A stretch of 45,738 nt of DNA from IMG/VR virus record IMGVR_UViG_3300023084_000040, positions 1 to 45,738 of that record, one strand, 5' to 3'. Made by a program: the position numbers and the translations under genes. The notes under the pieces were generated by a model, which saw only the letters and a program-made list of their open reading frames with translations, was not told the DNA's origin and searched no databases. Source of the stretch: a virus. Positions within the stretch are counted from its first letter, which is position 1. Each line of letters opens with the position of its first letter. Shown here one piece after another: positions 1 through 45,738 of the stretch.

Positions 1-1083
1 GGGGTACAGGAAACTAATTATATAAACAGGACTGGTCCAGCCCAACCTTATTCACAGGAAGGGGTTATCACAAGTACTGGAAGGCAAACCGGTTTCTTTG
101 GATATCCTACTAATTCCTATGTTTTTGAGATTGACTTTTCTTCCGCAGCGAGTGGTCAATTTGTTACTGGATTTCACTCTACTCAAGAGGATGCTTACAT
201 AGCATGTACTGGTCTTAGTGGCAATCCACTTTTTGTAACCACAGGGGTTTCGCGTGTTACTGGTTATATTGTTGTGGAGAACTATTTTTATCAGAGTGGT
301 GATATAGAAATAAGTTCTGGGCGCTACATATACCCTACCCTACCTAACCTCGGAAGACCGAGACAGCTTTACTTTGCAGACGATGGTCAATCCGGAAATA
401 TCACAGATCTGGTTGTCAACGGAAATTATTCCCAGTCCCTAATTGCAGATATCTTAAATAATGTTTATCCGCAGTTAAATTCAGCACAGAGTGATTATTG
501 GTCTCCAAGATTTCCGATTACTAGCCGAAGTACTGGGTTTAATCCCGTGGTTTATTCACCACAATATTTCACGAATCAAGGGCATAGTGGTAATGCCTAT
601 GAGATTTATATAACTGTTAATGGTTCTTCTACTGCAACGTGTATTGTTAATGCTAATTCTGGTCAGGGAAATGAGCCCGGGTCGCTTAATTTCGAATATT
701 ATGTAATGCAAGATGTTGCCGGTCAAGATGGTGTAGCCACTCAGTTGAATGCCGCCATTGCTTCATCATCAATACCCGGTGGTACTGGTTCTATTGAATT
801 TACTGCAGTTCAAAACTATAATATTAATCCACTTGGAACCCCAGCTAATTATTATGGTTTAAAAATGGAGGTTAAAACTGGGAGTATCGAAACTGTGCAA
901 ATAAAAGATAACTCTGCTACACTAAATACATCACTTTCTTTGAACTTAGATCCATTTGCTTATTATTATACTGGTAGCTCAAATGTTTTTTCTTGCTCTG
1001 GTATGCCACCTGATTTAATCTTACCTACAAACAATTACTTTGAGCAGGGTAAGAGAATAGTGTACGGAAATACCATATTCTAA
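1..1083 (+). CDS. Tail/baseplate structural protein, 5'-truncated
   Basis: The reading frame is open from the first base of the window to a TAA stop, giving 360 visible residues; the true start lies upstream. The GTG at 274 would give a shorter protein, but the 91 codons before it have the same Gly, Ser, Thr, Tyr and Asn-rich character and no stop, so it is probably internal. No family is recognised. The composition (beta-rich, no Cys cluster, no enzyme motifs) and the position at the head of a run of large virion-type genes suggest a tail, fibre or baseplate component. A 21-base gap carrying a GATAAATA box separates it from the next gene. Confidence 0.65.
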   Translation, partial: GVQETNYINRTGPAQPYSQEGVITSTGRQTGFFGYPTNSYVFEIDFSSAASGQFVTGFHSTQEDAYIACTGLSGNPLFVTTGVSRVTGYIVVENYFYQSGDIEISSGRYIYPTLPNLGRPRQLYFADDGQSGNITDLVVNGNYSQSLIADILNNVYPQLNSAQSDYWSPRFPITSRSTGFNPVVYSPQYFTNQGHSGNAYEIYITVNGSSTATCIVNANSGQGNEPGSLNFEYYVMQDVAGQDGVATQLNAAIASSSIPGGTGSIEFTAVQNYNINPLGTPANYYGLKMEVKTGSIETVQIKDNSATLNTSLSLNLDPFAYYYTGSSNVFSCSGMPPDLILPTNNYFEQGKRIVYGNTIF

Positions 1084-1089
1084 AATTTT

Positions 1090-1097
1090 GATAAATA
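1090..1097 (+). promoter_or_regulatory. Candidate T4-type late promoter box (GATAAATA)
   Basis: GATAAATA is one base from the T4 late promoter consensus TATAAATA and lies 8 bases before the start of the 1220-residue protein. Use as a promoter would give an almost leaderless mRNA. It could instead be the A-rich leader that replaces a Shine-Dalgarno site in Bacteroidetes-type translation initiation. Confidence 0.3.
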
Positions 1098-1104
1098 GAA
1101 AGCA

Positions 1105-4100
1105 ATGCCAACAACTTTTTTCTATATAAACACTGCAGCTCTTGATTCCTTTGGGGACGTTTGGGCTGTGGGAAGAGATCTTACCAAATACGATGGCGAA
1201 AATTGGTCATACTATAATTACCAAAATTCGGTGGTTCCTAGCAATGATCCATACTTCTTGGATACTAGGTCAATCTCTATTGATAATGAAAACAGCAAAT
1301 GGGTTGGGTGTGCAGTAACTGCTTCTTTATCTCAGGAATTAGTTTTTAAGGCTGCAGGAAGTCAGGCTGCTACTGGGGAAAGTTGGTCTTTAAGTCAATT
1401 TGGAAATTATTCTTCGCAGTCTCCTAATTGGGAAGTACCTACTATTTACGCAAGTCCCTACACGGAGGAAGTTCTTGCTTTTATCTCACCACTGAATGGT
1501 GGTGCTGGAACTGGCGGAACTGGAAACACCGGGGTGACCGGTGGATATCTTTGGAGGTATGATAAAGTTTCTGAGCAATGGAATGAGATAAGTCCAGGAT
1601 ATACATGGCCTCACATTTATGAGATAACAGCTAAGGGTGAAGGTGGTAATACTTTTGAGTACTATCTAAGCACAAATGACGGACTCCAAACTATTCCACA
1701 GGGAAATCTCGATCCTATAACTTTGGATAATGGTGAGCTTGCAATTAAGCAGCTTTCTAAATACAATTCCATTACCTCTGGCATTGGCGGTGATATTGTG
1801 TACGATGTTTCTTTTGATGAGGATGGAAACTATTGGACTGGTACCGAGAATGGTATAACATATTGGGATGGTAAGAAATTCTATAATTGGAATATTGGAT
1901 CTGGTGTAGGAGTAACTAAGGTAGTAGCCAGAAAGAATGGGCACGTATTTTTTAGGATAGGAAATCCGTTTGATCAGCCTTCTACTTCAAATGGATTCTA
2001 TCATTTTAATGGGGATTCCTTCACCCATTTAACTTCTTCCAATACAAATCTGCCTGATAATAGGGTGATTGAATTAATGAAGGCTGAAGAAAAATCTCTA
2101 GCCGGAACAAGGAAGATTTATGAAGAGGATCTTTGGATTGTTGCTGGTAATAATATTTGCCTCTTTGATTATACCCTGCCTCACGTATATGGAACATCTA
2201 AGTATACAGGAACCACAGGATGGAATTTTGTTTATTATACACACACCACAGAGGGCGGAACCACAGATACCGCTAGGCTTCCTAAAGCTGACAAGTACAC
2301 TTGGAAATACCCAACCTGGAGAGGATACGATAACGAATACCTAAAAAACCTCCACCCTGGTTTGGATCCAAGAAACTTGTTTTTGGAAACCAATTTCAAA
2401 GACATTGCAAGCGGTAAAGCAGGGGAACAACCCTATTGGAATAATGGGGAGATAATCCCTTACAGTGATGAAGAGCTTTCTAAACTTATAGCAGATTCTG
2501 ACTGGCTCACAGACACAACTACTTTTACAGTAACCTCTGCTAGTAAGTACCGTGATTATAACGTGGTAACCGGTTATTCAAGCGAAACCTCGATAAATTT
2601 TGGGGAGAAAAACAACCTTACTCCAAATTATACACTTCCCAATCCTAACCCAACGGACTCTTCTGGAGCAACTGCTGATGTTGGATTTGTTGCACTTTAC
2701 TCTGATGGTGGTCAGATCAAAACTGTGGTACCATTTAGAGGATATTCGACTAAGGTTTATAAAGCCCTTCCATCTGTTGATAATTCTTCGGTATTTGTTC
2801 TGGGAACTTTTAAAAGATACTTAGAGGCAGGCGAGTTTATCTACTCGAGCAAATACCCAGGAGCTGCTGATATGACTGTTACTGGAGCTACTGGACCAAC
2901 TGGTGGACCTGTTGGATTTTCTAACATTGCCTCTCCTGGCTTAACCGCATCATATGACTATCCTTGGATATTGAACGCAGCAACAGGGGCCACTAGTGGT
3001 ATCTACTTGCCACAAACTTCAATACTTAGCGATACTGAGGCAATCTTCATGGCTGAAGTTGAGGTTGATCTCGGAAGTAAGGTTAGTTATGGAGATATTG
3101 ATTTTTCTGCCGGAGAAGTTGTTAAAAACCAGTTTGCCCTGAAGAATTTTAGATATTTCCCTGGTGCTAGTGGTTCTTTTGATCCAACCGGGGTAATTGA
3201 TGCATCTTATTCACCTCCACCTTTAATTGAAAATCTTGACTTATCTGTTACTGAAAACTCGGTAAGACTGATTTCAAACTATTCTGGTGGTTTAGCAACA
3301 CTTAAAGATGGTTGGTTTGATCTAAGTGATTTACCAAACTCACCTGAGTTTATCTTCTCCTCCAAAACTTCTGGAACATATGATAGAAGTGGTAGTGTGG
3401 TTGATATGAACTCGAGTCTTTCTATTAGAGGGGGATTTAACGTGGGACTTACTGGATCTTCAACCTCAAGTGTTGATGGTATTACATCCCTGGAAAATTC
3501 ATTGACATACCTTCTTACAGGTACTTCTACTCGTGACGTAACTGTTGGTAGCCTTTCTCTAACTCACCCGAATCCTGGCTATTCTTATCCGTACTTTGTT
3601 TTAAATGATTTCAATAATTTACCACTCTCTGGTGCCTTTATAAAAAATTCTGGTGGGACTGCTTCTGGGTATACAAATTGGTTCAATACAATCTCTGGAT
3701 ATAGGTCTGAAGATACCTATTATGTAAACACCCTTTATACTGACACCCCAGTTCTTTCTCCAACATCTAGAACTGCTTCTTTAAGTGGCATCGGGACATC
3801 TGGTGGTGTAAATGTTTTAACCCTTTTGATTAGACCTGGTGGTAACTATTCTCAGCTTTCAGCTTATGAGGTTCTTCCAACTAGCTATGGTAGTCCTTTC
3901 CTATCTTCTATAAGTGATCAAAGTGATGCTTTACCTGGTGGTGATCAATATTTAGCTCTGTATTATCAGAGGACAAGCGGTGTTACCGGTAGTGGTCATA
4001 ACATTATAAAGAGAAACGTAACTGGAACCTATGTAGACATTGCTTCAACTTTTGGACAAGGAAATACTGGGGACCAATCCCAGTTAAAATTCCACGTTGG

Positions 4101-4767
4101 TCCTAAGCTGGACGTATTCGTTGCCGGATCAAGCGCGGGAGTAACAGGTCCCTCCAACCTACCCTATAGTTCTGCTACAGGATCGTTCGTTTCATTCCTG
4201 GAAAGCTATAAGCCTGGTGTTGGTAAAGATATGGGTAATATTATTTCTAGAGCTGGTTCTGGAGCCTGGACTTGGGTCGATGTACACAACTCGGATTCAG
4301 ATCTTTTTGTTCCGATGCTTTCTACAGTATTCCTAAGTAATTACGATAGCAAAATTTTTGGTAAAAATTCCAACAGATGGAAGCTTACTAATGCTCTGTC
4401 TGGTGAGGTTCTTTTGGACATTAAAGACATACCATATTTCATTTACACCTTCTCAACTTCTGGATACTACTCTATACAAAATATTGTGGAAGATTGCAAC
4501 GGCAACGTTTATGAGATTTCAAAACCTGCCTTTGTTAAGGTAGTGGACCAAACAGTTCCAGAAGCTGATGATCCTAATCCAGAGTTTGTGAATTCTGCTG
4601 ATTATGGATATAGAAAACCACCTAAGTATATGAGCGGAGCTGAGTACAGGGAACTTTCAAAAGATCTTTCCGAAGAGCAAAAAAGGATTATGCTACAAAA
4701 CTTAGTTCCTTTCGGATCTGCTTTGATTATACAGGACAATCCGGACGCTACTTTTGATCAATTCTAA
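1105..4767 (+). CDS. Large tail/baseplate protein with N-terminal propeller-like repeats
   Basis: This is a 1220-residue protein. Its first ~390 residues contain recurring blade-like units in which a D-x-x-G-x-x-W segment is followed by a hydrophobic strand and a YDG or WDG turn (for example DEDGNYWTGTENGITYWDG). This resembles the Reg_prop repeats of two-component-sensor beta-propellers. The central part is Ser, Gly and Thr-rich with short TG-rich triplet inserts. The C-terminus (about 1110-1220) is more polar, with an SKDLSEEQKR helix. The family is not recognised; a tail or baseplate role is inferred from size, composition and neighbours. The stop codon directly abuts the stop of the reverse-strand PhoH gene. 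Confidence 0.7.
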   Translation: MPTTFFYINTAALDSFGDVWAVGRDLTKYDGENWSYYNYQNSVVPSNDPYFLDTRSISIDNENSKWVGCAVTASLSQELVFKAAGSQAATGESWSLSQFGNYSSQSPNWEVPTIYASPYTEEVLAFISPLNGGAGTGGTGNTGVTGGYLWRYDKVSEQWNEISPGYTWPHIYEITAKGEGGNTFEYYLSTNDGLQTIPQGNLDPITLDNGELAIKQLSKYNSITSGIGGDIVYDVSFDEDGNYWTGTENGITYWDGKKFYNWNIGSGVGVTKVVARKNGHVFFRIGNPFDQPSTSNGFYHFNGDSFTHLTSSNTNLPDNRVIELMKAEEKSLAGTRKIYEEDLWIVAGNNICLFDYTLPHVYGTSKYTGTTGWNFVYYTHTTEGGTTDTARLPKADKYTWKYPTWRGYDNEYLKNLHPGLDPRNLFLETNFKDIASGKAGEQPYWNNGEIIPYSDEELSKLIADSDWLTDTTTFTVTSASKYRDYNVVTGYSSETSINFGEKNNLTPNYTLPNPNPTDSSGATADVGFVALYSDGGQIKTVVPFRGYSTKVYKALPSVDNSSVFVLGTFKRYLEAGEFIYSSKYPGAADMTVTGATGPTGGPVGFSNIASPGLTASYDYPWILNAATGATSGIYLPQTSILSDTEAIFMAEVEVDLGSKVSYGDIDFSAGEVVKNQFALKNFRYFPGASGSFDPTGVIDASYSPPPLIENLDLSVTENSVRLISNYSGGLATLKDGWFDLSDLPNSPEFIFSSKTSGTYDRSGSVVDMNSSLSIRGGFNVGLTGSSTSSVDGITSLENSLTYLLTGTSTRDVTVGSLSLTHPNPGYSYPYFVLNDFNNLPLSGAFIKNSGGTASGYTNWFNTISGYRSEDTYYVNTLYTDTPVLSPTSRTASLSGIGTSGGVNVLTLLIRPGGNYSQLSAYEVLPTSYGSPFLSSISDQSDALPGGDQYLALYYQRTSGVTGSGHNIIKRNVTGTYVDIASTFGQGNTGDQSQLKFHVGPKLDVFVAGSSAGVTGPSNLPYSSATGSFVSFLESYKPGVGKDMGNIISRAGSGAWTWVDVHNSDSDLFVPMLSTVFLSNYDSKIFGKNSNRWKLTNALSGEVLLDIKDIPYFIYTFSTSGYYSIQNIVEDCNGNVYEISKPAFVKVVDQTVPEADDPNPEFVNSADYGYRKPPKYMSGAEYRELSKDLSEEQKRIMLQNLVPFGSALIIQDNPDATFDQF

Positions 4768-5394
4768 TTAGAAAGAATATAGTAGGCTCAAAACCTCATC
4801 GATAGAATCGTGTCTATGATTGTCCCTTAGAGCAATTGAGTATACGTATTGCGACCCCTTTAACTTCGGTACTTCGTGTATAGCTGAATCGTTGTTAAAC
4901 TTAAGATCAATTTGTTGACCGTCGCCACAAAGAATCATTGTAGAGTGTTTACCCAATCTTCCAAGAACCATACCTAATTGTTGTTTGGTCAGGTTTTGGA
5001 ATTCATCAACTATAACAATAGACCTTTCAAAAGTTCTTCCTCTGAAGTGTGTTAGTGAAACCAATTCAATGGTTTCATCTTTTTCCATCTTTTCTAAGTG
5101 GTCTGGTTTATTATAGACCTTTCTCATATTGGACCTAATGGGAACTAGCCAAGGTTCCATCTTTTCCTCAAGTGAACCTGGAAGAAATCCATTATCCTCG
5201 TTTGATACCGTAGGCCTGGTAATAACTATTTTTTCACATTGTTTTTTAAAAAACATGTCCAAAGCTATTTGCACTGCTAATAGTGTTTTTCCACTCCCTG
5301 CCTTTCCAGTAACAAAGTTAAACGGGTGAAGTAGAATTTGTGCTTTTGCCTGCTTTTGCTCTTCTGAGAGAGTTAGTGAGAATTTTTTGTCCAC
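4768..5394 (-). CDS. phoH: PhoH-like P-loop ATPase
   Basis: A 208-residue protein with a GTG start. It has a Walker A loop, GKAGSGKT, at residues 30-37 and a Walker B strand, IVDEFQN, at about 128-134. The TRP segment near residue 59 and the D-x-x-Q-I-D segment near 160 are also typical of the PhoH family. PhoH proteins are predicted ATPases of uncertain function, possibly RNA-linked, and are common in phages. It is the downstream gene of a two-gene reverse island with the glycosyltransferase at 5409-6170 (14-base gap). Its stop codon directly abuts the stop of the convergent large tail gene, with no terminator between them. Confidence 0.9.
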   Translation of the reverse strand: MDKKFSLTLSEEQKQAKAQILLHPFNFVTGKAGSGKTLLAVQIALDMFFKKQCEKIVITRPTVSNEDNGFLPGSLEEKMEPWLVPIRSNMRKVYNKPDHLEKMEKDETIELVSLTHFRGRTFERSIVIVDEFQNLTKQQLGMVLGRLGKHSTMILCGDGQQIDLKFNNDSAIHEVPKLKGSQYVYSIALRDNHRHDSIDEVLSLLYSF

Positions 5395-5408
5395 TGAGTA
5401 AATTTATT

Positions 5409-6170
5409 TTATTGATTGTATGTGATTTGCCAACCGTAGTTTTCGACTAGATCTTTAAGCATTGGGCTTTTAAGGTGTTTAATTTGGTCGAATAGATTGT
5501 GCTCGTCGCTTCCATTTTTGAATTTTGCCGAACTTTTCTTTAGTTCATATCCGTGGTAATGGTTTGCAAAGAATGATAGCCATAAATCTTCGATAAACCA
5601 ATATTTTTCTGGACACTTAAAAAGTTCATCCTCCCTGAATATATCCATATCGCAAACCATTCCTCCGGTTCCACAGTAATCAACAGAATCTCCACCAGAA
5701 ACGTTTATCCTATTGGCAGCACCATAGTAGTTAAGTGTTTTAATTTTCCATGCCCATTGTGAAGATATCTGCTTTTTTGAGGATTCTTTTAAGAAGATGT
5801 CTAACGAATCTGCTTCGAATGTTTGATCGTCATCTATAAAGACACAAAAGTCTAAGCGGTTTTCCATGTCGAGTAGATGTTTTGCCAAAAAGAATCTCCC
5901 AAAACCGCCTATGTTTTCTTTGCTGTGTATTATACTGCAACTAAAATTTGCGTTTTCTGAAAGTATTTTCTGAAAGGATTCTGATTTTTCCTGATTGTTA
6001 TTCCATACAAATAGATGGAAGTTTTTGAAATTCTGATTGTTAAGCTGCTGAACGACTCTTAAAAACCCATCCTCCCTTTTCCAAGTACACATGATTACTG
6101 GTAGGATCTTTTCGCTAAGTGATGTAGTATTTGTATTGAGTTGAATTAGTTCCTTCTCTTCTATTAACAT
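5409..6170 (-). CDS. GT-A fold (family 2-like) glycosyltransferase
   Basis: A 253-residue protein. The first strand (PVIMCTWKRED, about residues 24-34) and the acidic metal-binding motif FIDDDQTF (DDD at 113-115) are characteristic of GT-A glycosyltransferases. A later W-F-I-E-D-L-W segment near residue 195 fits the acceptor-side acidic motif. It should transfer a sugar from a nucleotide-sugar donor in the cytoplasm; the acceptor is unknown. Phage enzymes of this type may decorate DNA, virion proteins or host glycans. It starts the reverse-strand island that ends with PhoH and sits inside the tail module. Confidence 0.8.
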   Translation of the reverse strand: MLIEEKELIQLNTNTTSLSEKILPVIMCTWKREDGFLRVVQQLNNQNFKNFHLFVWNNNQEKSESFQKILSENANFSCSIIHSKENIGGFGRFFLAKHLLDMENRLDFCVFIDDDQTFEADSLDIFLKESSKKQISSQWAWKIKTLNYYGAANRINVSGGDSVDYCGTGGMVCDMDIFREDELFKCPEKYWFIEDLWLSFFANHYHGYELKKSSAKFKNGSDEHNLFDQIKHLKSPMLKDLVENYGWQITYNQ

Positions 6171-6194
6171 GTTTTATGTCTTTGGAAATGGTTT

Positions 6195-6202
6195 GATATA
6201 TA
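6195..6202 (+). promoter_or_regulatory. GATATATA box upstream of fibre gene
   Basis: One of nine GATATATA occurrences placed just upstream of genes in this window. It lies 34 bases before the ATG at 6237, in the divergent gap between the reverse-strand glycosyltransferase and the forward fibre gene. It is likely a -10-type promoter element; no consistent -35 element was seen. Confidence 0.45.
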
Positions 6203-6236
6203 TTCAAAACTAAAGAAATCAAAATAATTACAAAAA

Positions 6237-7127
6237 ATGGCTACAGTAAATACTACTTCCATTCTTGGCTCTGATTCGATTTCTGCATCGAGAACAACTA
6301 TTAATTCAAATTTCCTTACTCTGGAGAATTGGATTAATAACTATAACACTGTTTTTGGTCTAGATACTGTCAATGGAATCATTAACCTATCGGGTGCTTC
6401 AACGGGAAGAATTTCTGCTAAAACTGGAAAGTTCGATTCTATTATCGTACCAAGCGGGGGAACAGCGTTAGCTCAGATTAATTCATCTGGTGCTGGATCT
6501 TTTACAACCGTTTCGACTACCAACTTAACAGGAAGCGGGACAATCAGCTTTGGTTCAGGAAGCACTTTAACACAAAGTGGAACCTCTACTTTTTCTGGAA
6601 CGACAACTTTAAGTGGATCTACCACATTAAATAACACAATGACCTTGGGTCCAGTTGGTAATTTTGCCTGTGGAAACACTGTTGGTGCTAGTGGAGCTAC
6701 AGCGGGAACAACATTCCCTTCTTCCGCAACCGGTGGCGGTGGCGGTAGAGGAACTTCGTCTGGTAATCCTTATGTTATCACAGCTCAAGAAGATGTGATT
6801 TATGCACAGTGTTCTTCCGGCTTCTATATGAGTGTTGGAACTGACGGAGCAACAGGAGCTAATTTACCTGCTGGTTTAAGAATTACCATCGTAAACACAG
6901 AAACTTCTGCTGGTTCTATTAAAACCGGTGTCCAGGGATCAAACTATACCGGCTTTAATACAGCTAGTGGATATGGTCAATTCCCTTCTACCGGAATTAC
7001 TGTTGATGCCAACAGACCTTATCAATCTTCTATTCAACTCCAATGGGAACCAAGGATCGGTAAGGATAGCGGTAGCCAAGAAGGATCTTGGGTAGTACTT
7101 GGATCTTCAAATATGTCTTTTGCATAA
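6237..7127 (+). CDS. Short tail-fibre-like protein
   Basis: A 296-residue protein rich in Gly, Ser and Thr. Its N-terminus contains RTTINSNFLTLENW, matching a helix-like R-x-x-(I/V)-N-x-N-F pattern also found in the two collagen-like fibres at 18521 and 20035, so it may be a shared attachment segment. Residues ~95-140 are a run of short T/S-G repeats (for example SGTTTLSGSTTLNNTM), as in triple-stranded beta-helical fibre shafts. The C-terminal ~120 residues look like a globular tip. It is preceded by a GATATATA box and followed at 17 bases by the next structural gene. Confidence 0.65.
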   Translation: MATVNTTSILGSDSISASRTTINSNFLTLENWINNYNTVFGLDTVNGIINLSGASTGRISAKTGKFDSIIVPSGGTALAQINSSGAGSFTTVSTTNLTGSGTISFGSGSTLTQSGTSTFSGTTTLSGSTTLNNTMTLGPVGNFACGNTVGASGATAGTTFPSSATGGGGGRGTSSGNPYVITAQEDVIYAQCSSGFYMSVGTDGATGANLPAGLRITIVNTETSAGSIKTGVQGSNYTGFNTASGYGQFPSTGITVDANRPYQSSIQLQWEPRIGKDSGSQEGSWVVLGSSNMSFA

Positions 7128-7144
7128 TAAAAAAAATTAGATAA

Positions 7145-9355
7145 ATGGCAAAAACTCCATTTATAAGGCCTCTTCAAGTACAGGGTGGAACTTTCTACGC
7201 ATTTTCTTCTGCTGCTGAAGATCTGTCTTTTACGTTTAACAATTCGGTTGATAAGTTCAAGTTTTCAAAATTTGCTCTTCTTAACATCCCAGATATTAAT
7301 TCTGGTGATCCCTTGGGTAATAGCATTAAGCTAAATGCTCCAGATAGTGCCTTTTTGGATTATGCAACAAGTGCTGGAAACATTATTACTGGTAATGCCA
7401 ATACTGATTTCTCACAAAGTTTCCAGAGCTACTGTTTGAATGTTGAAACTACAATCCTAAGTGGGGATGATTATGATCCCAGCCTAAAGCAAAATATTTC
7501 CGAAAGGGTATTTTTCAAATGGCTTAAGGAAGTAGGTGCTATAAGATACCAACCAGCATCCTCGGATCAGGTAGTTGCTACTCTAGATCAAAATACTGTT
7601 ATTACTATAAATGACTTACCTTCCACCCAGAAAAGGTATGTTGAAGGTGACCCCTCTGGAGGAACTGGATCATATGGATTAGTAGGTTCAACATATAATA
7701 GGGTAGTTCAGTATATTGGTAATCTTGATATTGTAAACTCTGTCAAGAACAACAACAACACTTATTCAGAAGTGTATGTTCACGTTCCGACTAAAGACGG
7801 TAACACACCAACGGTCCTTTTTAAAAATGTAGTTGATTCAAATTATTATCCAGATTTCCAATGGACGAATAACCCAGCGGATCCTTTGGATAAAGAATAT
7901 TTGACCGGGAGATCTTATGATGAATTAAATCCGAGCGGGTTAACCAATTTAGCTATCTTTGATGATGATGTTTTAGGTTCGCCGAGTGTTACGTTCTCTG
8001 ATACCACTGACGGATCAACAGGAAGCGGTAACTGGTATGCCCCTAGGGATACAGCAAACACATATTTCACTGATTCAACATTTGTTGATCCAACTTCTCT
8101 TATTATTTCAAAATCTGTTTCTGGAGCAACAGCTGGTGTTGGATTTCAGAAATATGTAAGAACCAAATTAGATTCAATCGGAATCGATTTCGACCCGGAT
8201 TCTTATAAACAGATTGTTGATGATGCATCAATTTCAACATTAGAGGAGTTCAACTCTACTTCTATCTCAGAGGATTTCGAGTTTAATGCGGTGCTTATCT
8301 ATTATGATGTCTATGACCCAGCAGATCCTACAAATTCAGCCACAAACCTTTATGGGGTTTTATTCCTGGACGATGTGCAGACAACTGGAACTAATGTTTA
8401 TAGCATACCTAGATTCCAAAAGTACAAACCAAATATAGTTACCAAGTTAAATGGTAACTCTTACGGTCTAAAGCTAAATATCAAATTTGATGTTGATATC
8501 GATCAGACTGGGGTTGAGCAGGCAATCAATGATTATTCCCCATTCTCGCTAACGATGTTTATGGATGCTGTGAATGTTTTACAAGATGCTTCAAGCACTC
8601 TTAACAATAACGCAGCAAGTTATATTGATCTGGAAAGAAGAGTCTCTGAGATGGAAAACTTGCTACTTACACAAGACACCTCTACAACATTGGATAGGAG
8701 AATTACAAGCTTGGAAAGCTCCTATGCAGCTAACCAGGCCCTTTTCAACAACACCCAATCTGTAATGGGATTGATTACTCAAAATTATGAGTTAATCCGG
8801 GCTATTATCAATAATGAGACTTCAGTTGAGATCTCATACAATTTGGATACTATCAAGCAAGGTTCTGGAGTTATAGTAAATCGATCGGTACCTAACCAGG
8901 TTATTATCGAAAACAATAACCAGGAGTTTAACATCGGACCTAATAATGGAACAGTCACCTTACAAAATACCTCTTCTAACAGAATAGGTCTTAAAACCTT
9001 TGGTAACTATGTAAAGCACGTAAATAATGGTACTCCAATAACTCTTACCTCTGATCTAACGATAAGAATTGATGACTCTGTCGTTAACTGGAAGAAAGGA
9101 CAGGCTATGAAATTCAGCTTTGGGGACCAAATTATTCCTGGCGACTTCACCATCAATTTCTTAACTAATGCGGTTGGAAAATATCCAATTAGCAATCCTA
9201 GCGGGGTAGCTTATTCTAACTTGATAATTTCCCTGGTAGATTCTGATATTTCTTCCTATGAGTATATGCCAGTTATTGAGATCATTTGTATCGATAACGA
9301 GAATCTGATCTTCCAGGCTGATATAGTAGGAAAAAGCTTAACAAATAATGGATAA
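7145..9355 (+). CDS. Virion structural protein (tail/baseplate), unknown family
   Basis: A 736-residue protein. The N-terminal part is globular, including FFKWLKEVGAIRY near residue 120. Residues ~475-560 form a predicted coiled coil with L-E-R-R and L-x-x-R-I-x-x-L-E heptads. The C-terminal ~150 residues are beta-rich (for example GSGVIVNRSVPNQVIIENN). This globular, coiled-coil, beta-tip layout is typical of trimeric tail or baseplate proteins. No enzyme motif was seen. It lies between a fibre gene (17-base gap) and another large structural gene (16-base gap) in an evident late operon. Confidence 0.65.
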   Translation: MAKTPFIRPLQVQGGTFYAFSSAAEDLSFTFNNSVDKFKFSKFALLNIPDINSGDPLGNSIKLNAPDSAFLDYATSAGNIITGNANTDFSQSFQSYCLNVETTILSGDDYDPSLKQNISERVFFKWLKEVGAIRYQPASSDQVVATLDQNTVITINDLPSTQKRYVEGDPSGGTGSYGLVGSTYNRVVQYIGNLDIVNSVKNNNNTYSEVYVHVPTKDGNTPTVLFKNVVDSNYYPDFQWTNNPADPLDKEYLTGRSYDELNPSGLTNLAIFDDDVLGSPSVTFSDTTDGSTGSGNWYAPRDTANTYFTDSTFVDPTSLIISKSVSGATAGVGFQKYVRTKLDSIGIDFDPDSYKQIVDDASISTLEEFNSTSISEDFEFNAVLIYYDVYDPADPTNSATNLYGVLFLDDVQTTGTNVYSIPRFQKYKPNIVTKLNGNSYGLKLNIKFDVDIDQTGVEQAINDYSPFSLTMFMDAVNVLQDASSTLNNNAASYIDLERRVSEMENLLLTQDTSTTLDRRITSLESSYAANQALFNNTQSVMGLITQNYELIRAIINNETSVEISYNLDTIKQGSGVIVNRSVPNQVIIENNNQEFNIGPNNGTVTLQNTSSNRIGLKTFGNYVKHVNNGTPITLTSDLTIRIDDSVVNWKKGQAMKFSFGDQIIPGDFTINFLTNAVGKYPISNPSGVAYSNLIISLVDSDISSYEYMPVIEIICIDNENLIFQADIVGKSLTNNG

Positions 9356-9371
9356 AATTTTATAAACTAAA

Positions 9372-12300
9372 ATGGCATCAACACAAAATTCAATTAGTTC
9401 TCTAGTAGCTCAGTTTTTAAGACTGCAAAAAAATTCATTGGAGATAATTAACGGTCTAAATGAGGTAGCAACCTCTACAAATGAAAATGTGCAGATTGAG
9501 TTGCTAGACGAAAACGGTTTGCCATCTTTCGCAAGTATTCCTGCTTATGGATATTTAAGGAGTGAGATCGAGCGTCTCGATTCTAATATTCAGTCATTAG
9601 CAGGACTAGGTGATAACTTTGCTACCGTTAGAAATCCCGATGGTACATACAGCCAAGTTTATAAATCGCAGCCATTAAAGGACCCAACTCCACTGTCGAA
9701 CCTTCAGGTACCAAGTACATTCTCAACAAGGGATAATTGGTTCTTCGAAAGTTTTCTTAGCCCGTTGCTTTATGTTACAATAGATGTAACTGGACAAATA
9801 GCTGACGATGCTGATCGTGTAAGGGTTAAAAGAATTATTGCAAACACCAATACAGACGAGAAGAAGGCCTATTTTGATAACAACCTAAACGGAAGGAACG
9901 ATCTAACTGAACAAGGATTTATCAATGAACTTGATGATGCTGGGATAACCTATTTTGTTGATGAGGATAATATCGATCTTCCTTTGAGATCTATTAGAAA
10001 CAAAGGTTCGTTTGGTGTACTTTCTTTTTATGATGACGTGGTAACTATTACAGATGCTAACGGAAACCAAGTTGAAGAAACCAGAAGGAATTACAAGCTT
10101 AACACTGTCAACTACACAGACACAACATCTAATGTACAGAATGGAAGGACATTAGCGGTTGGAGATACGCTGTTAACTAATGATGGAACACGCTATTTGA
10201 TAACCTCTGTAAATATCCAGGAAACCTCTGTACAACTTAAAAGATCCTCTGGATACCAGCCAGTACAAATCGGAGACAATAATTTGACTCTTGAATCTTC
10301 TCAATTAAGTCCTAGAGTTATTGAGGTGAATGTAGGGTTTGACGAAAGACAGGGTATTTTCTTTAAAAAGATTGATGACAATTTTAATGTTATTGGTTCC
10401 TCTTGGTCAACGGGTATAGTGATTTATAGTAATCAACTTACTACAAACACTAATTCGGGAGTTCAAACATTAGAACAATTTTACCTAACCTCCGTTGCCG
10501 ATTTGGGTCAGATTTTCCTTGGCATGGCGAAGGAGAAAAAGATTAACGCAATAAATGGACTTGTGCCTGATAGCCCTTCTGTTGCTGCTACAAATTTTAG
10601 GGTTGTCCAGGTAAATACACAATTAACTGAAGGCACCGATGTACAAACCTTAAATGATAAGGTAGCTCTAAAATCTACTTTACAATCGGAGATTCAACAG
10701 ATTGATAATTCGATTAATCAGGCCAGGACAGATCTTAATTCTGTATCATCAACTAATGTTTTAGCAAACAATGTTACAAACATTTCTCAAACATCATTAA
10801 ATACACAGGCTTCAAGTTCTGCTCTTGCTTCGCTTAATTCTCTAACTCAACAGAGAGTCCAAAAGCAACAATTACTTTCATCGGTTGTGAATGATATTAC
10901 ATCAATAGCAGAGACTAATCCTGCATTGACTGTGGAGCCAAAATATAGGGTAAGAGGTTTTTGGCCAATCCCACCTCCTAAATCAAGTACCGTGACTGGA
11001 GATCAGAGTGTGATTCAGTTTATTATACAGTATAGGTACCTATCGGAAGCTGGAGCTTCTCCTGCAGTACAACAGATAGGTTACACTGACGAAAATGGGC
11101 AGGAAAAAACTGGGGCCTTTTCTAATTGGACTGAGATAAAATCAGAACTCAGAAAAAAAGTATATGATCAGAATACTGGTACCTACGTTTGGGCTCCGGA
11201 GGACACTGATAATGCAGATGCTACCAACATCAATCAGCTTGACATTCCAATCACTAAAGGTGAAAGAGTTGAAATAAGAATTAAATCTGTTTCAGAAGCT
11301 GGATGGCCAGACAATCCACTAACATCGGATTTTTCTTCTCCCGTGGTGGTAACGTTCCCAGAGGATCTTTCAACACAAAGTACCACACAAAGTGTTAGTA
11401 CTAACCTTAAGGATGAAGCAATACTTGCAATTCAGGAGGATCTTAATGCTAAAGGGATTGATGGTCTTTTAAATCAGCAGGTACAGACCGCAGATAAAAC
11501 CTACTACCTTGGAACCTCGTCTATTTTAAGCGGATATTATGATAGCTCTGGTAATCCTTTGGATCTTTTCCAAAAATTGAACGAGCTCCAGGATCAAATT
11601 AATTCTCTGCAGGCTACAATTGGTAATGTTACTGGATCGCTAGAGGTTTACGTCGTTAGTGGATCAAATTCTCAGCTTGTTTCGAATGGATCAACAGTCA
11701 ATCTAAATGCTGGCTATTTTGATCAGATCTACCAGAACGCTTCAACCTCTGATGCAGGTAAGATAGCTTCAACTGTTTACGAGATCAAAATTATTAATAC
11801 CTCTGCAGGTTTATTAGAACTTTCTTCCATACTACCTGGTGGGTTATCTACTCTTGCTGGTACAAGCTCTACTTATTCTTTACCGGATGGATATACAACT
11901 AATTTAAGATATGGTGAAGTACCAATTTCAGTTACTTCTTTGAGTACCGCTGATATTATACCAACTGGATCAACTGGTGGTGCTAATAACGACTCATTCA
12001 AAGAATTTAGACAAGCACCACCATACGCTTCTGGTAATTCTAACAGTCAGTTTATCTACCCAAGGTGGAAGTCAGTAGGCTTTGATGCTCAGCTTTATAA
12101 TGTACCTGCATCTTTTTCTGCATCTTATGACTATACCGGGGATTCGAGTGGATTGCCAAGAAACGGAAGTCAGCTTTTGCCTTTTGATCCTACCGATTCT
12201 TCGGTTCCTACCGCATCAGGAACTGACGCAAATGTTTGGAATGGAACATTTTCTGGTGTGACCGGAAGTTATACTGGAAATGGAAATGGAACCCTAAGCG

Positions 12301-12926
12301 AATTCTGTATTCATAAGAATCATCCAGATCTAACAACCGGGTTATCTTTCACAAATCTTGTGAAACCAAACTTCAGCGGGGGAGTGGTAGTTTACCCTTA
12401 TTTCAGGCAATCGGACTACTTCCATTTGGATACAACTGTTGTTAACAGCTTCCAGCAACTTGGATATCAGCAAGTGTCTGTAGATTTTGCCCAGGGTGCA
12501 ACTGCATCGAGAGAAGATGCCATGTACCCGAATAAGCTTGGATTTACTGCTAATGACGAGTATTTGATTGGAAGGTACACGTGTGGATCTTACCTATTCT
12601 TAGGTCCACCAACAGCATCTACCATACAAGTTGAGGGATCAACACAGCTGGCCTCAAAATATGTCAAAAGCGGGGACAAAAATGCTATCAATATTCCTTT
12701 AATATTCCAATTTAGAGCTAATGATAAATTAGGTTATATCGGCGGTTTTAGAGCGGATGGAAACCCAACAAACATAACATACACCAAAAAAGCTGGAATA
12801 GATATACAGGTAAGAAACCAAAGTCCTTTCTCTTTTGATGTTGTTGTGACTGGAAAGTATAAAAATGATACACTCTCAGCTCCTAATTTTGCATCTATTG
12901 GACAAAATATGGGAGGGGATTTTTAA
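9372..12926 (+). CDS. Large tail/baseplate protein with coiled coil and fibronectin-III-like domain
   Basis: A 1184-residue protein. Residues 1-60 include a helical start with heptad-like spacing. Residues ~425-520 form a Gln, Ser and Asn-rich coiled coil. Residues ~530-665 look like a fibronectin type III domain: FIIQYRYLS strand, then GERVEIRIKSVSEAG and a VVVTFP end, as in tail-tip and host-specificity proteins. A second short coiled coil follows near 735-755 (LNELQDQINSLQATIG). The C-terminal third is beta-rich and resembles a receptor-binding or structural tip. The family is not recognised; the virion role is inferred from domain layout and neighbours. Confidence 0.65.
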   Translation: MASTQNSISSLVAQFLRLQKNSLEIINGLNEVATSTNENVQIELLDENGLPSFASIPAYGYLRSEIERLDSNIQSLAGLGDNFATVRNPDGTYSQVYKSQPLKDPTPLSNLQVPSTFSTRDNWFFESFLSPLLYVTIDVTGQIADDADRVRVKRIIANTNTDEKKAYFDNNLNGRNDLTEQGFINELDDAGITYFVDEDNIDLPLRSIRNKGSFGVLSFYDDVVTITDANGNQVEETRRNYKLNTVNYTDTTSNVQNGRTLAVGDTLLTNDGTRYLITSVNIQETSVQLKRSSGYQPVQIGDNNLTLESSQLSPRVIEVNVGFDERQGIFFKKIDDNFNVIGSSWSTGIVIYSNQLTTNTNSGVQTLEQFYLTSVADLGQIFLGMAKEKKINAINGLVPDSPSVAATNFRVVQVNTQLTEGTDVQTLNDKVALKSTLQSEIQQIDNSINQARTDLNSVSSTNVLANNVTNISQTSLNTQASSSALASLNSLTQQRVQKQQLLSSVVNDITSIAETNPALTVEPKYRVRGFWPIPPPKSSTVTGDQSVIQFIIQYRYLSEAGASPAVQQIGYTDENGQEKTGAFSNWTEIKSELRKKVYDQNTGTYVWAPEDTDNADATNINQLDIPITKGERVEIRIKSVSEAGWPDNPLTSDFSSPVVVTFPEDLSTQSTTQSVSTNLKDEAILAIQEDLNAKGIDGLLNQQVQTADKTYYLGTSSILSGYYDSSGNPLDLFQKLNELQDQINSLQATIGNVTGSLEVYVVSGSNSQLVSNGSTVNLNAGYFDQIYQNASTSDAGKIASTVYEIKIINTSAGLLELSSILPGGLSTLAGTSSTYSLPDGYTTNLRYGEVPISVTSLSTADIIPTGSTGGANNDSFKEFRQAPPYASGNSNSQFIYPRWKSVGFDAQLYNVPASFSASYDYTGDSSGLPRNGSQLLPFDPTDSSVPTASGTDANVWNGTFSGVTGSYTGNGNGTLSEFCIHKNHPDLTTGLSFTNLVKPNFSGGVVVYPYFRQSDYFHLDTTVVNSFQQLGYQQVSVDFAQGATASREDAMYPNKLGFTANDEYLIGRYTCGSYLFLGPPTASTIQVEGSTQLASKYVKSGDKNAINIPLIFQFRANDKLGYIGGFRADGNPTNITYTKKAGIDIQVRNQSPFSFDVVVTGKYKNDTLSAPNFASIGQNMGGDF

Positions 12927-12953
12927 TTACTAAATAAAGGAATAAAACTTTAG

Positions 12954-15900
12954 ATGGCTTCACCAAAATTATTTGATTACAATTCCTCTTTTGGACTTAT
13001 AAGAACAAACCCCAAATTAACGGGAAATGTAAAAGTTTCTTTGGATTCATCTGGTGGAGTTTGGCTAAACTCCTTTAATGCCAATCCAACGCTTAGTTCT
13101 GAGAGGTTTAAGAAGTTTCAAGTTACTGGAAAGGATTCTTATGCAACTGATATTTATAACTTTTTTGATAAGGGTGCTTTAGCTAATGATCTGATATTCC
13201 AAGTTGGTGAATTTACTGACGGGAGTTCCAAAGCCCAAGAGGACTTTGAATTTCAGTATGATTTTTTTTATGGAAGTGGAGCTTCTACCCTGATTGATAA
13301 AAATTATACTGAGAATTTCAGATATTTTCAGCCCCTTTGGTTGAGAAACGAGTTACCTGAATTTTTTGTCATATTTAAAATACCAGAGCCATTAAGCTAT
13401 CCATATACTACAAATGTAACTAGGATTAGGGAATCAATTAGTTATAAATTAATTCAAGATCCTGATTCAACGGAGACTTTTCAAATAGCATATGGTAAGG
13501 ACAACTCAGGTCTTGATATTTTATACAAGGCAAATCAAATCTTTGATGGAGTAAATCTTTACAGCACCTATCGTGTGGTTTCTGGTTCTGGAAAGGTCGT
13601 TGAAATGAATGAACTTAAATTCCAAAATGATGTTGATGACGTTGAGGGATTTTTTAATTCTAAGATTCTACCCCATGCAAAAGTCATAGCAACATATGAT
13701 CTAAGGTCTGAGACTAAGATTGGGCAGTACATCAGGGGTATTGTTAACAATAAAAATTACAAAAAATCCCCGATTGATTTCTCTTTCCAACAGAATACCT
13801 ACACGTATTACAATGGAGTGAGCATTAAGGATGGTGTTTTTACAGAGAGGGGCGAGCTTCTATATGATTATTTGGTAAGCCCACAAGCATCTATCCAATC
13901 GGATTTTGAAAACTACGTTACTGACGGATTTCAAAGAAATGGAGTTGTTTGTCCGAATGTGCTGAACATGGAATTTTTATTTAACGATCCTGATTCAGAT
14001 TTATACACAATCAACAGATATTTTGGTTTTTATGTCTCCAAAAACGATCTTGGTGAGTTTTTCTTAAATGGCGATTATTTTTTCGATTTCAAGAATAGTC
14101 CAGACAATTTAAATTTACCAAAGCCGTCTAGAAATAATTTGGGGCATTATGAAGATAATAGACCAAATTTCCAAAGTAGCACTGGTGGAGTAAGATTGTA
14201 TTACGAGGGAGCCTCTGGATGGATTCCTGGTTCGTATGATACCAATGTTAACGATCCACAGAAGCTTTATTATATCACAGATAAGAGCGACAATTTTTAT
14301 TCTCTAAAAAGGTTTGAGAATTATAACAGAACTACTAAAACCTGGGAGAACAATACGCCAGGATATGCTACCTATGGTCCTTATGATAATGGTACCTTTG
14401 GAGTAACCGGAAATGTAAACATCCCTACTGGATCCCTTGTAATAGGCAATAAGTCAATCAATCTACAGGCATTCACAGGATATGGGGATAAGATTGGGTC
14501 AATCAAGGGGATTTTATCAGGTTCAAAGGGAAGAGCAAACATTGGAATTGAATTCTTAACAAACGATCCATTAAACGGAGAAGTAGTCTTTAAGCTATTT
14601 TGGCCGAATGGAACAAGATCTGAATCCGCTGGAAGATATGATTTAATTAAAACTGGGGAATTTGGCGGAACTCTTGTAGGATGGAAAGCTGGATCATCTT
14701 ATAATATAGGGAACAATCATTATTTCAATGCAATTGACGGAAAGACTAAACAGATAGCTTCTGCTTTTTGTGATTGCGTAAATTCAATAAGTGATGTGGT
14801 TTGGGATTCTGCTCCAAATTCATCCACCTCGGTAATCAGAACCAAAGCTAGTGGTACAAAAGTTAATCGTGAGTATAGAGTTGTAATCTACGATGACTAT
14901 GCAACATTTGAATCTGAATATGTTGGATTGTGGAACAACACAAGCGGATATTCTACTGGTGATGTTGTTATGTCACAAAACAATTACTACAAAGCTAAAA
15001 TCAATATCTCCCCATCTACTCCAGGATCTCCTAATGCAGATCCAGCCATAGATACTACTAGCTGGGAAATTTATTCAACCTTTTCTCAATCTGGGTTTGT
15101 TAAGATAGGCGGTGTTGATGCATCAACCCTCTCTGGTGCTGTATCATTTAGCGGCGGAACAGATTATGCACTTTCTAGAGTTTCTTTTGGATCCTCTGAG
15201 AAAGATAAGGTTGTTGTTGGTAATTATATTGAGGTCAAGAGTGGAACTGGTGTCACCGGTGGTGCATCAGCGATAGAAACCGTTACTCCGTATGTTGATG
15301 ATCCAATTTTTGATGTAAATGGAAAGGTAACTGGGTTTAATGGCTATGATGAATTACTTACCGCAAGTTTAAAAGACCAAAAGTCTGTTATTGATCTTGG
15401 TACTAGCCAATCTTTTAATCTCTATGAAATGCCAAAGATTAAGACGGGAGTATTCTCTTTCTTTGATATCAAGGATTTTGATTTTGATTTTTGGTCTTCC
15501 TCCTATGGAGAGACGCCAACCCCTGAATTCCACCGATACTTCCAATTGATATCCGAAGTAAATGGACAGATCAAATCTGGCGTTAAATATATTGTGCAGT
15601 CTGGTGAGATCCTAGTTGATAATGGAACTGGGAGTCAAAGGACCTTAACCACTGGTCAAGCTTTTATAGGAACCTCGGTAAGTTATTTTGAAGATATTGG
15701 CTTTAGTAATACTGGTGCTACCTCAATTGTTGTACCTGCAATATTTACACAATCTGGTTGGAAGGATGCTTCATCACTATATAAGGGGGTAAAAGCAGAG
15801 GAGAACCTTGATTCATTTGATGGATTTTTCGGAATTCAGTCGATTAACGAGACCCAAGCAATTTCGCAAGCTAACACCAAAGAATATATTTTTAATTACG

Positions 15901-18476
15901 GAAAGCTAGATACTGAATATGAGTATCTAGAGGAAAACTATACAGCTCCAAGGGCAAATAGATCTAAGATCGTTCCATTCATAAACAAGTGGGGCTATTT
16001 TGGAGGTACTGATGCAAGGGGTCATTCCTATAGATTAAATGTATCTCCTGCGTTTAGTCCAACTAACTTTTCCCCTAGTTTTGAAAAGGAAATTCCAGAT
16101 CCAATGTATCTTACCCATGAATGGATGCTTTTGGAAGGAGTTCCTGAAGGATACCCTTCTGATGAAATAGAGGGGCAAAACAGCTATTTACCGAGCAAGA
16201 TAGACCTTAGCAAAATTAGGAGTGCAAATCCTGATGATGCTTTATATTTTTCTTCTTTCCTCACGGTTGAGCCAGCAGACTATTCTAGCCCTTATAATAT
16301 TTCTGGAAACACAACAAAGGAGCTATTCACCCCATTTGTCTACAACAGGTCTACTGGATTTTATGATACTGTTTTTAGAGGGGCTAAGATATCGCTAAGA
16401 AGAAGGAGTACTGTTGCTAACCCTCAAAGTGCCCTTGAAAAATATGTTCCTAATTACAGAGGGTTTGAGGACTATAAATTTGCTTCAATCTTAAGGGTTG
16501 AAGTCGAGACAACCAATACCATTCAATCTCCTGTTAGTTATGAGATAATCGAAAACACCCAACAAAAGTGTGTTCTTTTTGTCTGTACAGTAGTTATCAA
16601 AGATTATCGAGCATTCCCTCTAGGATATACTGGTGGGACTGGTAGTAGTCCCTATTTAGATTATACACTGCTTTACAGTCTTAGTGATAAAAAGAAGGAT
16701 GCTGGAGTAGGAACAACCGGGTCTACTGGAGCAACGGGATCTCCACTATATGAAATTGATGACATCAAACTTAGTGCTGCACTCGACTTGTCCATCTCTT
16801 CTAGTAGTTCAGTTACTGAATTTACTAATCCTGGTTTTATCTATACTATTCCAAATTCCGAATATGATACAGACTTAAGGGAAGAGATTAATACGATTTA
16901 TCCTGTTGGTGGAACCGGATCTCTATCCCCCACAGGTAAGGGAAGCTTCAGCGTTCCTGCTATTTCCTCAACTTACCCTTGGCCTATTGGAAGATCTAAA
17001 AATTTAGCATCTTTTGGTCCAGTTGGTACTAATTATACATTTACAATACCTTTTGCATTTAGCTCTCCTGTTACTGTACCTGTTGGACCTAAAAGTGCTT
17101 ACCAAGGAAATCCAGTATTTCAGGTAGAGGGAGGTGAGAAATACTTTGATTTTATCATGAGGAGGATTTCTCTATCACAGATTTCTGATAGGGTAAATAA
17201 CGAAAGCCCCTTTATCAAATATCGAACATATTCTTGGGACGAAGAGACTCAAACTACCGAGGTACGAAATGATTACTTCCAATTCTATATGCAAAAGCCA
17301 ACTGCTCTTTTCCGAAGTAATGGGACATTCCCGGTAGCCGACTATTCAGGACCTCAGACTCTAGGTCAGAACCAACCTACCGGATATCAGATTAACGTGG
17401 GTTCAAATTATGCTGCAGACATTTTAAGATATGCTGGTAAATACGAGCCATTGTTCAAGAAGGTGATGAGGTATAAAAACGATAAAACGGATACCATTAC
17501 CGGATTTACCTCAGCAGATTTGAGTTACCGTAATTGTACCTTTGCTCCAGAAAAATCTGAGTTTGGTAAGCTAAAAAATCTAAATTATAGTAAGGTTTCA
17601 CTGGGAAGAAACATTCTAGAGAAATCTGACAATTTACCCCTAGGTCCAGTTTATCCCCTAGTTGGTGAAACACCTATTGCGAGAAAAGATTTTTCTGTAT
17701 TTCTTTCTACTTGGGATCCTGGTTATTTCAATCTTTTCACATCTGCTACACAGAATTCGTCAGTTGCTGGTACTAGATCAATGAGGGAAAACAAGTCTTT
17801 CTTTGGATCTAAGATGATGCAAACCCCTTATACGATAACATCATATACATTTATCACTTTGGAGGTAAATAGAAATAGTGGAGAAACTGATATCCAGAAA
17901 ATTAACGCGGCAGCTACCAGGGCACTTCAGCAGATACAGAGTATTACCCCACAAACATCAAACACTGGTATAGGTCAGTTAGGAACAGTTCTTTCGAGTG
18001 TAGACTTACCAGCATTCGATGAAGGAATTTACCCAGATGTTGAGGTTTTCTGGCAAAAGGACACCCAAACAAATAAGCTTTATGGGTCAATTAGGCTTGA
18101 TAGAATTTTAAGAAGATTCCTATTGAACTCTGGGATAAGCAAGGTATTCGTTGAAAATATAATTAGTGAATTTGGTGTTGGTGATCCAGAAAACATAAAT
18201 GATGATATCAAAACCTATATTGATAAAAACATAGTGCCTATCTATCAAGGGATAACTTTTGATCTCTTTGTTAAAAAGACTGGTACTGATTTAAGTGCTA
18301 CAGAGCTACTGCTCAGAGGTGATTTAGTAAGTCCAGATAGGATTAGATATTCGTATTATCAAGAACCAAACTATAAGCTTACCAAAAGAAATGCACTGTC
18401 ATACTCGTTTGAACTCCCAATGGAAAGCGGAAAAAACTACTCCACTACATTTACTTTCCAGATAGAAAAAATATAG
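12954..18476 (+). CDS. Giant tail/baseplate protein with carbohydrate-binding-like module
   Basis: At 1840 residues this is the largest protein in the window, and no whole-length family is recognised. Near residues 655-710 a short module with LWNNTSGYSTGDVV, then NNYYKAK and a TSWEIY end, matches the W...Y-x-x-G-D-x-V...Y-x-A...W pattern of CBM5/12 chitin-binding-type domains. TG-rich triplet runs (TGSTGATG near residue 1260, for instance) break up otherwise beta-rich stretches. The C-terminal region ends in a compact domain (ESGKNYSTTFTFQIEKI). Size, lack of enzyme motifs and position suggest a structural role at the baseplate or as a long-fibre component. Confidence 0.65.
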   Translation: MASPKLFDYNSSFGLIRTNPKLTGNVKVSLDSSGGVWLNSFNANPTLSSERFKKFQVTGKDSYATDIYNFFDKGALANDLIFQVGEFTDGSSKAQEDFEFQYDFFYGSGASTLIDKNYTENFRYFQPLWLRNELPEFFVIFKIPEPLSYPYTTNVTRIRESISYKLIQDPDSTETFQIAYGKDNSGLDILYKANQIFDGVNLYSTYRVVSGSGKVVEMNELKFQNDVDDVEGFFNSKILPHAKVIATYDLRSETKIGQYIRGIVNNKNYKKSPIDFSFQQNTYTYYNGVSIKDGVFTERGELLYDYLVSPQASIQSDFENYVTDGFQRNGVVCPNVLNMEFLFNDPDSDLYTINRYFGFYVSKNDLGEFFLNGDYFFDFKNSPDNLNLPKPSRNNLGHYEDNRPNFQSSTGGVRLYYEGASGWIPGSYDTNVNDPQKLYYITDKSDNFYSLKRFENYNRTTKTWENNTPGYATYGPYDNGTFGVTGNVNIPTGSLVIGNKSINLQAFTGYGDKIGSIKGILSGSKGRANIGIEFLTNDPLNGEVVFKLFWPNGTRSESAGRYDLIKTGEFGGTLVGWKAGSSYNIGNNHYFNAIDGKTKQIASAFCDCVNSISDVVWDSAPNSSTSVIRTKASGTKVNREYRVVIYDDYATFESEYVGLWNNTSGYSTGDVVMSQNNYYKAKINISPSTPGSPNADPAIDTTSWEIYSTFSQSGFVKIGGVDASTLSGAVSFSGGTDYALSRVSFGSSEKDKVVVGNYIEVKSGTGVTGGASAIETVTPYVDDPIFDVNGKVTGFNGYDELLTASLKDQKSVIDLGTSQSFNLYEMPKIKTGVFSFFDIKDFDFDFWSSSYGETPTPEFHRYFQLISEVNGQIKSGVKYIVQSGEILVDNGTGSQRTLTTGQAFIGTSVSYFEDIGFSNTGATSIVVPAIFTQSGWKDASSLYKGVKAEENLDSFDGFFGIQSINETQAISQANTKEYIFNYGKLDTEYEYLEENYTAPRANRSKIVPFINKWGYFGGTDARGHSYRLNVSPAFSPTNFSPSFEKEIPDPMYLTHEWMLLEGVPEGYPSDEIEGQNSYLPSKIDLSKIRSANPDDALYFSSFLTVEPADYSSPYNISGNTTKELFTPFVYNRSTGFYDTVFRGAKISLRRRSTVANPQSALEKYVPNYRGFEDYKFASILRVEVETTNTIQSPVSYEIIENTQQKCVLFVCTVVIKDYRAFPLGYTGGTGSSPYLDYTLLYSLSDKKKDAGVGTTGSTGATGSPLYEIDDIKLSAALDLSISSSSSVTEFTNPGFIYTIPNSEYDTDLREEINTIYPVGGTGSLSPTGKGSFSVPAISSTYPWPIGRSKNLASFGPVGTNYTFTIPFAFSSPVTVPVGPKSAYQGNPVFQVEGGEKYFDFIMRRISLSQISDRVNNESPFIKYRTYSWDEETQTTEVRNDYFQFYMQKPTALFRSNGTFPVADYSGPQTLGQNQPTGYQINVGSNYAADILRYAGKYEPLFKKVMRYKNDKTDTITGFTSADLSYRNCTFAPEKSEFGKLKNLNYSKVSLGRNILEKSDNLPLGPVYPLVGETPIARKDFSVFLSTWDPGYFNLFTSATQNSSVAGTRSMRENKSFFGSKMMQTPYTITSYTFITLEVNRNSGETDIQKINAAATRALQQIQSITPQTSNTGIGQLGTVLSSVDLPAFDEGIYPDVEVFWQKDTQTNKLYGSIRLDRILRRFLLNSGISKVFVENIISEFGVGDPENINDDIKTYIDKNIVPIYQGITFDLFVKKTGTDLSATELLLRGDLVSPDRIRYSYYQEPNYKLTKRNALSYSFELPMESGKNYSTTFTFQIEKI

Positions 18477-18520
18477 GGATTAGAAGTTAAGGAATATATA
18501 AACAAAGATAAGAGAAGAAA

Positions 18521-20026
18521 ATGCCGAATCTGAACATAAAAGCTTTAAACGCCGGCGACAACCAGCAATCCATAAGGGAGAAAGTAAATTCTAACTTTGA
18601 TGCTATTGTAGCTTCTGGTGGTGGCCCTCAAGGACAACAGGGAGCACAAGGAGAGCAAGGACCGATTGGACCTGCTGGTCCTAAAGGGGATCCTGGGCAA
18701 GAAGGTTTAAGAGGTACTAAGTGGTTTGTTCAGGGAGCTGAGCCAACTGGTGGAGCTAGCGACCCGATAAGGGTTGGCGATTATTGGGTTCAGACTTTGG
18801 CTAACAACTCTATTTTTGAGTATACTAGTGCTGGTTGGGTCGATACTGGACAAAACCTGAAAGCATCGGAGGTTTTTGAAGTAGTAACCGGTGTTTCTGG
18901 TCCAACTGGAAGTAAGGATGCTATTGTTATCAGCAGCCCCTTCCCTGAACTCAATACCCTTGTACTTAGCGATTCTGCTGCGGCAACTTCAACCATAAAC
19001 CCGACTTATGCTAAGTTTCTGATTTCTTCAAACGGTAGCAACGACTATCCGATTATGGAGTTTTCTAAAACCAATGTAAGTGGAATTGGAACACCAGCAG
19101 ATTATAATAGACACCCACAGTTTAGATGGTTAGATCCCTCTGGTTCTAATTATGATCTATTATTCTCGGTTCCACAGGATGACCTTTCTATTACCTCCGG
19201 CGGAAGTATGCTTATACAGTCTACCTCATCAACACTGGATATATCTGGTAATGGTGGTCTGACCATGTCTTCCGGTTCGAATATGAACGTCACCTCTACG
19301 GGTAATATGTCATTTTCGTCTGGGTCTTCACTAATGACTTTCTCTTCTCAGAAATTTACACTTTCCAGTAGTTCATTAGCCCTCTCGGTTCCGTTGAATA
19401 TTACAGGGGGAACAAGTCAGTCCCCATTATTAAGTCTTCTTAGTGCTGGAAGTGGTGACACTCTAAAGGTCCAATCTACATCTTCGTCTTCTTCTTACTA
19501 TCTTCTAAGGCTATTAAGTGCAAGCACAGAAAGATTTAGTGTTAGAAATGATGGTAAAGTAACATTCCAAAGACAAGTTAATGCTACTAATAATACTGTA
19601 AGTAGTACAGCTTCTTTTACAATTAACATAAGTAGTGTAACTTATACAAGCTGGTTCTATGGACCTTCAGCTGGGAATACTGGACAGGGCCTTTCAACTA
19701 CTGATTTCGGACCTGGGAATATTCTATATGCAGATTGGACAACCTCAGGTCAAAGAATAATAGGGATACCAAATGCCTCAAATTCCACATCTTGGAGGGA
19801 TTATCTTGCTAATAATGAATCAATAACACTTCACTATTATGCCAAGAGTGGGAAGGAGTTTGACGGCATGACATCAGTAACAGCCTCCGGTCCTCCTACT
19901 AGTGTTGGCTCATACACAATTTTTTCAACCTCAGCAAGCTATGTTGAGGTCACAATATTAATGGTTGGATCTACACCAAAATGCTATTATTCGACATGTG
20001 CTGGAGAATGTGGAGTTTTATTCTAA
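18521..20026 (+). CDS. Collagen-like tail fibre protein (paralog of the next gene)
   Basis: A 501-residue fibre protein. Residues ~11-28 carry the REKVNSNF attachment-like segment. About ten consecutive Gly-X-Y triplets follow (from GPQGQQGAQGEQ to GQEGLRG, about 34-66). A small domain comes next (WFVQGAEP...GDYWV...GWVDTGQ), then VLSDSAAATSTINP, then a Ser-rich repeat region (about 225-300) as in beta-helical shafts. A Cys-containing tip ends in ECGVLF. Collagen-like repeats in phage fibres form rigid trimeric rods. The same domain order recurs in the gene 8 bases downstream, showing a tandem duplication. Confidence 0.8.
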   Translation: MPNLNIKALNAGDNQQSIREKVNSNFDAIVASGGGPQGQQGAQGEQGPIGPAGPKGDPGQEGLRGTKWFVQGAEPTGGASDPIRVGDYWVQTLANNSIFEYTSAGWVDTGQNLKASEVFEVVTGVSGPTGSKDAIVISSPFPELNTLVLSDSAAATSTINPTYAKFLISSNGSNDYPIMEFSKTNVSGIGTPADYNRHPQFRWLDPSGSNYDLLFSVPQDDLSITSGGSMLIQSTSSTLDISGNGGLTMSSGSNMNVTSTGNMSFSSGSSLMTFSSQKFTLSSSSLALSVPLNITGGTSQSPLLSLLSAGSGDTLKVQSTSSSSSYYLLRLLSASTERFSVRNDGKVTFQRQVNATNNTVSSTASFTINISSVTYTSWFYGPSAGNTGQGLSTTDFGPGNILYADWTTSGQRIIGIPNASNSTSWRDYLANNESITLHYYAKSGKEFDGMTSVTASGPPTSVGSYTIFSTSASYVEVTILMVGSTPKCYYSTCAGECGVLF

Positions 20027-20034
20027 TATAGGAG

Positions 20035-21618
20035 ATGGCAGATTTTAACACAAAATACATATTACCAGGAGATGACAAGGATACCATCATCAATAAGATA
20101 AATCACAATTTTTATCAGGTATTTTTCAATGGTGTTGGTGAAAAGGGTCCTGTTGGCTATGTTGGTGCTACAGGTATTAGAGGTCAAGCTGGGAGAGATG
20201 GTGAAGCAGGTGCAACTGGCGAAAGAGCTGCTGATTGGTTTTTCTCCTCTACCGAACCAAGTGATTCTGAATCTCAAAATGGTGATATTTGGATTAACAT
20301 AGGGGTTACTGGAGGTCAGCAAGTTTATGTTTATACCTCTGGCTCTTGGATTGATAGTGGACAAACACTTCTTTCTTCCGGTGTATTCTCTACAATAACT
20401 GGTGTTTCCGGTCCTGGTAATTCAACTTCAAATAATGCCATTTACATTAATGGAAATCAAGGGGATAAAACTTTTGTTTTATCAGATTCTGCTGGTGCAA
20501 CCTCGTCTATGAATCCTAACCTTTCTAAGGTAATGGTTTCAACAGATACCTCTCAAACTTCTGATTTTGCTATAGTTGGTTTTGCAAAGACTTTTCTAAC
20601 TCAGACTCCTGGTGGAATAGTTTCTATGAAGTGGTCCCAAACAGGAAGCTCTTATGACCATAAATGGAACTTTCCAGGAGAAACTAGAATCCAAAGTGGA
20701 CTTTCTTCCACTTATTCTGCCACGGGAGGAACGATGACACTTTCGGCTCCGAATCAGAATTTGAATGTTTCATCTAGATCGACTGCTAGTTTTACTGCAG
20801 CAACCGGTGGTGCGGGTACTTTTTCTTTTTCAACCCCTGGAATTTTTAGCTTTTCCTCCAGTGATGCAAACTTATCTGCTTCATCTTTTGATGTAACTAT
20901 AAGTAATCCTGGCTCAACTGGATATATTGCTGCTACTGTTTCTCCATATGTTCCTTTGGCGACTTTGTCTGGCTCAGGAAATGGTGTAAACATCACTGCA
21001 GCATCAGAAACTTCCGATGAATTGCTTCAGGTATTAAGTACGACGGGTAAGGACTTTATTAAATCTGAAAGGACAAATAGATTTTCCATCGGTGGAGCTA
21101 ATGGAGCTACTGGTGCATATAAGGTCAAAGGTATAACTAATACCACCCAAAATCTCTTATCTGATGGAGTAGACTACTATATAAATTGTGGAAATCCAAC
21201 AAACGATGTTTGTGTCATTACTCCAGGTCCACTTTATTCAGGTAGTCCAAGTGCTAACGGAAAAGCTAACCGTGTCCTGCTGAATGTTGGTAGCAATTTT
21301 TCTTGGGCAGCGGGACTTTTAAATTCTGGTGAAAGCAGAACCTTCGATTTCTTTATGAATTCTCCAACATTTTCCTTTGGTGGAATAAGAGTGGCTAAAT
21401 CAGGAATACCTGGGGTAGGCAAAGAATATATTAACGACAATACAGCAGGTGAAGATGGGTGTCAGCACATACGTTTAACTTTTTTCCCGATAACAATCAC
21501 TGAAAAATTCCACTACGAGGCTTTTTCAGACGATCACTACGAGTGTGGCTGGGAAACTTATACCATAGCGGTAGGGACAGATAGTGGAGGCCCAGGTGGA
21601 GGCTTTTTAGGCCTCTAA
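20035..21618 (+). CDS. Collagen-like tail fibre protein (paralog of the previous gene)
   Basis: A 527-residue protein with the same architecture as its upstream neighbour. It has an N-terminal INKINHNF segment and ten Gly-X-Y triplets (GEKGPVGYVGATG to GATGER, about 37-66). An ADWFFSSTEP...GDIWI...GSWIDSGQ domain and a VLSDSAGATSSMNP segment follow. The Ser, Thr and Ala-rich shaft and a Gly-rich C-terminus (GGPGGGFLGL) differ more, and the distal tip is unlike that of the neighbour. This suggests duplication followed by divergence of the receptor-binding end. An AGGAG-like run touches the start codon but is too close to act as a normal ribosome binding site. Confidence 0.8.
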   Translation: MADFNTKYILPGDDKDTIINKINHNFYQVFFNGVGEKGPVGYVGATGIRGQAGRDGEAGATGERAADWFFSSTEPSDSESQNGDIWINIGVTGGQQVYVYTSGSWIDSGQTLLSSGVFSTITGVSGPGNSTSNNAIYINGNQGDKTFVLSDSAGATSSMNPNLSKVMVSTDTSQTSDFAIVGFAKTFLTQTPGGIVSMKWSQTGSSYDHKWNFPGETRIQSGLSSTYSATGGTMTLSAPNQNLNVSSRSTASFTAATGGAGTFSFSTPGIFSFSSSDANLSASSFDVTISNPGSTGYIAATVSPYVPLATLSGSGNGVNITAASETSDELLQVLSTTGKDFIKSERTNRFSIGGANGATGAYKVKGITNTTQNLLSDGVDYYINCGNPTNDVCVITPGPLYSGSPSANGKANRVLLNVGSNFSWAAGLLNSGESRTFDFFMNSPTFSFGGIRVAKSGIPGVGKEYINDNTAGEDGCQHIRLTFFPITITEKFHYEAFSDDHYECGWETYTIAVGTDSGGPGGGFLGL

Positions 21619-21645
21619 TAAGAAATTTTGTGATACATAAACTTA

Positions 21646-21653
21646 GATAAATA
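21646..21653 (+). promoter_or_regulatory. Candidate late promoter box (GATAAATA)
   Basis: GATAAATA lies 7 bases upstream of the ATG of the 78-residue coiled-coil gene and is one base off the T4 late consensus. It could instead be an A-rich translation-start leader. Confidence 0.3.
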
Positions 21654-21660
21654 TACAGTA

Positions 21661-21897
21661 ATGGAACTTACAAAGAAAGAGAAAAATAAAGCCAATTCAT
21701 TGAAGGACCAGTTTTCCTCGGTTAGGGGTGAAATTGAATCAGTACAGGCTGAGATGGATCTGCTAACTCAAAAAGCTGGTACATTGATCAAGGAACTTGA
21801 AAATTTGAGGGACCAAGAAGCACAGTTTATAACTGGACTTAAGAACAAATATGGTGAGGGAACACTCGATCCATTCAAACTAATCTATATGAAATGA
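21661..21897 (+). CDS. Small coiled-coil protein
   Basis: A 78-residue, highly charged protein. Residues ~5-65 form an almost continuous amphipathic helix with heptads (IESVQAEMDLLTQKAGTLIKE). There is no membrane segment and no recognised family. The stop overlaps the next start in an ATGA arrangement, so the two are translationally coupled. With the spanin-like partner downstream it could be a chaperone or assembly factor, but this is only positional. Confidence 0.7.
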   Translation: MELTKKEKNKANSLKDQFSSVRGEIESVQAEMDLLTQKAGTLIKELENLRDQEAQFITGLKNKYGEGTLDPFKLIYMK

Positions 21898-22709
21898 CAC
21901 CAATTGTTGGTAAAATATGGTCTTTAATTAACAGCAAGGCTGGACCTATAGTTGCTATAGTTGTCCTAGCTTTTTTGCTTTTAAGACAGTGCAACGTTTC
22001 TCAAAATGCCAAAAGGGAGGCTGAAAGAAATATGAACAACCTTCTGGCAGAGCAGGATAGTGTAAGGGAAGTTACATCAAAGCTTGGGAATGTCCTTGCT
22101 GAAAAATCTGCTTTCCAATTAAAATACAATGAACTTTCGGAGGAGCAAGAGGATCTGATTAAACAACTAGAATTAGCTAAAAATAAAAAGCCTGGCGTTG
22201 TTATTGAGACCCAAGTGGTTTATAGGGACACAACAATTATAGTTCCTATTGAGAATGAGATTGGCGATAGTTCTTCAACTTTGAAGTTTGCTTACAATCC
22301 AACTTTGCCTGGAAATAATAGATTAATGGTTAGCGGTAAATTACCTTATACTACAAGTGATACCTTAATAAATGGCTTAGAAAGAACCTTGATTAACCCT
22401 GGTGTAGTAAACCTTACCATTGAGCAAAAGATAGATTTGGTAACTGGTTTATATAGAGATCCGAAAACAGATAGGCTATTTGTAAGAGCTTCCACTACCT
22501 TCCCAGGCATTTCGTTTAATGATATAAATGCTTTGGATATGGTCGATGACCCAGGTACACGAAAAGCACTAAGGGGAGCAAGAAAACCTTTTGGTATCGG
22601 TGTTAATGTAGGTTATGGTATGCTCCTTACAACGGATGGGTATCAAGCAGGGCCTATTATAGGAGTTGGTTTGCACTACTCACCAAAATTCCTACAGTTT
22701 GGTAAATAA
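21894..22709 (+). CDS. Membrane-anchored coiled-coil protein, spanin-like
   Basis: A 271-residue protein. Residues ~17-35 form one N-terminal transmembrane helix (GPIVAIVVLAFLLLRQC). A long coiled coil follows (about 37-95), then a beta-rich region beginning VIETQVVYRDTTIIVP. The C-terminus has alternating short strands (FGIGVNVGYGMLL, then IIGVGLHYSPKF), like the end of an outer-membrane-type barrel segment. The pattern recalls proteins widespread in Bacteroidetes phages, proposed here as a one-piece spanin linking inner and outer membranes during lysis. The spanin role is inference; the topology is read directly. It sits in the structural operon, coupled to the small gene before it. Confidence 0.55.
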   Translation: MTPIVGKIWSLINSKAGPIVAIVVLAFLLLRQCNVSQNAKREAERNMNNLLAEQDSVREVTSKLGNVLAEKSAFQLKYNELSEEQEDLIKQLELAKNKKPGVVIETQVVYRDTTIIVPIENEIGDSSSTLKFAYNPTLPGNNRLMVSGKLPYTTSDTLINGLERTLINPGVVNLTIEQKIDLVTGLYRDPKTDRLFVRASTTFPGISFNDINALDMVDDPGTRKALRGARKPFGIGVNVGYGMLLTTDGYQAGPIIGVGLHYSPKFLQFGK

Positions 22710-22720
22710 AGAAAGATAAA

Positions 22721-25195
22721 ATGGCATTTTCAAGCACATCAAAATACGTTCAGCTTACTCCTTACCTGGTAATGGAGTATAGGTATGCAGATCAACCAAA
22801 CCCAGAGACATATTTTGTCAACACCGGATCCCCATCAATTGGTTTTAATAAGTTGGTCAATGGTGTGCTGGAAGATGATAACGGGCAACCTTCTAACGAT
22901 GTACAGATAATGAACCTTGACGAGGATCAATCTGTAACACAGAATACCCGTAATAATAGCGTTGTACAAACTAACCAAAATACGTTTATAACTCTTGATC
23001 CAGGACTTGTAGTACCTTACAATGATTTTAATTCAGATCTTACAGATACTGCAGATCTCCCTATTACATTTCCTTCTAATATTCAAGTGATTTATGACTC
23101 TGTAAGGTATCACATTCTTGCTGGATATAACCTAAATAATATTGATGGTCTTGTTCTTCAGATTCAGTATCTTGATGTAAACGGATCTCATGTAACATTT
23201 TCGCAGATTAAATTATCGAAGGGTTCTTCCCAGACTTACACATTGAGTCCAAATCCTCTGACGATTGGGTCTAATATTTTCGACAAATATTACGAAGTTA
23301 AGATACCAAGTCTCGTTGACATGAACAACAAGTACGGTGCAGCTACAGCTTCAAATAAGTCAAAAACTTTAGCTGGATTAACTAGTAAGAGCGGTCGGGG
23401 ATATCAAACAGCAGCTCCGATAAGGATTAAAGCCTACGAGATTTTAAGTACAACAACCACCAATGGCTATGACACCTATGGCACGAATCTTCTGGCAGCT
23501 CTTTCTCTTGAGTCTACTGACCCATTTAAGAATATAGGTGCCTATATTGCACCGTCTGACCAGGGTGACTACTTTGAGTATTTTGCTACTGATAATGGTG
23601 GATTTCCGGAAGATTTCATCCTCTTCCAAAATTCTATTGGAAATAGTTACTACCTAAATCATACTATTGAAACCCTTGAGCAAGTTGGAGGGGCACTGCT
23701 AAATACATCTAATTTTAGTAACATCCAAACCACTGCCTATGATGTTCCAAACCTTTTAAGACCTATTGTTAGATACCCACAGGTTGCTTCTTCTTTTACC
23801 TTGAGATACACCATGACTCTGGTTAATAACAAAGATCAGTCAAGGCTTATCAGAATTGCAACCTACACTTCTGCTGATGTGAGTAGATATGGTGCTGAAA
23901 TTCAGCCATTGCAACTTCAGGTTCTTCCTCAGCAGCAAAAGATTTACAACAAGGTGGCTGGTAGCACAAACATATCGGTTCCAAGCAGCGGAATAACACC
24001 CAGTCAGATTACAAAATTTGCAAATGTTTTTGTTGACAGGACCTTAGTAAACACCTCACTTACCAATCTGGTTGTAAATGGAAGTACTTTGAGGGAAGAT
24101 ACATCCAACCAAACTACGGCTAGTGCAGCAATTTCTTACGGTGTTGGTCAAGCATACATTACTATTTCTCCTTTTGATAACTATTATAAGTTTACATTTT
24201 TCCAAAAGGCAAATGACGGGACTACTAAAAATATAGATCTTTCCTCTTCTGGCGAATATTCAATGGTATTTGTTGACAACCAGAATAAGAAGGTTAGTGC
24301 TCCATCAATAGCTGATAATAATATTGCTAAACCTGCAAAGGGGGAACTAGCCTTTAAAATAGATGAAACCCTATCAACTCAGATATTGCAGTTTACCAAT
24401 AAGAAGTTTTATATTTCCAATAGGCCTAGGGTTCAAGCAAACACTGGTAATGTTTCTGCTTTAAGTAACTTAAGATCTGAGGTACAGTCTGGAACAACCT
24501 CGTTTAATAGCTCAATATCGGATCTTTCTGCTTCTTCTCAAAACAACCAGCAAGCAATGGTCGGAACTGCTAACATTTCAGCTAAATCCTCCTCGGTTTT
24601 ATATTGGGGAAATTGGATATCAGAAGACGAGACTGCTCCACAAGTAAGTGTTACTGCTGATCTACAAACTGGAACTATTTCTTCCGGTGAGGCTACTGTT
24701 GGAGATCTTCTGAATCTCTTCCCGGCACAAACAACCGGTCAATCCTCCTGGCAAGCATACGGGTCAACCTCTGGTAACAATCAGGCAAATACTCCACAAT
24801 CTGCAGCGACAACAACTGGTGGATCCCAAACGAGTAATTTAAGTCCTGCAGAAATAAGGAGCTCTATAGCATCCGATGTCCAAGGTAAGATAGAATTGGA
24901 ATGGTCGACCAACGATATACTCGCTTACTATTTGGATCCTTCCGGTGTTGGGTATAAGCTTTATGGAGGTATCAGCAAAGCCGTATTTAGTCAAGCAGTA
25001 AGCGGAATATTTGATAACACCGCACTTGGTATCCTTTATAATTACGGGAATACTGGATTTGGAACCACCAACGGTGGATCCGCAGCAAGCAACAATTCCA
25101 GCAATAATGCATCCGGAAACGATAGTGGAAGTAGCACTGCTTCCTCAAGTGGAACTTCTGGTTCAGGTGGGGCTAAGTATACAACACAACTATAA
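22721..25195 (+). CDS. Virion structural protein with low-complexity C-terminus
   Basis: An 824-residue protein. The first ~620 residues are mixed alpha/beta with many Asn, Ser and Thr and no enzyme motifs. The last ~50 residues are a Ser/Gly/Asn/Thr low-complexity tail (for example NNSSNNASGNDSGSSTASSS). It may be a tail or baseplate protein. It is followed at 4 bases by the tail-tube-fold gene and preceded at 11 bases by the spanin-like gene, so it is in the same operon. The family is not recognised. Confidence 0.6.
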   Translation: MAFSSTSKYVQLTPYLVMEYRYADQPNPETYFVNTGSPSIGFNKLVNGVLEDDNGQPSNDVQIMNLDEDQSVTQNTRNNSVVQTNQNTFITLDPGLVVPYNDFNSDLTDTADLPITFPSNIQVIYDSVRYHILAGYNLNNIDGLVLQIQYLDVNGSHVTFSQIKLSKGSSQTYTLSPNPLTIGSNIFDKYYEVKIPSLVDMNNKYGAATASNKSKTLAGLTSKSGRGYQTAAPIRIKAYEILSTTTTNGYDTYGTNLLAALSLESTDPFKNIGAYIAPSDQGDYFEYFATDNGGFPEDFILFQNSIGNSYYLNHTIETLEQVGGALLNTSNFSNIQTTAYDVPNLLRPIVRYPQVASSFTLRYTMTLVNNKDQSRLIRIATYTSADVSRYGAEIQPLQLQVLPQQQKIYNKVAGSTNISVPSSGITPSQITKFANVFVDRTLVNTSLTNLVVNGSTLREDTSNQTTASAAISYGVGQAYITISPFDNYYKFTFFQKANDGTTKNIDLSSSGEYSMVFVDNQNKKVSAPSIADNNIAKPAKGELAFKIDETLSTQILQFTNKKFYISNRPRVQANTGNVSALSNLRSEVQSGTTSFNSSISDLSASSQNNQQAMVGTANISAKSSSVLYWGNWISEDETAPQVSVTADLQTGTISSGEATVGDLLNLFPAQTTGQSSWQAYGSTSGNNQANTPQSAATTTGGSQTSNLSPAEIRSSIASDVQGKIELEWSTNDILAYYLDPSGVGYKLYGGISKAVFSQAVSGIFDNTALGILYNYGNTGFGTTNGGSAASNNSSNNASGNDSGSSTASSSGTSGSGGAKYTTQL

Positions 25196-25199
25196 GTAA

Positions 25200-25760
25200 A
25201 TGGCAATATTAAACGCAAGAGCAAATAGTTTTTACTTCGTATTCCCGAAGGGGTTCTTTCCCGAGAAGGTTCATGAGAAGTATATTGACTACTTAAAAAA
25301 GCAGCCTACACCATACGATACTCTAACTTCGTATATGAATAGCACTATACAAAGTGTGACCTTCCCTTCTGTTAGTATGGATTTGTCTGAGCAGGTTAGA
25401 AATTTAGGTAAGAGGATTAACTACCAGAGTGCAACCCCGGTTCAGGATTTGTTTAACAGGGAGTTCCAGGTTTCCTTTAGAATAGCAGAGGGATTTGTGA
25501 ACTACTTTATTATGTTGGAAACGGTTTTGGATTATCTTGATTTTAAGAATCCTGGTACATATATTCAAAATTTGCCACTTAGGACTTTGGATAATGAGGG
25601 TAATATACTGACAACAGTTATGTTCAAAGAAGTGACCCTAACATCTTTCTCTGAACTAAATTTGAATTATACACAAAATACTCCTTCCGTTTACACATTT
25701 AATGTTGGGTTCAAATGTAACTATTTAGGCCTCGATCTTGAAATTGGTAAGGAAAGGTAA
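25200..25760 (+). CDS. Tail-tube-fold protein (T4 gp19/gp54-like)
   Basis: A 186-residue protein. After an N-terminal segment (NSFYFVFPKGFFPE) and a region with IQSVTFPSVSMD, it has FRIAEGFVNYFIMLETVLDYLDF and a C-terminal pair of strands (VMFKEVTLTSFSELNLNYT, then YTFNVGFKCNYLGL). This strand-helix-strand-strand order, with an S-E-L-N-L-x-Y and F-x-V-x-F ending, matches the fold shared by T4 tube gp19 and the baseplate tube-initiators gp48 and gp54. It could be the tube subunit itself or a baseplate paralog. Its place at the end of the tail module fits either. Confidence 0.5.
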   Translation: MAILNARANSFYFVFPKGFFPEKVHEKYIDYLKKQPTPYDTLTSYMNSTIQSVTFPSVSMDLSEQVRNLGKRINYQSATPVQDLFNREFQVSFRIAEGFVNYFIMLETVLDYLDFKNPGTYIQNLPLRTLDNEGNILTTVMFKEVTLTSFSELNLNYTQNTPSVYTFNVGFKCNYLGLDLEIGKER

Positions 25761-25768
25761 GATATATA
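25761..25768 (+). promoter_or_regulatory. GATATATA box upstream of small gene
   Basis: The octamer starts just after the stop codon of the tail-tube-fold gene and lies 21 bases before the next ATG. It belongs to the nine-member GATATATA set and probably gives this small gene its own transcription start. Confidence 0.45.
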
Positions 25769-25789
25769 AAATACAAAAAATACTAAGGT

Positions 25790-26035
25790 ATGAAGAAGTT
25801 CTCGGATTTAACCAAAATTAACGAAATGAAGTACGGTCAGCCAATGTACGGTGAGGATGACCTAAAGCAACATATGAAAGATCTTTTAGTCGCTGCATCT
25901 GGCAATGACCAGAGAGTACTAAATGATATTGTTGATTGCTTGACTGATGATCAGATGAAAAAATGCTATGACAAATTGATCAACGATTACAACTACACAG
26001 GAAAGAAAGGTGAGGTTGTAAAACCCTCAATGTAA
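25790..26035 (+). CDS. Small protein with capsid-targeting-like N-terminus
   Basis: An 81-residue protein, no recognised family. The N-terminus MKKFSDLTKINEM contains a hydrophobic-x-E site (INE) about a dozen residues in. This resembles the cleavable capsid-targeting sequence of T4 internal proteins (an F..F(I/L)xE pattern). The remainder looks helical (LKQHMKDLLVAAS, then DDQMKKCYDKLINDY). It has its own GATATATA box and is followed after 3 bases by another small gene. Packaging into the head is inference from the N-terminus only. Confidence 0.6.
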   Translation: MKKFSDLTKINEMKYGQPMYGEDDLKQHMKDLLVAASGNDQRVLNDIVDCLTDDQMKKCYDKLINDYNYTGKKGEVVKPSM

Positions 26036-26038
26036 CAG

Positions 26039-26236
26039 ATGGCTACAACATCATATTTTCATATACAGGATTGCTCAAACAGCCAGTACAAGTCAAGTTC
26101 TGGGTGGACTCCTAATTTAGCGGATGCCCAGCTTTTAAATGCAGACGATCCAACTTCTGCTACCTACTGGAAAACTGTGTTGGGGTCACTTAGCGCAGGA
26201 GATTACATAGTTATCCGGGTATATCAAGTTTCTTAG
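26039..26236 (+). CDS. Small hypothetical protein, possibly structural
   Basis: A 65-residue protein, no recognised family. It contains aromatic residues in a compact beta-like pattern (ATTSYFHIQDC...GDYIVIRVYQVS). It starts 3 bases after the previous stop and is followed by the 26270-26295 terminator, so it closes the structural operon. A small virion component such as a decoration or fibre-associated protein is possible but unsupported. Confidence 0.55.
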   Translation: MATTSYFHIQDCSNSQYKSSSGWTPNLADAQLLNADDPTSATYWKTVLGSLSAGDYIVIRVYQVS

Positions 26237-26269
26237 AACTGATAATACATAGGTCATTTTTAAACTAAT

Positions 26270-26295
26270 AAACCTTCCTTAATGGGAGGTTTTTT
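26270..26295 (+). terminator. Rho-independent terminator ending the structural module
   Basis: The stem AAACCTTCC pairs with GGGAGGTTT (one G-T wobble) across the loop TTAAT, followed by a T tract. It separates the structural operon from the resolvase/RuBisCO-like operon, whose GATATATA box begins 6 bases later. Confidence 0.8.
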
Positions 26296-26300
26296 GTGTT

Positions 26301-26308
26301 GATATATA
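26301..26308 (+). promoter_or_regulatory. GATATATA box upstream of the resolvase/RuBisCO-like operon
   Basis: The octamer lies directly after the terminator and 25 bases before the TTG start of the resolvase gene. It is the only candidate promoter for the whole six-gene operon to 30488. Confidence 0.5.
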
Positions 26309-26333
26309 ACTTGTATTCTTAAACACATTCATT

Positions 26334-27005
26334 TTGAAAACACTAGTCGGAATAGATTTTTCCCTCAATTCGCCAGCATTTTGTATTTTAAGAGAAAACC
26401 AATTTACTTGGGGTTCATTAACACGGAGTGACCGGACTGCAGAATCACTTAAGAAAAATGCTAAAAAACCTTACTATGTTTTATCTGAAGACAAAACGGA
26501 AGACTATGTTCTTATGTTTATGTCAAAGGATAAAATGCCAGAAGACTACTCGGAAAGGGAAAGAATAAAGATAGATTATTTCCAGGAGCTCGTTGATGAA
26601 TTTTGGTCTGAAATAGAAAATATCTGTGCAGGTGATGATATCATTGTAGCTATGGAAGGACTAAGTTTTGCCTCTAATGGTAATGCTTTGATTGATATCT
26701 CTATGGCCACAGCTCTACTCCGTAAGAAGATAGTTGACCACACAGGTAGCGATAATTTCTACGTTTATTCGCCAACTTCTATCAAGAAGTTCGCTTTTAA
26801 GGGAAATGCAAAAAAGCACGAACTTTATAATTCACTTCTTGATCGCAAATTTCCAGAAACTAATTTAGGGTCTTTCACTAGTATTTTAGAAGAAAATAAG
26901 GACGAATGGATAACTCCCTCCGGTAATGTAAACAAGCCATTGGATGATATTATAGATTCGACCTGGATATGTTTATTTTTATATGACTCAATCAAAGAAG
27001 GTTAA
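26334..27005 (+). CDS. RuvC/RNase H-fold Holliday junction resolvase-like nuclease
   Basis: A 223-residue protein with a TTG start. The acidic residues of a RuvC-type active site are visible: D8 in VGIDFSLNSP, E108 in IIVAMEGLSF, and D204/D205 plus D208 in KPLDDIIDST near the end. A P-T-S-I-K-K-F segment at 147-153 is also typical of phage RuvC-like enzymes. It should cut four-way junctions or branched DNA formed during recombination-driven replication, doing the job of T4 endonuclease VII. It is first in the operon and overlaps the nucleotidyltransferase by 23 bases. It is expected to serve replication, not the sugar genes it shares a transcript with. Confidence 0.8.
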   Translation: MKTLVGIDFSLNSPAFCILRENQFTWGSLTRSDRTAESLKKNAKKPYYVLSEDKTEDYVLMFMSKDKMPEDYSERERIKIDYFQELVDEFWSEIENICAGDDIIVAMEGLSFASNGNALIDISMATALLRKKIVDHTGSDNFYVYSPTSIKKFAFKGNAKKHELYNSLLDRKFPETNLGSFTSILEENKDEWITPSGNVNKPLDDIIDSTWICLFLYDSIKEG

Positions 27006-27714
27006 CATTCTTATTCCTCTCGGAGGTGCTGGAAGGAGATTCAGCGACGCTGGATACCTACAGATAAAACCATTTATAGACGTCAGCGGAGAAACGATGA
27101 TTAGGTCAGTGATTAAAAACCTAAATCATCAAGATGCACACTTTGTATTTGTGATAAACGAGGAATATATTTCTCCCACAGAATTTGAATCACATATATC
27201 AGACATGGGAATATCGTTTGAGGTTTTCTCAACCCCAACACTAACACAAGGGCCAGCTTCAACAGTTCTCTTTGCAAGTCAGTCGATTGATAACGATTTA
27301 CCCCTTATTGTTGTTAACTGCGATCAGATTATTCTGGATTTCAATCTGGACTTCATTTTAGATTTTGCAAGAACTACGGGGTGTGATGGATTGTTGGGAT
27401 GTTTTCTTTCCTCTTCTAAAAAGAACAGCTATGTTAAGTTAGATCCAAACGGAGAGGTCTGTGATGTGAAGGAAAAAATTGTGATTTCCAACATTGCTAC
27501 TAACGGGTTACATTTTTGGAAGCATGGTAAATACTTTGTGGAAAGTGCGGAACAAATGATAGCAGCAAACGATCGGTACAATAATGAGTTCTATGTTGCA
27601 CCTACCTACAATTACATGATAAAAAGTGGAAAGAAAATATTGCCCTTCTTCTATAACCTTCACTTTCCGATAGGTACCCCAGAGGACCTGGATAAATTTT
27701 TAAAGTTGGTTTAG
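26983..27714 (+). CDS. Sugar-phosphate nucleotidyltransferase-like protein
   Basis: A 243-residue protein. The signature loop LGGAGRRF (residues 13-20) with K29 in IKPFIDVSGETMI is the nucleotide-binding motif of the NTP_transferase family. VVNCDQI (D114) fits the metal-binding aspartate. It should join NTP and a sugar 1-phosphate (or a similar phosphorylated compound) to make an activated donor plus pyrophosphate; the substrate is not predictable. It overlaps the resolvase gene by 23 bases and is followed after 3 bases by a cupin, then a RuBisCO-like protein. This suggests a small pathway building an unusual activated sugar. Confidence 0.8.
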   Translation: MTQSKKVNILIPLGGAGRRFSDAGYLQIKPFIDVSGETMIRSVIKNLNHQDAHFVFVINEEYISPTEFESHISDMGISFEVFSTPTLTQGPASTVLFASQSIDNDLPLIVVNCDQIILDFNLDFILDFARTTGCDGLLGCFLSSSKKNSYVKLDPNGEVCDVKEKIVISNIATNGLHFWKHGKYFVESAEQMIAANDRYNNEFYVAPTYNYMIKSGKKILPFFYNLHFPIGTPEDLDKFLKLV

Positions 27715-27717
27715 TTT

Positions 27718-28041
27718 ATGGAAGTTTATAGAATTGAAAATATGAAGGGAGGTTGGTATGCTGGAGATTTCTCCCCAGTAGCTTACCAAACTAGTGATTT
27801 TGAGATTTGTTATAAAAAGCACTTCAAGGGCGAAGAGTGGCCAAAACATTACCATAAGGAAGCGGATGAAATAAACTTCCTCAGATCAGGTAAAATGATT
27901 ATACAAGGGAAGGAACTAAATTCGGGTGATGTGTTTATACTAAGAAAAAATGAAATTGCTGATCCTGTATTTTTGGAAGACTGTGAGGTCTTTATAGTTA
28001 AGACCCCCTCGGTTCCTGGTGATAAATTTGTAATTGAATGA
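27718..28041 (+). CDS. Single-domain cupin
   Basis: A 107-residue protein. The cupin motif 1 core is H44-Y-H46 with E51 (KHYHKEADEIN), followed by a Gly-bracketed strand (LRSGKMIIQGKELNSGDVFIL). These residues normally bind a metal ion. Small cupins of this type act as sugar isomerases or epimerases, or as non-catalytic binders. It lies between the nucleotidyltransferase and the RuBisCO-like gene, overlapping the latter in an ATGA arrangement, so a joint role in the same sugar pathway is likely. The precise reaction is unknown. Confidence 0.75.
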   Translation: MEVYRIENMKGGWYAGDFSPVAYQTSDFEICYKKHFKGEEWPKHYHKEADEINFLRSGKMIIQGKELNSGDVFILRKNEIADPVFLEDCEVFIVKTPSVPGDKFVIE

Positions 28042-29273
28042 TAAGCATTTTTAAAAATAAGGCGGATTTTGATACATCCCAGTATTTTATAGTCAAATAC
28101 TTTTTGGAAGCTAAAACTTCTTTGAGGGAAGCTTCCTGGAATTTGGCTATAGGTCAAAGTATAGGTAATCCGAATAATAGGAGCGAGTGGGAAACCGATG
28201 AGATGTTTGAAAATCACAGTTGCTTTATTCTTGCAAACGAAGAAGATCTTACCCAGCTAAAAGAGGGCGAGATCGAGATAGCTTTTCCTCTAGCAAATCT
28301 TAATTTGGAAGAAGATGGGATCTCTCAAATACTTTGTCATATAGCTGGTGGTCAGGTTGACATAGAGGAAGTAAGACAATGTCATGTCTTGGACATTTCT
28401 TTGCCTGAGGATGCTGAGAGATCATTTTCTTTAAATCCTGCATATGGTATTGATGGATGGAGAAAATTTAATGACATAAACCAAAGACCTTTCTTGGGTG
28501 GTATAGTTAAGCCAAAGGTTGGAATGTCCCCTGAGGTTCTTCTTGAAGCTGTGAAGGAAATGGTTTATGGTGGTGTGAATTTCATCAAAGAGGATGAATT
28601 ACTTGCTAACCCTTCCCACTGCCCTCTTGAAGAAAGAGTACCTTTGATTTCATCTTGGTTAAAAGAGAATGCGCCCGACGTAATTTATTGCTTTTGCATA
28701 AATGGTGATAGTCCATATGCCTTAGAAAGAGCAAAATTTGTAGCAGATAACGGTGGGAACGGAATACACATAAACGTGTGGAGCGGCCTGGGAATTTATC
28801 GTGCTATTAGAAAGCAAAATCCAAATCTCTGGATACATTTCCAAAAGAGCGGAGATAAATTCTTTACTGACCGTAGGGCTCCAAACCACATTTACTGGCC
28901 GGTTTTGTGCAAAATCGCTGGTTGGTCCGGGGTTGATTCAATACATGCAGGAATGATCGGGGGTTATATGAGCCAAGATGAGCAGGAAATAAAAGATACC
29001 TTACAAACTCTTTGGGATTATAATATTGTTCCCGCTTTAAGTTGTGGAATGCACCCGGGACTCGTCGAGTATATTAATACAGCTATTAGCAGCTTTGATT
29101 GGATGGCTAATGTTGGTGGTGCTATGCACGGACACCCACAGGGAACTAGGGCTGGTGCCTTGGCAATGAGACAATCTATCGATGGAGATCGCGATCAGCC
29201 TGAATATAAAGCAGCAGTAGCAAAATGGGGTAACAGATGTTTCTCTGAAGATCTAGACTATCGAATATTCTGA
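28038..29273 (+). CDS. RuBisCO-like protein (form IV type)
   Basis: A 411-residue protein with the RuBisCO large-subunit fold. KPK at 158-160 aligns with K175/K177 (spinach numbering) and the carbamylation/metal triad is intact: K184, D186, E187 in NFIKEDE (K201, D203, E204). H267, H303, S335 and G360-G361 match H294, H327, S379 and G403-G404. Key carboxylase residues are changed: R295 to F268, K334 of loop 6 to Y310, and the E60/T65/N123 equivalents to G, N and H. It should therefore not fix CO2 but use Mg2+ and carbamylated Lys for enolisation, isomerisation or decarboxylation of a sugar-like substrate, as in other RuBisCO-like proteins. It is coupled to the cupin before it. Confidence 0.88.
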   Translation: MISIFKNKADFDTSQYFIVKYFLEAKTSLREASWNLAIGQSIGNPNNRSEWETDEMFENHSCFILANEEDLTQLKEGEIEIAFPLANLNLEEDGISQILCHIAGGQVDIEEVRQCHVLDISLPEDAERSFSLNPAYGIDGWRKFNDINQRPFLGGIVKPKVGMSPEVLLEAVKEMVYGGVNFIKEDELLANPSHCPLEERVPLISSWLKENAPDVIYCFCINGDSPYALERAKFVADNGGNGIHINVWSGLGIYRAIRKQNPNLWIHFQKSGDKFFTDRRAPNHIYWPVLCKIAGWSGVDSIHAGMIGGYMSQDEQEIKDTLQTLWDYNIVPALSCGMHPGLVEYINTAISSFDWMANVGGAMHGHPQGTRAGALAMRQSIDGDRDQPEYKAAVAKWGNRCFSEDLDYRIF

Positions 29274-29274
29274 T

Positions 29275-29709
29275 ATGAAGCTAATATCGCATAGAGGTAA
29301 TTTAAAAGGTCCAAATCCTGATAGAGAAAATACGATTGGCTATATACAGGAAGCTCTTGATCTGGGGTATGACGTGGAGATCGATGTTTGGATCTCTGGA
29401 ACATCAATCTATTTGGGACACGACTCACCAGAAACCAAAATACATCTTGCTTGGCTTTTAGAAAGGGGTGATAAGCTATGGATACATTGTAAAAACATAT
29501 CAGCTATGGTTTATCTGAAGGAATATGGGGATCTCAATGTTTTTTGGCATGAAAACGACAAAGTAACACTTACCTCCAAATCTTTCATTTGGGCTTTTCC
29601 GGGGATGCAACCAATTAGCAAAAGCATTGCTGTTTTACCTGAGATGTACGAGGAGAAAGTTGATAGTTGTTGTGGTGTATGTTCTGATTATATTGTGAAT
29701 TATTCATGA
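29275..29709 (+). CDS. Short GDPD/PI-PLC-like phosphodiesterase
   Basis: A 144-residue protein. The N-terminus has the family's catalytic H-R-G (SHRGN, H6-R7) and EN-T segment, then E35-x-D37 in DVEIDVW and H49 in LGHD. These are the metal-binding and catalytic positions of glycerophosphodiester phosphodiesterases. At 144 residues it is much shorter than the usual ~250, and the later barrel half is missing or much reduced, so it may be a minimal or specialised member. C-terminal cysteines (CCGVC) are odd. It follows the RuBisCO-like gene after one base and overlaps the next gene in an ATGA arrangement. Confidence 0.65.
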   Translation: MKLISHRGNLKGPNPDRENTIGYIQEALDLGYDVEIDVWISGTSIYLGHDSPETKIHLAWLLERGDKLWIHCKNISAMVYLKEYGDLNVFWHENDKVTLTSKSFIWAFPGMQPISKSIAVLPEMYEEKVDSCCGVCSDYIVNYS

Positions 29710-30488
29710 GAGTTGCATTACTACTTCCTGGTCAAATAAGGGAAGCTCAGGATTCCTTCCCCTTTATAAAGTCCGAAATTTTAGACAAGTACGATACTGA
29801 TGTTTTCATATCAACTTGGAATCCATCGGGTGAAATCAACCAATCTCTACATGCTGAAACTAAAGATCTAGTGGACTCCTTAACCATCGACGATCTTATA
29901 AAGATGTATTCTCCCAAGCACTTGAAGACCGACGATTTTGGTTCTGATGTGATTAAAAAGTTCATCGATAGGGCTTGGTCTTATGAGGGCTTTGGTCCAC
30001 AGACTGGCGAGATCAATCCAGTGTCTGTTTTTTTGATGTGGTATAAAATTAGACAAGCTTACTCCTTGATGGAAGAATACGAAATCCAGGTAGGTCAAAA
30101 GTACGATTGCGTCATCAAGGGAAGGATGGATATTAAGATCCACAATGAATTGAATTTAGAACAGGACCTGGATAAAATCAACGTTCCTCCTGGGTTTGAT
30201 TGGAAGGGTGGGGTAAATGATATATTGGCTTGGGGCGGCAGAGAATCAATGGAACATTACTGCAAAATGTTCGACTATCTGGAGGAGTATATTATATCCG
30301 ATATTTACTTCCACCCTGAAACTTTACTAAGATATCACATAGAAAGTTCTGAATTTGGTTTATCTAGGCCGTTTGTCAAAGTTTCACTCCGAGGTAAGAA
30401 TGTTTGGGAGACCGAAGTATCAGAAAACGAAATAGATGAAAAAAGTTTTGGATATATAATGTCTAGGGGAAACATTTGGGACACTTAG
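29706..30488 (+). CDS. Glycosyltransferase-like protein of a phage/surface-glycan family
   Basis: A 260-residue protein. It begins MRVALLLPGQIREAQ and has a strand-turn DVFISTWN (residues 32-39), then VIKGRMDIKI (R140-M-D142). This resembles GT-A-like families in which an R-x-D motif replaces DxD, as in hypothetical glycosyltransferases of phages and capsule loci. NDILAWGG and a HPETLLRYH segment fit acceptor and late catalytic positions. It is the last gene of the operon, so it probably uses the activated product of the upstream nucleotidyltransferase/RuBisCO-like pathway. A GATATATA box for gp32 lies within its last codons. Confidence 0.6.
   Translation: MRVALLLPGQIREAQDSFPFIKSEILDKYDTDVFISTWNPSGEINQSLHAETKDLVDSLTIDDLIKMYSPKHLKTDDFGSDVIKKFIDRAWSYEGFGPQTGEINPVSVFLMWYKIRQAYSLMEEYEIQVGQKYDCVIKGRMDIKIHNELNLEQDLDKINVPPGFDWKGGVNDILAWGGRESMEHYCKMFDYLEEYIISDIYFHPETLLRYHIESSEFGLSRPFVKVSLRGKNVWETEVSENEIDEKSFGYIMSRGNIWDT
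30451..30458 (+). promoter_or_regulatory. GATATATA box upstream of gp32 (inside the preceding gene)
   Basis: This is the only GATATATA occurrence inside a coding region on the coding strand. It sits near the 3' end of the glycosyltransferase-like gene, 71 bases before the gp32 start, so it may drive gp32 separately from the sugar operon. Confidence 0.35.
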
Positions 30489-30529
30489 AGATTAAATAAA
30501 GGATTTTAAAAAATAATTAAGAGAAAATC

Positions 30530-31483
30530 ATGAGTAATTTAGACATTTTCAATTTGGATGCGGAAGCATTCGTAACGAAAGCAAAAAAGGAGAATTCAGA
30601 AGGAACAGAATTTTACAAACCATATCCGGAAAACGGAAAGGATGGAGTTTACAAATCGCTGATCCGTTTTCTTCCTAACCACGTCGATCCGACGAAATCA
30701 AAAATCCACAAGTACTACGTTTATCTAAACGATCCAACAACAGGTGATGGATTTCCAGTTGACTGCCCGTCAACGGTAGGAAAAAAATCGGTACTTAAGG
30801 ATATGTTCTGGAAGCTGAAAAATTCACATTCAGCAGCAGACCAAGAATTATCAAGAAGTTTTTCTAGAAAGGAAGACTACTACTCACTCATTCAAATCGT
30901 ACAGGATAAACACAATCCTGAGCTTGAGGGAAAAATTATGATCTTCAAATTTGGACGTAAGCTGAATGATATGCTCGAAGCACAGCTCAAGCCTGAATAT
31001 GGAGATTCTTGCAACCCTTACGACCTTTTCGAGGGTAAACTTTTCTCAGTACATACAAGAAAAGTTGGTGAGTGGAACAACTACGATCTTTGCTCATTCG
31101 TTGGTGATAGAACCTCTATCGAGATCAACGGCAAGAAGATGGCTAAGAATCAGGATGACATGAATGCAATCATGGAATACCTTAAAACAGGTCCTGATAA
31201 CCTCACACAATTTGAATACAAGGATTGGGATCAAAATACTACCGACCGTGTGATGAATGTTATTAAGAATTCAGTTCCTGACGGAAGATTAGTTAATGAG
31301 GTTTTAGGAGGTGTAAACCAATCTTCTACTACAACTTCATCTTCTAGTTCAACGAACGATTTCTATAATGAAGCTTCTTCAACAAAGGTAGGATCCGAAC
31401 CTGCAAAAGAGGATAAAGGCATCAGCCAACCCTCAGCACCAGAAACTTCATCGTCTCTAGACGACCTATACGCAGATCTCTAA
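30530..31483 (+). CDS. gp32-like single-stranded DNA-binding protein
   Basis: A 317-residue protein. Early in the core domain it has SLIRFLPN, matching the gp32 V-I-R-F-L-P motif. It continues with MFWKLKNS, EDYYSLIQIVQD and PELEGKIMIFKFGRKL, which fits the T4 gp32 segment around its G-K-V-F-K-Y-R-F-G-K-K. A Ser/Thr-rich linker precedes a short acidic end (SSLDDLYADL), like gp32's recruitment tail. The T4 zinc module (H64, C77, C87, C90) is not seen: only three scattered cysteines (C79 among them) and no C-x2-C pair. It coats template DNA and recruits replication proteins. It is followed by its own terminator. Confidence 0.85.
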   Translation: MSNLDIFNLDAEAFVTKAKKENSEGTEFYKPYPENGKDGVYKSLIRFLPNHVDPTKSKIHKYYVYLNDPTTGDGFPVDCPSTVGKKSVLKDMFWKLKNSHSAADQELSRSFSRKEDYYSLIQIVQDKHNPELEGKIMIFKFGRKLNDMLEAQLKPEYGDSCNPYDLFEGKLFSVHTRKVGEWNNYDLCSFVGDRTSIEINGKKMAKNQDDMNAIMEYLKTGPDNLTQFEYKDWDQNTTDRVMNVIKNSVPDGRLVNEVLGGVNQSSTTTSSSSSTNDFYNEASSTKVGSEPAKEDKGISQPSAPETSSSLDDLYADL

Positions 31484-31496
31484 ATCTATCTTGAAT

Positions 31497-31536
31497 GGGG
31501 GCTTGGCAATGAGAATTGCTGCCCCCTTTCTTTTTT
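31497..31536 (+). terminator. Rho-independent terminator after gp32
   Basis: GGGGGC pairs with GCCCCC and GCAAT with ATTGC around the loop GAGA, followed by a T-rich tract. It lies 14 bases after the gp32 stop and isolates gp32 from the primase unit. Confidence 0.8.
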
Positions 31537-31556
31537 AACTGTAAACGAGGATTAAT

Positions 31557-32618
31557 ATGGATTTGGGTAGAATTAGGGAGCTTTTAGATGATATTTTAAG
31601 AAAGGAGTTTGCTGGAAACATTGGCAAGCAAAAGATTTATGAAGCTGGCAATAGATTAAATATTTCTTGTCCCTATTGTGGGGATAGTTCAAACCCTCGT
31701 AAGAAGAGAGGAAATTTCTACATCGACACACTCACGTATAAATGCTACAACGGTGGTTGTGGGATTTATAAGGATGCTTTCTCTATGTTCCGTGATTTTC
31801 AAGTTGTATCTAAGCTTGACGGTGATGAAAAAAGAGATATAATTGATCTTATTAAAAAGGGTAAGGAAAAGAGACAAACGTCCTATGGTGATGTAGATAT
31901 TTCTTTATTCTTCGATACTGATTTTAAATCTGTAGTTATCCCGAGGGAGATGTTCATGAAGGAAATGGGTCTTCAGGAAGTTAGAGGATCTAAAATGGAA
32001 AACTACCTAATTCGTAGAAATCAGCAATCTGATGACAAGTTTGCTTGGGATCCAGAAACTGGTAAACTTTACCTTTTCAATCTATCCAAGGATAATGAGA
32101 TACTTGGTTTGCAGTTTAGAAATATGGATTCTACATATGGATCCAAATATTACACCTATAAGCTAAGTGGAATATGGGAAAAGCTCCTGAAGACAGATGA
32201 CCAGAGTTTGATAGAAGAGGCAAAAAAGATAGATCCAGTGTCCTTTGTTTTTAATGTGGGCAGGATCTCTTTTGACCGAACTATAACAATATTCGAGGGT
32301 CCAATGGATTCTTGGCTCTGGAAAAATTCTGTTGCACTTTGCTCCATAGAGAACAAATTCCCGTTCGATGTCGAAAATGTCCAATATTGGTATGATTGGG
32401 ATAATGCGGGAAGGCAGAAACACTCTGAACTCTTATCTGCTGGTAAAAGAGTGTTTAATTGGAAGAAGTTTTTAACAGATCACGAACTTCCGATAAATAG
32501 GAAATGGGACTTAAATGACCTTGTAAATTTTCTTCGAGCGAAGAGAATAAAAATAAGGAGATTGGATAACTACTTTACGGAGGAAATACTTGATTTATCC
32601 GATTTCATATATGCTTGA
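31557..32618 (+). CDS. DNA primase (zinc ribbon plus TOPRIM, T4 gp61-like)
   Basis: A 353-residue protein. A zinc ribbon is formed by C38, C41, C63 and C68 (SCPYCGDSSNP, then YKCYNGGCGI), as in DnaG-type primases. The TOPRIM core has E247 (TIFEGPMD, with D251) and D280-W-D282-N in YDWDNAGRQK, the Mg2+-binding acidic residues. It should make short RNA primers on single-stranded DNA at the fork, with a replicative helicase not in this window. Its length matches T4 gp61. The start codon is the ATG just after the gp32 terminator, and the stop lies inside the neighbouring small gene's region. Confidence 0.85.
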   Translation: MDLGRIRELLDDILRKEFAGNIGKQKIYEAGNRLNISCPYCGDSSNPRKKRGNFYIDTLTYKCYNGGCGIYKDAFSMFRDFQVVSKLDGDEKRDIIDLIKKGKEKRQTSYGDVDISLFFDTDFKSVVIPREMFMKEMGLQEVRGSKMENYLIRRNQQSDDKFAWDPETGKLYLFNLSKDNEILGLQFRNMDSTYGSKYYTYKLSGIWEKLLKTDDQSLIEEAKKIDPVSFVFNVGRISFDRTITIFEGPMDSWLWKNSVALCSIENKFPFDVENVQYWYDWDNAGRQKHSELLSAGKRVFNWKKFLTDHELPINRKWDLNDLVNFLRAKRIKIRRLDNYFTEEILDLSDFIYA

Positions 32619-32619
32619 G

Positions 32620-32838
32620 ATGCCAACTATAGACCAAACCCATGAATGGGAGGAGAGCTTAAATTCAGAAGAGGGAGACGTAAAATTTCCAGTATCTTTT
32701 CTTGATAGATTTAATGAGGAAGATATTAAGGTAGAAGCCTCTAATATTGATATAGGAACACCAAGACTCAAGAAATCCTCAGTAAAGGAAATAAAGTTAG
32801 GCAAAAAGACTAAAAACAAAGGCAACGAATTATTCTAA
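32620..32838 (+). CDS. Small acidic/basic protein between primase and UvsY
   Basis: A 72-residue protein if started at the ATG one base after the primase stop. An ATG at 32611 and a TTG at 32590 are alternative starts that overlap the primase. The first two-thirds are acidic (WEESLNSEEGD, RFNEEDIKVEA) and the end is lysine-rich (KEIKLGKKTKNKGN). No family is recognised. Its steady position between two replication genes suggests a replication accessory, but nothing in the sequence proves this. Confidence 0.55.
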   Translation: MPTIDQTHEWEESLNSEEGDVKFPVSFLDRFNEEDIKVEASNIDIGTPRLKKSSVKEIKLGKKTKNKGNELF

Positions 32839-32839
32839 T

Positions 32840-33286
32840 ATGTCAGAGCAACAAAAAATTGATTATGGTAAGCTTTTTGAAACTGAAAGAGCTGAATGGA
32901 AAGAAAAAATCCAAGTAATATCACTGAGCTTAAAAAACATTAGGACCGTTGCTGAAGCACAAGTAGATTTGTTTTCTAATAGACAAATACTGTTAGAATA
33001 TAGCTACAAACTAGCTCAGATTGTCAGCAAACTTGCTACAAAGGAAAGGAAGCTGAGGGCTTCCAAACTAAGAGATTATACTGTAAACAGTGATGTAAGA
33101 TACGGATCGAACGAGACCAAATTACTTATAGAGGGAGATGTTGCAGATGTTGTGGAAAAAATACAACTAGTTGAGGGACACCGTAAATTCATCGACCAAA
33201 CGATTCAGACCGTTGATCATATGCTATATGGTATAAAATCTAGGATTGCGCTTGAAGAATATTTGAGGGCGAGCACGATAAAATAA
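32840..33286 (+). CDS. uvsY: UvsY-like recombination mediator
   Basis: A 148-residue, largely helical protein, close to the 137 residues of T4 UvsY. Several landmarks fit in order: a helix with LEYSYKLAQIVSKLATKERKL (compare UvsY's LYSKWLNKHSSIKKEML), then a LRDYT turn, a NETKLLIEGD segment (compare SEMKTVLSADKD) and the final IKSRIALEEYLR (compare IKSRGFAIKHIQDMR). UvsY loads the recombinase onto gp32-coated DNA. The location next to a UvsW-type helicase and near gp32 supports this. The match is by eye and weak per residue. Confidence 0.65.
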   Translation: MSEQQKIDYGKLFETERAEWKEKIQVISLSLKNIRTVAEAQVDLFSNRQILLEYSYKLAQIVSKLATKERKLRASKLRDYTVNSDVRYGSNETKLLIEGDVADVVEKIQLVEGHRKFIDQTIQTVDHMLYGIKSRIALEEYLRASTIK

Positions 33287-33295
33287 AATAGGTGG

Positions 33296-34819
33296 ATGAT
33301 TAAGTTTAATGTATCCGAAGATCAACAATGGCTAATACTCGCTCAATCTAATGATGAGATAGAAAAAAGGCAAATTGAGATCTCTCTAACCAAGAAAATA
33401 CACAACTGGTATTTTCACCCATTGGTTAAGAAGAAGATCTGGGACGGTAATATTTGCTTTATAGAAAAGAAAGGTGCCTTTTGGAAGGTTCCTATTGGTC
33501 TCTGGAGGGAGGTCCTAGAAATAGGAAAAGAGTTTAATATAGAAATTGACATTGAGGGCCTTGATAAGATAATACTCAGTGACTTAACTCTGGAGGAATT
33601 CCAGGAATGGGTGGATGGATTTTTTGACGACAAAGAAATTACCCCTCGTGATTATCAGGTTGAAGCTGCATGGAAAATTGTAAAATACAGGTATTCTGTA
33701 TCTGAGATTGCTACATCTTCGGGTAAGACTCTTATATCCTTCATGATTTTTGCTTTTCTTAAGCAGAGGGGACTTATTAGAAAGTTCTTAATGATTGTGC
33801 CAAACACTAACTTAGTCTTCCAAGGAAATGATGACTTTATAGACTATGGTATTGGTGAACTGGGGGTAAGAATTCAACAAATTGGCGGGGGCAGTAAACT
33901 TAGAGATGGGTGTGACCTTATTATAGGTACTTTCCAATCATTGGTTAAGAAAGACGAAGATTTCTTTGAGGAGATTGATGCAGTTTTTGTTGACGAGGCT
34001 CATCACACCAACTCAATGTCGATTAAGAAGATTGTTGCTAAATGTATGCACAGTAAGTGGAGATTTGGTTTAACGGGGACTCTTACTAAAAGGGGATCAG
34101 CTGACCATTTAACCATACAGCAATTCTTGGGTCCTGTTGTCGTTGAAATTTCCCCAGATTTCCTTTTCAAAAATAAACATGCAACACCAGTTCACATCAA
34201 GGTAGTACGGATGAATTGGCTGGATGATGAGATTAAGGGAAAGCTAGCAGATTTAAAAGCCAATTCACAAAATCTTGAGGGCAATGAACTTTATAACCTT
34301 GAAAGAAAGCTTGTAATAGAAAGTGAGAAGAGGCTTAACTATGTCGTTGAATTCATATCTAAAACATCTAAGAATTCCTTGGTGCTATTCCAATCCGTAA
34401 AAGACGAATATGGTAAACAAATCTGGAATATGCTCAGAGAGATAACCAACGATAAAGAGGTATTTTATGTTGATGGGGATACCGACGAATCCCTCAGGGA
34501 GGAATATAAGTCTAGGATGGCCAATGGAGAAAATAAAATCTTGGTTGCAACCTATGGAACTTTCTCTACTGGTATCTCAATCAACAACCTTCACAACATT
34601 TTCTTAGTTGAATCTTATAAGAGCGAGGTCCTGATTAAGCAGAGCCTTGGTAGGGGGATGAGAAAAATGGATGGGAAGGATAAGGTTAATGTGATTGACT
34701 TTGTGGATGATTTTTCTTCCCCAAGATATAAGAATTACCTCCTCAAACACAGCGAAGCAAGGATCGAGATCTACAAGAACGAAAAGTTCAAGTACAAGAT
34801 CTTTAATGTTAATCTCTAA
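33296..34819 (+). CDS. uvsW: UvsW-like superfamily 2 helicase
   Basis: A 507-residue protein, the same size as T4 UvsW. An N-terminal domain (about 1-110) precedes the helicase core. It has a Q-like motif near P117-R-D-Y-Q, Walker A as ATSSGKT (139-145), DEAH at 233-236, LTGTLTK as motif III and QSLGRGMRK as motif VI. UvsW unwinds branched DNA and R-loops, so it controls recombination-dependent replication. It follows UvsY after 9 bases, and the same order is known from T4. Confidence 0.88.
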   Translation: MIKFNVSEDQQWLILAQSNDEIEKRQIEISLTKKIHNWYFHPLVKKKIWDGNICFIEKKGAFWKVPIGLWREVLEIGKEFNIEIDIEGLDKIILSDLTLEEFQEWVDGFFDDKEITPRDYQVEAAWKIVKYRYSVSEIATSSGKTLISFMIFAFLKQRGLIRKFLMIVPNTNLVFQGNDDFIDYGIGELGVRIQQIGGGSKLRDGCDLIIGTFQSLVKKDEDFFEEIDAVFVDEAHHTNSMSIKKIVAKCMHSKWRFGLTGTLTKRGSADHLTIQQFLGPVVVEISPDFLFKNKHATPVHIKVVRMNWLDDEIKGKLADLKANSQNLEGNELYNLERKLVIESEKRLNYVVEFISKTSKNSLVLFQSVKDEYGKQIWNMLREITNDKEVFYVDGDTDESLREEYKSRMANGENKILVATYGTFSTGISINNLHNIFLVESYKSEVLIKQSLGRGMRKMDGKDKVNVIDFVDDFSSPRYKNYLLKHSEARIEIYKNEKFKYKIFNVNL

Positions 34820-34829
34820 TCATTTGTCC

Positions 34830-34837
34830 GATATATA
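34830..34837 (+). promoter_or_regulatory. GATATATA box upstream of 34844 gene
   Basis: It lies 6 bases before the first ATG (34844) and 18 before the next in-frame ATG (34856). If it acts as a -10 element the transcript would begin near the first ATG, which favours the second. Confidence 0.45.
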
Positions 34838-34843
34838 GGATAA

Positions 34844-35344
34844 ATGAGGAAGATAATGGATAACATAAAAGATTTTCAAAGTTTTCTCAACGAGAATGTT
34901 GAAAGAAGAGAACCATATTCTGCTACTGAGTGGATTAAGCAGAAAAGGAGAAGCATAGAGGCAGAAACCGGCGCTGAGAAAATCTATCAAATGACTTATG
35001 ATGAAGGCGGGGCTTTACAGAGACTTGTAAGAGGCGCTGTAGAGGGACTGCAAAAATTGGGTCAGGGAATTGCTGATCTATTTGATTCCGGTAAGGCAGC
35101 AAGCATGGATGTTGAGGATCTAAGTAAAAACAAAGATCAGGTGTTATCCAGATGGGGAGATTCAATTAAAGCCTCTGGAAAAAACAAAAGGGGTGAATAT
35201 GAGACTTTCTATAGAGATGCTATCCGAAAGGGTAAGTCGACTTTTGGTAAAGACTTTGATATAAACAACCCACAAGGAAGAGATCAACAGCTTTACAAGG
35301 ATTACGTCTTTTCTGCCACAGACTATTTTGATTTAGAAAAATGA
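34844..35344 (+). CDS. Unknown protein with capsid-targeting-like N-terminus
   Basis: A 166-residue protein from the first ATG. The in-frame ATG at 34856 gives an N-terminus of MDNIKDFQSFLNEN, close to the T4 capsid-targeting sequence (F..FI/LxE), with an L-N-E cleavage-like site. The rest is helical and charged (LQRLVRGAVEGLQKLGQGIADLF, then GRDQQLYKDYVFSATDYF). No enzyme motif was seen. It overlaps the next gene in an ATGA arrangement. The start codon is ambiguous between these two ATGs. A packaged internal protein is plausible. Confidence 0.55.
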   Translation: MRKIMDNIKDFQSFLNENVERREPYSATEWIKQKRRSIEAETGAEKIYQMTYDEGGALQRLVRGAVEGLQKLGQGIADLFDSGKAASMDVEDLSKNKDQVLSRWGDSIKASGKNKRGEYETFYRDAIRKGKSTFGKDFDINNPQGRDQQLYKDYVFSATDYFDLEK

Positions 35345-36252
35345 GAAACGTGCTAAAATTTGGGGATTACGTTTCGTTATTTGAAGGTGGAGCGGCGATA
35401 AAAGAATCCAGAAGGATAAAGGAGAGTGAGGTTCCAAAAACTATGGAGTCTATCAAAGAAATCCTTTTCCCTTTGCTTGGTGGTGGTGAGGTAGACAAGG
35501 AATACCTTATCATTGGTAGCATCGGTAAGAAGAAAGATCAAAACGACACATCTGGAGATATTGACCTCGGAATAGATAAAAAGTTTCTTTCGAAAAGATT
35601 AGGTGTTTCCGAGGATGATGTTCTTGGAGCTTTATATAAGAACCTTTCAGAGACACTACATAACAAACTTGGGTTTGTACCCGATATGAAATTAATGAGG
35701 GGAATCAACGTTCTTTCAATTGGCTGGCCTATAGAGGGTGATGCTGAAAATGGTATAGTTCAATTGGATCTAATTCCAATTTCTGATATGGACTGGGCTA
35801 AGTTTATTTTCTATTCCCCAGATTACAGAAAGAACGAAAGTAAATACAAATCAGCTCACAGAAACTGGCTTTTCCAAGCGATCCTTTCTGCTTTGAAGGA
35901 AGTGATATCTAAGGACGAGAATGACGAACTAGAAGATTTCTATTCTTATGCCCTAAGATTGAGCGACGGTATTTTCAAAAATAGAAAGTCCTTCAAAGGA
36001 GCTACAAAAAGACTCAAAAGTCCTAAAACAGTTAAAGGTGAAAGTACTTTGGTAACTAGGGATCCCGATGAGTTTGTTGAGATGATGTTTGGTAGCGGAA
36101 TTAGAAAGGAAGATCTTAAATCTTTTGAGGATGCTTGGAAAATAGTTTCTTCCCCAAACTTTGTCCATGCAGACAAGAAGGATGAGATCCGGGATGATCT
36201 AGAAAGGTACTTAATAAACGGAGGATTTGAAATCCCCACAGAGATCAAATAA
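35341..36252 (+). CDS. Pol-beta-superfamily nucleotidyltransferase
   Basis: A 303-residue protein. G59-S60 with D73-x-D75 in SGDIDLG and the third acidic residue D143 in IVQLDLIPI are the G-S...D-x-D...D signature of the polymerase-beta nucleotidyltransferase superfamily. The substrate is unknown: nucleotides could be added to RNA ends, proteins or antibiotics. Its N-terminus (LKFGDYVSLFEGG) carries an L-F-E site like a capsid-targeting sequence. It is followed by an unknown gene and then an RNA ligase fusion, which points to RNA-end chemistry. Confidence 0.75.
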   Translation: MRNVLKFGDYVSLFEGGAAIKESRRIKESEVPKTMESIKEILFPLLGGGEVDKEYLIIGSIGKKKDQNDTSGDIDLGIDKKFLSKRLGVSEDDVLGALYKNLSETLHNKLGFVPDMKLMRGINVLSIGWPIEGDAENGIVQLDLIPISDMDWAKFIFYSPDYRKNESKYKSAHRNWLFQAILSALKEVISKDENDELEDFYSYALRLSDGIFKNRKSFKGATKRLKSPKTVKGESTLVTRDPDEFVEMMFGSGIRKEDLKSFEDAWKIVSSPNFVHADKKDEIRDDLERYLINGGFEIPTEIK

Positions 36253-36704
36253 TGGAATTTACTCAAAGACATAATGATTTAATCTACGGAGCACTTGAGG
36301 TTTTTCTGGAAAAGGATTCGCCATCACTTGTAGCTAGGGAAGAAGATGGACTTATTTCTTTTTCCACTGTACTTGGTTTAAGTGGTGTAATCGAAAAAGA
36401 AGAAGATGGCAGCGCTAATGTATTTCTAGAGGGACAAAAGTACTATGAGATTGAGAAAGAAGTTTTTCATCTAATAGAGAATAGAAACGAAGCCCCTGAG
36501 GTTGAATCTTTATTGGAAGAGTTGGCTATAATACATCAGATGGAATTACAAGAAAGATCGAAAATTCTTATAGAAACGATCATAAGAGGTTTAGCAAAAC
36601 TTATAGTGGACCAAAAAGTAACTGTTGGAGTTGATATTCAACTTGGGCCTGTACTTATTAAGAACACAGATGACATGGGGAACGTAAAAATTCTATTGAA
36701 CTAA
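36252..36704 (+). CDS. Unknown acidic helical protein
   Basis: A 150-residue protein starting in a TAATG overlap with the nucleotidyltransferase stop. It is acidic, with beta-like segments (LVAREEDGLISFSTVLGLSG) and long helices (IEKEVFHLIENRNEAPEVE, LLEELAIIHQMELQERSKI). No family is recognised. Position suggests it is an accessory of the nucleotidyltransferase/ligase set. Confidence 0.6.
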   Translation: MEFTQRHNDLIYGALEVFLEKDSPSLVAREEDGLISFSTVLGLSGVIEKEEDGSANVFLEGQKYYEIEKEVFHLIENRNEAPEVESLLEELAIIHQMELQERSKILIETIIRGLAKLIVDQKVTVGVDIQLGPVLIKNTDDMGNVKILLN

Positions 36705-36708
36705 GAGG

Positions 36709-38622
36709 ATGGCGGGAATAAATCACTTATACGACATTTATAATAAGAAGGGATCTGATTTTGTTAATCAGCTTTTTAATCGTTATGTAACAATTAACGA
36801 AAAGATGGACGGTTCAGCCTTCTCTTTTGAGAGGGATAAGGAATCTGGTAATTTCCGTTTTTATAGGAGAGACCAAAGAAATCCTATAACTCTAGTAGAT
36901 AGGACGCTCATGAAATATTATGAGAAGCCAATCCAGTATATTGAATCTCTTCCACCAAGCATACTTGAAAAAATCCCCAGAGGATGGAGATTTGGACTTG
37001 AGTATTTTTCAAACACCAAACCAGTAGAGATTTCATATGATAGATTACCAAAGAATAATCTGATTCTCTCCTATATCCACAAAATGGGTACTGGCGGTAA
37101 AATAGAAAGTACTATACAGGATAAGGAAGAATTGGATAATTGGGCAGATCTGATTGGAGTTGAAAGACCACCAATTGTTTTCCAGGGAGTGTTGGACGAA
37201 GATCAGAAATCTGAGCTTATGGAGTTTTTGAACACGCCGTTCAAAGATCTTGTTGAAAGGTTCAAAACACAATCTTTTGTTAGGTTTGTTATTAAGACCT
37301 TAAACCCGGATTTAACTAAAACTGCTCTTAACGACGACCTAGATAAGGATGTCGAGGGTATAGTTTTTAGATTTGGAGAGCTCGATGGAGATAGTGATAC
37401 TGTATTAGCCAAAATGGTGGATCCTATATTCACTGAAATAGCTAAGCAAAAGTTTGCTGACAAAAAGAGTAAAAAGCCTTCGGATTTTCTTGGAATCACA
37501 TTGCTTGATGTGATGAATTTCATTTTGGAAAAAGATCTTTCTGAATTTGAAGTTGAAGGTGAGTCTGAAGACGAGAGATACATTTCCTTTATGGGAGACG
37601 TATTTGTTAAATTCCTGGATGAATATGAGGAGAAGTATAAGGGTACTGATTTTGAGGAACCTGATTACTTAAAGAGGGATGAATTCAGACTGAATAAGGA
37701 AAAGATTAAAGACAGAAGAGTTCTTAAATATGTTGAGAAGGATGACTCATTTGAGTCTTTATTTAAACTCATTCTTAATTCCTTTAGGAAGATAAAAACT
37801 AGAGCTGGAGGTATCATCACCTCTGGGATGAAAGATCAGATGAATCTTTTAATCAAGGATATCAAGGATTATATTAAAAAACCAGAGAAGAAAGTAAACG
37901 AATCAAGGTTTATTAGCTTTGGTGAATTCAGAAAGGAAAACTCTCCTTCGGTTGAATATCTACAGGAGGAAGACGATTCAGATTCAAGTGATGATCCATT
38001 CTTCTCATACCAAGAATTTATTAGCAAACTAGAAACCATTGATAATGAGGAGATCCCGGCTGAGGTAGAAATGCTCAAGGAGAAAGATACGGAGGAAAGA
38101 AAACCAGTTAATGTTATAATGGGTAGATTCCAGCCTTTCCACCAGGGACATCTTAAGATGGCGAAGGATCTCATGGAGAAAAACGATCTCCCATCTTTTG
38201 TTGTTGTGGTTTATCCTGGACACAACAAGTCTGGAAAATCCCCATTTGATGAGGAGGCAATCAAAAGATATATGGATGCAATAGTTGCTAATAACGAGGA
38301 GATTGAAGGATATGTCCTTGCTACAAGAGGTCTTCTTGGGTCTGCTATTGCAAGACTAATAGACATGGGATATGACCCCAAGTTAATTGGTGCAGGCCCC
38401 GATCGAATAGACGACTACACTAAGCAGATAGACTATGTTAAGATGTCTGATATTAAGGACAAAATAAGTGATGACCTTGGTATTGTAGAAACACCAAGGG
38501 TAACGAGCGGTACTGAGGTTAGACAAGCTATGAAGGACCAAGACTTTTCTAAGTTCAAAAAGATGGTTCCAAAAGAGGTATCTAATCTTTACAACGACCT
38601 TATTACAAGCGTCAGGGACTGA
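36709..38622 (+). CDS. RNA ligase fused to NMN adenylyltransferase-like domain
   Basis: A 637-residue fusion. The N-terminal domain is a ligase-type nucleotidyltransferase: motif I E31-K32-M-D-G-S, a RFGLEYF segment, DVEGIVFRF as motif IV and LAKMVDP as motif V. K32 would bind AMP, so it should seal RNA or DNA nicks. A helical linker (about 240-460) contains two targeting-like segments (RFISFGEFRKEN and FFSYQEFISKLE). From about 465 the cytidylyltransferase-type signature GRFQPFHQGH is followed by SGTEVRQAM, as in NMNAT enzymes that make NAD+. The fusion could couple ligase AMP use with NAD+ resynthesis, but the link is inference. Confidence 0.8.
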   Translation: MAGINHLYDIYNKKGSDFVNQLFNRYVTINEKMDGSAFSFERDKESGNFRFYRRDQRNPITLVDRTLMKYYEKPIQYIESLPPSILEKIPRGWRFGLEYFSNTKPVEISYDRLPKNNLILSYIHKMGTGGKIESTIQDKEELDNWADLIGVERPPIVFQGVLDEDQKSELMEFLNTPFKDLVERFKTQSFVRFVIKTLNPDLTKTALNDDLDKDVEGIVFRFGELDGDSDTVLAKMVDPIFTEIAKQKFADKKSKKPSDFLGITLLDVMNFILEKDLSEFEVEGESEDERYISFMGDVFVKFLDEYEEKYKGTDFEEPDYLKRDEFRLNKEKIKDRRVLKYVEKDDSFESLFKLILNSFRKIKTRAGGIITSGMKDQMNLLIKDIKDYIKKPEKKVNESRFISFGEFRKENSPSVEYLQEEDDSDSSDDPFFSYQEFISKLETIDNEEIPAEVEMLKEKDTEERKPVNVIMGRFQPFHQGHLKMAKDLMEKNDLPSFVVVVYPGHNKSGKSPFDEEAIKRYMDAIVANNEEIEGYVLATRGLLGSAIARLIDMGYDPKLIGAGPDRIDDYTKQIDYVKMSDIKDKISDDLGIVETPRVTSGTEVRQAMKDQDFSKFKKMVPKEVSNLYNDLITSVRD

Positions 38623-38628
38623 TATATA
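38621..38628 (+). promoter_or_regulatory. GATATATA box before 38648 gene
   Basis: It overlaps the TGA stop of the ligase fusion gene by two bases and sits 19 bases before the GTG at 38648. A TATAAATA box overlaps the same leader. Confidence 0.45.
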
Positions 38629-38634
38629 AAAAAA

Positions 38635-38642
38635 TATAAATA
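38635..38642 (+). promoter_or_regulatory. Exact TATAAATA late-promoter-type box
   Basis: Exact match to the T4 late promoter box, 5 bases before the GTG of the next gene. Initiation at the T4 spacing would give a leaderless message. Together with the GATATATA box just upstream it may allow two promoter classes to drive this gene. Confidence 0.35.
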
Positions 38643-38647
38643 AACCA

Positions 38648-39187
38648 GTGGAAAAAAGAATACAGAATTTCTCAGACTTCCTAAAATCTAGCTCTGTCAA
38701 CGAAGGAGATGGGTTTGGAACCTTCCCTTTTTTGCTAGTGAAGGATGGTGATATTTATAACTACCTTTTTCAATTAGAACTTGAGAATGGATCCCAAAAA
38801 GGATTTATGCTGGTAGTTGGTAAATATTCACAGTATGAGACAATGGAGGGACCTAAAAATTCCTATGCAATTCTCAATGTAAATGAGATTGCCCCTGAAA
38901 TCATAGAGGACATTGCTATTAAGAAATCAGAGATTCCTGACCTGAACGATGTTAAGTTCACTCTTAAAGATAACGATTTAAGCAGATTCTTGGAGCAGGT
39001 ATCCAAAGCTTTACTAAATTATCTTGAGAAAAATCCAAAAGTAATTCGTATATTTGACGAAATGCAGGATAATATGGATATTGAAAACTATGAAGAGATG
39101 GTAAAATCCGTTTTGCTTTCTTTCTTAGGGCCAGAATGGTCTATGCAAGAAGGATCCCACAAGGGAACGTTCATAATCAGTAGATAA
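38648..39187 (+). CDS. Unknown protein with capsid-targeting-like N-terminus
   Basis: A 179-residue protein with a GTG start; no other plausible start lies nearby. The N-terminus MEKRIQNFSDFLKSSSVNEG has the F..FL pattern and a V-N-E site of the targeting-like set. The body is globular mixed alpha/beta (FPFLLVKDGDIYNYLFQLEL, then ISR at the end). No family is recognised. Confidence 0.6.
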   Translation: MEKRIQNFSDFLKSSSVNEGDGFGTFPFLLVKDGDIYNYLFQLELENGSQKGFMLVVGKYSQYETMEGPKNSYAILNVNEIAPEIIEDIAIKKSEIPDLNDVKFTLKDNDLSRFLEQVSKALLNYLEKNPKVIRIFDEMQDNMDIENYEEMVKSVLLSFLGPEWSMQEGSHKGTFIISR

Positions 39188-39218
39188 CCTAAATCGAAAC
39201 ATTTACTTTTAACAATTC

Positions 39219-39226
39219 TATAAATA
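39219..39226 (+). promoter_or_regulatory. Exact TATAAATA late-promoter-type box before H1-like gene
   Basis: Exact match to the T4 late consensus, 18 bases before the ATG. T4 spacing would place initiation near 39232, leaving a leader of about 13 bases. Late expression would fit a DNA-condensing protein. Confidence 0.4.
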
Positions 39227-39244
39227 AGGAAAATTTAAACAATT

Positions 39245-39421
39245 ATGGAAAATTTCGATCGAATCAAAGAAGTTATGGAAGCTGCAGAAGCTGACGTAGC
39301 AAAGTTTGTTGAAAAAGGCAATAAGGCAGCTGGAACAAGAGTTCGCCAAGCCATGCAAGAAGTTAAGAAGCTTGCTCAACAGGTAAGGTTGGATGTTCAA
39401 GAGGCAAAGAACAACGCTTAA
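39245..39421 (+). CDS. Small histone H1-like (Hc1-type) DNA-binding protein
   Basis: A 58-residue gene, shorter than usual ORF cut-offs. It reads MENFDRIKEVMEAAEADVAK, then EKGNKAAGTRVRQAMQEVKK. The core E-K-G-N-K-A-A-G-T-R-x-R-x-A is the hallmark of the short histone H1-like proteins encoded by many Bacteroidetes. The protein should bind and bend or condense DNA, either of the phage or of the host. A TATAAATA box precedes it and a strong terminator follows, so it is a single-gene unit. This is the main host clue in the window. Confidence 0.8.
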   Translation: MENFDRIKEVMEAAEADVAKFVEKGNKAAGTRVRQAMQEVKKLAQQVRLDVQEAKNNA

Positions 39422-39445
39422 GAAACCAAACTACAAACAGATATT

Positions 39446-39470
39446 AGGCAGCCCTTTCGGCTGCCTTTTC
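39446..39470 (+). terminator. Rho-independent terminator after H1-like gene
   Basis: AGGCAGCC pairs perfectly with GGCTGCCT around the loop CTTTC and is followed by TTTTC. It closes the H1-like transcription unit. Confidence 0.85.
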
Positions 39471-39504
39471 TGTGTAGATCAGAATGGAATAAAACCGTCC
39501 AATC

Positions 39505-39512
39505 GATATATA
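39505..39512 (+). promoter_or_regulatory. GATATATA box before 39532 gene
   Basis: The octamer lies 19 bases upstream of the ATG, just after the H1 terminator. It should start the 39532-41120 gene group. Confidence 0.5.
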
Positions 39513-39531
39513 AGAAGTAAATTTTATACAC

Positions 39532-39738
39532 ATGGGATATTACGTAGCAAAAGTTAGCTTTGAATCAACTGAAACCAAAAGAAATGGTGATCCAGTAATT
39601 CACAGATCTGAATTTCTAGTTGCAGCTGAGTCTGTAATTGAAGTTGAAACAAAAGTAGCAGAGTTCCTACAGGGAACCACTGGATTCTTTGAAACCACAC
39701 AGATTTCAAAATCCAAAATTGAAGCAGTTATAGAATAA
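39532..39738 (+). CDS. Small protein resembling DUF4494
   Basis: A 68-residue protein. The pattern of an early Y-x-A-K-V strand, then a R-S-E-F-L-V-A-A-E-S segment and a V-E-T-K-V-A-E-F helix recalls the DUF4494 family known from Bacteroidetes, where the end of a short beta-helix unit reads L-V-D-A-x-S-x-x-E-A. The resemblance is weak and from memory. It overlaps the next start as TAATG. Confidence 0.5.
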   Translation: MGYYVAKVSFESTETKRNGDPVIHRSEFLVAAESVIEVETKVAEFLQGTTGFFETTQISKSKIEAVIE

Positions 39739-40274
39739 TGGCAAATACCGGCAGTTACATTCCACCACAATCACCCATTGCTATCCAACCAGGAGACAAG
39801 GGATTTGAAATAGTTGGGAAGGGTTACAATAGATGGCTTTGGACATTCCCGGATTGGAAGAAGGGAAAGAAGAAGATCATTAATCCTGCAGCCAACTGGG
39901 AATTGAATGCCAAACCAATGAGTCCTGCAGAAATTAAAAAAAAGATGAAGGGACTTTACCTGCAAGAGGATTCTGATGAAAGAATCGAAGGGGGTATTTC
40001 TTCTGGGAAGAATTTGGGGGATATTGCCATTATGCATACCTATGATGATTCTATGGACCACGTAGATCGTGATGCTATCGAAAAAATGCTATCACATCTG
40101 GAGAAACAACTTCAAATGGGAATTGAGGTAGAAATGGAGCACACTGACGATAGGGACTTAGCTTCTGAAATAGCTAAAGACCACTTGGTTGAGGACCCAA
40201 ATTACTACACAAAGCTTCAAAAAGTCGAGGAGGGGATGAGAATTATCATACCATTCGAAAAATATAAGATTTAG
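39738..40274 (+). CDS. DUF5661-domain protein
   Basis: A 178-residue protein. Residues ~119-160 (EMEHTDDRDLASEIAKDHL, then EDPNYYTKLQKVEE) match the conserved pattern of DUF5661, a phage-associated domain of unknown function with E-x-E-H-T-x-D...D-H-L...Y-Y-x-K-L. The N-terminal part contains WLWTFPDWKKGKKK. One base separates it from the next gene. Confidence 0.7.
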   Translation: MANTGSYIPPQSPIAIQPGDKGFEIVGKGYNRWLWTFPDWKKGKKKIINPAANWELNAKPMSPAEIKKKMKGLYLQEDSDERIEGGISSGKNLGDIAIMHTYDDSMDHVDRDAIEKMLSHLEKQLQMGIEVEMEHTDDRDLASEIAKDHLVEDPNYYTKLQKVEEGMRIIIPFEKYKI

Positions 40275-40275
40275 C

Positions 40276-40713
40276 ATGCCATCAGTAAGTAAATCACAAC
40301 AAGCAATTATGGGCCAAGCGTGGGCTCTAAGACAAAACGAGCTAAAGCTCAAGGACATCAATGCTAAATACAGAAAGGAGATTGAAAAGATTGCCTTTGG
40401 ATATAAAGACAAAGATGGTAAGTTCATTGCTCCTATGACTGACAAGGAGCTCAAAAAGTTTGCAAAAACGAAGTCTAGTGATTTACCAGAGAATGTGAAA
40501 GACGGTAAACCATTGGAGGAGAAAAAATTTACTCCTGGAATAGCTAGTTCTAAAGGGGTTCCAACATTCACCCCAAGTATCACTTTTGGTGGTGAGATTA
40601 AACCTATTATCCCTTATTTAGATACTGATGCTAAAAAAGAAAAACCAGGTAAGAGAAATCTCGAGAACCTAAAGGATTATAGAGACTGGATAAAGGAAAG
40701 AAAGAAGGGATGA
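40276..40713 (+). CDS. DUF3008-like protein
   Basis: A 145-residue protein. It begins MPSVSKSQQAIMGQAWALRQ and has MTDKELKKFAKTKSSDLPENV. This order of a K-S-x-x-Q-x-x-M/F start and a later K-x-F-A-x-T-K-x-x-x-L-P is typical of DUF3008, a small phage protein family of unknown function. The linker and basic C-terminus extend beyond the usual length. Its stop overlaps the next start in an ATGA arrangement. Confidence 0.7.
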   Translation: MPSVSKSQQAIMGQAWALRQNELKLKDINAKYRKEIEKIAFGYKDKDGKFIAPMTDKELKKFAKTKSSDLPENVKDGKPLEEKKFTPGIASSKGVPTFTPSITFGGEIKPIIPYLDTDAKKEKPGKRNLENLKDYRDWIKERKKG

Positions 40714-41120
40714 TTAATCTTTTTGAATTTGATAAGTATGATCCTAAATCTGAGTACCTTGAGGATGAGAGGAGAAGCATAGATCTTGATAAGATAAGAA
40801 AATCTGATGCCTATAGAGATATTATAGATCTTGGATTTTCTGATGAGACCTCTGATCAGCAAGAATTAAATAATACCCTCAAGTTCAAAAGGAAAAAACA
40901 GCCCGAGATAAATGGCTACGACGAGGTATTTTATACCATACACCCAACGGGAGTGGTTCGTAGATACAATCCAATTAAATCGGATGAAACCCCAGAGGGT
41001 CAAGGAAACACTATTAGGACTTATCCATCACCTTTCAGGAATGGCAAAGAATATAAAAAGGCACTGAGGTACCTGTTTAATTATTTGCGAAGAAAGGAAT
41101 TAAGAAAGGACTACAGATAA
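40710..41120 (+). CDS. Unknown protein
   Basis: A 136-residue protein coupled by ATGA to the DUF3008-like gene. It is charged at the start (DDKYDPKS-like, with LEDERRSIDLDKIRKSD) and ends basic (KKALRYLFNYLRRKELRKDYR). A central YDEVFYTIHPTGVVRRYNP segment could form strands. No family is recognised. Confidence 0.6.
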   Translation: MINLFEFDKYDPKSEYLEDERRSIDLDKIRKSDAYRDIIDLGFSDETSDQQELNNTLKFKRKKQPEINGYDEVFYTIHPTGVVRRYNPIKSDETPEGQGNTIRTYPSPFRNGKEYKKALRYLFNYLRRKELRKDYR

Positions 41121-41123
41121 ATA
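41116..41123 (+). promoter_or_regulatory. Candidate late promoter box (GATAAATA)
   Basis: GATAAATA lies 24 bases before the ATG at 41148 and overlaps the stop of the preceding gene. It has the most T4-like distance to its gene of the GATAAATA copies. Confidence 0.35.
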
Positions 41124-41147
41124 TAGAAACAATTTAAAGAACATAAA

Positions 41148-41375
41148 ATGGGATGTGGATGTAATAAGGGATCAAGAACTACTACAACAACTCAAACTAC
41201 TAAGCAGTATGATGATTTGTCAGGAAAGTTTATACTTGATACCAACGGTAACAAATTGCTTGTGGTTTCTCCAATATATGATGCTTACAAAGATATTGTT
41301 GGATATACCGCTAAAGACGAACAAGGTAATTCTCTTAGAATATTTGCCAAGAATGTTCAAAAAATATTAGATTAA
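41148..41375 (+). CDS. Small Cys-containing protein
   Basis: A 75-residue protein beginning MGCGCNKGSRTTTTTQTTK, with a Thr-rich run after two cysteines. The rest is a compact beta-like domain (KLLVVSPIYDAYKDIVGYTA, then LRIFAKNVQKILD). It lies 2 bases from the next gene. Small MGCGC-starting proteins are common among phage head-tail genes, but no function can be assigned. Confidence 0.6.
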   Translation: MGCGCNKGSRTTTTTQTTKQYDDLSGKFILDTNGNKLLVVSPIYDAYKDIVGYTAKDEQGNSLRIFAKNVQKILD

Positions 41376-41377
41376 AA

Positions 41378-41869
41378 ATGGATTCAATGTATTATCCAAC
41401 TGGAAATTCTACTAACGGACGAACTTTAGTTTGTTTGTGCTGTGAGGATCTTCCTGTAATGGAAGACCAAGAAACTCCAGATGCTATGGAACTTAAAATC
41501 AAGGAATGGTTGGACGAAAACGACTATTGTGTTGAAAAATGGCAAATGGACGAAGAAATGAAAAATTGTGGATGTGAAGGGTATGAGCTCCAAGAAATGG
41601 ATGGAGGAGCACCTGCACCAGCTGGAGACGGCGGTGGAGCATTCGCTACTCTAGGCACTACTCAGGGAATGGGAAATGTTGAAGCCCCTTCGTCAGGTGG
41701 TACCAATGCAGATTTCTATAATGGAGCAGTTGGATCTGGAGATAAGTTTCCTTCTCTTACTGTAGGAACCCCAGCAGCAAAAGGAGCTGGTAAAAAGAAG
41801 AAAAAGAAAGACCGTGTTATTAAAAGTTTTGATGATTTTAAGGAGATGATGAAGTCTTTGCAGAAATAA
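41378..41869 (+). CDS. Acidic then Lys-rich protein with C-terminal F..F motif
   Basis: A 163-residue protein. The first ~70 residues are acidic with six cysteines (VCLCCEDLP, NCGCEGYE). The middle is Gly/Ala/Pro-rich (APAPAGDGGGAF). The end has a run of lysines (KKKKKKDR) followed by VIKSFDDFKEMMKSLQK, which resembles the F..F targeting-like segment but at the C-terminus. A start at 41387 is also possible. A head-associated or scaffold-like role is speculative. Confidence 0.55.
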   Translation: MDSMYYPTGNSTNGRTLVCLCCEDLPVMEDQETPDAMELKIKEWLDENDYCVEKWQMDEEMKNCGCEGYELQEMDGGAPAPAGDGGGAFATLGTTQGMGNVEAPSSGGTNADFYNGAVGSGDKFPSLTVGTPAAKGAGKKKKKKDRVIKSFDDFKEMMKSLQK

Positions 41870-41893
41870 GACGAAAAGTCATATGAGATTGCT

Positions 41894-41919
41894 AAAAGGT
41901 GCCAAAAAGGCACCTTTTT
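41894..41919 (+). terminator. Rho-independent terminator before Hsp20 gene
   Basis: AAAAGGTGCC pairs with GGCACCTTTT around an A5 loop, followed by further T residues. It closes the unit ending at 41869. Confidence 0.85.
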
Positions 41920-41977
41920 CTTTGTTTTTTAGTATTGGAATAGGATTTGAACTATTGGTAGTAAAAAAAAACAAACT

Positions 41978-42334
41978 ATGAACAGAACAACTATCTACAG
42001 TCCTTTGGAAATGATGGAAAAGATTTTCAACAACACCAATCCGGTTATTCAAAGCCGCAATTACTTTGTTGATGAAAAGGATAGCGAGTATGTTTTAGAA
42101 ATACCTGTTTCTGGGTTTTCTAAAAATGATATTTCGGTTGACGTTGAGGGAAATTTCTTAGTTATTACTGGTGAGGATAACGAGTCGTATTGGACGGACG
42201 ATTTTACAAAGAAGTTCAAGCTACCCAATGAAGCTGATGCTGATTCGGTTAAAGCAAAAATTGAGGATGGCGTTTTAAAGGTTTCCATAGGTAAAAAGAA
42301 AGAATCCATGCCTAAGAAAATTAAAATCGCTTAA
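41978..42334 (+). CDS. Small heat shock protein (Hsp20/alpha-crystallin)
   Basis: A 118-residue protein. After a ~30-residue N-terminal arm it has the alpha-crystallin pattern: VLEIPVSGFSKNDISVDVEG, then ITGED, and the A-x-x-x-D-G-V-L signature in KIEDGVLKVSIG. A C-terminal I-K-I motif allows oligomer packing. It should hold unfolding proteins in solution during infection. Hsp20 genes are known in T4-like cyanophages. It has terminators on both sides, so it is expressed on its own. Confidence 0.88.
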   Translation: MNRTTIYSPLEMMEKIFNNTNPVIQSRNYFVDEKDSEYVLEIPVSGFSKNDISVDVEGNFLVITGEDNESYWTDDFTKKFKLPNEADADSVKAKIEDGVLKVSIGKKKESMPKKIKIA

Positions 42335-42366
42335 TACCGAAATTTTTCTTACATTTAGAAATAATA

Positions 42367-42396
42367 AAGCTCGATCATTAAAGATTGAGCTTTTTT
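42367..42396 (+). terminator. Rho-independent terminator after Hsp20 gene
   Basis: AAGCTCGATC pairs with GATTGAGCTT (one G-T wobble) around ATTAAA, followed by a T6 tract that runs to 4 bases before the ATG at 42400. Confidence 0.8.
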
Positions 42397-42399
42397 ATT

Positions 42400-42612
42400 A
42401 TGTCGAGGGAAAAAGAAATATTTGAAAGATTCGCAAGAGAGATTGCACAGGAAATCCTGGAGAAGGAAAAGAATCCGGATTACCAAATTATACTTGACCG
42501 TAGGTCTGTAATAGATAAGCTTTCGTCAATCATGGGTAAGGGTTATTCAGAAACAGCATCAGAGTTCGACAAAAAGGTAAATGCATACCTCAAAAAGCTA
42601 AGGAATAGATAA
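42400..42612 (+). CDS. Small helical protein
   Basis: A 70-residue protein. The ATG at 42400 is chosen because an upstream in-frame TTG lies inside the terminator hairpin. It is highly charged and helical (EIFERFAREIAQEILEKEK, then EFDKKVNAYLKKLRNR). Its stop overlaps the next start as TAATGG, so it is coupled to the glycosylase. No family is recognised. Confidence 0.6.
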   Translation: MSREKEIFERFAREIAQEILEKEKNPDYQIILDRRSVIDKLSSIMGKGYSETASEFDKKVNAYLKKLRNR

Positions 42613-43001
42613 TGGAAAGACTGATTCAGGAAGACTATGTGGATAATCCATGGAAGATGACCGTGATCTGCATCCTCTTGAATCAAACCACCAATCAGCA
42701 AGTTAGGAAAATACTTACCCCTCTCTTTGATTTAATTGAATCTCCAGAGAAATGCTCTTCTCTAGATGTTAGCGAAATCTATCCCATTATAAGAGGAACT
42801 GGGTTTGGGAATGTAAAAGCTAAAAGAATAGTCTCGATGAGCCAAAAGTGGATCAGTGGGTTTAAAAGTGTAGAAGATTTGCCTGGGATTGGAAAGTACG
42901 GTAAAGAATCCTGGGATATTTTTGTAAACCACAAAACTGACTTTGTGCCTACTGATAAAAAACTTAGGATGTATTTAGAGTCCCTTGATCACCTTGACTA
43001 A
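42612..43001 (+). CDS. MBD4-like HhH DNA glycosylase domain
   Basis: A 129-residue HhH-GPD domain. The order NPWKMTVICILLNQTT, GFGNVKAKRIVSMS, the helix-hairpin-helix loop LPGIGKYG (90-97), then FVPTDKKLRMYL matches the C-terminal glycosylase domain of MBD4, in which D115 corresponds to the catalytic Asp (MBD4's HPEDHKL). MBD4 removes T or U paired with G. The iron-sulfur cluster of EndoIII is absent, as in MBD4. In a phage it may repair deaminated bases or act on a modified base. Its 3' end overlaps the reverse-strand amidase by 27 bases. Confidence 0.75.
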   Translation: MERLIQEDYVDNPWKMTVICILLNQTTNQQVRKILTPLFDLIESPEKCSSLDVSEIYPIIRGTGFGNVKAKRIVSMSQKWISGFKSVEDLPGIGKYGKESWDIFVNHKTDFVPTDKKLRMYLESLDHLD

Positions 43002-43670
43002 ATCTGGGTGTGGAGGACAGCTAAGTCTATCGATTCTTACATTGCTATGTGACCAAAGGCCCTGTCCGCCCATAAGGGCTTCATCGGATAATTCAAACCC
43101 ACCATAAACCCCAAATTTTTCAATTTCTTTTTTCAGCCCTCTTTTAAGGTTGATCTCATATTTTTCGCTGAGTTCTAATATAAGGGATTTAAGGGATTTA
43201 ATCTGAGCATCCGAGTAGCTGTGGAAATATCTTGTTCCTCTAAATGGTGATTCTAATTCAGTAACCTGGTTTTTGTTAACCTTTATCTGGGTAGATGTGT
43301 AGAAATCCCCATTTTCCGTTTTGGTCAGAGGACCATAGTTGCATATATCAATTCCTATACTCTTTTGATTAAGAAATGTGTTATTCTTTGCTTTGATGAA
43401 TAGATGGTGTGACCACATTGTTTCATCGAATGCTCTGTAGATGACTCCATCATATTTTTTGTCACCTTTGCCATCTGGTGATTGTCCTCCAATAGCAAAA
43501 GCGCTCGAAGATCTAATTTTATTGGTGGAGTTTTTTCTATCCCTTCCCCAAGATTCTATTAGCCAGTCGGGTCTGTAATGACCACTGGAATCTCTTAGAA
43601 ATATTGAATCCTTTGGATGTGGTTGTTGATAATATGCACTTTCTGAAAGTGGATAGTCAATATAGTCCAA
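42975..43670 (-). CDS. Amidase_2-like endolysin candidate with a missing zinc ligand
   Basis: A 231-residue protein with a TTG start and no nearby ATG. It has SIGIDICNYGPL (104-115) and a late HS-x-V...S-C-P-P segment (H208, C218), matching the second and third zinc ligands of T7 lysozyme-type amidases. However the first ligand position, normally the H of a V-H-C/H-T motif, is R26 in SIFLRDSSG, and the catalytic Tyr (T7 Y46) falls in SSAFAIGG. It may be an inactive or altered amidase that binds but does not cut peptidoglycan. It is the second gene of a reverse pair. Confidence 0.7.
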   Translation of the reverse strand: MDYIDYPLSESAYYQQPHPKDSIFLRDSSGHYRPDWLIESWGRDRKNSTNKIRSSSAFAIGGQSPDGKGDKKYDGVIYRAFDETMWSHHLFIKAKNNTFLNQKSIGIDICNYGPLTKTENGDFYTSTQIKVNKNQVTELESPFRGTRYFHSYSDAQIKSLKSLILELSEKYEINLKRGLKKEIEKFGVYGGFELSDEALMGGQGLWSHSNVRIDRLSCPPHPDLVKVIKGL

Positions 43671-43681
43671 TTCTCTGGTAT

Positions 43682-44008
43682 TTATTTTTCCTCAGAGGTC
43701 TTGGCCGTTGGTGAAAGTTCTTCGTGTATTCTTTGCTTTAAATACTTTACCAGGTTTTTTGGCGCCTCGCCTCTTTTTACCATTTCGGAAAATTCCTGTT
43801 CTTCGGCTAGGGTGTCTAAATAGTTATAAAGATCCGTGCTTTGGAACATTGAATCAACTACCTGTGGTGTTTGCGTGTAAGCAGGTCTGTAGTTTCTAGA
43901 ATTGACATTATCCTTGTACCATTCCCCAGGAACAACCACGCTTCCAGGTGCTGCTGAAATATAATATTCATTAAGGAAATTCTCGAAACTTTTGATCCTG
44001 CTATCCAT
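43682..44008 (-). CDS. Unknown protein with capsid-targeting-like N-terminus
   Basis: A 108-residue protein from the ATG at 44008. A longer version starting at 44044 adds 12 residues. The 44008 start is preferred: a reverse-strand GATATATA box lies 10 bases upstream, and this start yields MDSRIKSFENFLNEYY, the same targeting-like pattern (F..FLNE) as the 34844 gene. The rest has a helical C-terminus (LVKYLKQRIHEELS). It is coupled to the amidase gene 11 bases downstream. Confidence 0.55.
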   Translation of the reverse strand: MDSRIKSFENFLNEYYISAAPGSVVVPGEWYKDNVNSRNYRPAYTQTPQVVDSMFQSTDLYNYLDTLAEEQEFSEMVKRGEAPKNLVKYLKQRIHEELSPTAKTSEEK

Positions 44009-44018
44009 AAGTATGTTG

Positions 44019-44026
44019 TATATATC
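44019..44026 (-). promoter_or_regulatory. GATATATA box (reverse strand)
   Basis: This is the only reverse-strand GATATATA and it lies just upstream of a reverse-strand start codon (44008). It is the strongest sign that the motif is strand-specific and functional. Confidence 0.5.
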
Positions 44027-44068
44027 TTTTGAGATCCTCTCCAAAGATGTACTCTCAAATTTTATTCC

Positions 44069-45481
44069 ATGATTGTAGATATTGAAAATAAAGGAACATA
44101 TTTAAAGGTATCATCATACTCTGAAGATGGTGATTTAATTTTTGTTGATGTTCCAGTCCCGGAAGAAGAGAGATTTATTTGGGAAAAGTGCTCACCCAAT
44201 GATAGGAGAAAAGAAGCTGATTGGCAGTCTTGGGATGGAATGGCTGTTAGAAAGGTCAAGACCCAGAAGTATGACAAATATAGGATGGTTCAGATTCTGG
44301 AAGAAGCTGATCCAGAACTAACTAAGTCCCTTTGGGATTTCCAGATTCCAAAAAAATACTTTGTGGATATTGAGGTCGAGATGACCGACGAAATGGGGGA
44401 TTCTTTGGATACTGCTAATGCTAAGAATAAAGTACTTTCGATCGGTATTGCAACCGATAGATGTAAGTCGATAATTCTAGGACTGGACCCACTTTCAGCT
44501 GAAGAACAAGCAGACATTTACAAAAAGACCAATGAGTACTTGGAGCCGATGGGGGATGAATGGTCTTTCAAGTACCATCAGTTTGAGTCGGAGTATGATA
44601 TGCTTTATACTTTCTTCAAGAAATTGGCTCCTAAAATGCCACTGATTACCGGATGGAACTGGTTTGGGTATGACTGGCCGTATCTGGTTAATCGTGCTAA
44701 GAGACTTGGTATCGACCCCAAGGTAATTTCACCAGCCAATTGGCTTATAGGTAAGAACAATCTTCCCATGCACTTACTAATGGTCGATTATCTTGAGATC
44801 TATAAAAAATGGGATCGAACAATTAAGATCAAGGAGAGCAATAGATTGGACTACGTAGCGGAAAAGGCTACAGGATTAAAGAAGATAGTATATGAAGGAT
44901 CTTTGAGGGACCTTTACCAGTCTGACTTCCCTAAGTTTATTCTTTACAACGTAATTGACTGTGCTCTTGTCCACTATATTGATGTGAAGCTAAAAACACT
45001 GTTAACTTATTTTAAAATAGCCAACCTCAACCGTGTTGAAATCAGTAGGGCACTTTCTCCAGTGTGGGCGACTGAGGTTATGATGCTCAAAAAGTTCTTG
45101 GAGAGGAATCAGGTCTTTGTGAACGAGAGGAAGGAAGAAAGCCACGTCAAGTTTATTGGTGGATATGTGAAAGAGCCTATCAAGGGACTACACGAATGGG
45201 TTGCTTGTTACGACTTTGCTTCCCTATACCCAAACACGATTGTCCAATGGGGTATTTCTCCGGAGGTTTATAAAGGTAAACTTGGAAAAGATATATCTGA
45301 AGCCAAAGAGGGATGGGTGAAAACCTCTTCCACTGCTCTCTTTGGTGGGGATGATGAAAGTCCAATTCTGAAGACAATAATTAAGGATCTGTACTCAAAA
45401 AGGAAAGCAACAAAAAAGAGAATGCTTGAGTTACAAATAGAAATTGACGGATTGGAGAAACAATTGAAAAAATTAACATAG
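44069..45481 (+). CDS. DNA polymerase family B, N-terminal half (gp43-like, split)
   Basis: A 470-residue protein, about half of T4 gp43 (~900). It has the exonuclease motifs: D100-I-E102 in YFVDIEVEM (Exo I), GWNWFGYDWPYLVNRAK with D202 (Exo II) and YNVIDCALVHYID (Exo III, Y293/D297). Palm motif A, D382-F-A-S-L-Y-P, is present. It then ends in the fingers helix (KRMLELQIEIDGLEKQLKKLT) before motif B (K-x-x-x-N-S-x-Y-G) and before the second catalytic Asp of motif C. The next 100 bases have no polymerase coding in any frame, so the C-terminal half must be a separate polypeptide elsewhere. Confidence 0.88.
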   Translation: MIVDIENKGTYLKVSSYSEDGDLIFVDVPVPEEERFIWEKCSPNDRRKEADWQSWDGMAVRKVKTQKYDKYRMVQILEEADPELTKSLWDFQIPKKYFVDIEVEMTDEMGDSLDTANAKNKVLSIGIATDRCKSIILGLDPLSAEEQADIYKKTNEYLEPMGDEWSFKYHQFESEYDMLYTFFKKLAPKMPLITGWNWFGYDWPYLVNRAKRLGIDPKVISPANWLIGKNNLPMHLLMVDYLEIYKKWDRTIKIKESNRLDYVAEKATGLKKIVYEGSLRDLYQSDFPKFILYNVIDCALVHYIDVKLKTLLTYFKIANLNRVEISRALSPVWATEVMMLKKFLERNQVFVNERKEESHVKFIGGYVKEPIKGLHEWVACYDFASLYPNTIVQWGISPEVYKGKLGKDISEAKEGWVKTSSTALFGGDDESPILKTIIKDLYSKRKATKKRMLELQIEIDGLEKQLKKLT

Positions 45482-45518
45482 AATTTTCCTAAAATCACCG
45501 CACTTTAGGGACCCACTT

Positions 45519-45526
45519 GATATATA
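45519..45526 (+). promoter_or_regulatory. GATATATA box upstream of the last gene
   Basis: The octamer lies between the polymerase stop and the ATG at 45579 (52 bases away), showing that this region is a genuine gene boundary and not the inside of an intron. Confidence 0.45.
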
Positions 45527-45578
45527 AAAAACCTAGAGACGGGAAGGGATTTTAAAAAACTATTGCAAACAAACAAAT

Positions 45579-45738
45579 ATGGCAAATACAGATAATCAAT
45601 GTGCAGACCTACAGATCGAAAACCTTTATCCCGAATCTAAAGATACTCTAGGCGACATTCTAAATCTTCAGGCAGAAACCCAGAAGAATGTTTATGGTTA
45701 CAACTTTGACGAGATGTCTCTAAGAGACCTTATGGAGT
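45579..45738 (+). CDS. Unknown phage protein, 3'-truncated
   Basis: A reading frame from ATG runs to the window edge with 53 visible residues (start MANTDNQCADLQIENLYP). It contains TLGDILNLQAETQKNVYGYN, then LRDLM. This T-L-G-D-I-L-x-L-Q-x-x-T-Q-x-x-x-Y-G pattern seems to recur in small phage proteins, possibly all-alpha nucleotide pyrophosphatase-like, but this is only an impression. It should be complete outside the window. Confidence 0.5.
   Translation, partial: MANTDNQCADLQIENLYPESKDTLGDILNLQAETQKNVYGYNFDEMSLRDLME

Follow-up and report, generated by a model that had tools for sequence, protein, structure and literature searches.

A RuBisCO-like protein in an exchangeable phage gene cassette that probably serves an unusual surface sugar

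Described relatives and the layout of the locus

RuBisCO-like proteins (RLPs) are known to perform few jobs, namely methionine salvage, the breakdown of apiose-type acids and sulfur-linked roles. The RLP described here resembles the form IV RLPs MtnW and those of C. tepidum and R. palustris in the RuBisCO fold of its predicted model (Z 37-38), in its metal/carbamate triad and in the loss of carboxylase residues. Unlike these proteins, it falls in a clade of its own (support 100/99) with its own signature, and this clade is linked to nucleotidyltransferase (NTase), cupin and GDPD genes. The best match among non-RuBisCO profiles is the 3-oxo-isoapionate-4-phosphate decarboxylase OiaX, but membership was rejected because the score of 121.6 bits is far under the NCBIfam equivalog cut-off of 700, and the residues at positions 177, 294, 295 and 334 differ. 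The glycan and nucleotide-sugar clusters of the cyanophages Bellamy, SynMITS9220M01, S-SM2, DSL-LC03 and B23 contain NTase and GDPD relatives, and those of Bellamy and SynMITS9220M01 also carry cupin relatives (E ≤ 1e-5), all situated among epimerases, kinases and glycosyltransferase genes. Unlike the locus studied here, they show no RLP match, and none was found in 50,697 phage records (tblastn, E ≤ 0.01), a set from which records very near our sequence may be absent.

RuBisCO-type genes have been reported on viral contigs, and one such sequence was placed among "RbcL-like" proteins (PMC12607003). Such viral rbcL auxiliary metabolic genes are filed under carbon fixation (PMC12615777, PMC12607003). 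The Global Ocean Sampling (GOS) report lists 65 ocean sequences that cluster with no known RuBisCO (PMC1821046), and because the RLP clade has SAR11 members, an overlap with these novel homologue groups is plausible. A preliminary description of the locus knew of no described phage pathway of this composition, and article titles and abstract openings, within a scope that left out most subscription journals and preprints, likewise yielded no RLP pathway in a phage or a glycan cluster, though viral "rbcL" is reported.

The material was IMG/VR record IMGVR_UViG_3300023084_000040, of which positions 1 to 45,738, the whole stretch analysed, are called the window. The cassette at 26983-30488 consists of five tightly packed open reading frames (Table 1), confirming the preliminary gene calls. 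Its genes had been described as separated by 1-3 base gaps or ATGA overlaps, and the measured spacing agrees: in order from the resolvase (phrog_159, E 7.1e-13) it is -23, +3, -4, +1 and -4, then +41 to the SSB gene. We put a probability of roughly 60% on the reading that the cassette is a compact exchangeable operon with which the phage makes and uses an activated donor, an unusual nucleotide sugar or something sugar-like, for a host-surface or virion glycan.

Table 1. Positions of the cassette genes and of the neighbouring features in the window
Feature	Position	Strand	Remarks
Terminator-like hairpin	26270..26292	+	consensus match only; just upstream of the unit
GATATATA box	26301..26308	+	putative phage promoter for resolvase and cassette; 33 nt upstream of resolvase start
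RuvC-like Holliday junction resolvase	26334..27005	+	flanking backbone gene; 23-nt overlap with NTase start
Sugar-phosphate nucleotidyltransferase (NTase)	26983..27714	+	243 aa; PF00483
Cupin	27718..28041	+	107 aa; HxH...E metal-type motif; possible isomerase/epimerase partner
RuBisCO-like protein (RLP)	28038..29273	+	411 aa; separate form-IV-type clade
Miniature GDPD-fold phosphodiesterase-like protein	29275..29709	+	144 aa; assigned from predicted model, profile and residues
Glycosyltransferase-like protein	29706..30488	+	260 aa; DUF7796-related family
Next GATATATA box	30451..30458	+	inside end of last cassette gene, upstream of SSB gene
Single-strand DNA binding protein (SSB)	30530..31483	+	phrog_224; right border of insertion slot

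The box that resolvase and cassette were said to share is present, lying after the hairpin and before the resolvase. The window contains nine copies of GATATATA where 2.1 are expected, a number reached in none of 100 shuffles, and in 12 of the 17 loci checked (near-copies included) the resolvase follows the box at a distance of 32-35 bases. These two observations identify GATATATA as a phage-wide signal that is not specific to the cassette. Terminator-like sites are not commoner than in shuffled sequence (2 in the region, 3.8 expected). The cassette genes are under constraint, with dN of 0.08-0.39 in three pairs; synonymous sites are saturated or nearly so, and because they are saturated in most pairs dN/dS ratios are unusable.

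Partner genes, their neighbours and the insertion slot

The NTase matches PF00483 with 41.3 bits (cut-off 21.2) and reaches no NCBIfam equivalog cut-off. The cupin scores below the Pfam threshold (16.3 against 27), while 9 of the 16 members of its family match Cupin_7 at E ≤ 0.01 and the family profile matches solved cupins in the Protein Data Bank (PDB; best E 2.7e-5). For the GDPD-like protein there is no Pfam match up to E 0.1, and a Foldseek search by itself found nothing in the PDB at E ≤ 0.001; the fold assignment is based on a second structural alignment together with a profile match. The predicted model (pLDDT 95.5) aligns with the solved GDPD 1o1z over 137 of 144 residues (Z 10.4, rmsd 3.2), and its top structural matches are mostly GDPDs. 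His-6, Arg-7, Gly-8, Glu-35, Asp-37, His-49 and Asp-50 are invariant in all 15 family members, matching the HRG, ExD and HD residues that we take to be the functional ones of GDPDs. The family of the last protein matches DUF7796 only (7 of 15 members reach E ≤ 0.01, and the window protein is not one of them) and has no PDB match; the protein resembles two from cyanophages whose annotation is capsular polysaccharide biosynthesis. Of the preliminary labels, "glycosyltransferase-like" is the weakest.

Conserved co-occurrence, on which the preliminary description had made its reading depend, was found. Among 58 non-redundant RLP loci, 56 carry at least one partner within three genes of the RLP (NTase 51, cupin 44, GDPD 44; ORFs under 60-70 aa excluded). 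A random-position control of 1000 trials, made on the 56 of 58 clusters with at least 8 ORFs, gave means of 16.2, 13.1 and 12.4 and maxima of 28, 25 and 22 for NTase, cupin and GDPD, compared with 49, 43 and 43 observed. Because some of the loci used to build the gene profiles are also counted here, we give 36 held-out clusters as well, in which an NTase occurs in 33, a cupin in 27, a GDPD in 29 and any of the three in 35. Chance clustering of the cassette genes is ruled out by the control and the held-out clusters together. There are exceptions: locus L009 and its near-copy L011 have an RLP-GDPD pair without NTase or cupin in the available stretch, and the truncated L030 as well as L125 have none of the three partners within three genes. 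The bacterial RLP homologues (42-53% identical to the window RLP) are accompanied by an NTase in all five clusters, by a GDPD in four and by a cupin in two, the cupin being absent from the other three.

The association is looser when seen from the partners. In a FastTree phylogeny of 80 rows the RLP-adjacent NTases are clustered (14 label changes, 26.7 when shuffled), but a single NTase clade shared by all RLP loci was not recovered, so the tree gives no proof of one common product. The GDPD gene usually occurs with an NTase (58 of 65 GDPD loci) and, within the stretches covered, mostly without an RLP (with one in 10 of 65), and is therefore not specific to an RLP pathway. For the cupin and the GDPD loci alike the best 80 were used, out of 437 and at least 586 relatives respectively, and one of the 80 cupin loci was dropped from the count for want of a scoring cupin ORF. 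Because the loci were ranked by similarity to the query, their RLP rates lean to window-like loci.

When IMG/VR was scanned with a profile, RLP relatives turned up on 342 stretches, and the best 80 of the 342 are all at least 50% identical to the window RLP. Phages of unlike backbone carry the module, and so do SAR11, Patescibacteria and Crocinitomicaceae; glycan genes often lie around it. Among the neighbours scanned in other loci are sugar epimerases, UDP-galactopyranose mutase, UDP-GlcNAc 2-epimerase, UDPG dehydrogenase and GT8, as well as methyltransferases of the sugar-modifying FkbM/TylF types. A further methyltransferase family is labelled PF13578 from three scanned members, two of them above the cut-off; it is present in 18 loci, and in 15 of these it lies directly 3' of the RLP. 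The glycan-rich contigs are called phage by the IMG/VR classification, and phage backbone genes adjoin the cassette in part of the loci. Within the phage group of the window, 16 of 79 loci (near-copies included; the 80th locus, L392, at 30% identity was left out) have the cassette in the slot that resolvase and SSB flank, and several relatives have nothing there. The cassette is best read as an exchangeable unit present at one slot.

In the window group this slot lies among DNA-replication genes, with the resolvase on one side and the SSB, primase and helicase genes on the other, a setting that would suit a sugar placed on the phage DNA as a hypermodified base, the cassette then serving DNA protection. 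The genome of L001, whose RLP is 97% identical to that of the window, has a strong thymidylate-synthase match and a second, divergent synthase-like gene that could be a pyrimidine hydroxymethylase, although its PDB matches are weak (E 0.095 or worse). L007 carries a homologue that is 89% identical, and L113, whose backbone is a different one, likewise contains a second synthase-like ORF. Against this, the L001 gene was found in 2 of the 20 RLP phage records searched, some of which may be fragments and one of which is that of L001 itself, and a thymidylate-synthase match is found in only 6 of 14 records, mostly with strong scores. No DNA-glycosylation family was noticed among the proteins scanned, and in other phages and bacteria the same RLP module has glycan genes next to it. 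We regard a sugar on DNA as unlikely and favour a glycan of the host surface or virion.

A separate clade of RuBisCO-like proteins

The RLP matches PF00016 with 113.4 bits (cut-off 30.1), and its predicted model aligns with the archaeal RuBisCO 2cwx over 381 residues (Z 39.2, rmsd 2.6). In 23 of 23 RLPs compared, the metal/carbamate site Lys-201/Asp-203/Glu-204 is kept, as are Lys-175, Lys-177, Ser-379, Gly-381, Gly-403 and Gly-404. In contrast, the loop-6 lysine Lys-334 and Asn-123, Thr-65, Glu-60 and His-294, to which we assign catalytic roles in RuBisCO, are present in none; the position of Lys-334 aligns to Gly or Tyr, depending on the aligner. The clade signature comprises E60G, T65N, N123G, H294Q and R295K (22 of 23), the loss of Lys-334 and the retention of Lys-177.

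The tree, which contains 17 viral RLPs, 6 bacterial RLPs and 23 reference rows cut to their last 500 residues, places the RLPs in a separate clade outside the RbcL group. It is rooted at the midpoint only, its RbcL rows were chosen by Pfam match and not by NCBIfam typing, and its long branches (both MtnW-type rows, L045, L029 and others) may be misplaced. The RLP agrees with the definition of form IV, being homologous to RuBisCO, substituted at carboxylase residues and placed outside forms I-III; the tree has no form III rows, and exclusion from form III rests on a rubisco_III score of 167 bits, far under the cut-off of 497. Identity as a RuBisCO carboxylase was rejected on the lost residues and the clade placement. 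With the loop-6 lysine, Asn-123, Thr-65 and His-294 lost, carboxylation of RuBP by this clade appears unlikely from its residues, even though the metal/carbamate site, Lys-175 and Lys-177 are kept.

The retained Lys-175, Lys-177 and metal site, together with the match to a decarboxylase profile, could also point to genuine C-C bond formation (carboxylation or its reversal) on an unusual sugar phosphate, by which the RLP would make a branched-chain or carboxylated sugar. This is doubtful, as Lys-334 is lost, the OiaX cut-off is not reached, and 13 OiaX-like rows (8 scanned, 1 above that cut-off) have Ser, Ala or Asn at position 177 and keep Arg-295 and Lys-334, unlike the RLP clade. Pairs of an RLP and a cupin also occur in methionine salvage and the MTA shunt, and the pairing seen here could be a remnant of such a pathway, with the RLP as an MtnW enolase or a methylthioribulose-P isomerase and the cupin as its partner. 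MtnW membership was rejected, the RLP being under both NCBIfam equivalog cut-offs (114.5 against 409 and 85.6 against 513.6), and the two MtnW-type rows (L092, which passes one MtnW cut-off, and L093, which passes none) lie apart from the RLP clade, both on long branches. No other salvage gene was noticed among the annotated neighbours, and we consider a salvage role very improbable. Least probable, and hardly tenable, is a carbon-fixation auxiliary gene, a viral rbcL aiding CO2 assimilation by the host, for while the fold and the metal/carbamate residues fit and viral rbcL genes are described as carbon-fixation genes in the reports cited above, the missing residues, the rubisco_III score, the position outside the RbcL group and the glycan genes among the annotated neighbours all speak against it. 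Neither a phosphoribulokinase nor a small subunit was noticed among the annotated neighbours.

Proposed pathway and meaning

The position of the RLP amid sugar-activating and glycan genes, in many uncultured aquatic phages and a few bacteria, indicates that it probably takes part in making an unusual surface sugar rather than in fixing carbon. In the route we propose, the RLP, with its carbamylated-lysine/Mg site, would enolise a keto-sugar phosphate or sugar-acid phosphate and then either reprotonate it, with isomerisation or epimerisation, or decarboxylate it. The cupin would carry the product on to a sugar phosphate that can be activated, which the NTase would turn into an NDP-sugar for the glycosyltransferase-like protein to attach. 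In some other phages the methyltransferase beside the RLP may decorate the sugar, and the miniature GDPD may cut a phosphodiester in the same glycan branch. The idea of an unusual-sugar cassette, first suggested for the locus, is supported at its core by the conserved gene set and by the glycan neighbours in other loci; the substrate, the RLP reaction and the other reactions, the role of the last gene, the order of the steps and the target we infer.

Patterns for form I, form II and OiaX-like proteins (two short ones each, run without a positive control) picked up no relatives, as against the 342 stretches that encode RLP relatives, which makes the label "rbcL" on a viral sequence weak evidence of carbon fixation when it stands alone. 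The cassette is defined and is missing at the same place in relatives, so that the question could be tested with one heterologous operon. If the RLP clade is tied to sugar activation, this would be a new job for the RuBisCO fold and a new kind of step in surface-sugar synthesis, and the finding may alter the reading of viral metagenomes. We see even odds that an entire RuBisCO-superfamily clade has its function in nucleotide-sugar and glycan biosynthesis, spread mainly by phages as an exchangeable cassette, and that many of the "rbcL" genes reported on viral contigs may be explained as surface-glycan genes instead of carbon-fixation genes.

The five-gene cassette in the window

The five ORFs described for the window, a 45,738-base IMG/VR virus record, were confirmed at their reported coordinates. 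The tight packing of the genes was also borne out, with spacings of -23 (to the preceding resolvase gene), +3, -4, +1 and -4 bases. The first product, a sugar nucleotidyltransferase (NTase), and the third, a RuBisCO-type protein (RLP), score over their Pfam cut-offs. The cupin encoded between them falls short of the Pfam threshold, but solved cupins are recovered with the profile of its family, of which three of 16 members additionally match Polysacc_synt_C (E ≤ 0.01; best E 0.001). The fourth product, a GDPD-like protein, gave no match in the Pfam scan. Over profile positions 3-55, however, its family does match a solved GDPD (E 1.7e-4), and its confident structural model (pLDDT 95.5) can be superimposed with 137 of its 144 residues on a GDPD of 226 residues (Z 10.4), which predicts a miniature GDPD. 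For the last, glycosyltransferase (GT)-like product, the only relatives are DUF7796 (the window protein itself sub-threshold; E ≤ 0.01 in 7 of 15 members of its family) and cyanophage proteins, of which two carry the annotation capsular polysaccharide biosynthesis. Against L018, L004 and L015 (L numbers denote individual viral or bacterial loci), the cassette genes have a dN of 0.08-0.39 and their synonymous sites are saturated or nearly so, which makes dN/dS ratios unusable. The cassette genes are under constraint.

The preliminary description reported that the cassette shares a box, GATATATA, with the resolvase. The box is real, yet it is a phage-wide signal and not specific to the cassette: nine copies occur in the window compared with 2.1 expected, a number reached in none of 100 shuffles, and six of the nine lie 14-79 bases ahead of a same-strand gene start. 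The distance from the box to the resolvase downstream of it is 33 bases in the window and 32-35 bases in 12 of 17 loci checked (near-copies counted). The box is absent from this position in L026, the longest-ORF start of the resolvase lies upstream of it in L100, and no resolvase candidate was found in L097, L098 and L102. GATATATA is probably a promoter element of the window's phage group. Elsewhere in the window, a 637-residue protein has a cytidyltransferase-like C-terminal part and, near its N terminus, the sequence KMDGS, seen by eye, which we take to be a nucleotidyl-ligase-like motif.

Coordinates of the features discussed
Feature	Record	Position
Five-gene cassette (+)	window	26983-30488
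GATATATA sites, including	window	6195, 25761, 26301, 30451, 34830, 38621
637-residue protein	window	36709-38622
HAD-nucleotidyltransferase fusion	L010	3677-5038
RLP flanked by two NTases	L045	6866-10047
Divergent thymidylate-synthase-like gene	L309	G1183:C1:17000-18600
Divergent thymidylate-synthase-like gene	L311	
Divergent thymidylate-synthase-like gene	L312	
Divergent thymidylate-synthase-like gene	L310	G1193:C1:39500-41300

Conservation of the gene neighborhood

Clustering of the 88 RLP loci (82 viral and 6 bacterial) by RLP sequence at 90% identity left 58 clusters. No more than three genes from the RLP, an NTase is present in 51 clusters, a cupin in 44, a GDPD in 44 and the GT-like gene in 27; at least one of NTase, cupin and GDPD occurs in 56 clusters, the full trio in 31, and NTase-cupin-RLP are contiguous in 36. 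The 53 viral clusters (NTase 46, cupin 42, GDPD 40, any 51) and the 36 clusters in which none of the profile-building loci is a member (33, 27, 29 and 35, respectively) were counted in the same way. For the 56 clusters with at least eight ORFs, the observed numbers of NTase, cupin, GDPD and GT-like genes (49, 43, 43 and 27) exceed both the means (16.2, 13.1, 12.4 and 11.3) and the maxima (28, 25, 22 and 20) of 1000 trials with random positions. In L125 and the truncated L030, NTase, cupin and GDPD are all missing within three genes of the RLP, and in L009 and its near-copy L011 the GDPD is the sole one of the three within the stretch available.

Among the best 80 of 437 cupin relatives nearest the window (79 usable, 52 non-redundant), the RLP is present in 45 of the 52 non-redundant loci and an NTase in 51, whereas the 80 nearest GDPD loci contain an NTase in 58 of 65 non-redundant cases and the RLP in only 10. 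Cupin and RLP thus look tightly linked, whereas the GDPD accompanies these NTases in general. The NTases adjacent to an RLP are short (170-259 residues in 42 of 44), in contrast to those from loci without RLP (451-473 residues in 13 of 20). In L010, a HAD-nucleotidyltransferase fusion with a length in the latter range lies beside a GDPD gene. That other GDPD loci encode NTases about as long hints at a separate phage sugar pathway that works without an RLP. In L045, a genome from the order of a SAR11 seed, a GDPD adjoins one of the two NTases flanking the RLP, and this NTase is much diverged (23% identity).

A Pfam scan of 20 neighboring proteins from other RLP loci, five of which had no match, identified NAD-dependent sugar epimerases, UDP-galactopyranose mutase, UDP-GlcNAc 2-epimerase, UDP-glucose dehydrogenase, TylF- and FkbM-type methyltransferases, a HAD-NTase fusion, a transaldolase-like protein and GT8. 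One methyltransferase family occurs in 18 loci, in 15 of them immediately after the RLP; all three members scanned match PF13578, two over the cut-off.

Insertion site and distribution

The slot between the resolvase and SSB genes was surveyed in 79 loci of the window's phage group (near-copies counted; one of 80 omitted), in which contigs reach 434 kb. It holds the cassette in 16 loci and the GDPD gene alone in five (L328-L330, L332 and L382). The other 58 contain nothing or one ORF of at most about 200 residues, except for L347, which is cut off, and L337, where the slot is occupied by a small ORF, one of 266 residues and another resolvase-like gene. The nearest cassette-free relatives have SSBs 71-75% identical to that of the window. 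Identity between L123 and the window is 72-90% for the backbone genes and 69% for NTase and cupin but drops to 52% for the RLP, as would be expected if parts of the cassette had been exchanged.

No RLP relative was found at E ≤ 0.01 among 50,697 records of named phages. In IMG/VR, 30 RLP loci were recovered with a single protein as query; a profile search yielded 342 stretches that encode a relative, the best 80 of which were retained. Five relatives (52-53% identity) came from bacterial and archaeal genomes, namely three SAR11 genomes, one Patescibacterium and one Crocinitomicaceae MAG, and a sixth (42-43%) from the order of a SAR11 seed. Bacterial occurrence is sporadic: with seeds counted, RLP-carrying genomes number 2 of 297 in that order, 1 of 299 in the Crocinitomicaceae seed's order (both E ≤ 1e-80) and 1 of 286 in the Patescibacteria seed's phylum (E ≤ 1e-70). 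We judge the finding to be real and more widespread than could be known from the window alone.

Proposed function of the RLP and probable target of the putative sugar

The RLP model (pLDDT 86.7) has the whole RuBisCO fold and superimposes on an archaeal RuBisCO over 381 residues (Z 39.2). In a midpoint-rooted tree that also held RbcL, OiaX-like and MtnW-type sequences (name anchors L078, over the OiaX cut-off, and L092, over one MtnW cut-off), the 23 phage and bacterial RLPs form one group (support 100/99), in which bacterial sequences branch first and the phage sequence L029 groups with bacteria; a long-branch warning applies, including to L045 and L029. In what we take to be spinach numbering, Lys-175, Lys-177, Lys-201, Asp-203, Glu-204, Ser-379, Gly-381, Gly-403 and Gly-404 are kept in all 23, Glu-60, Thr-65, Asn-123, His-294 and Lys-334 are absent from all 23, Arg-295 is replaced by lysine in 22 and His-327 is kept in 22. 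With residue roles likewise assumed, this pattern, in the light of established RuBisCO chemistry, fits metal-assisted enolization, presumably of a keto-sugar or sugar acid, and argues against CO2 addition to RuBP.

The sugar's target is more likely a surface or virion glycan, because the module recurs beside glycan genes and in bacteria. Attachment to phage DNA, for which the same recurrence is unfavorable, is less likely, even though the cassette adjoins replication genes in the window's group. The L001 genome encodes a divergent synthase-like protein besides a strong thymidylate-synthase match, with a homologue in the L007 genome, and the L113 genome likewise has a second synthase-like ORF beside a strong match; such divergent genes are possible base hydroxymethylases.

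Both PMC12607003 and PMC12615777 report viral rbcL in the role of a carbon gene. The former assigns one viral rbcL to the "RbcL-like" proteins and mentions that rbcL occurs in IMG/VR viruses drawn at random. In the latter, a soil viral rbcL is described as active when expressed together with rbcS; true viral RbcL may therefore exist. Form I, form II and OiaX-like patterns, with which we scanned viral sequences without a positive control, gave 228, 33 and 73 hits, respectively, but not a relative among them. PMC1821046 lists 65 ocean RuBisCO homologues outside known groups. Among the titles and abstract openings covered by our literature search, no paper connects an RLP with genes for nucleotide sugars or phage glycans.
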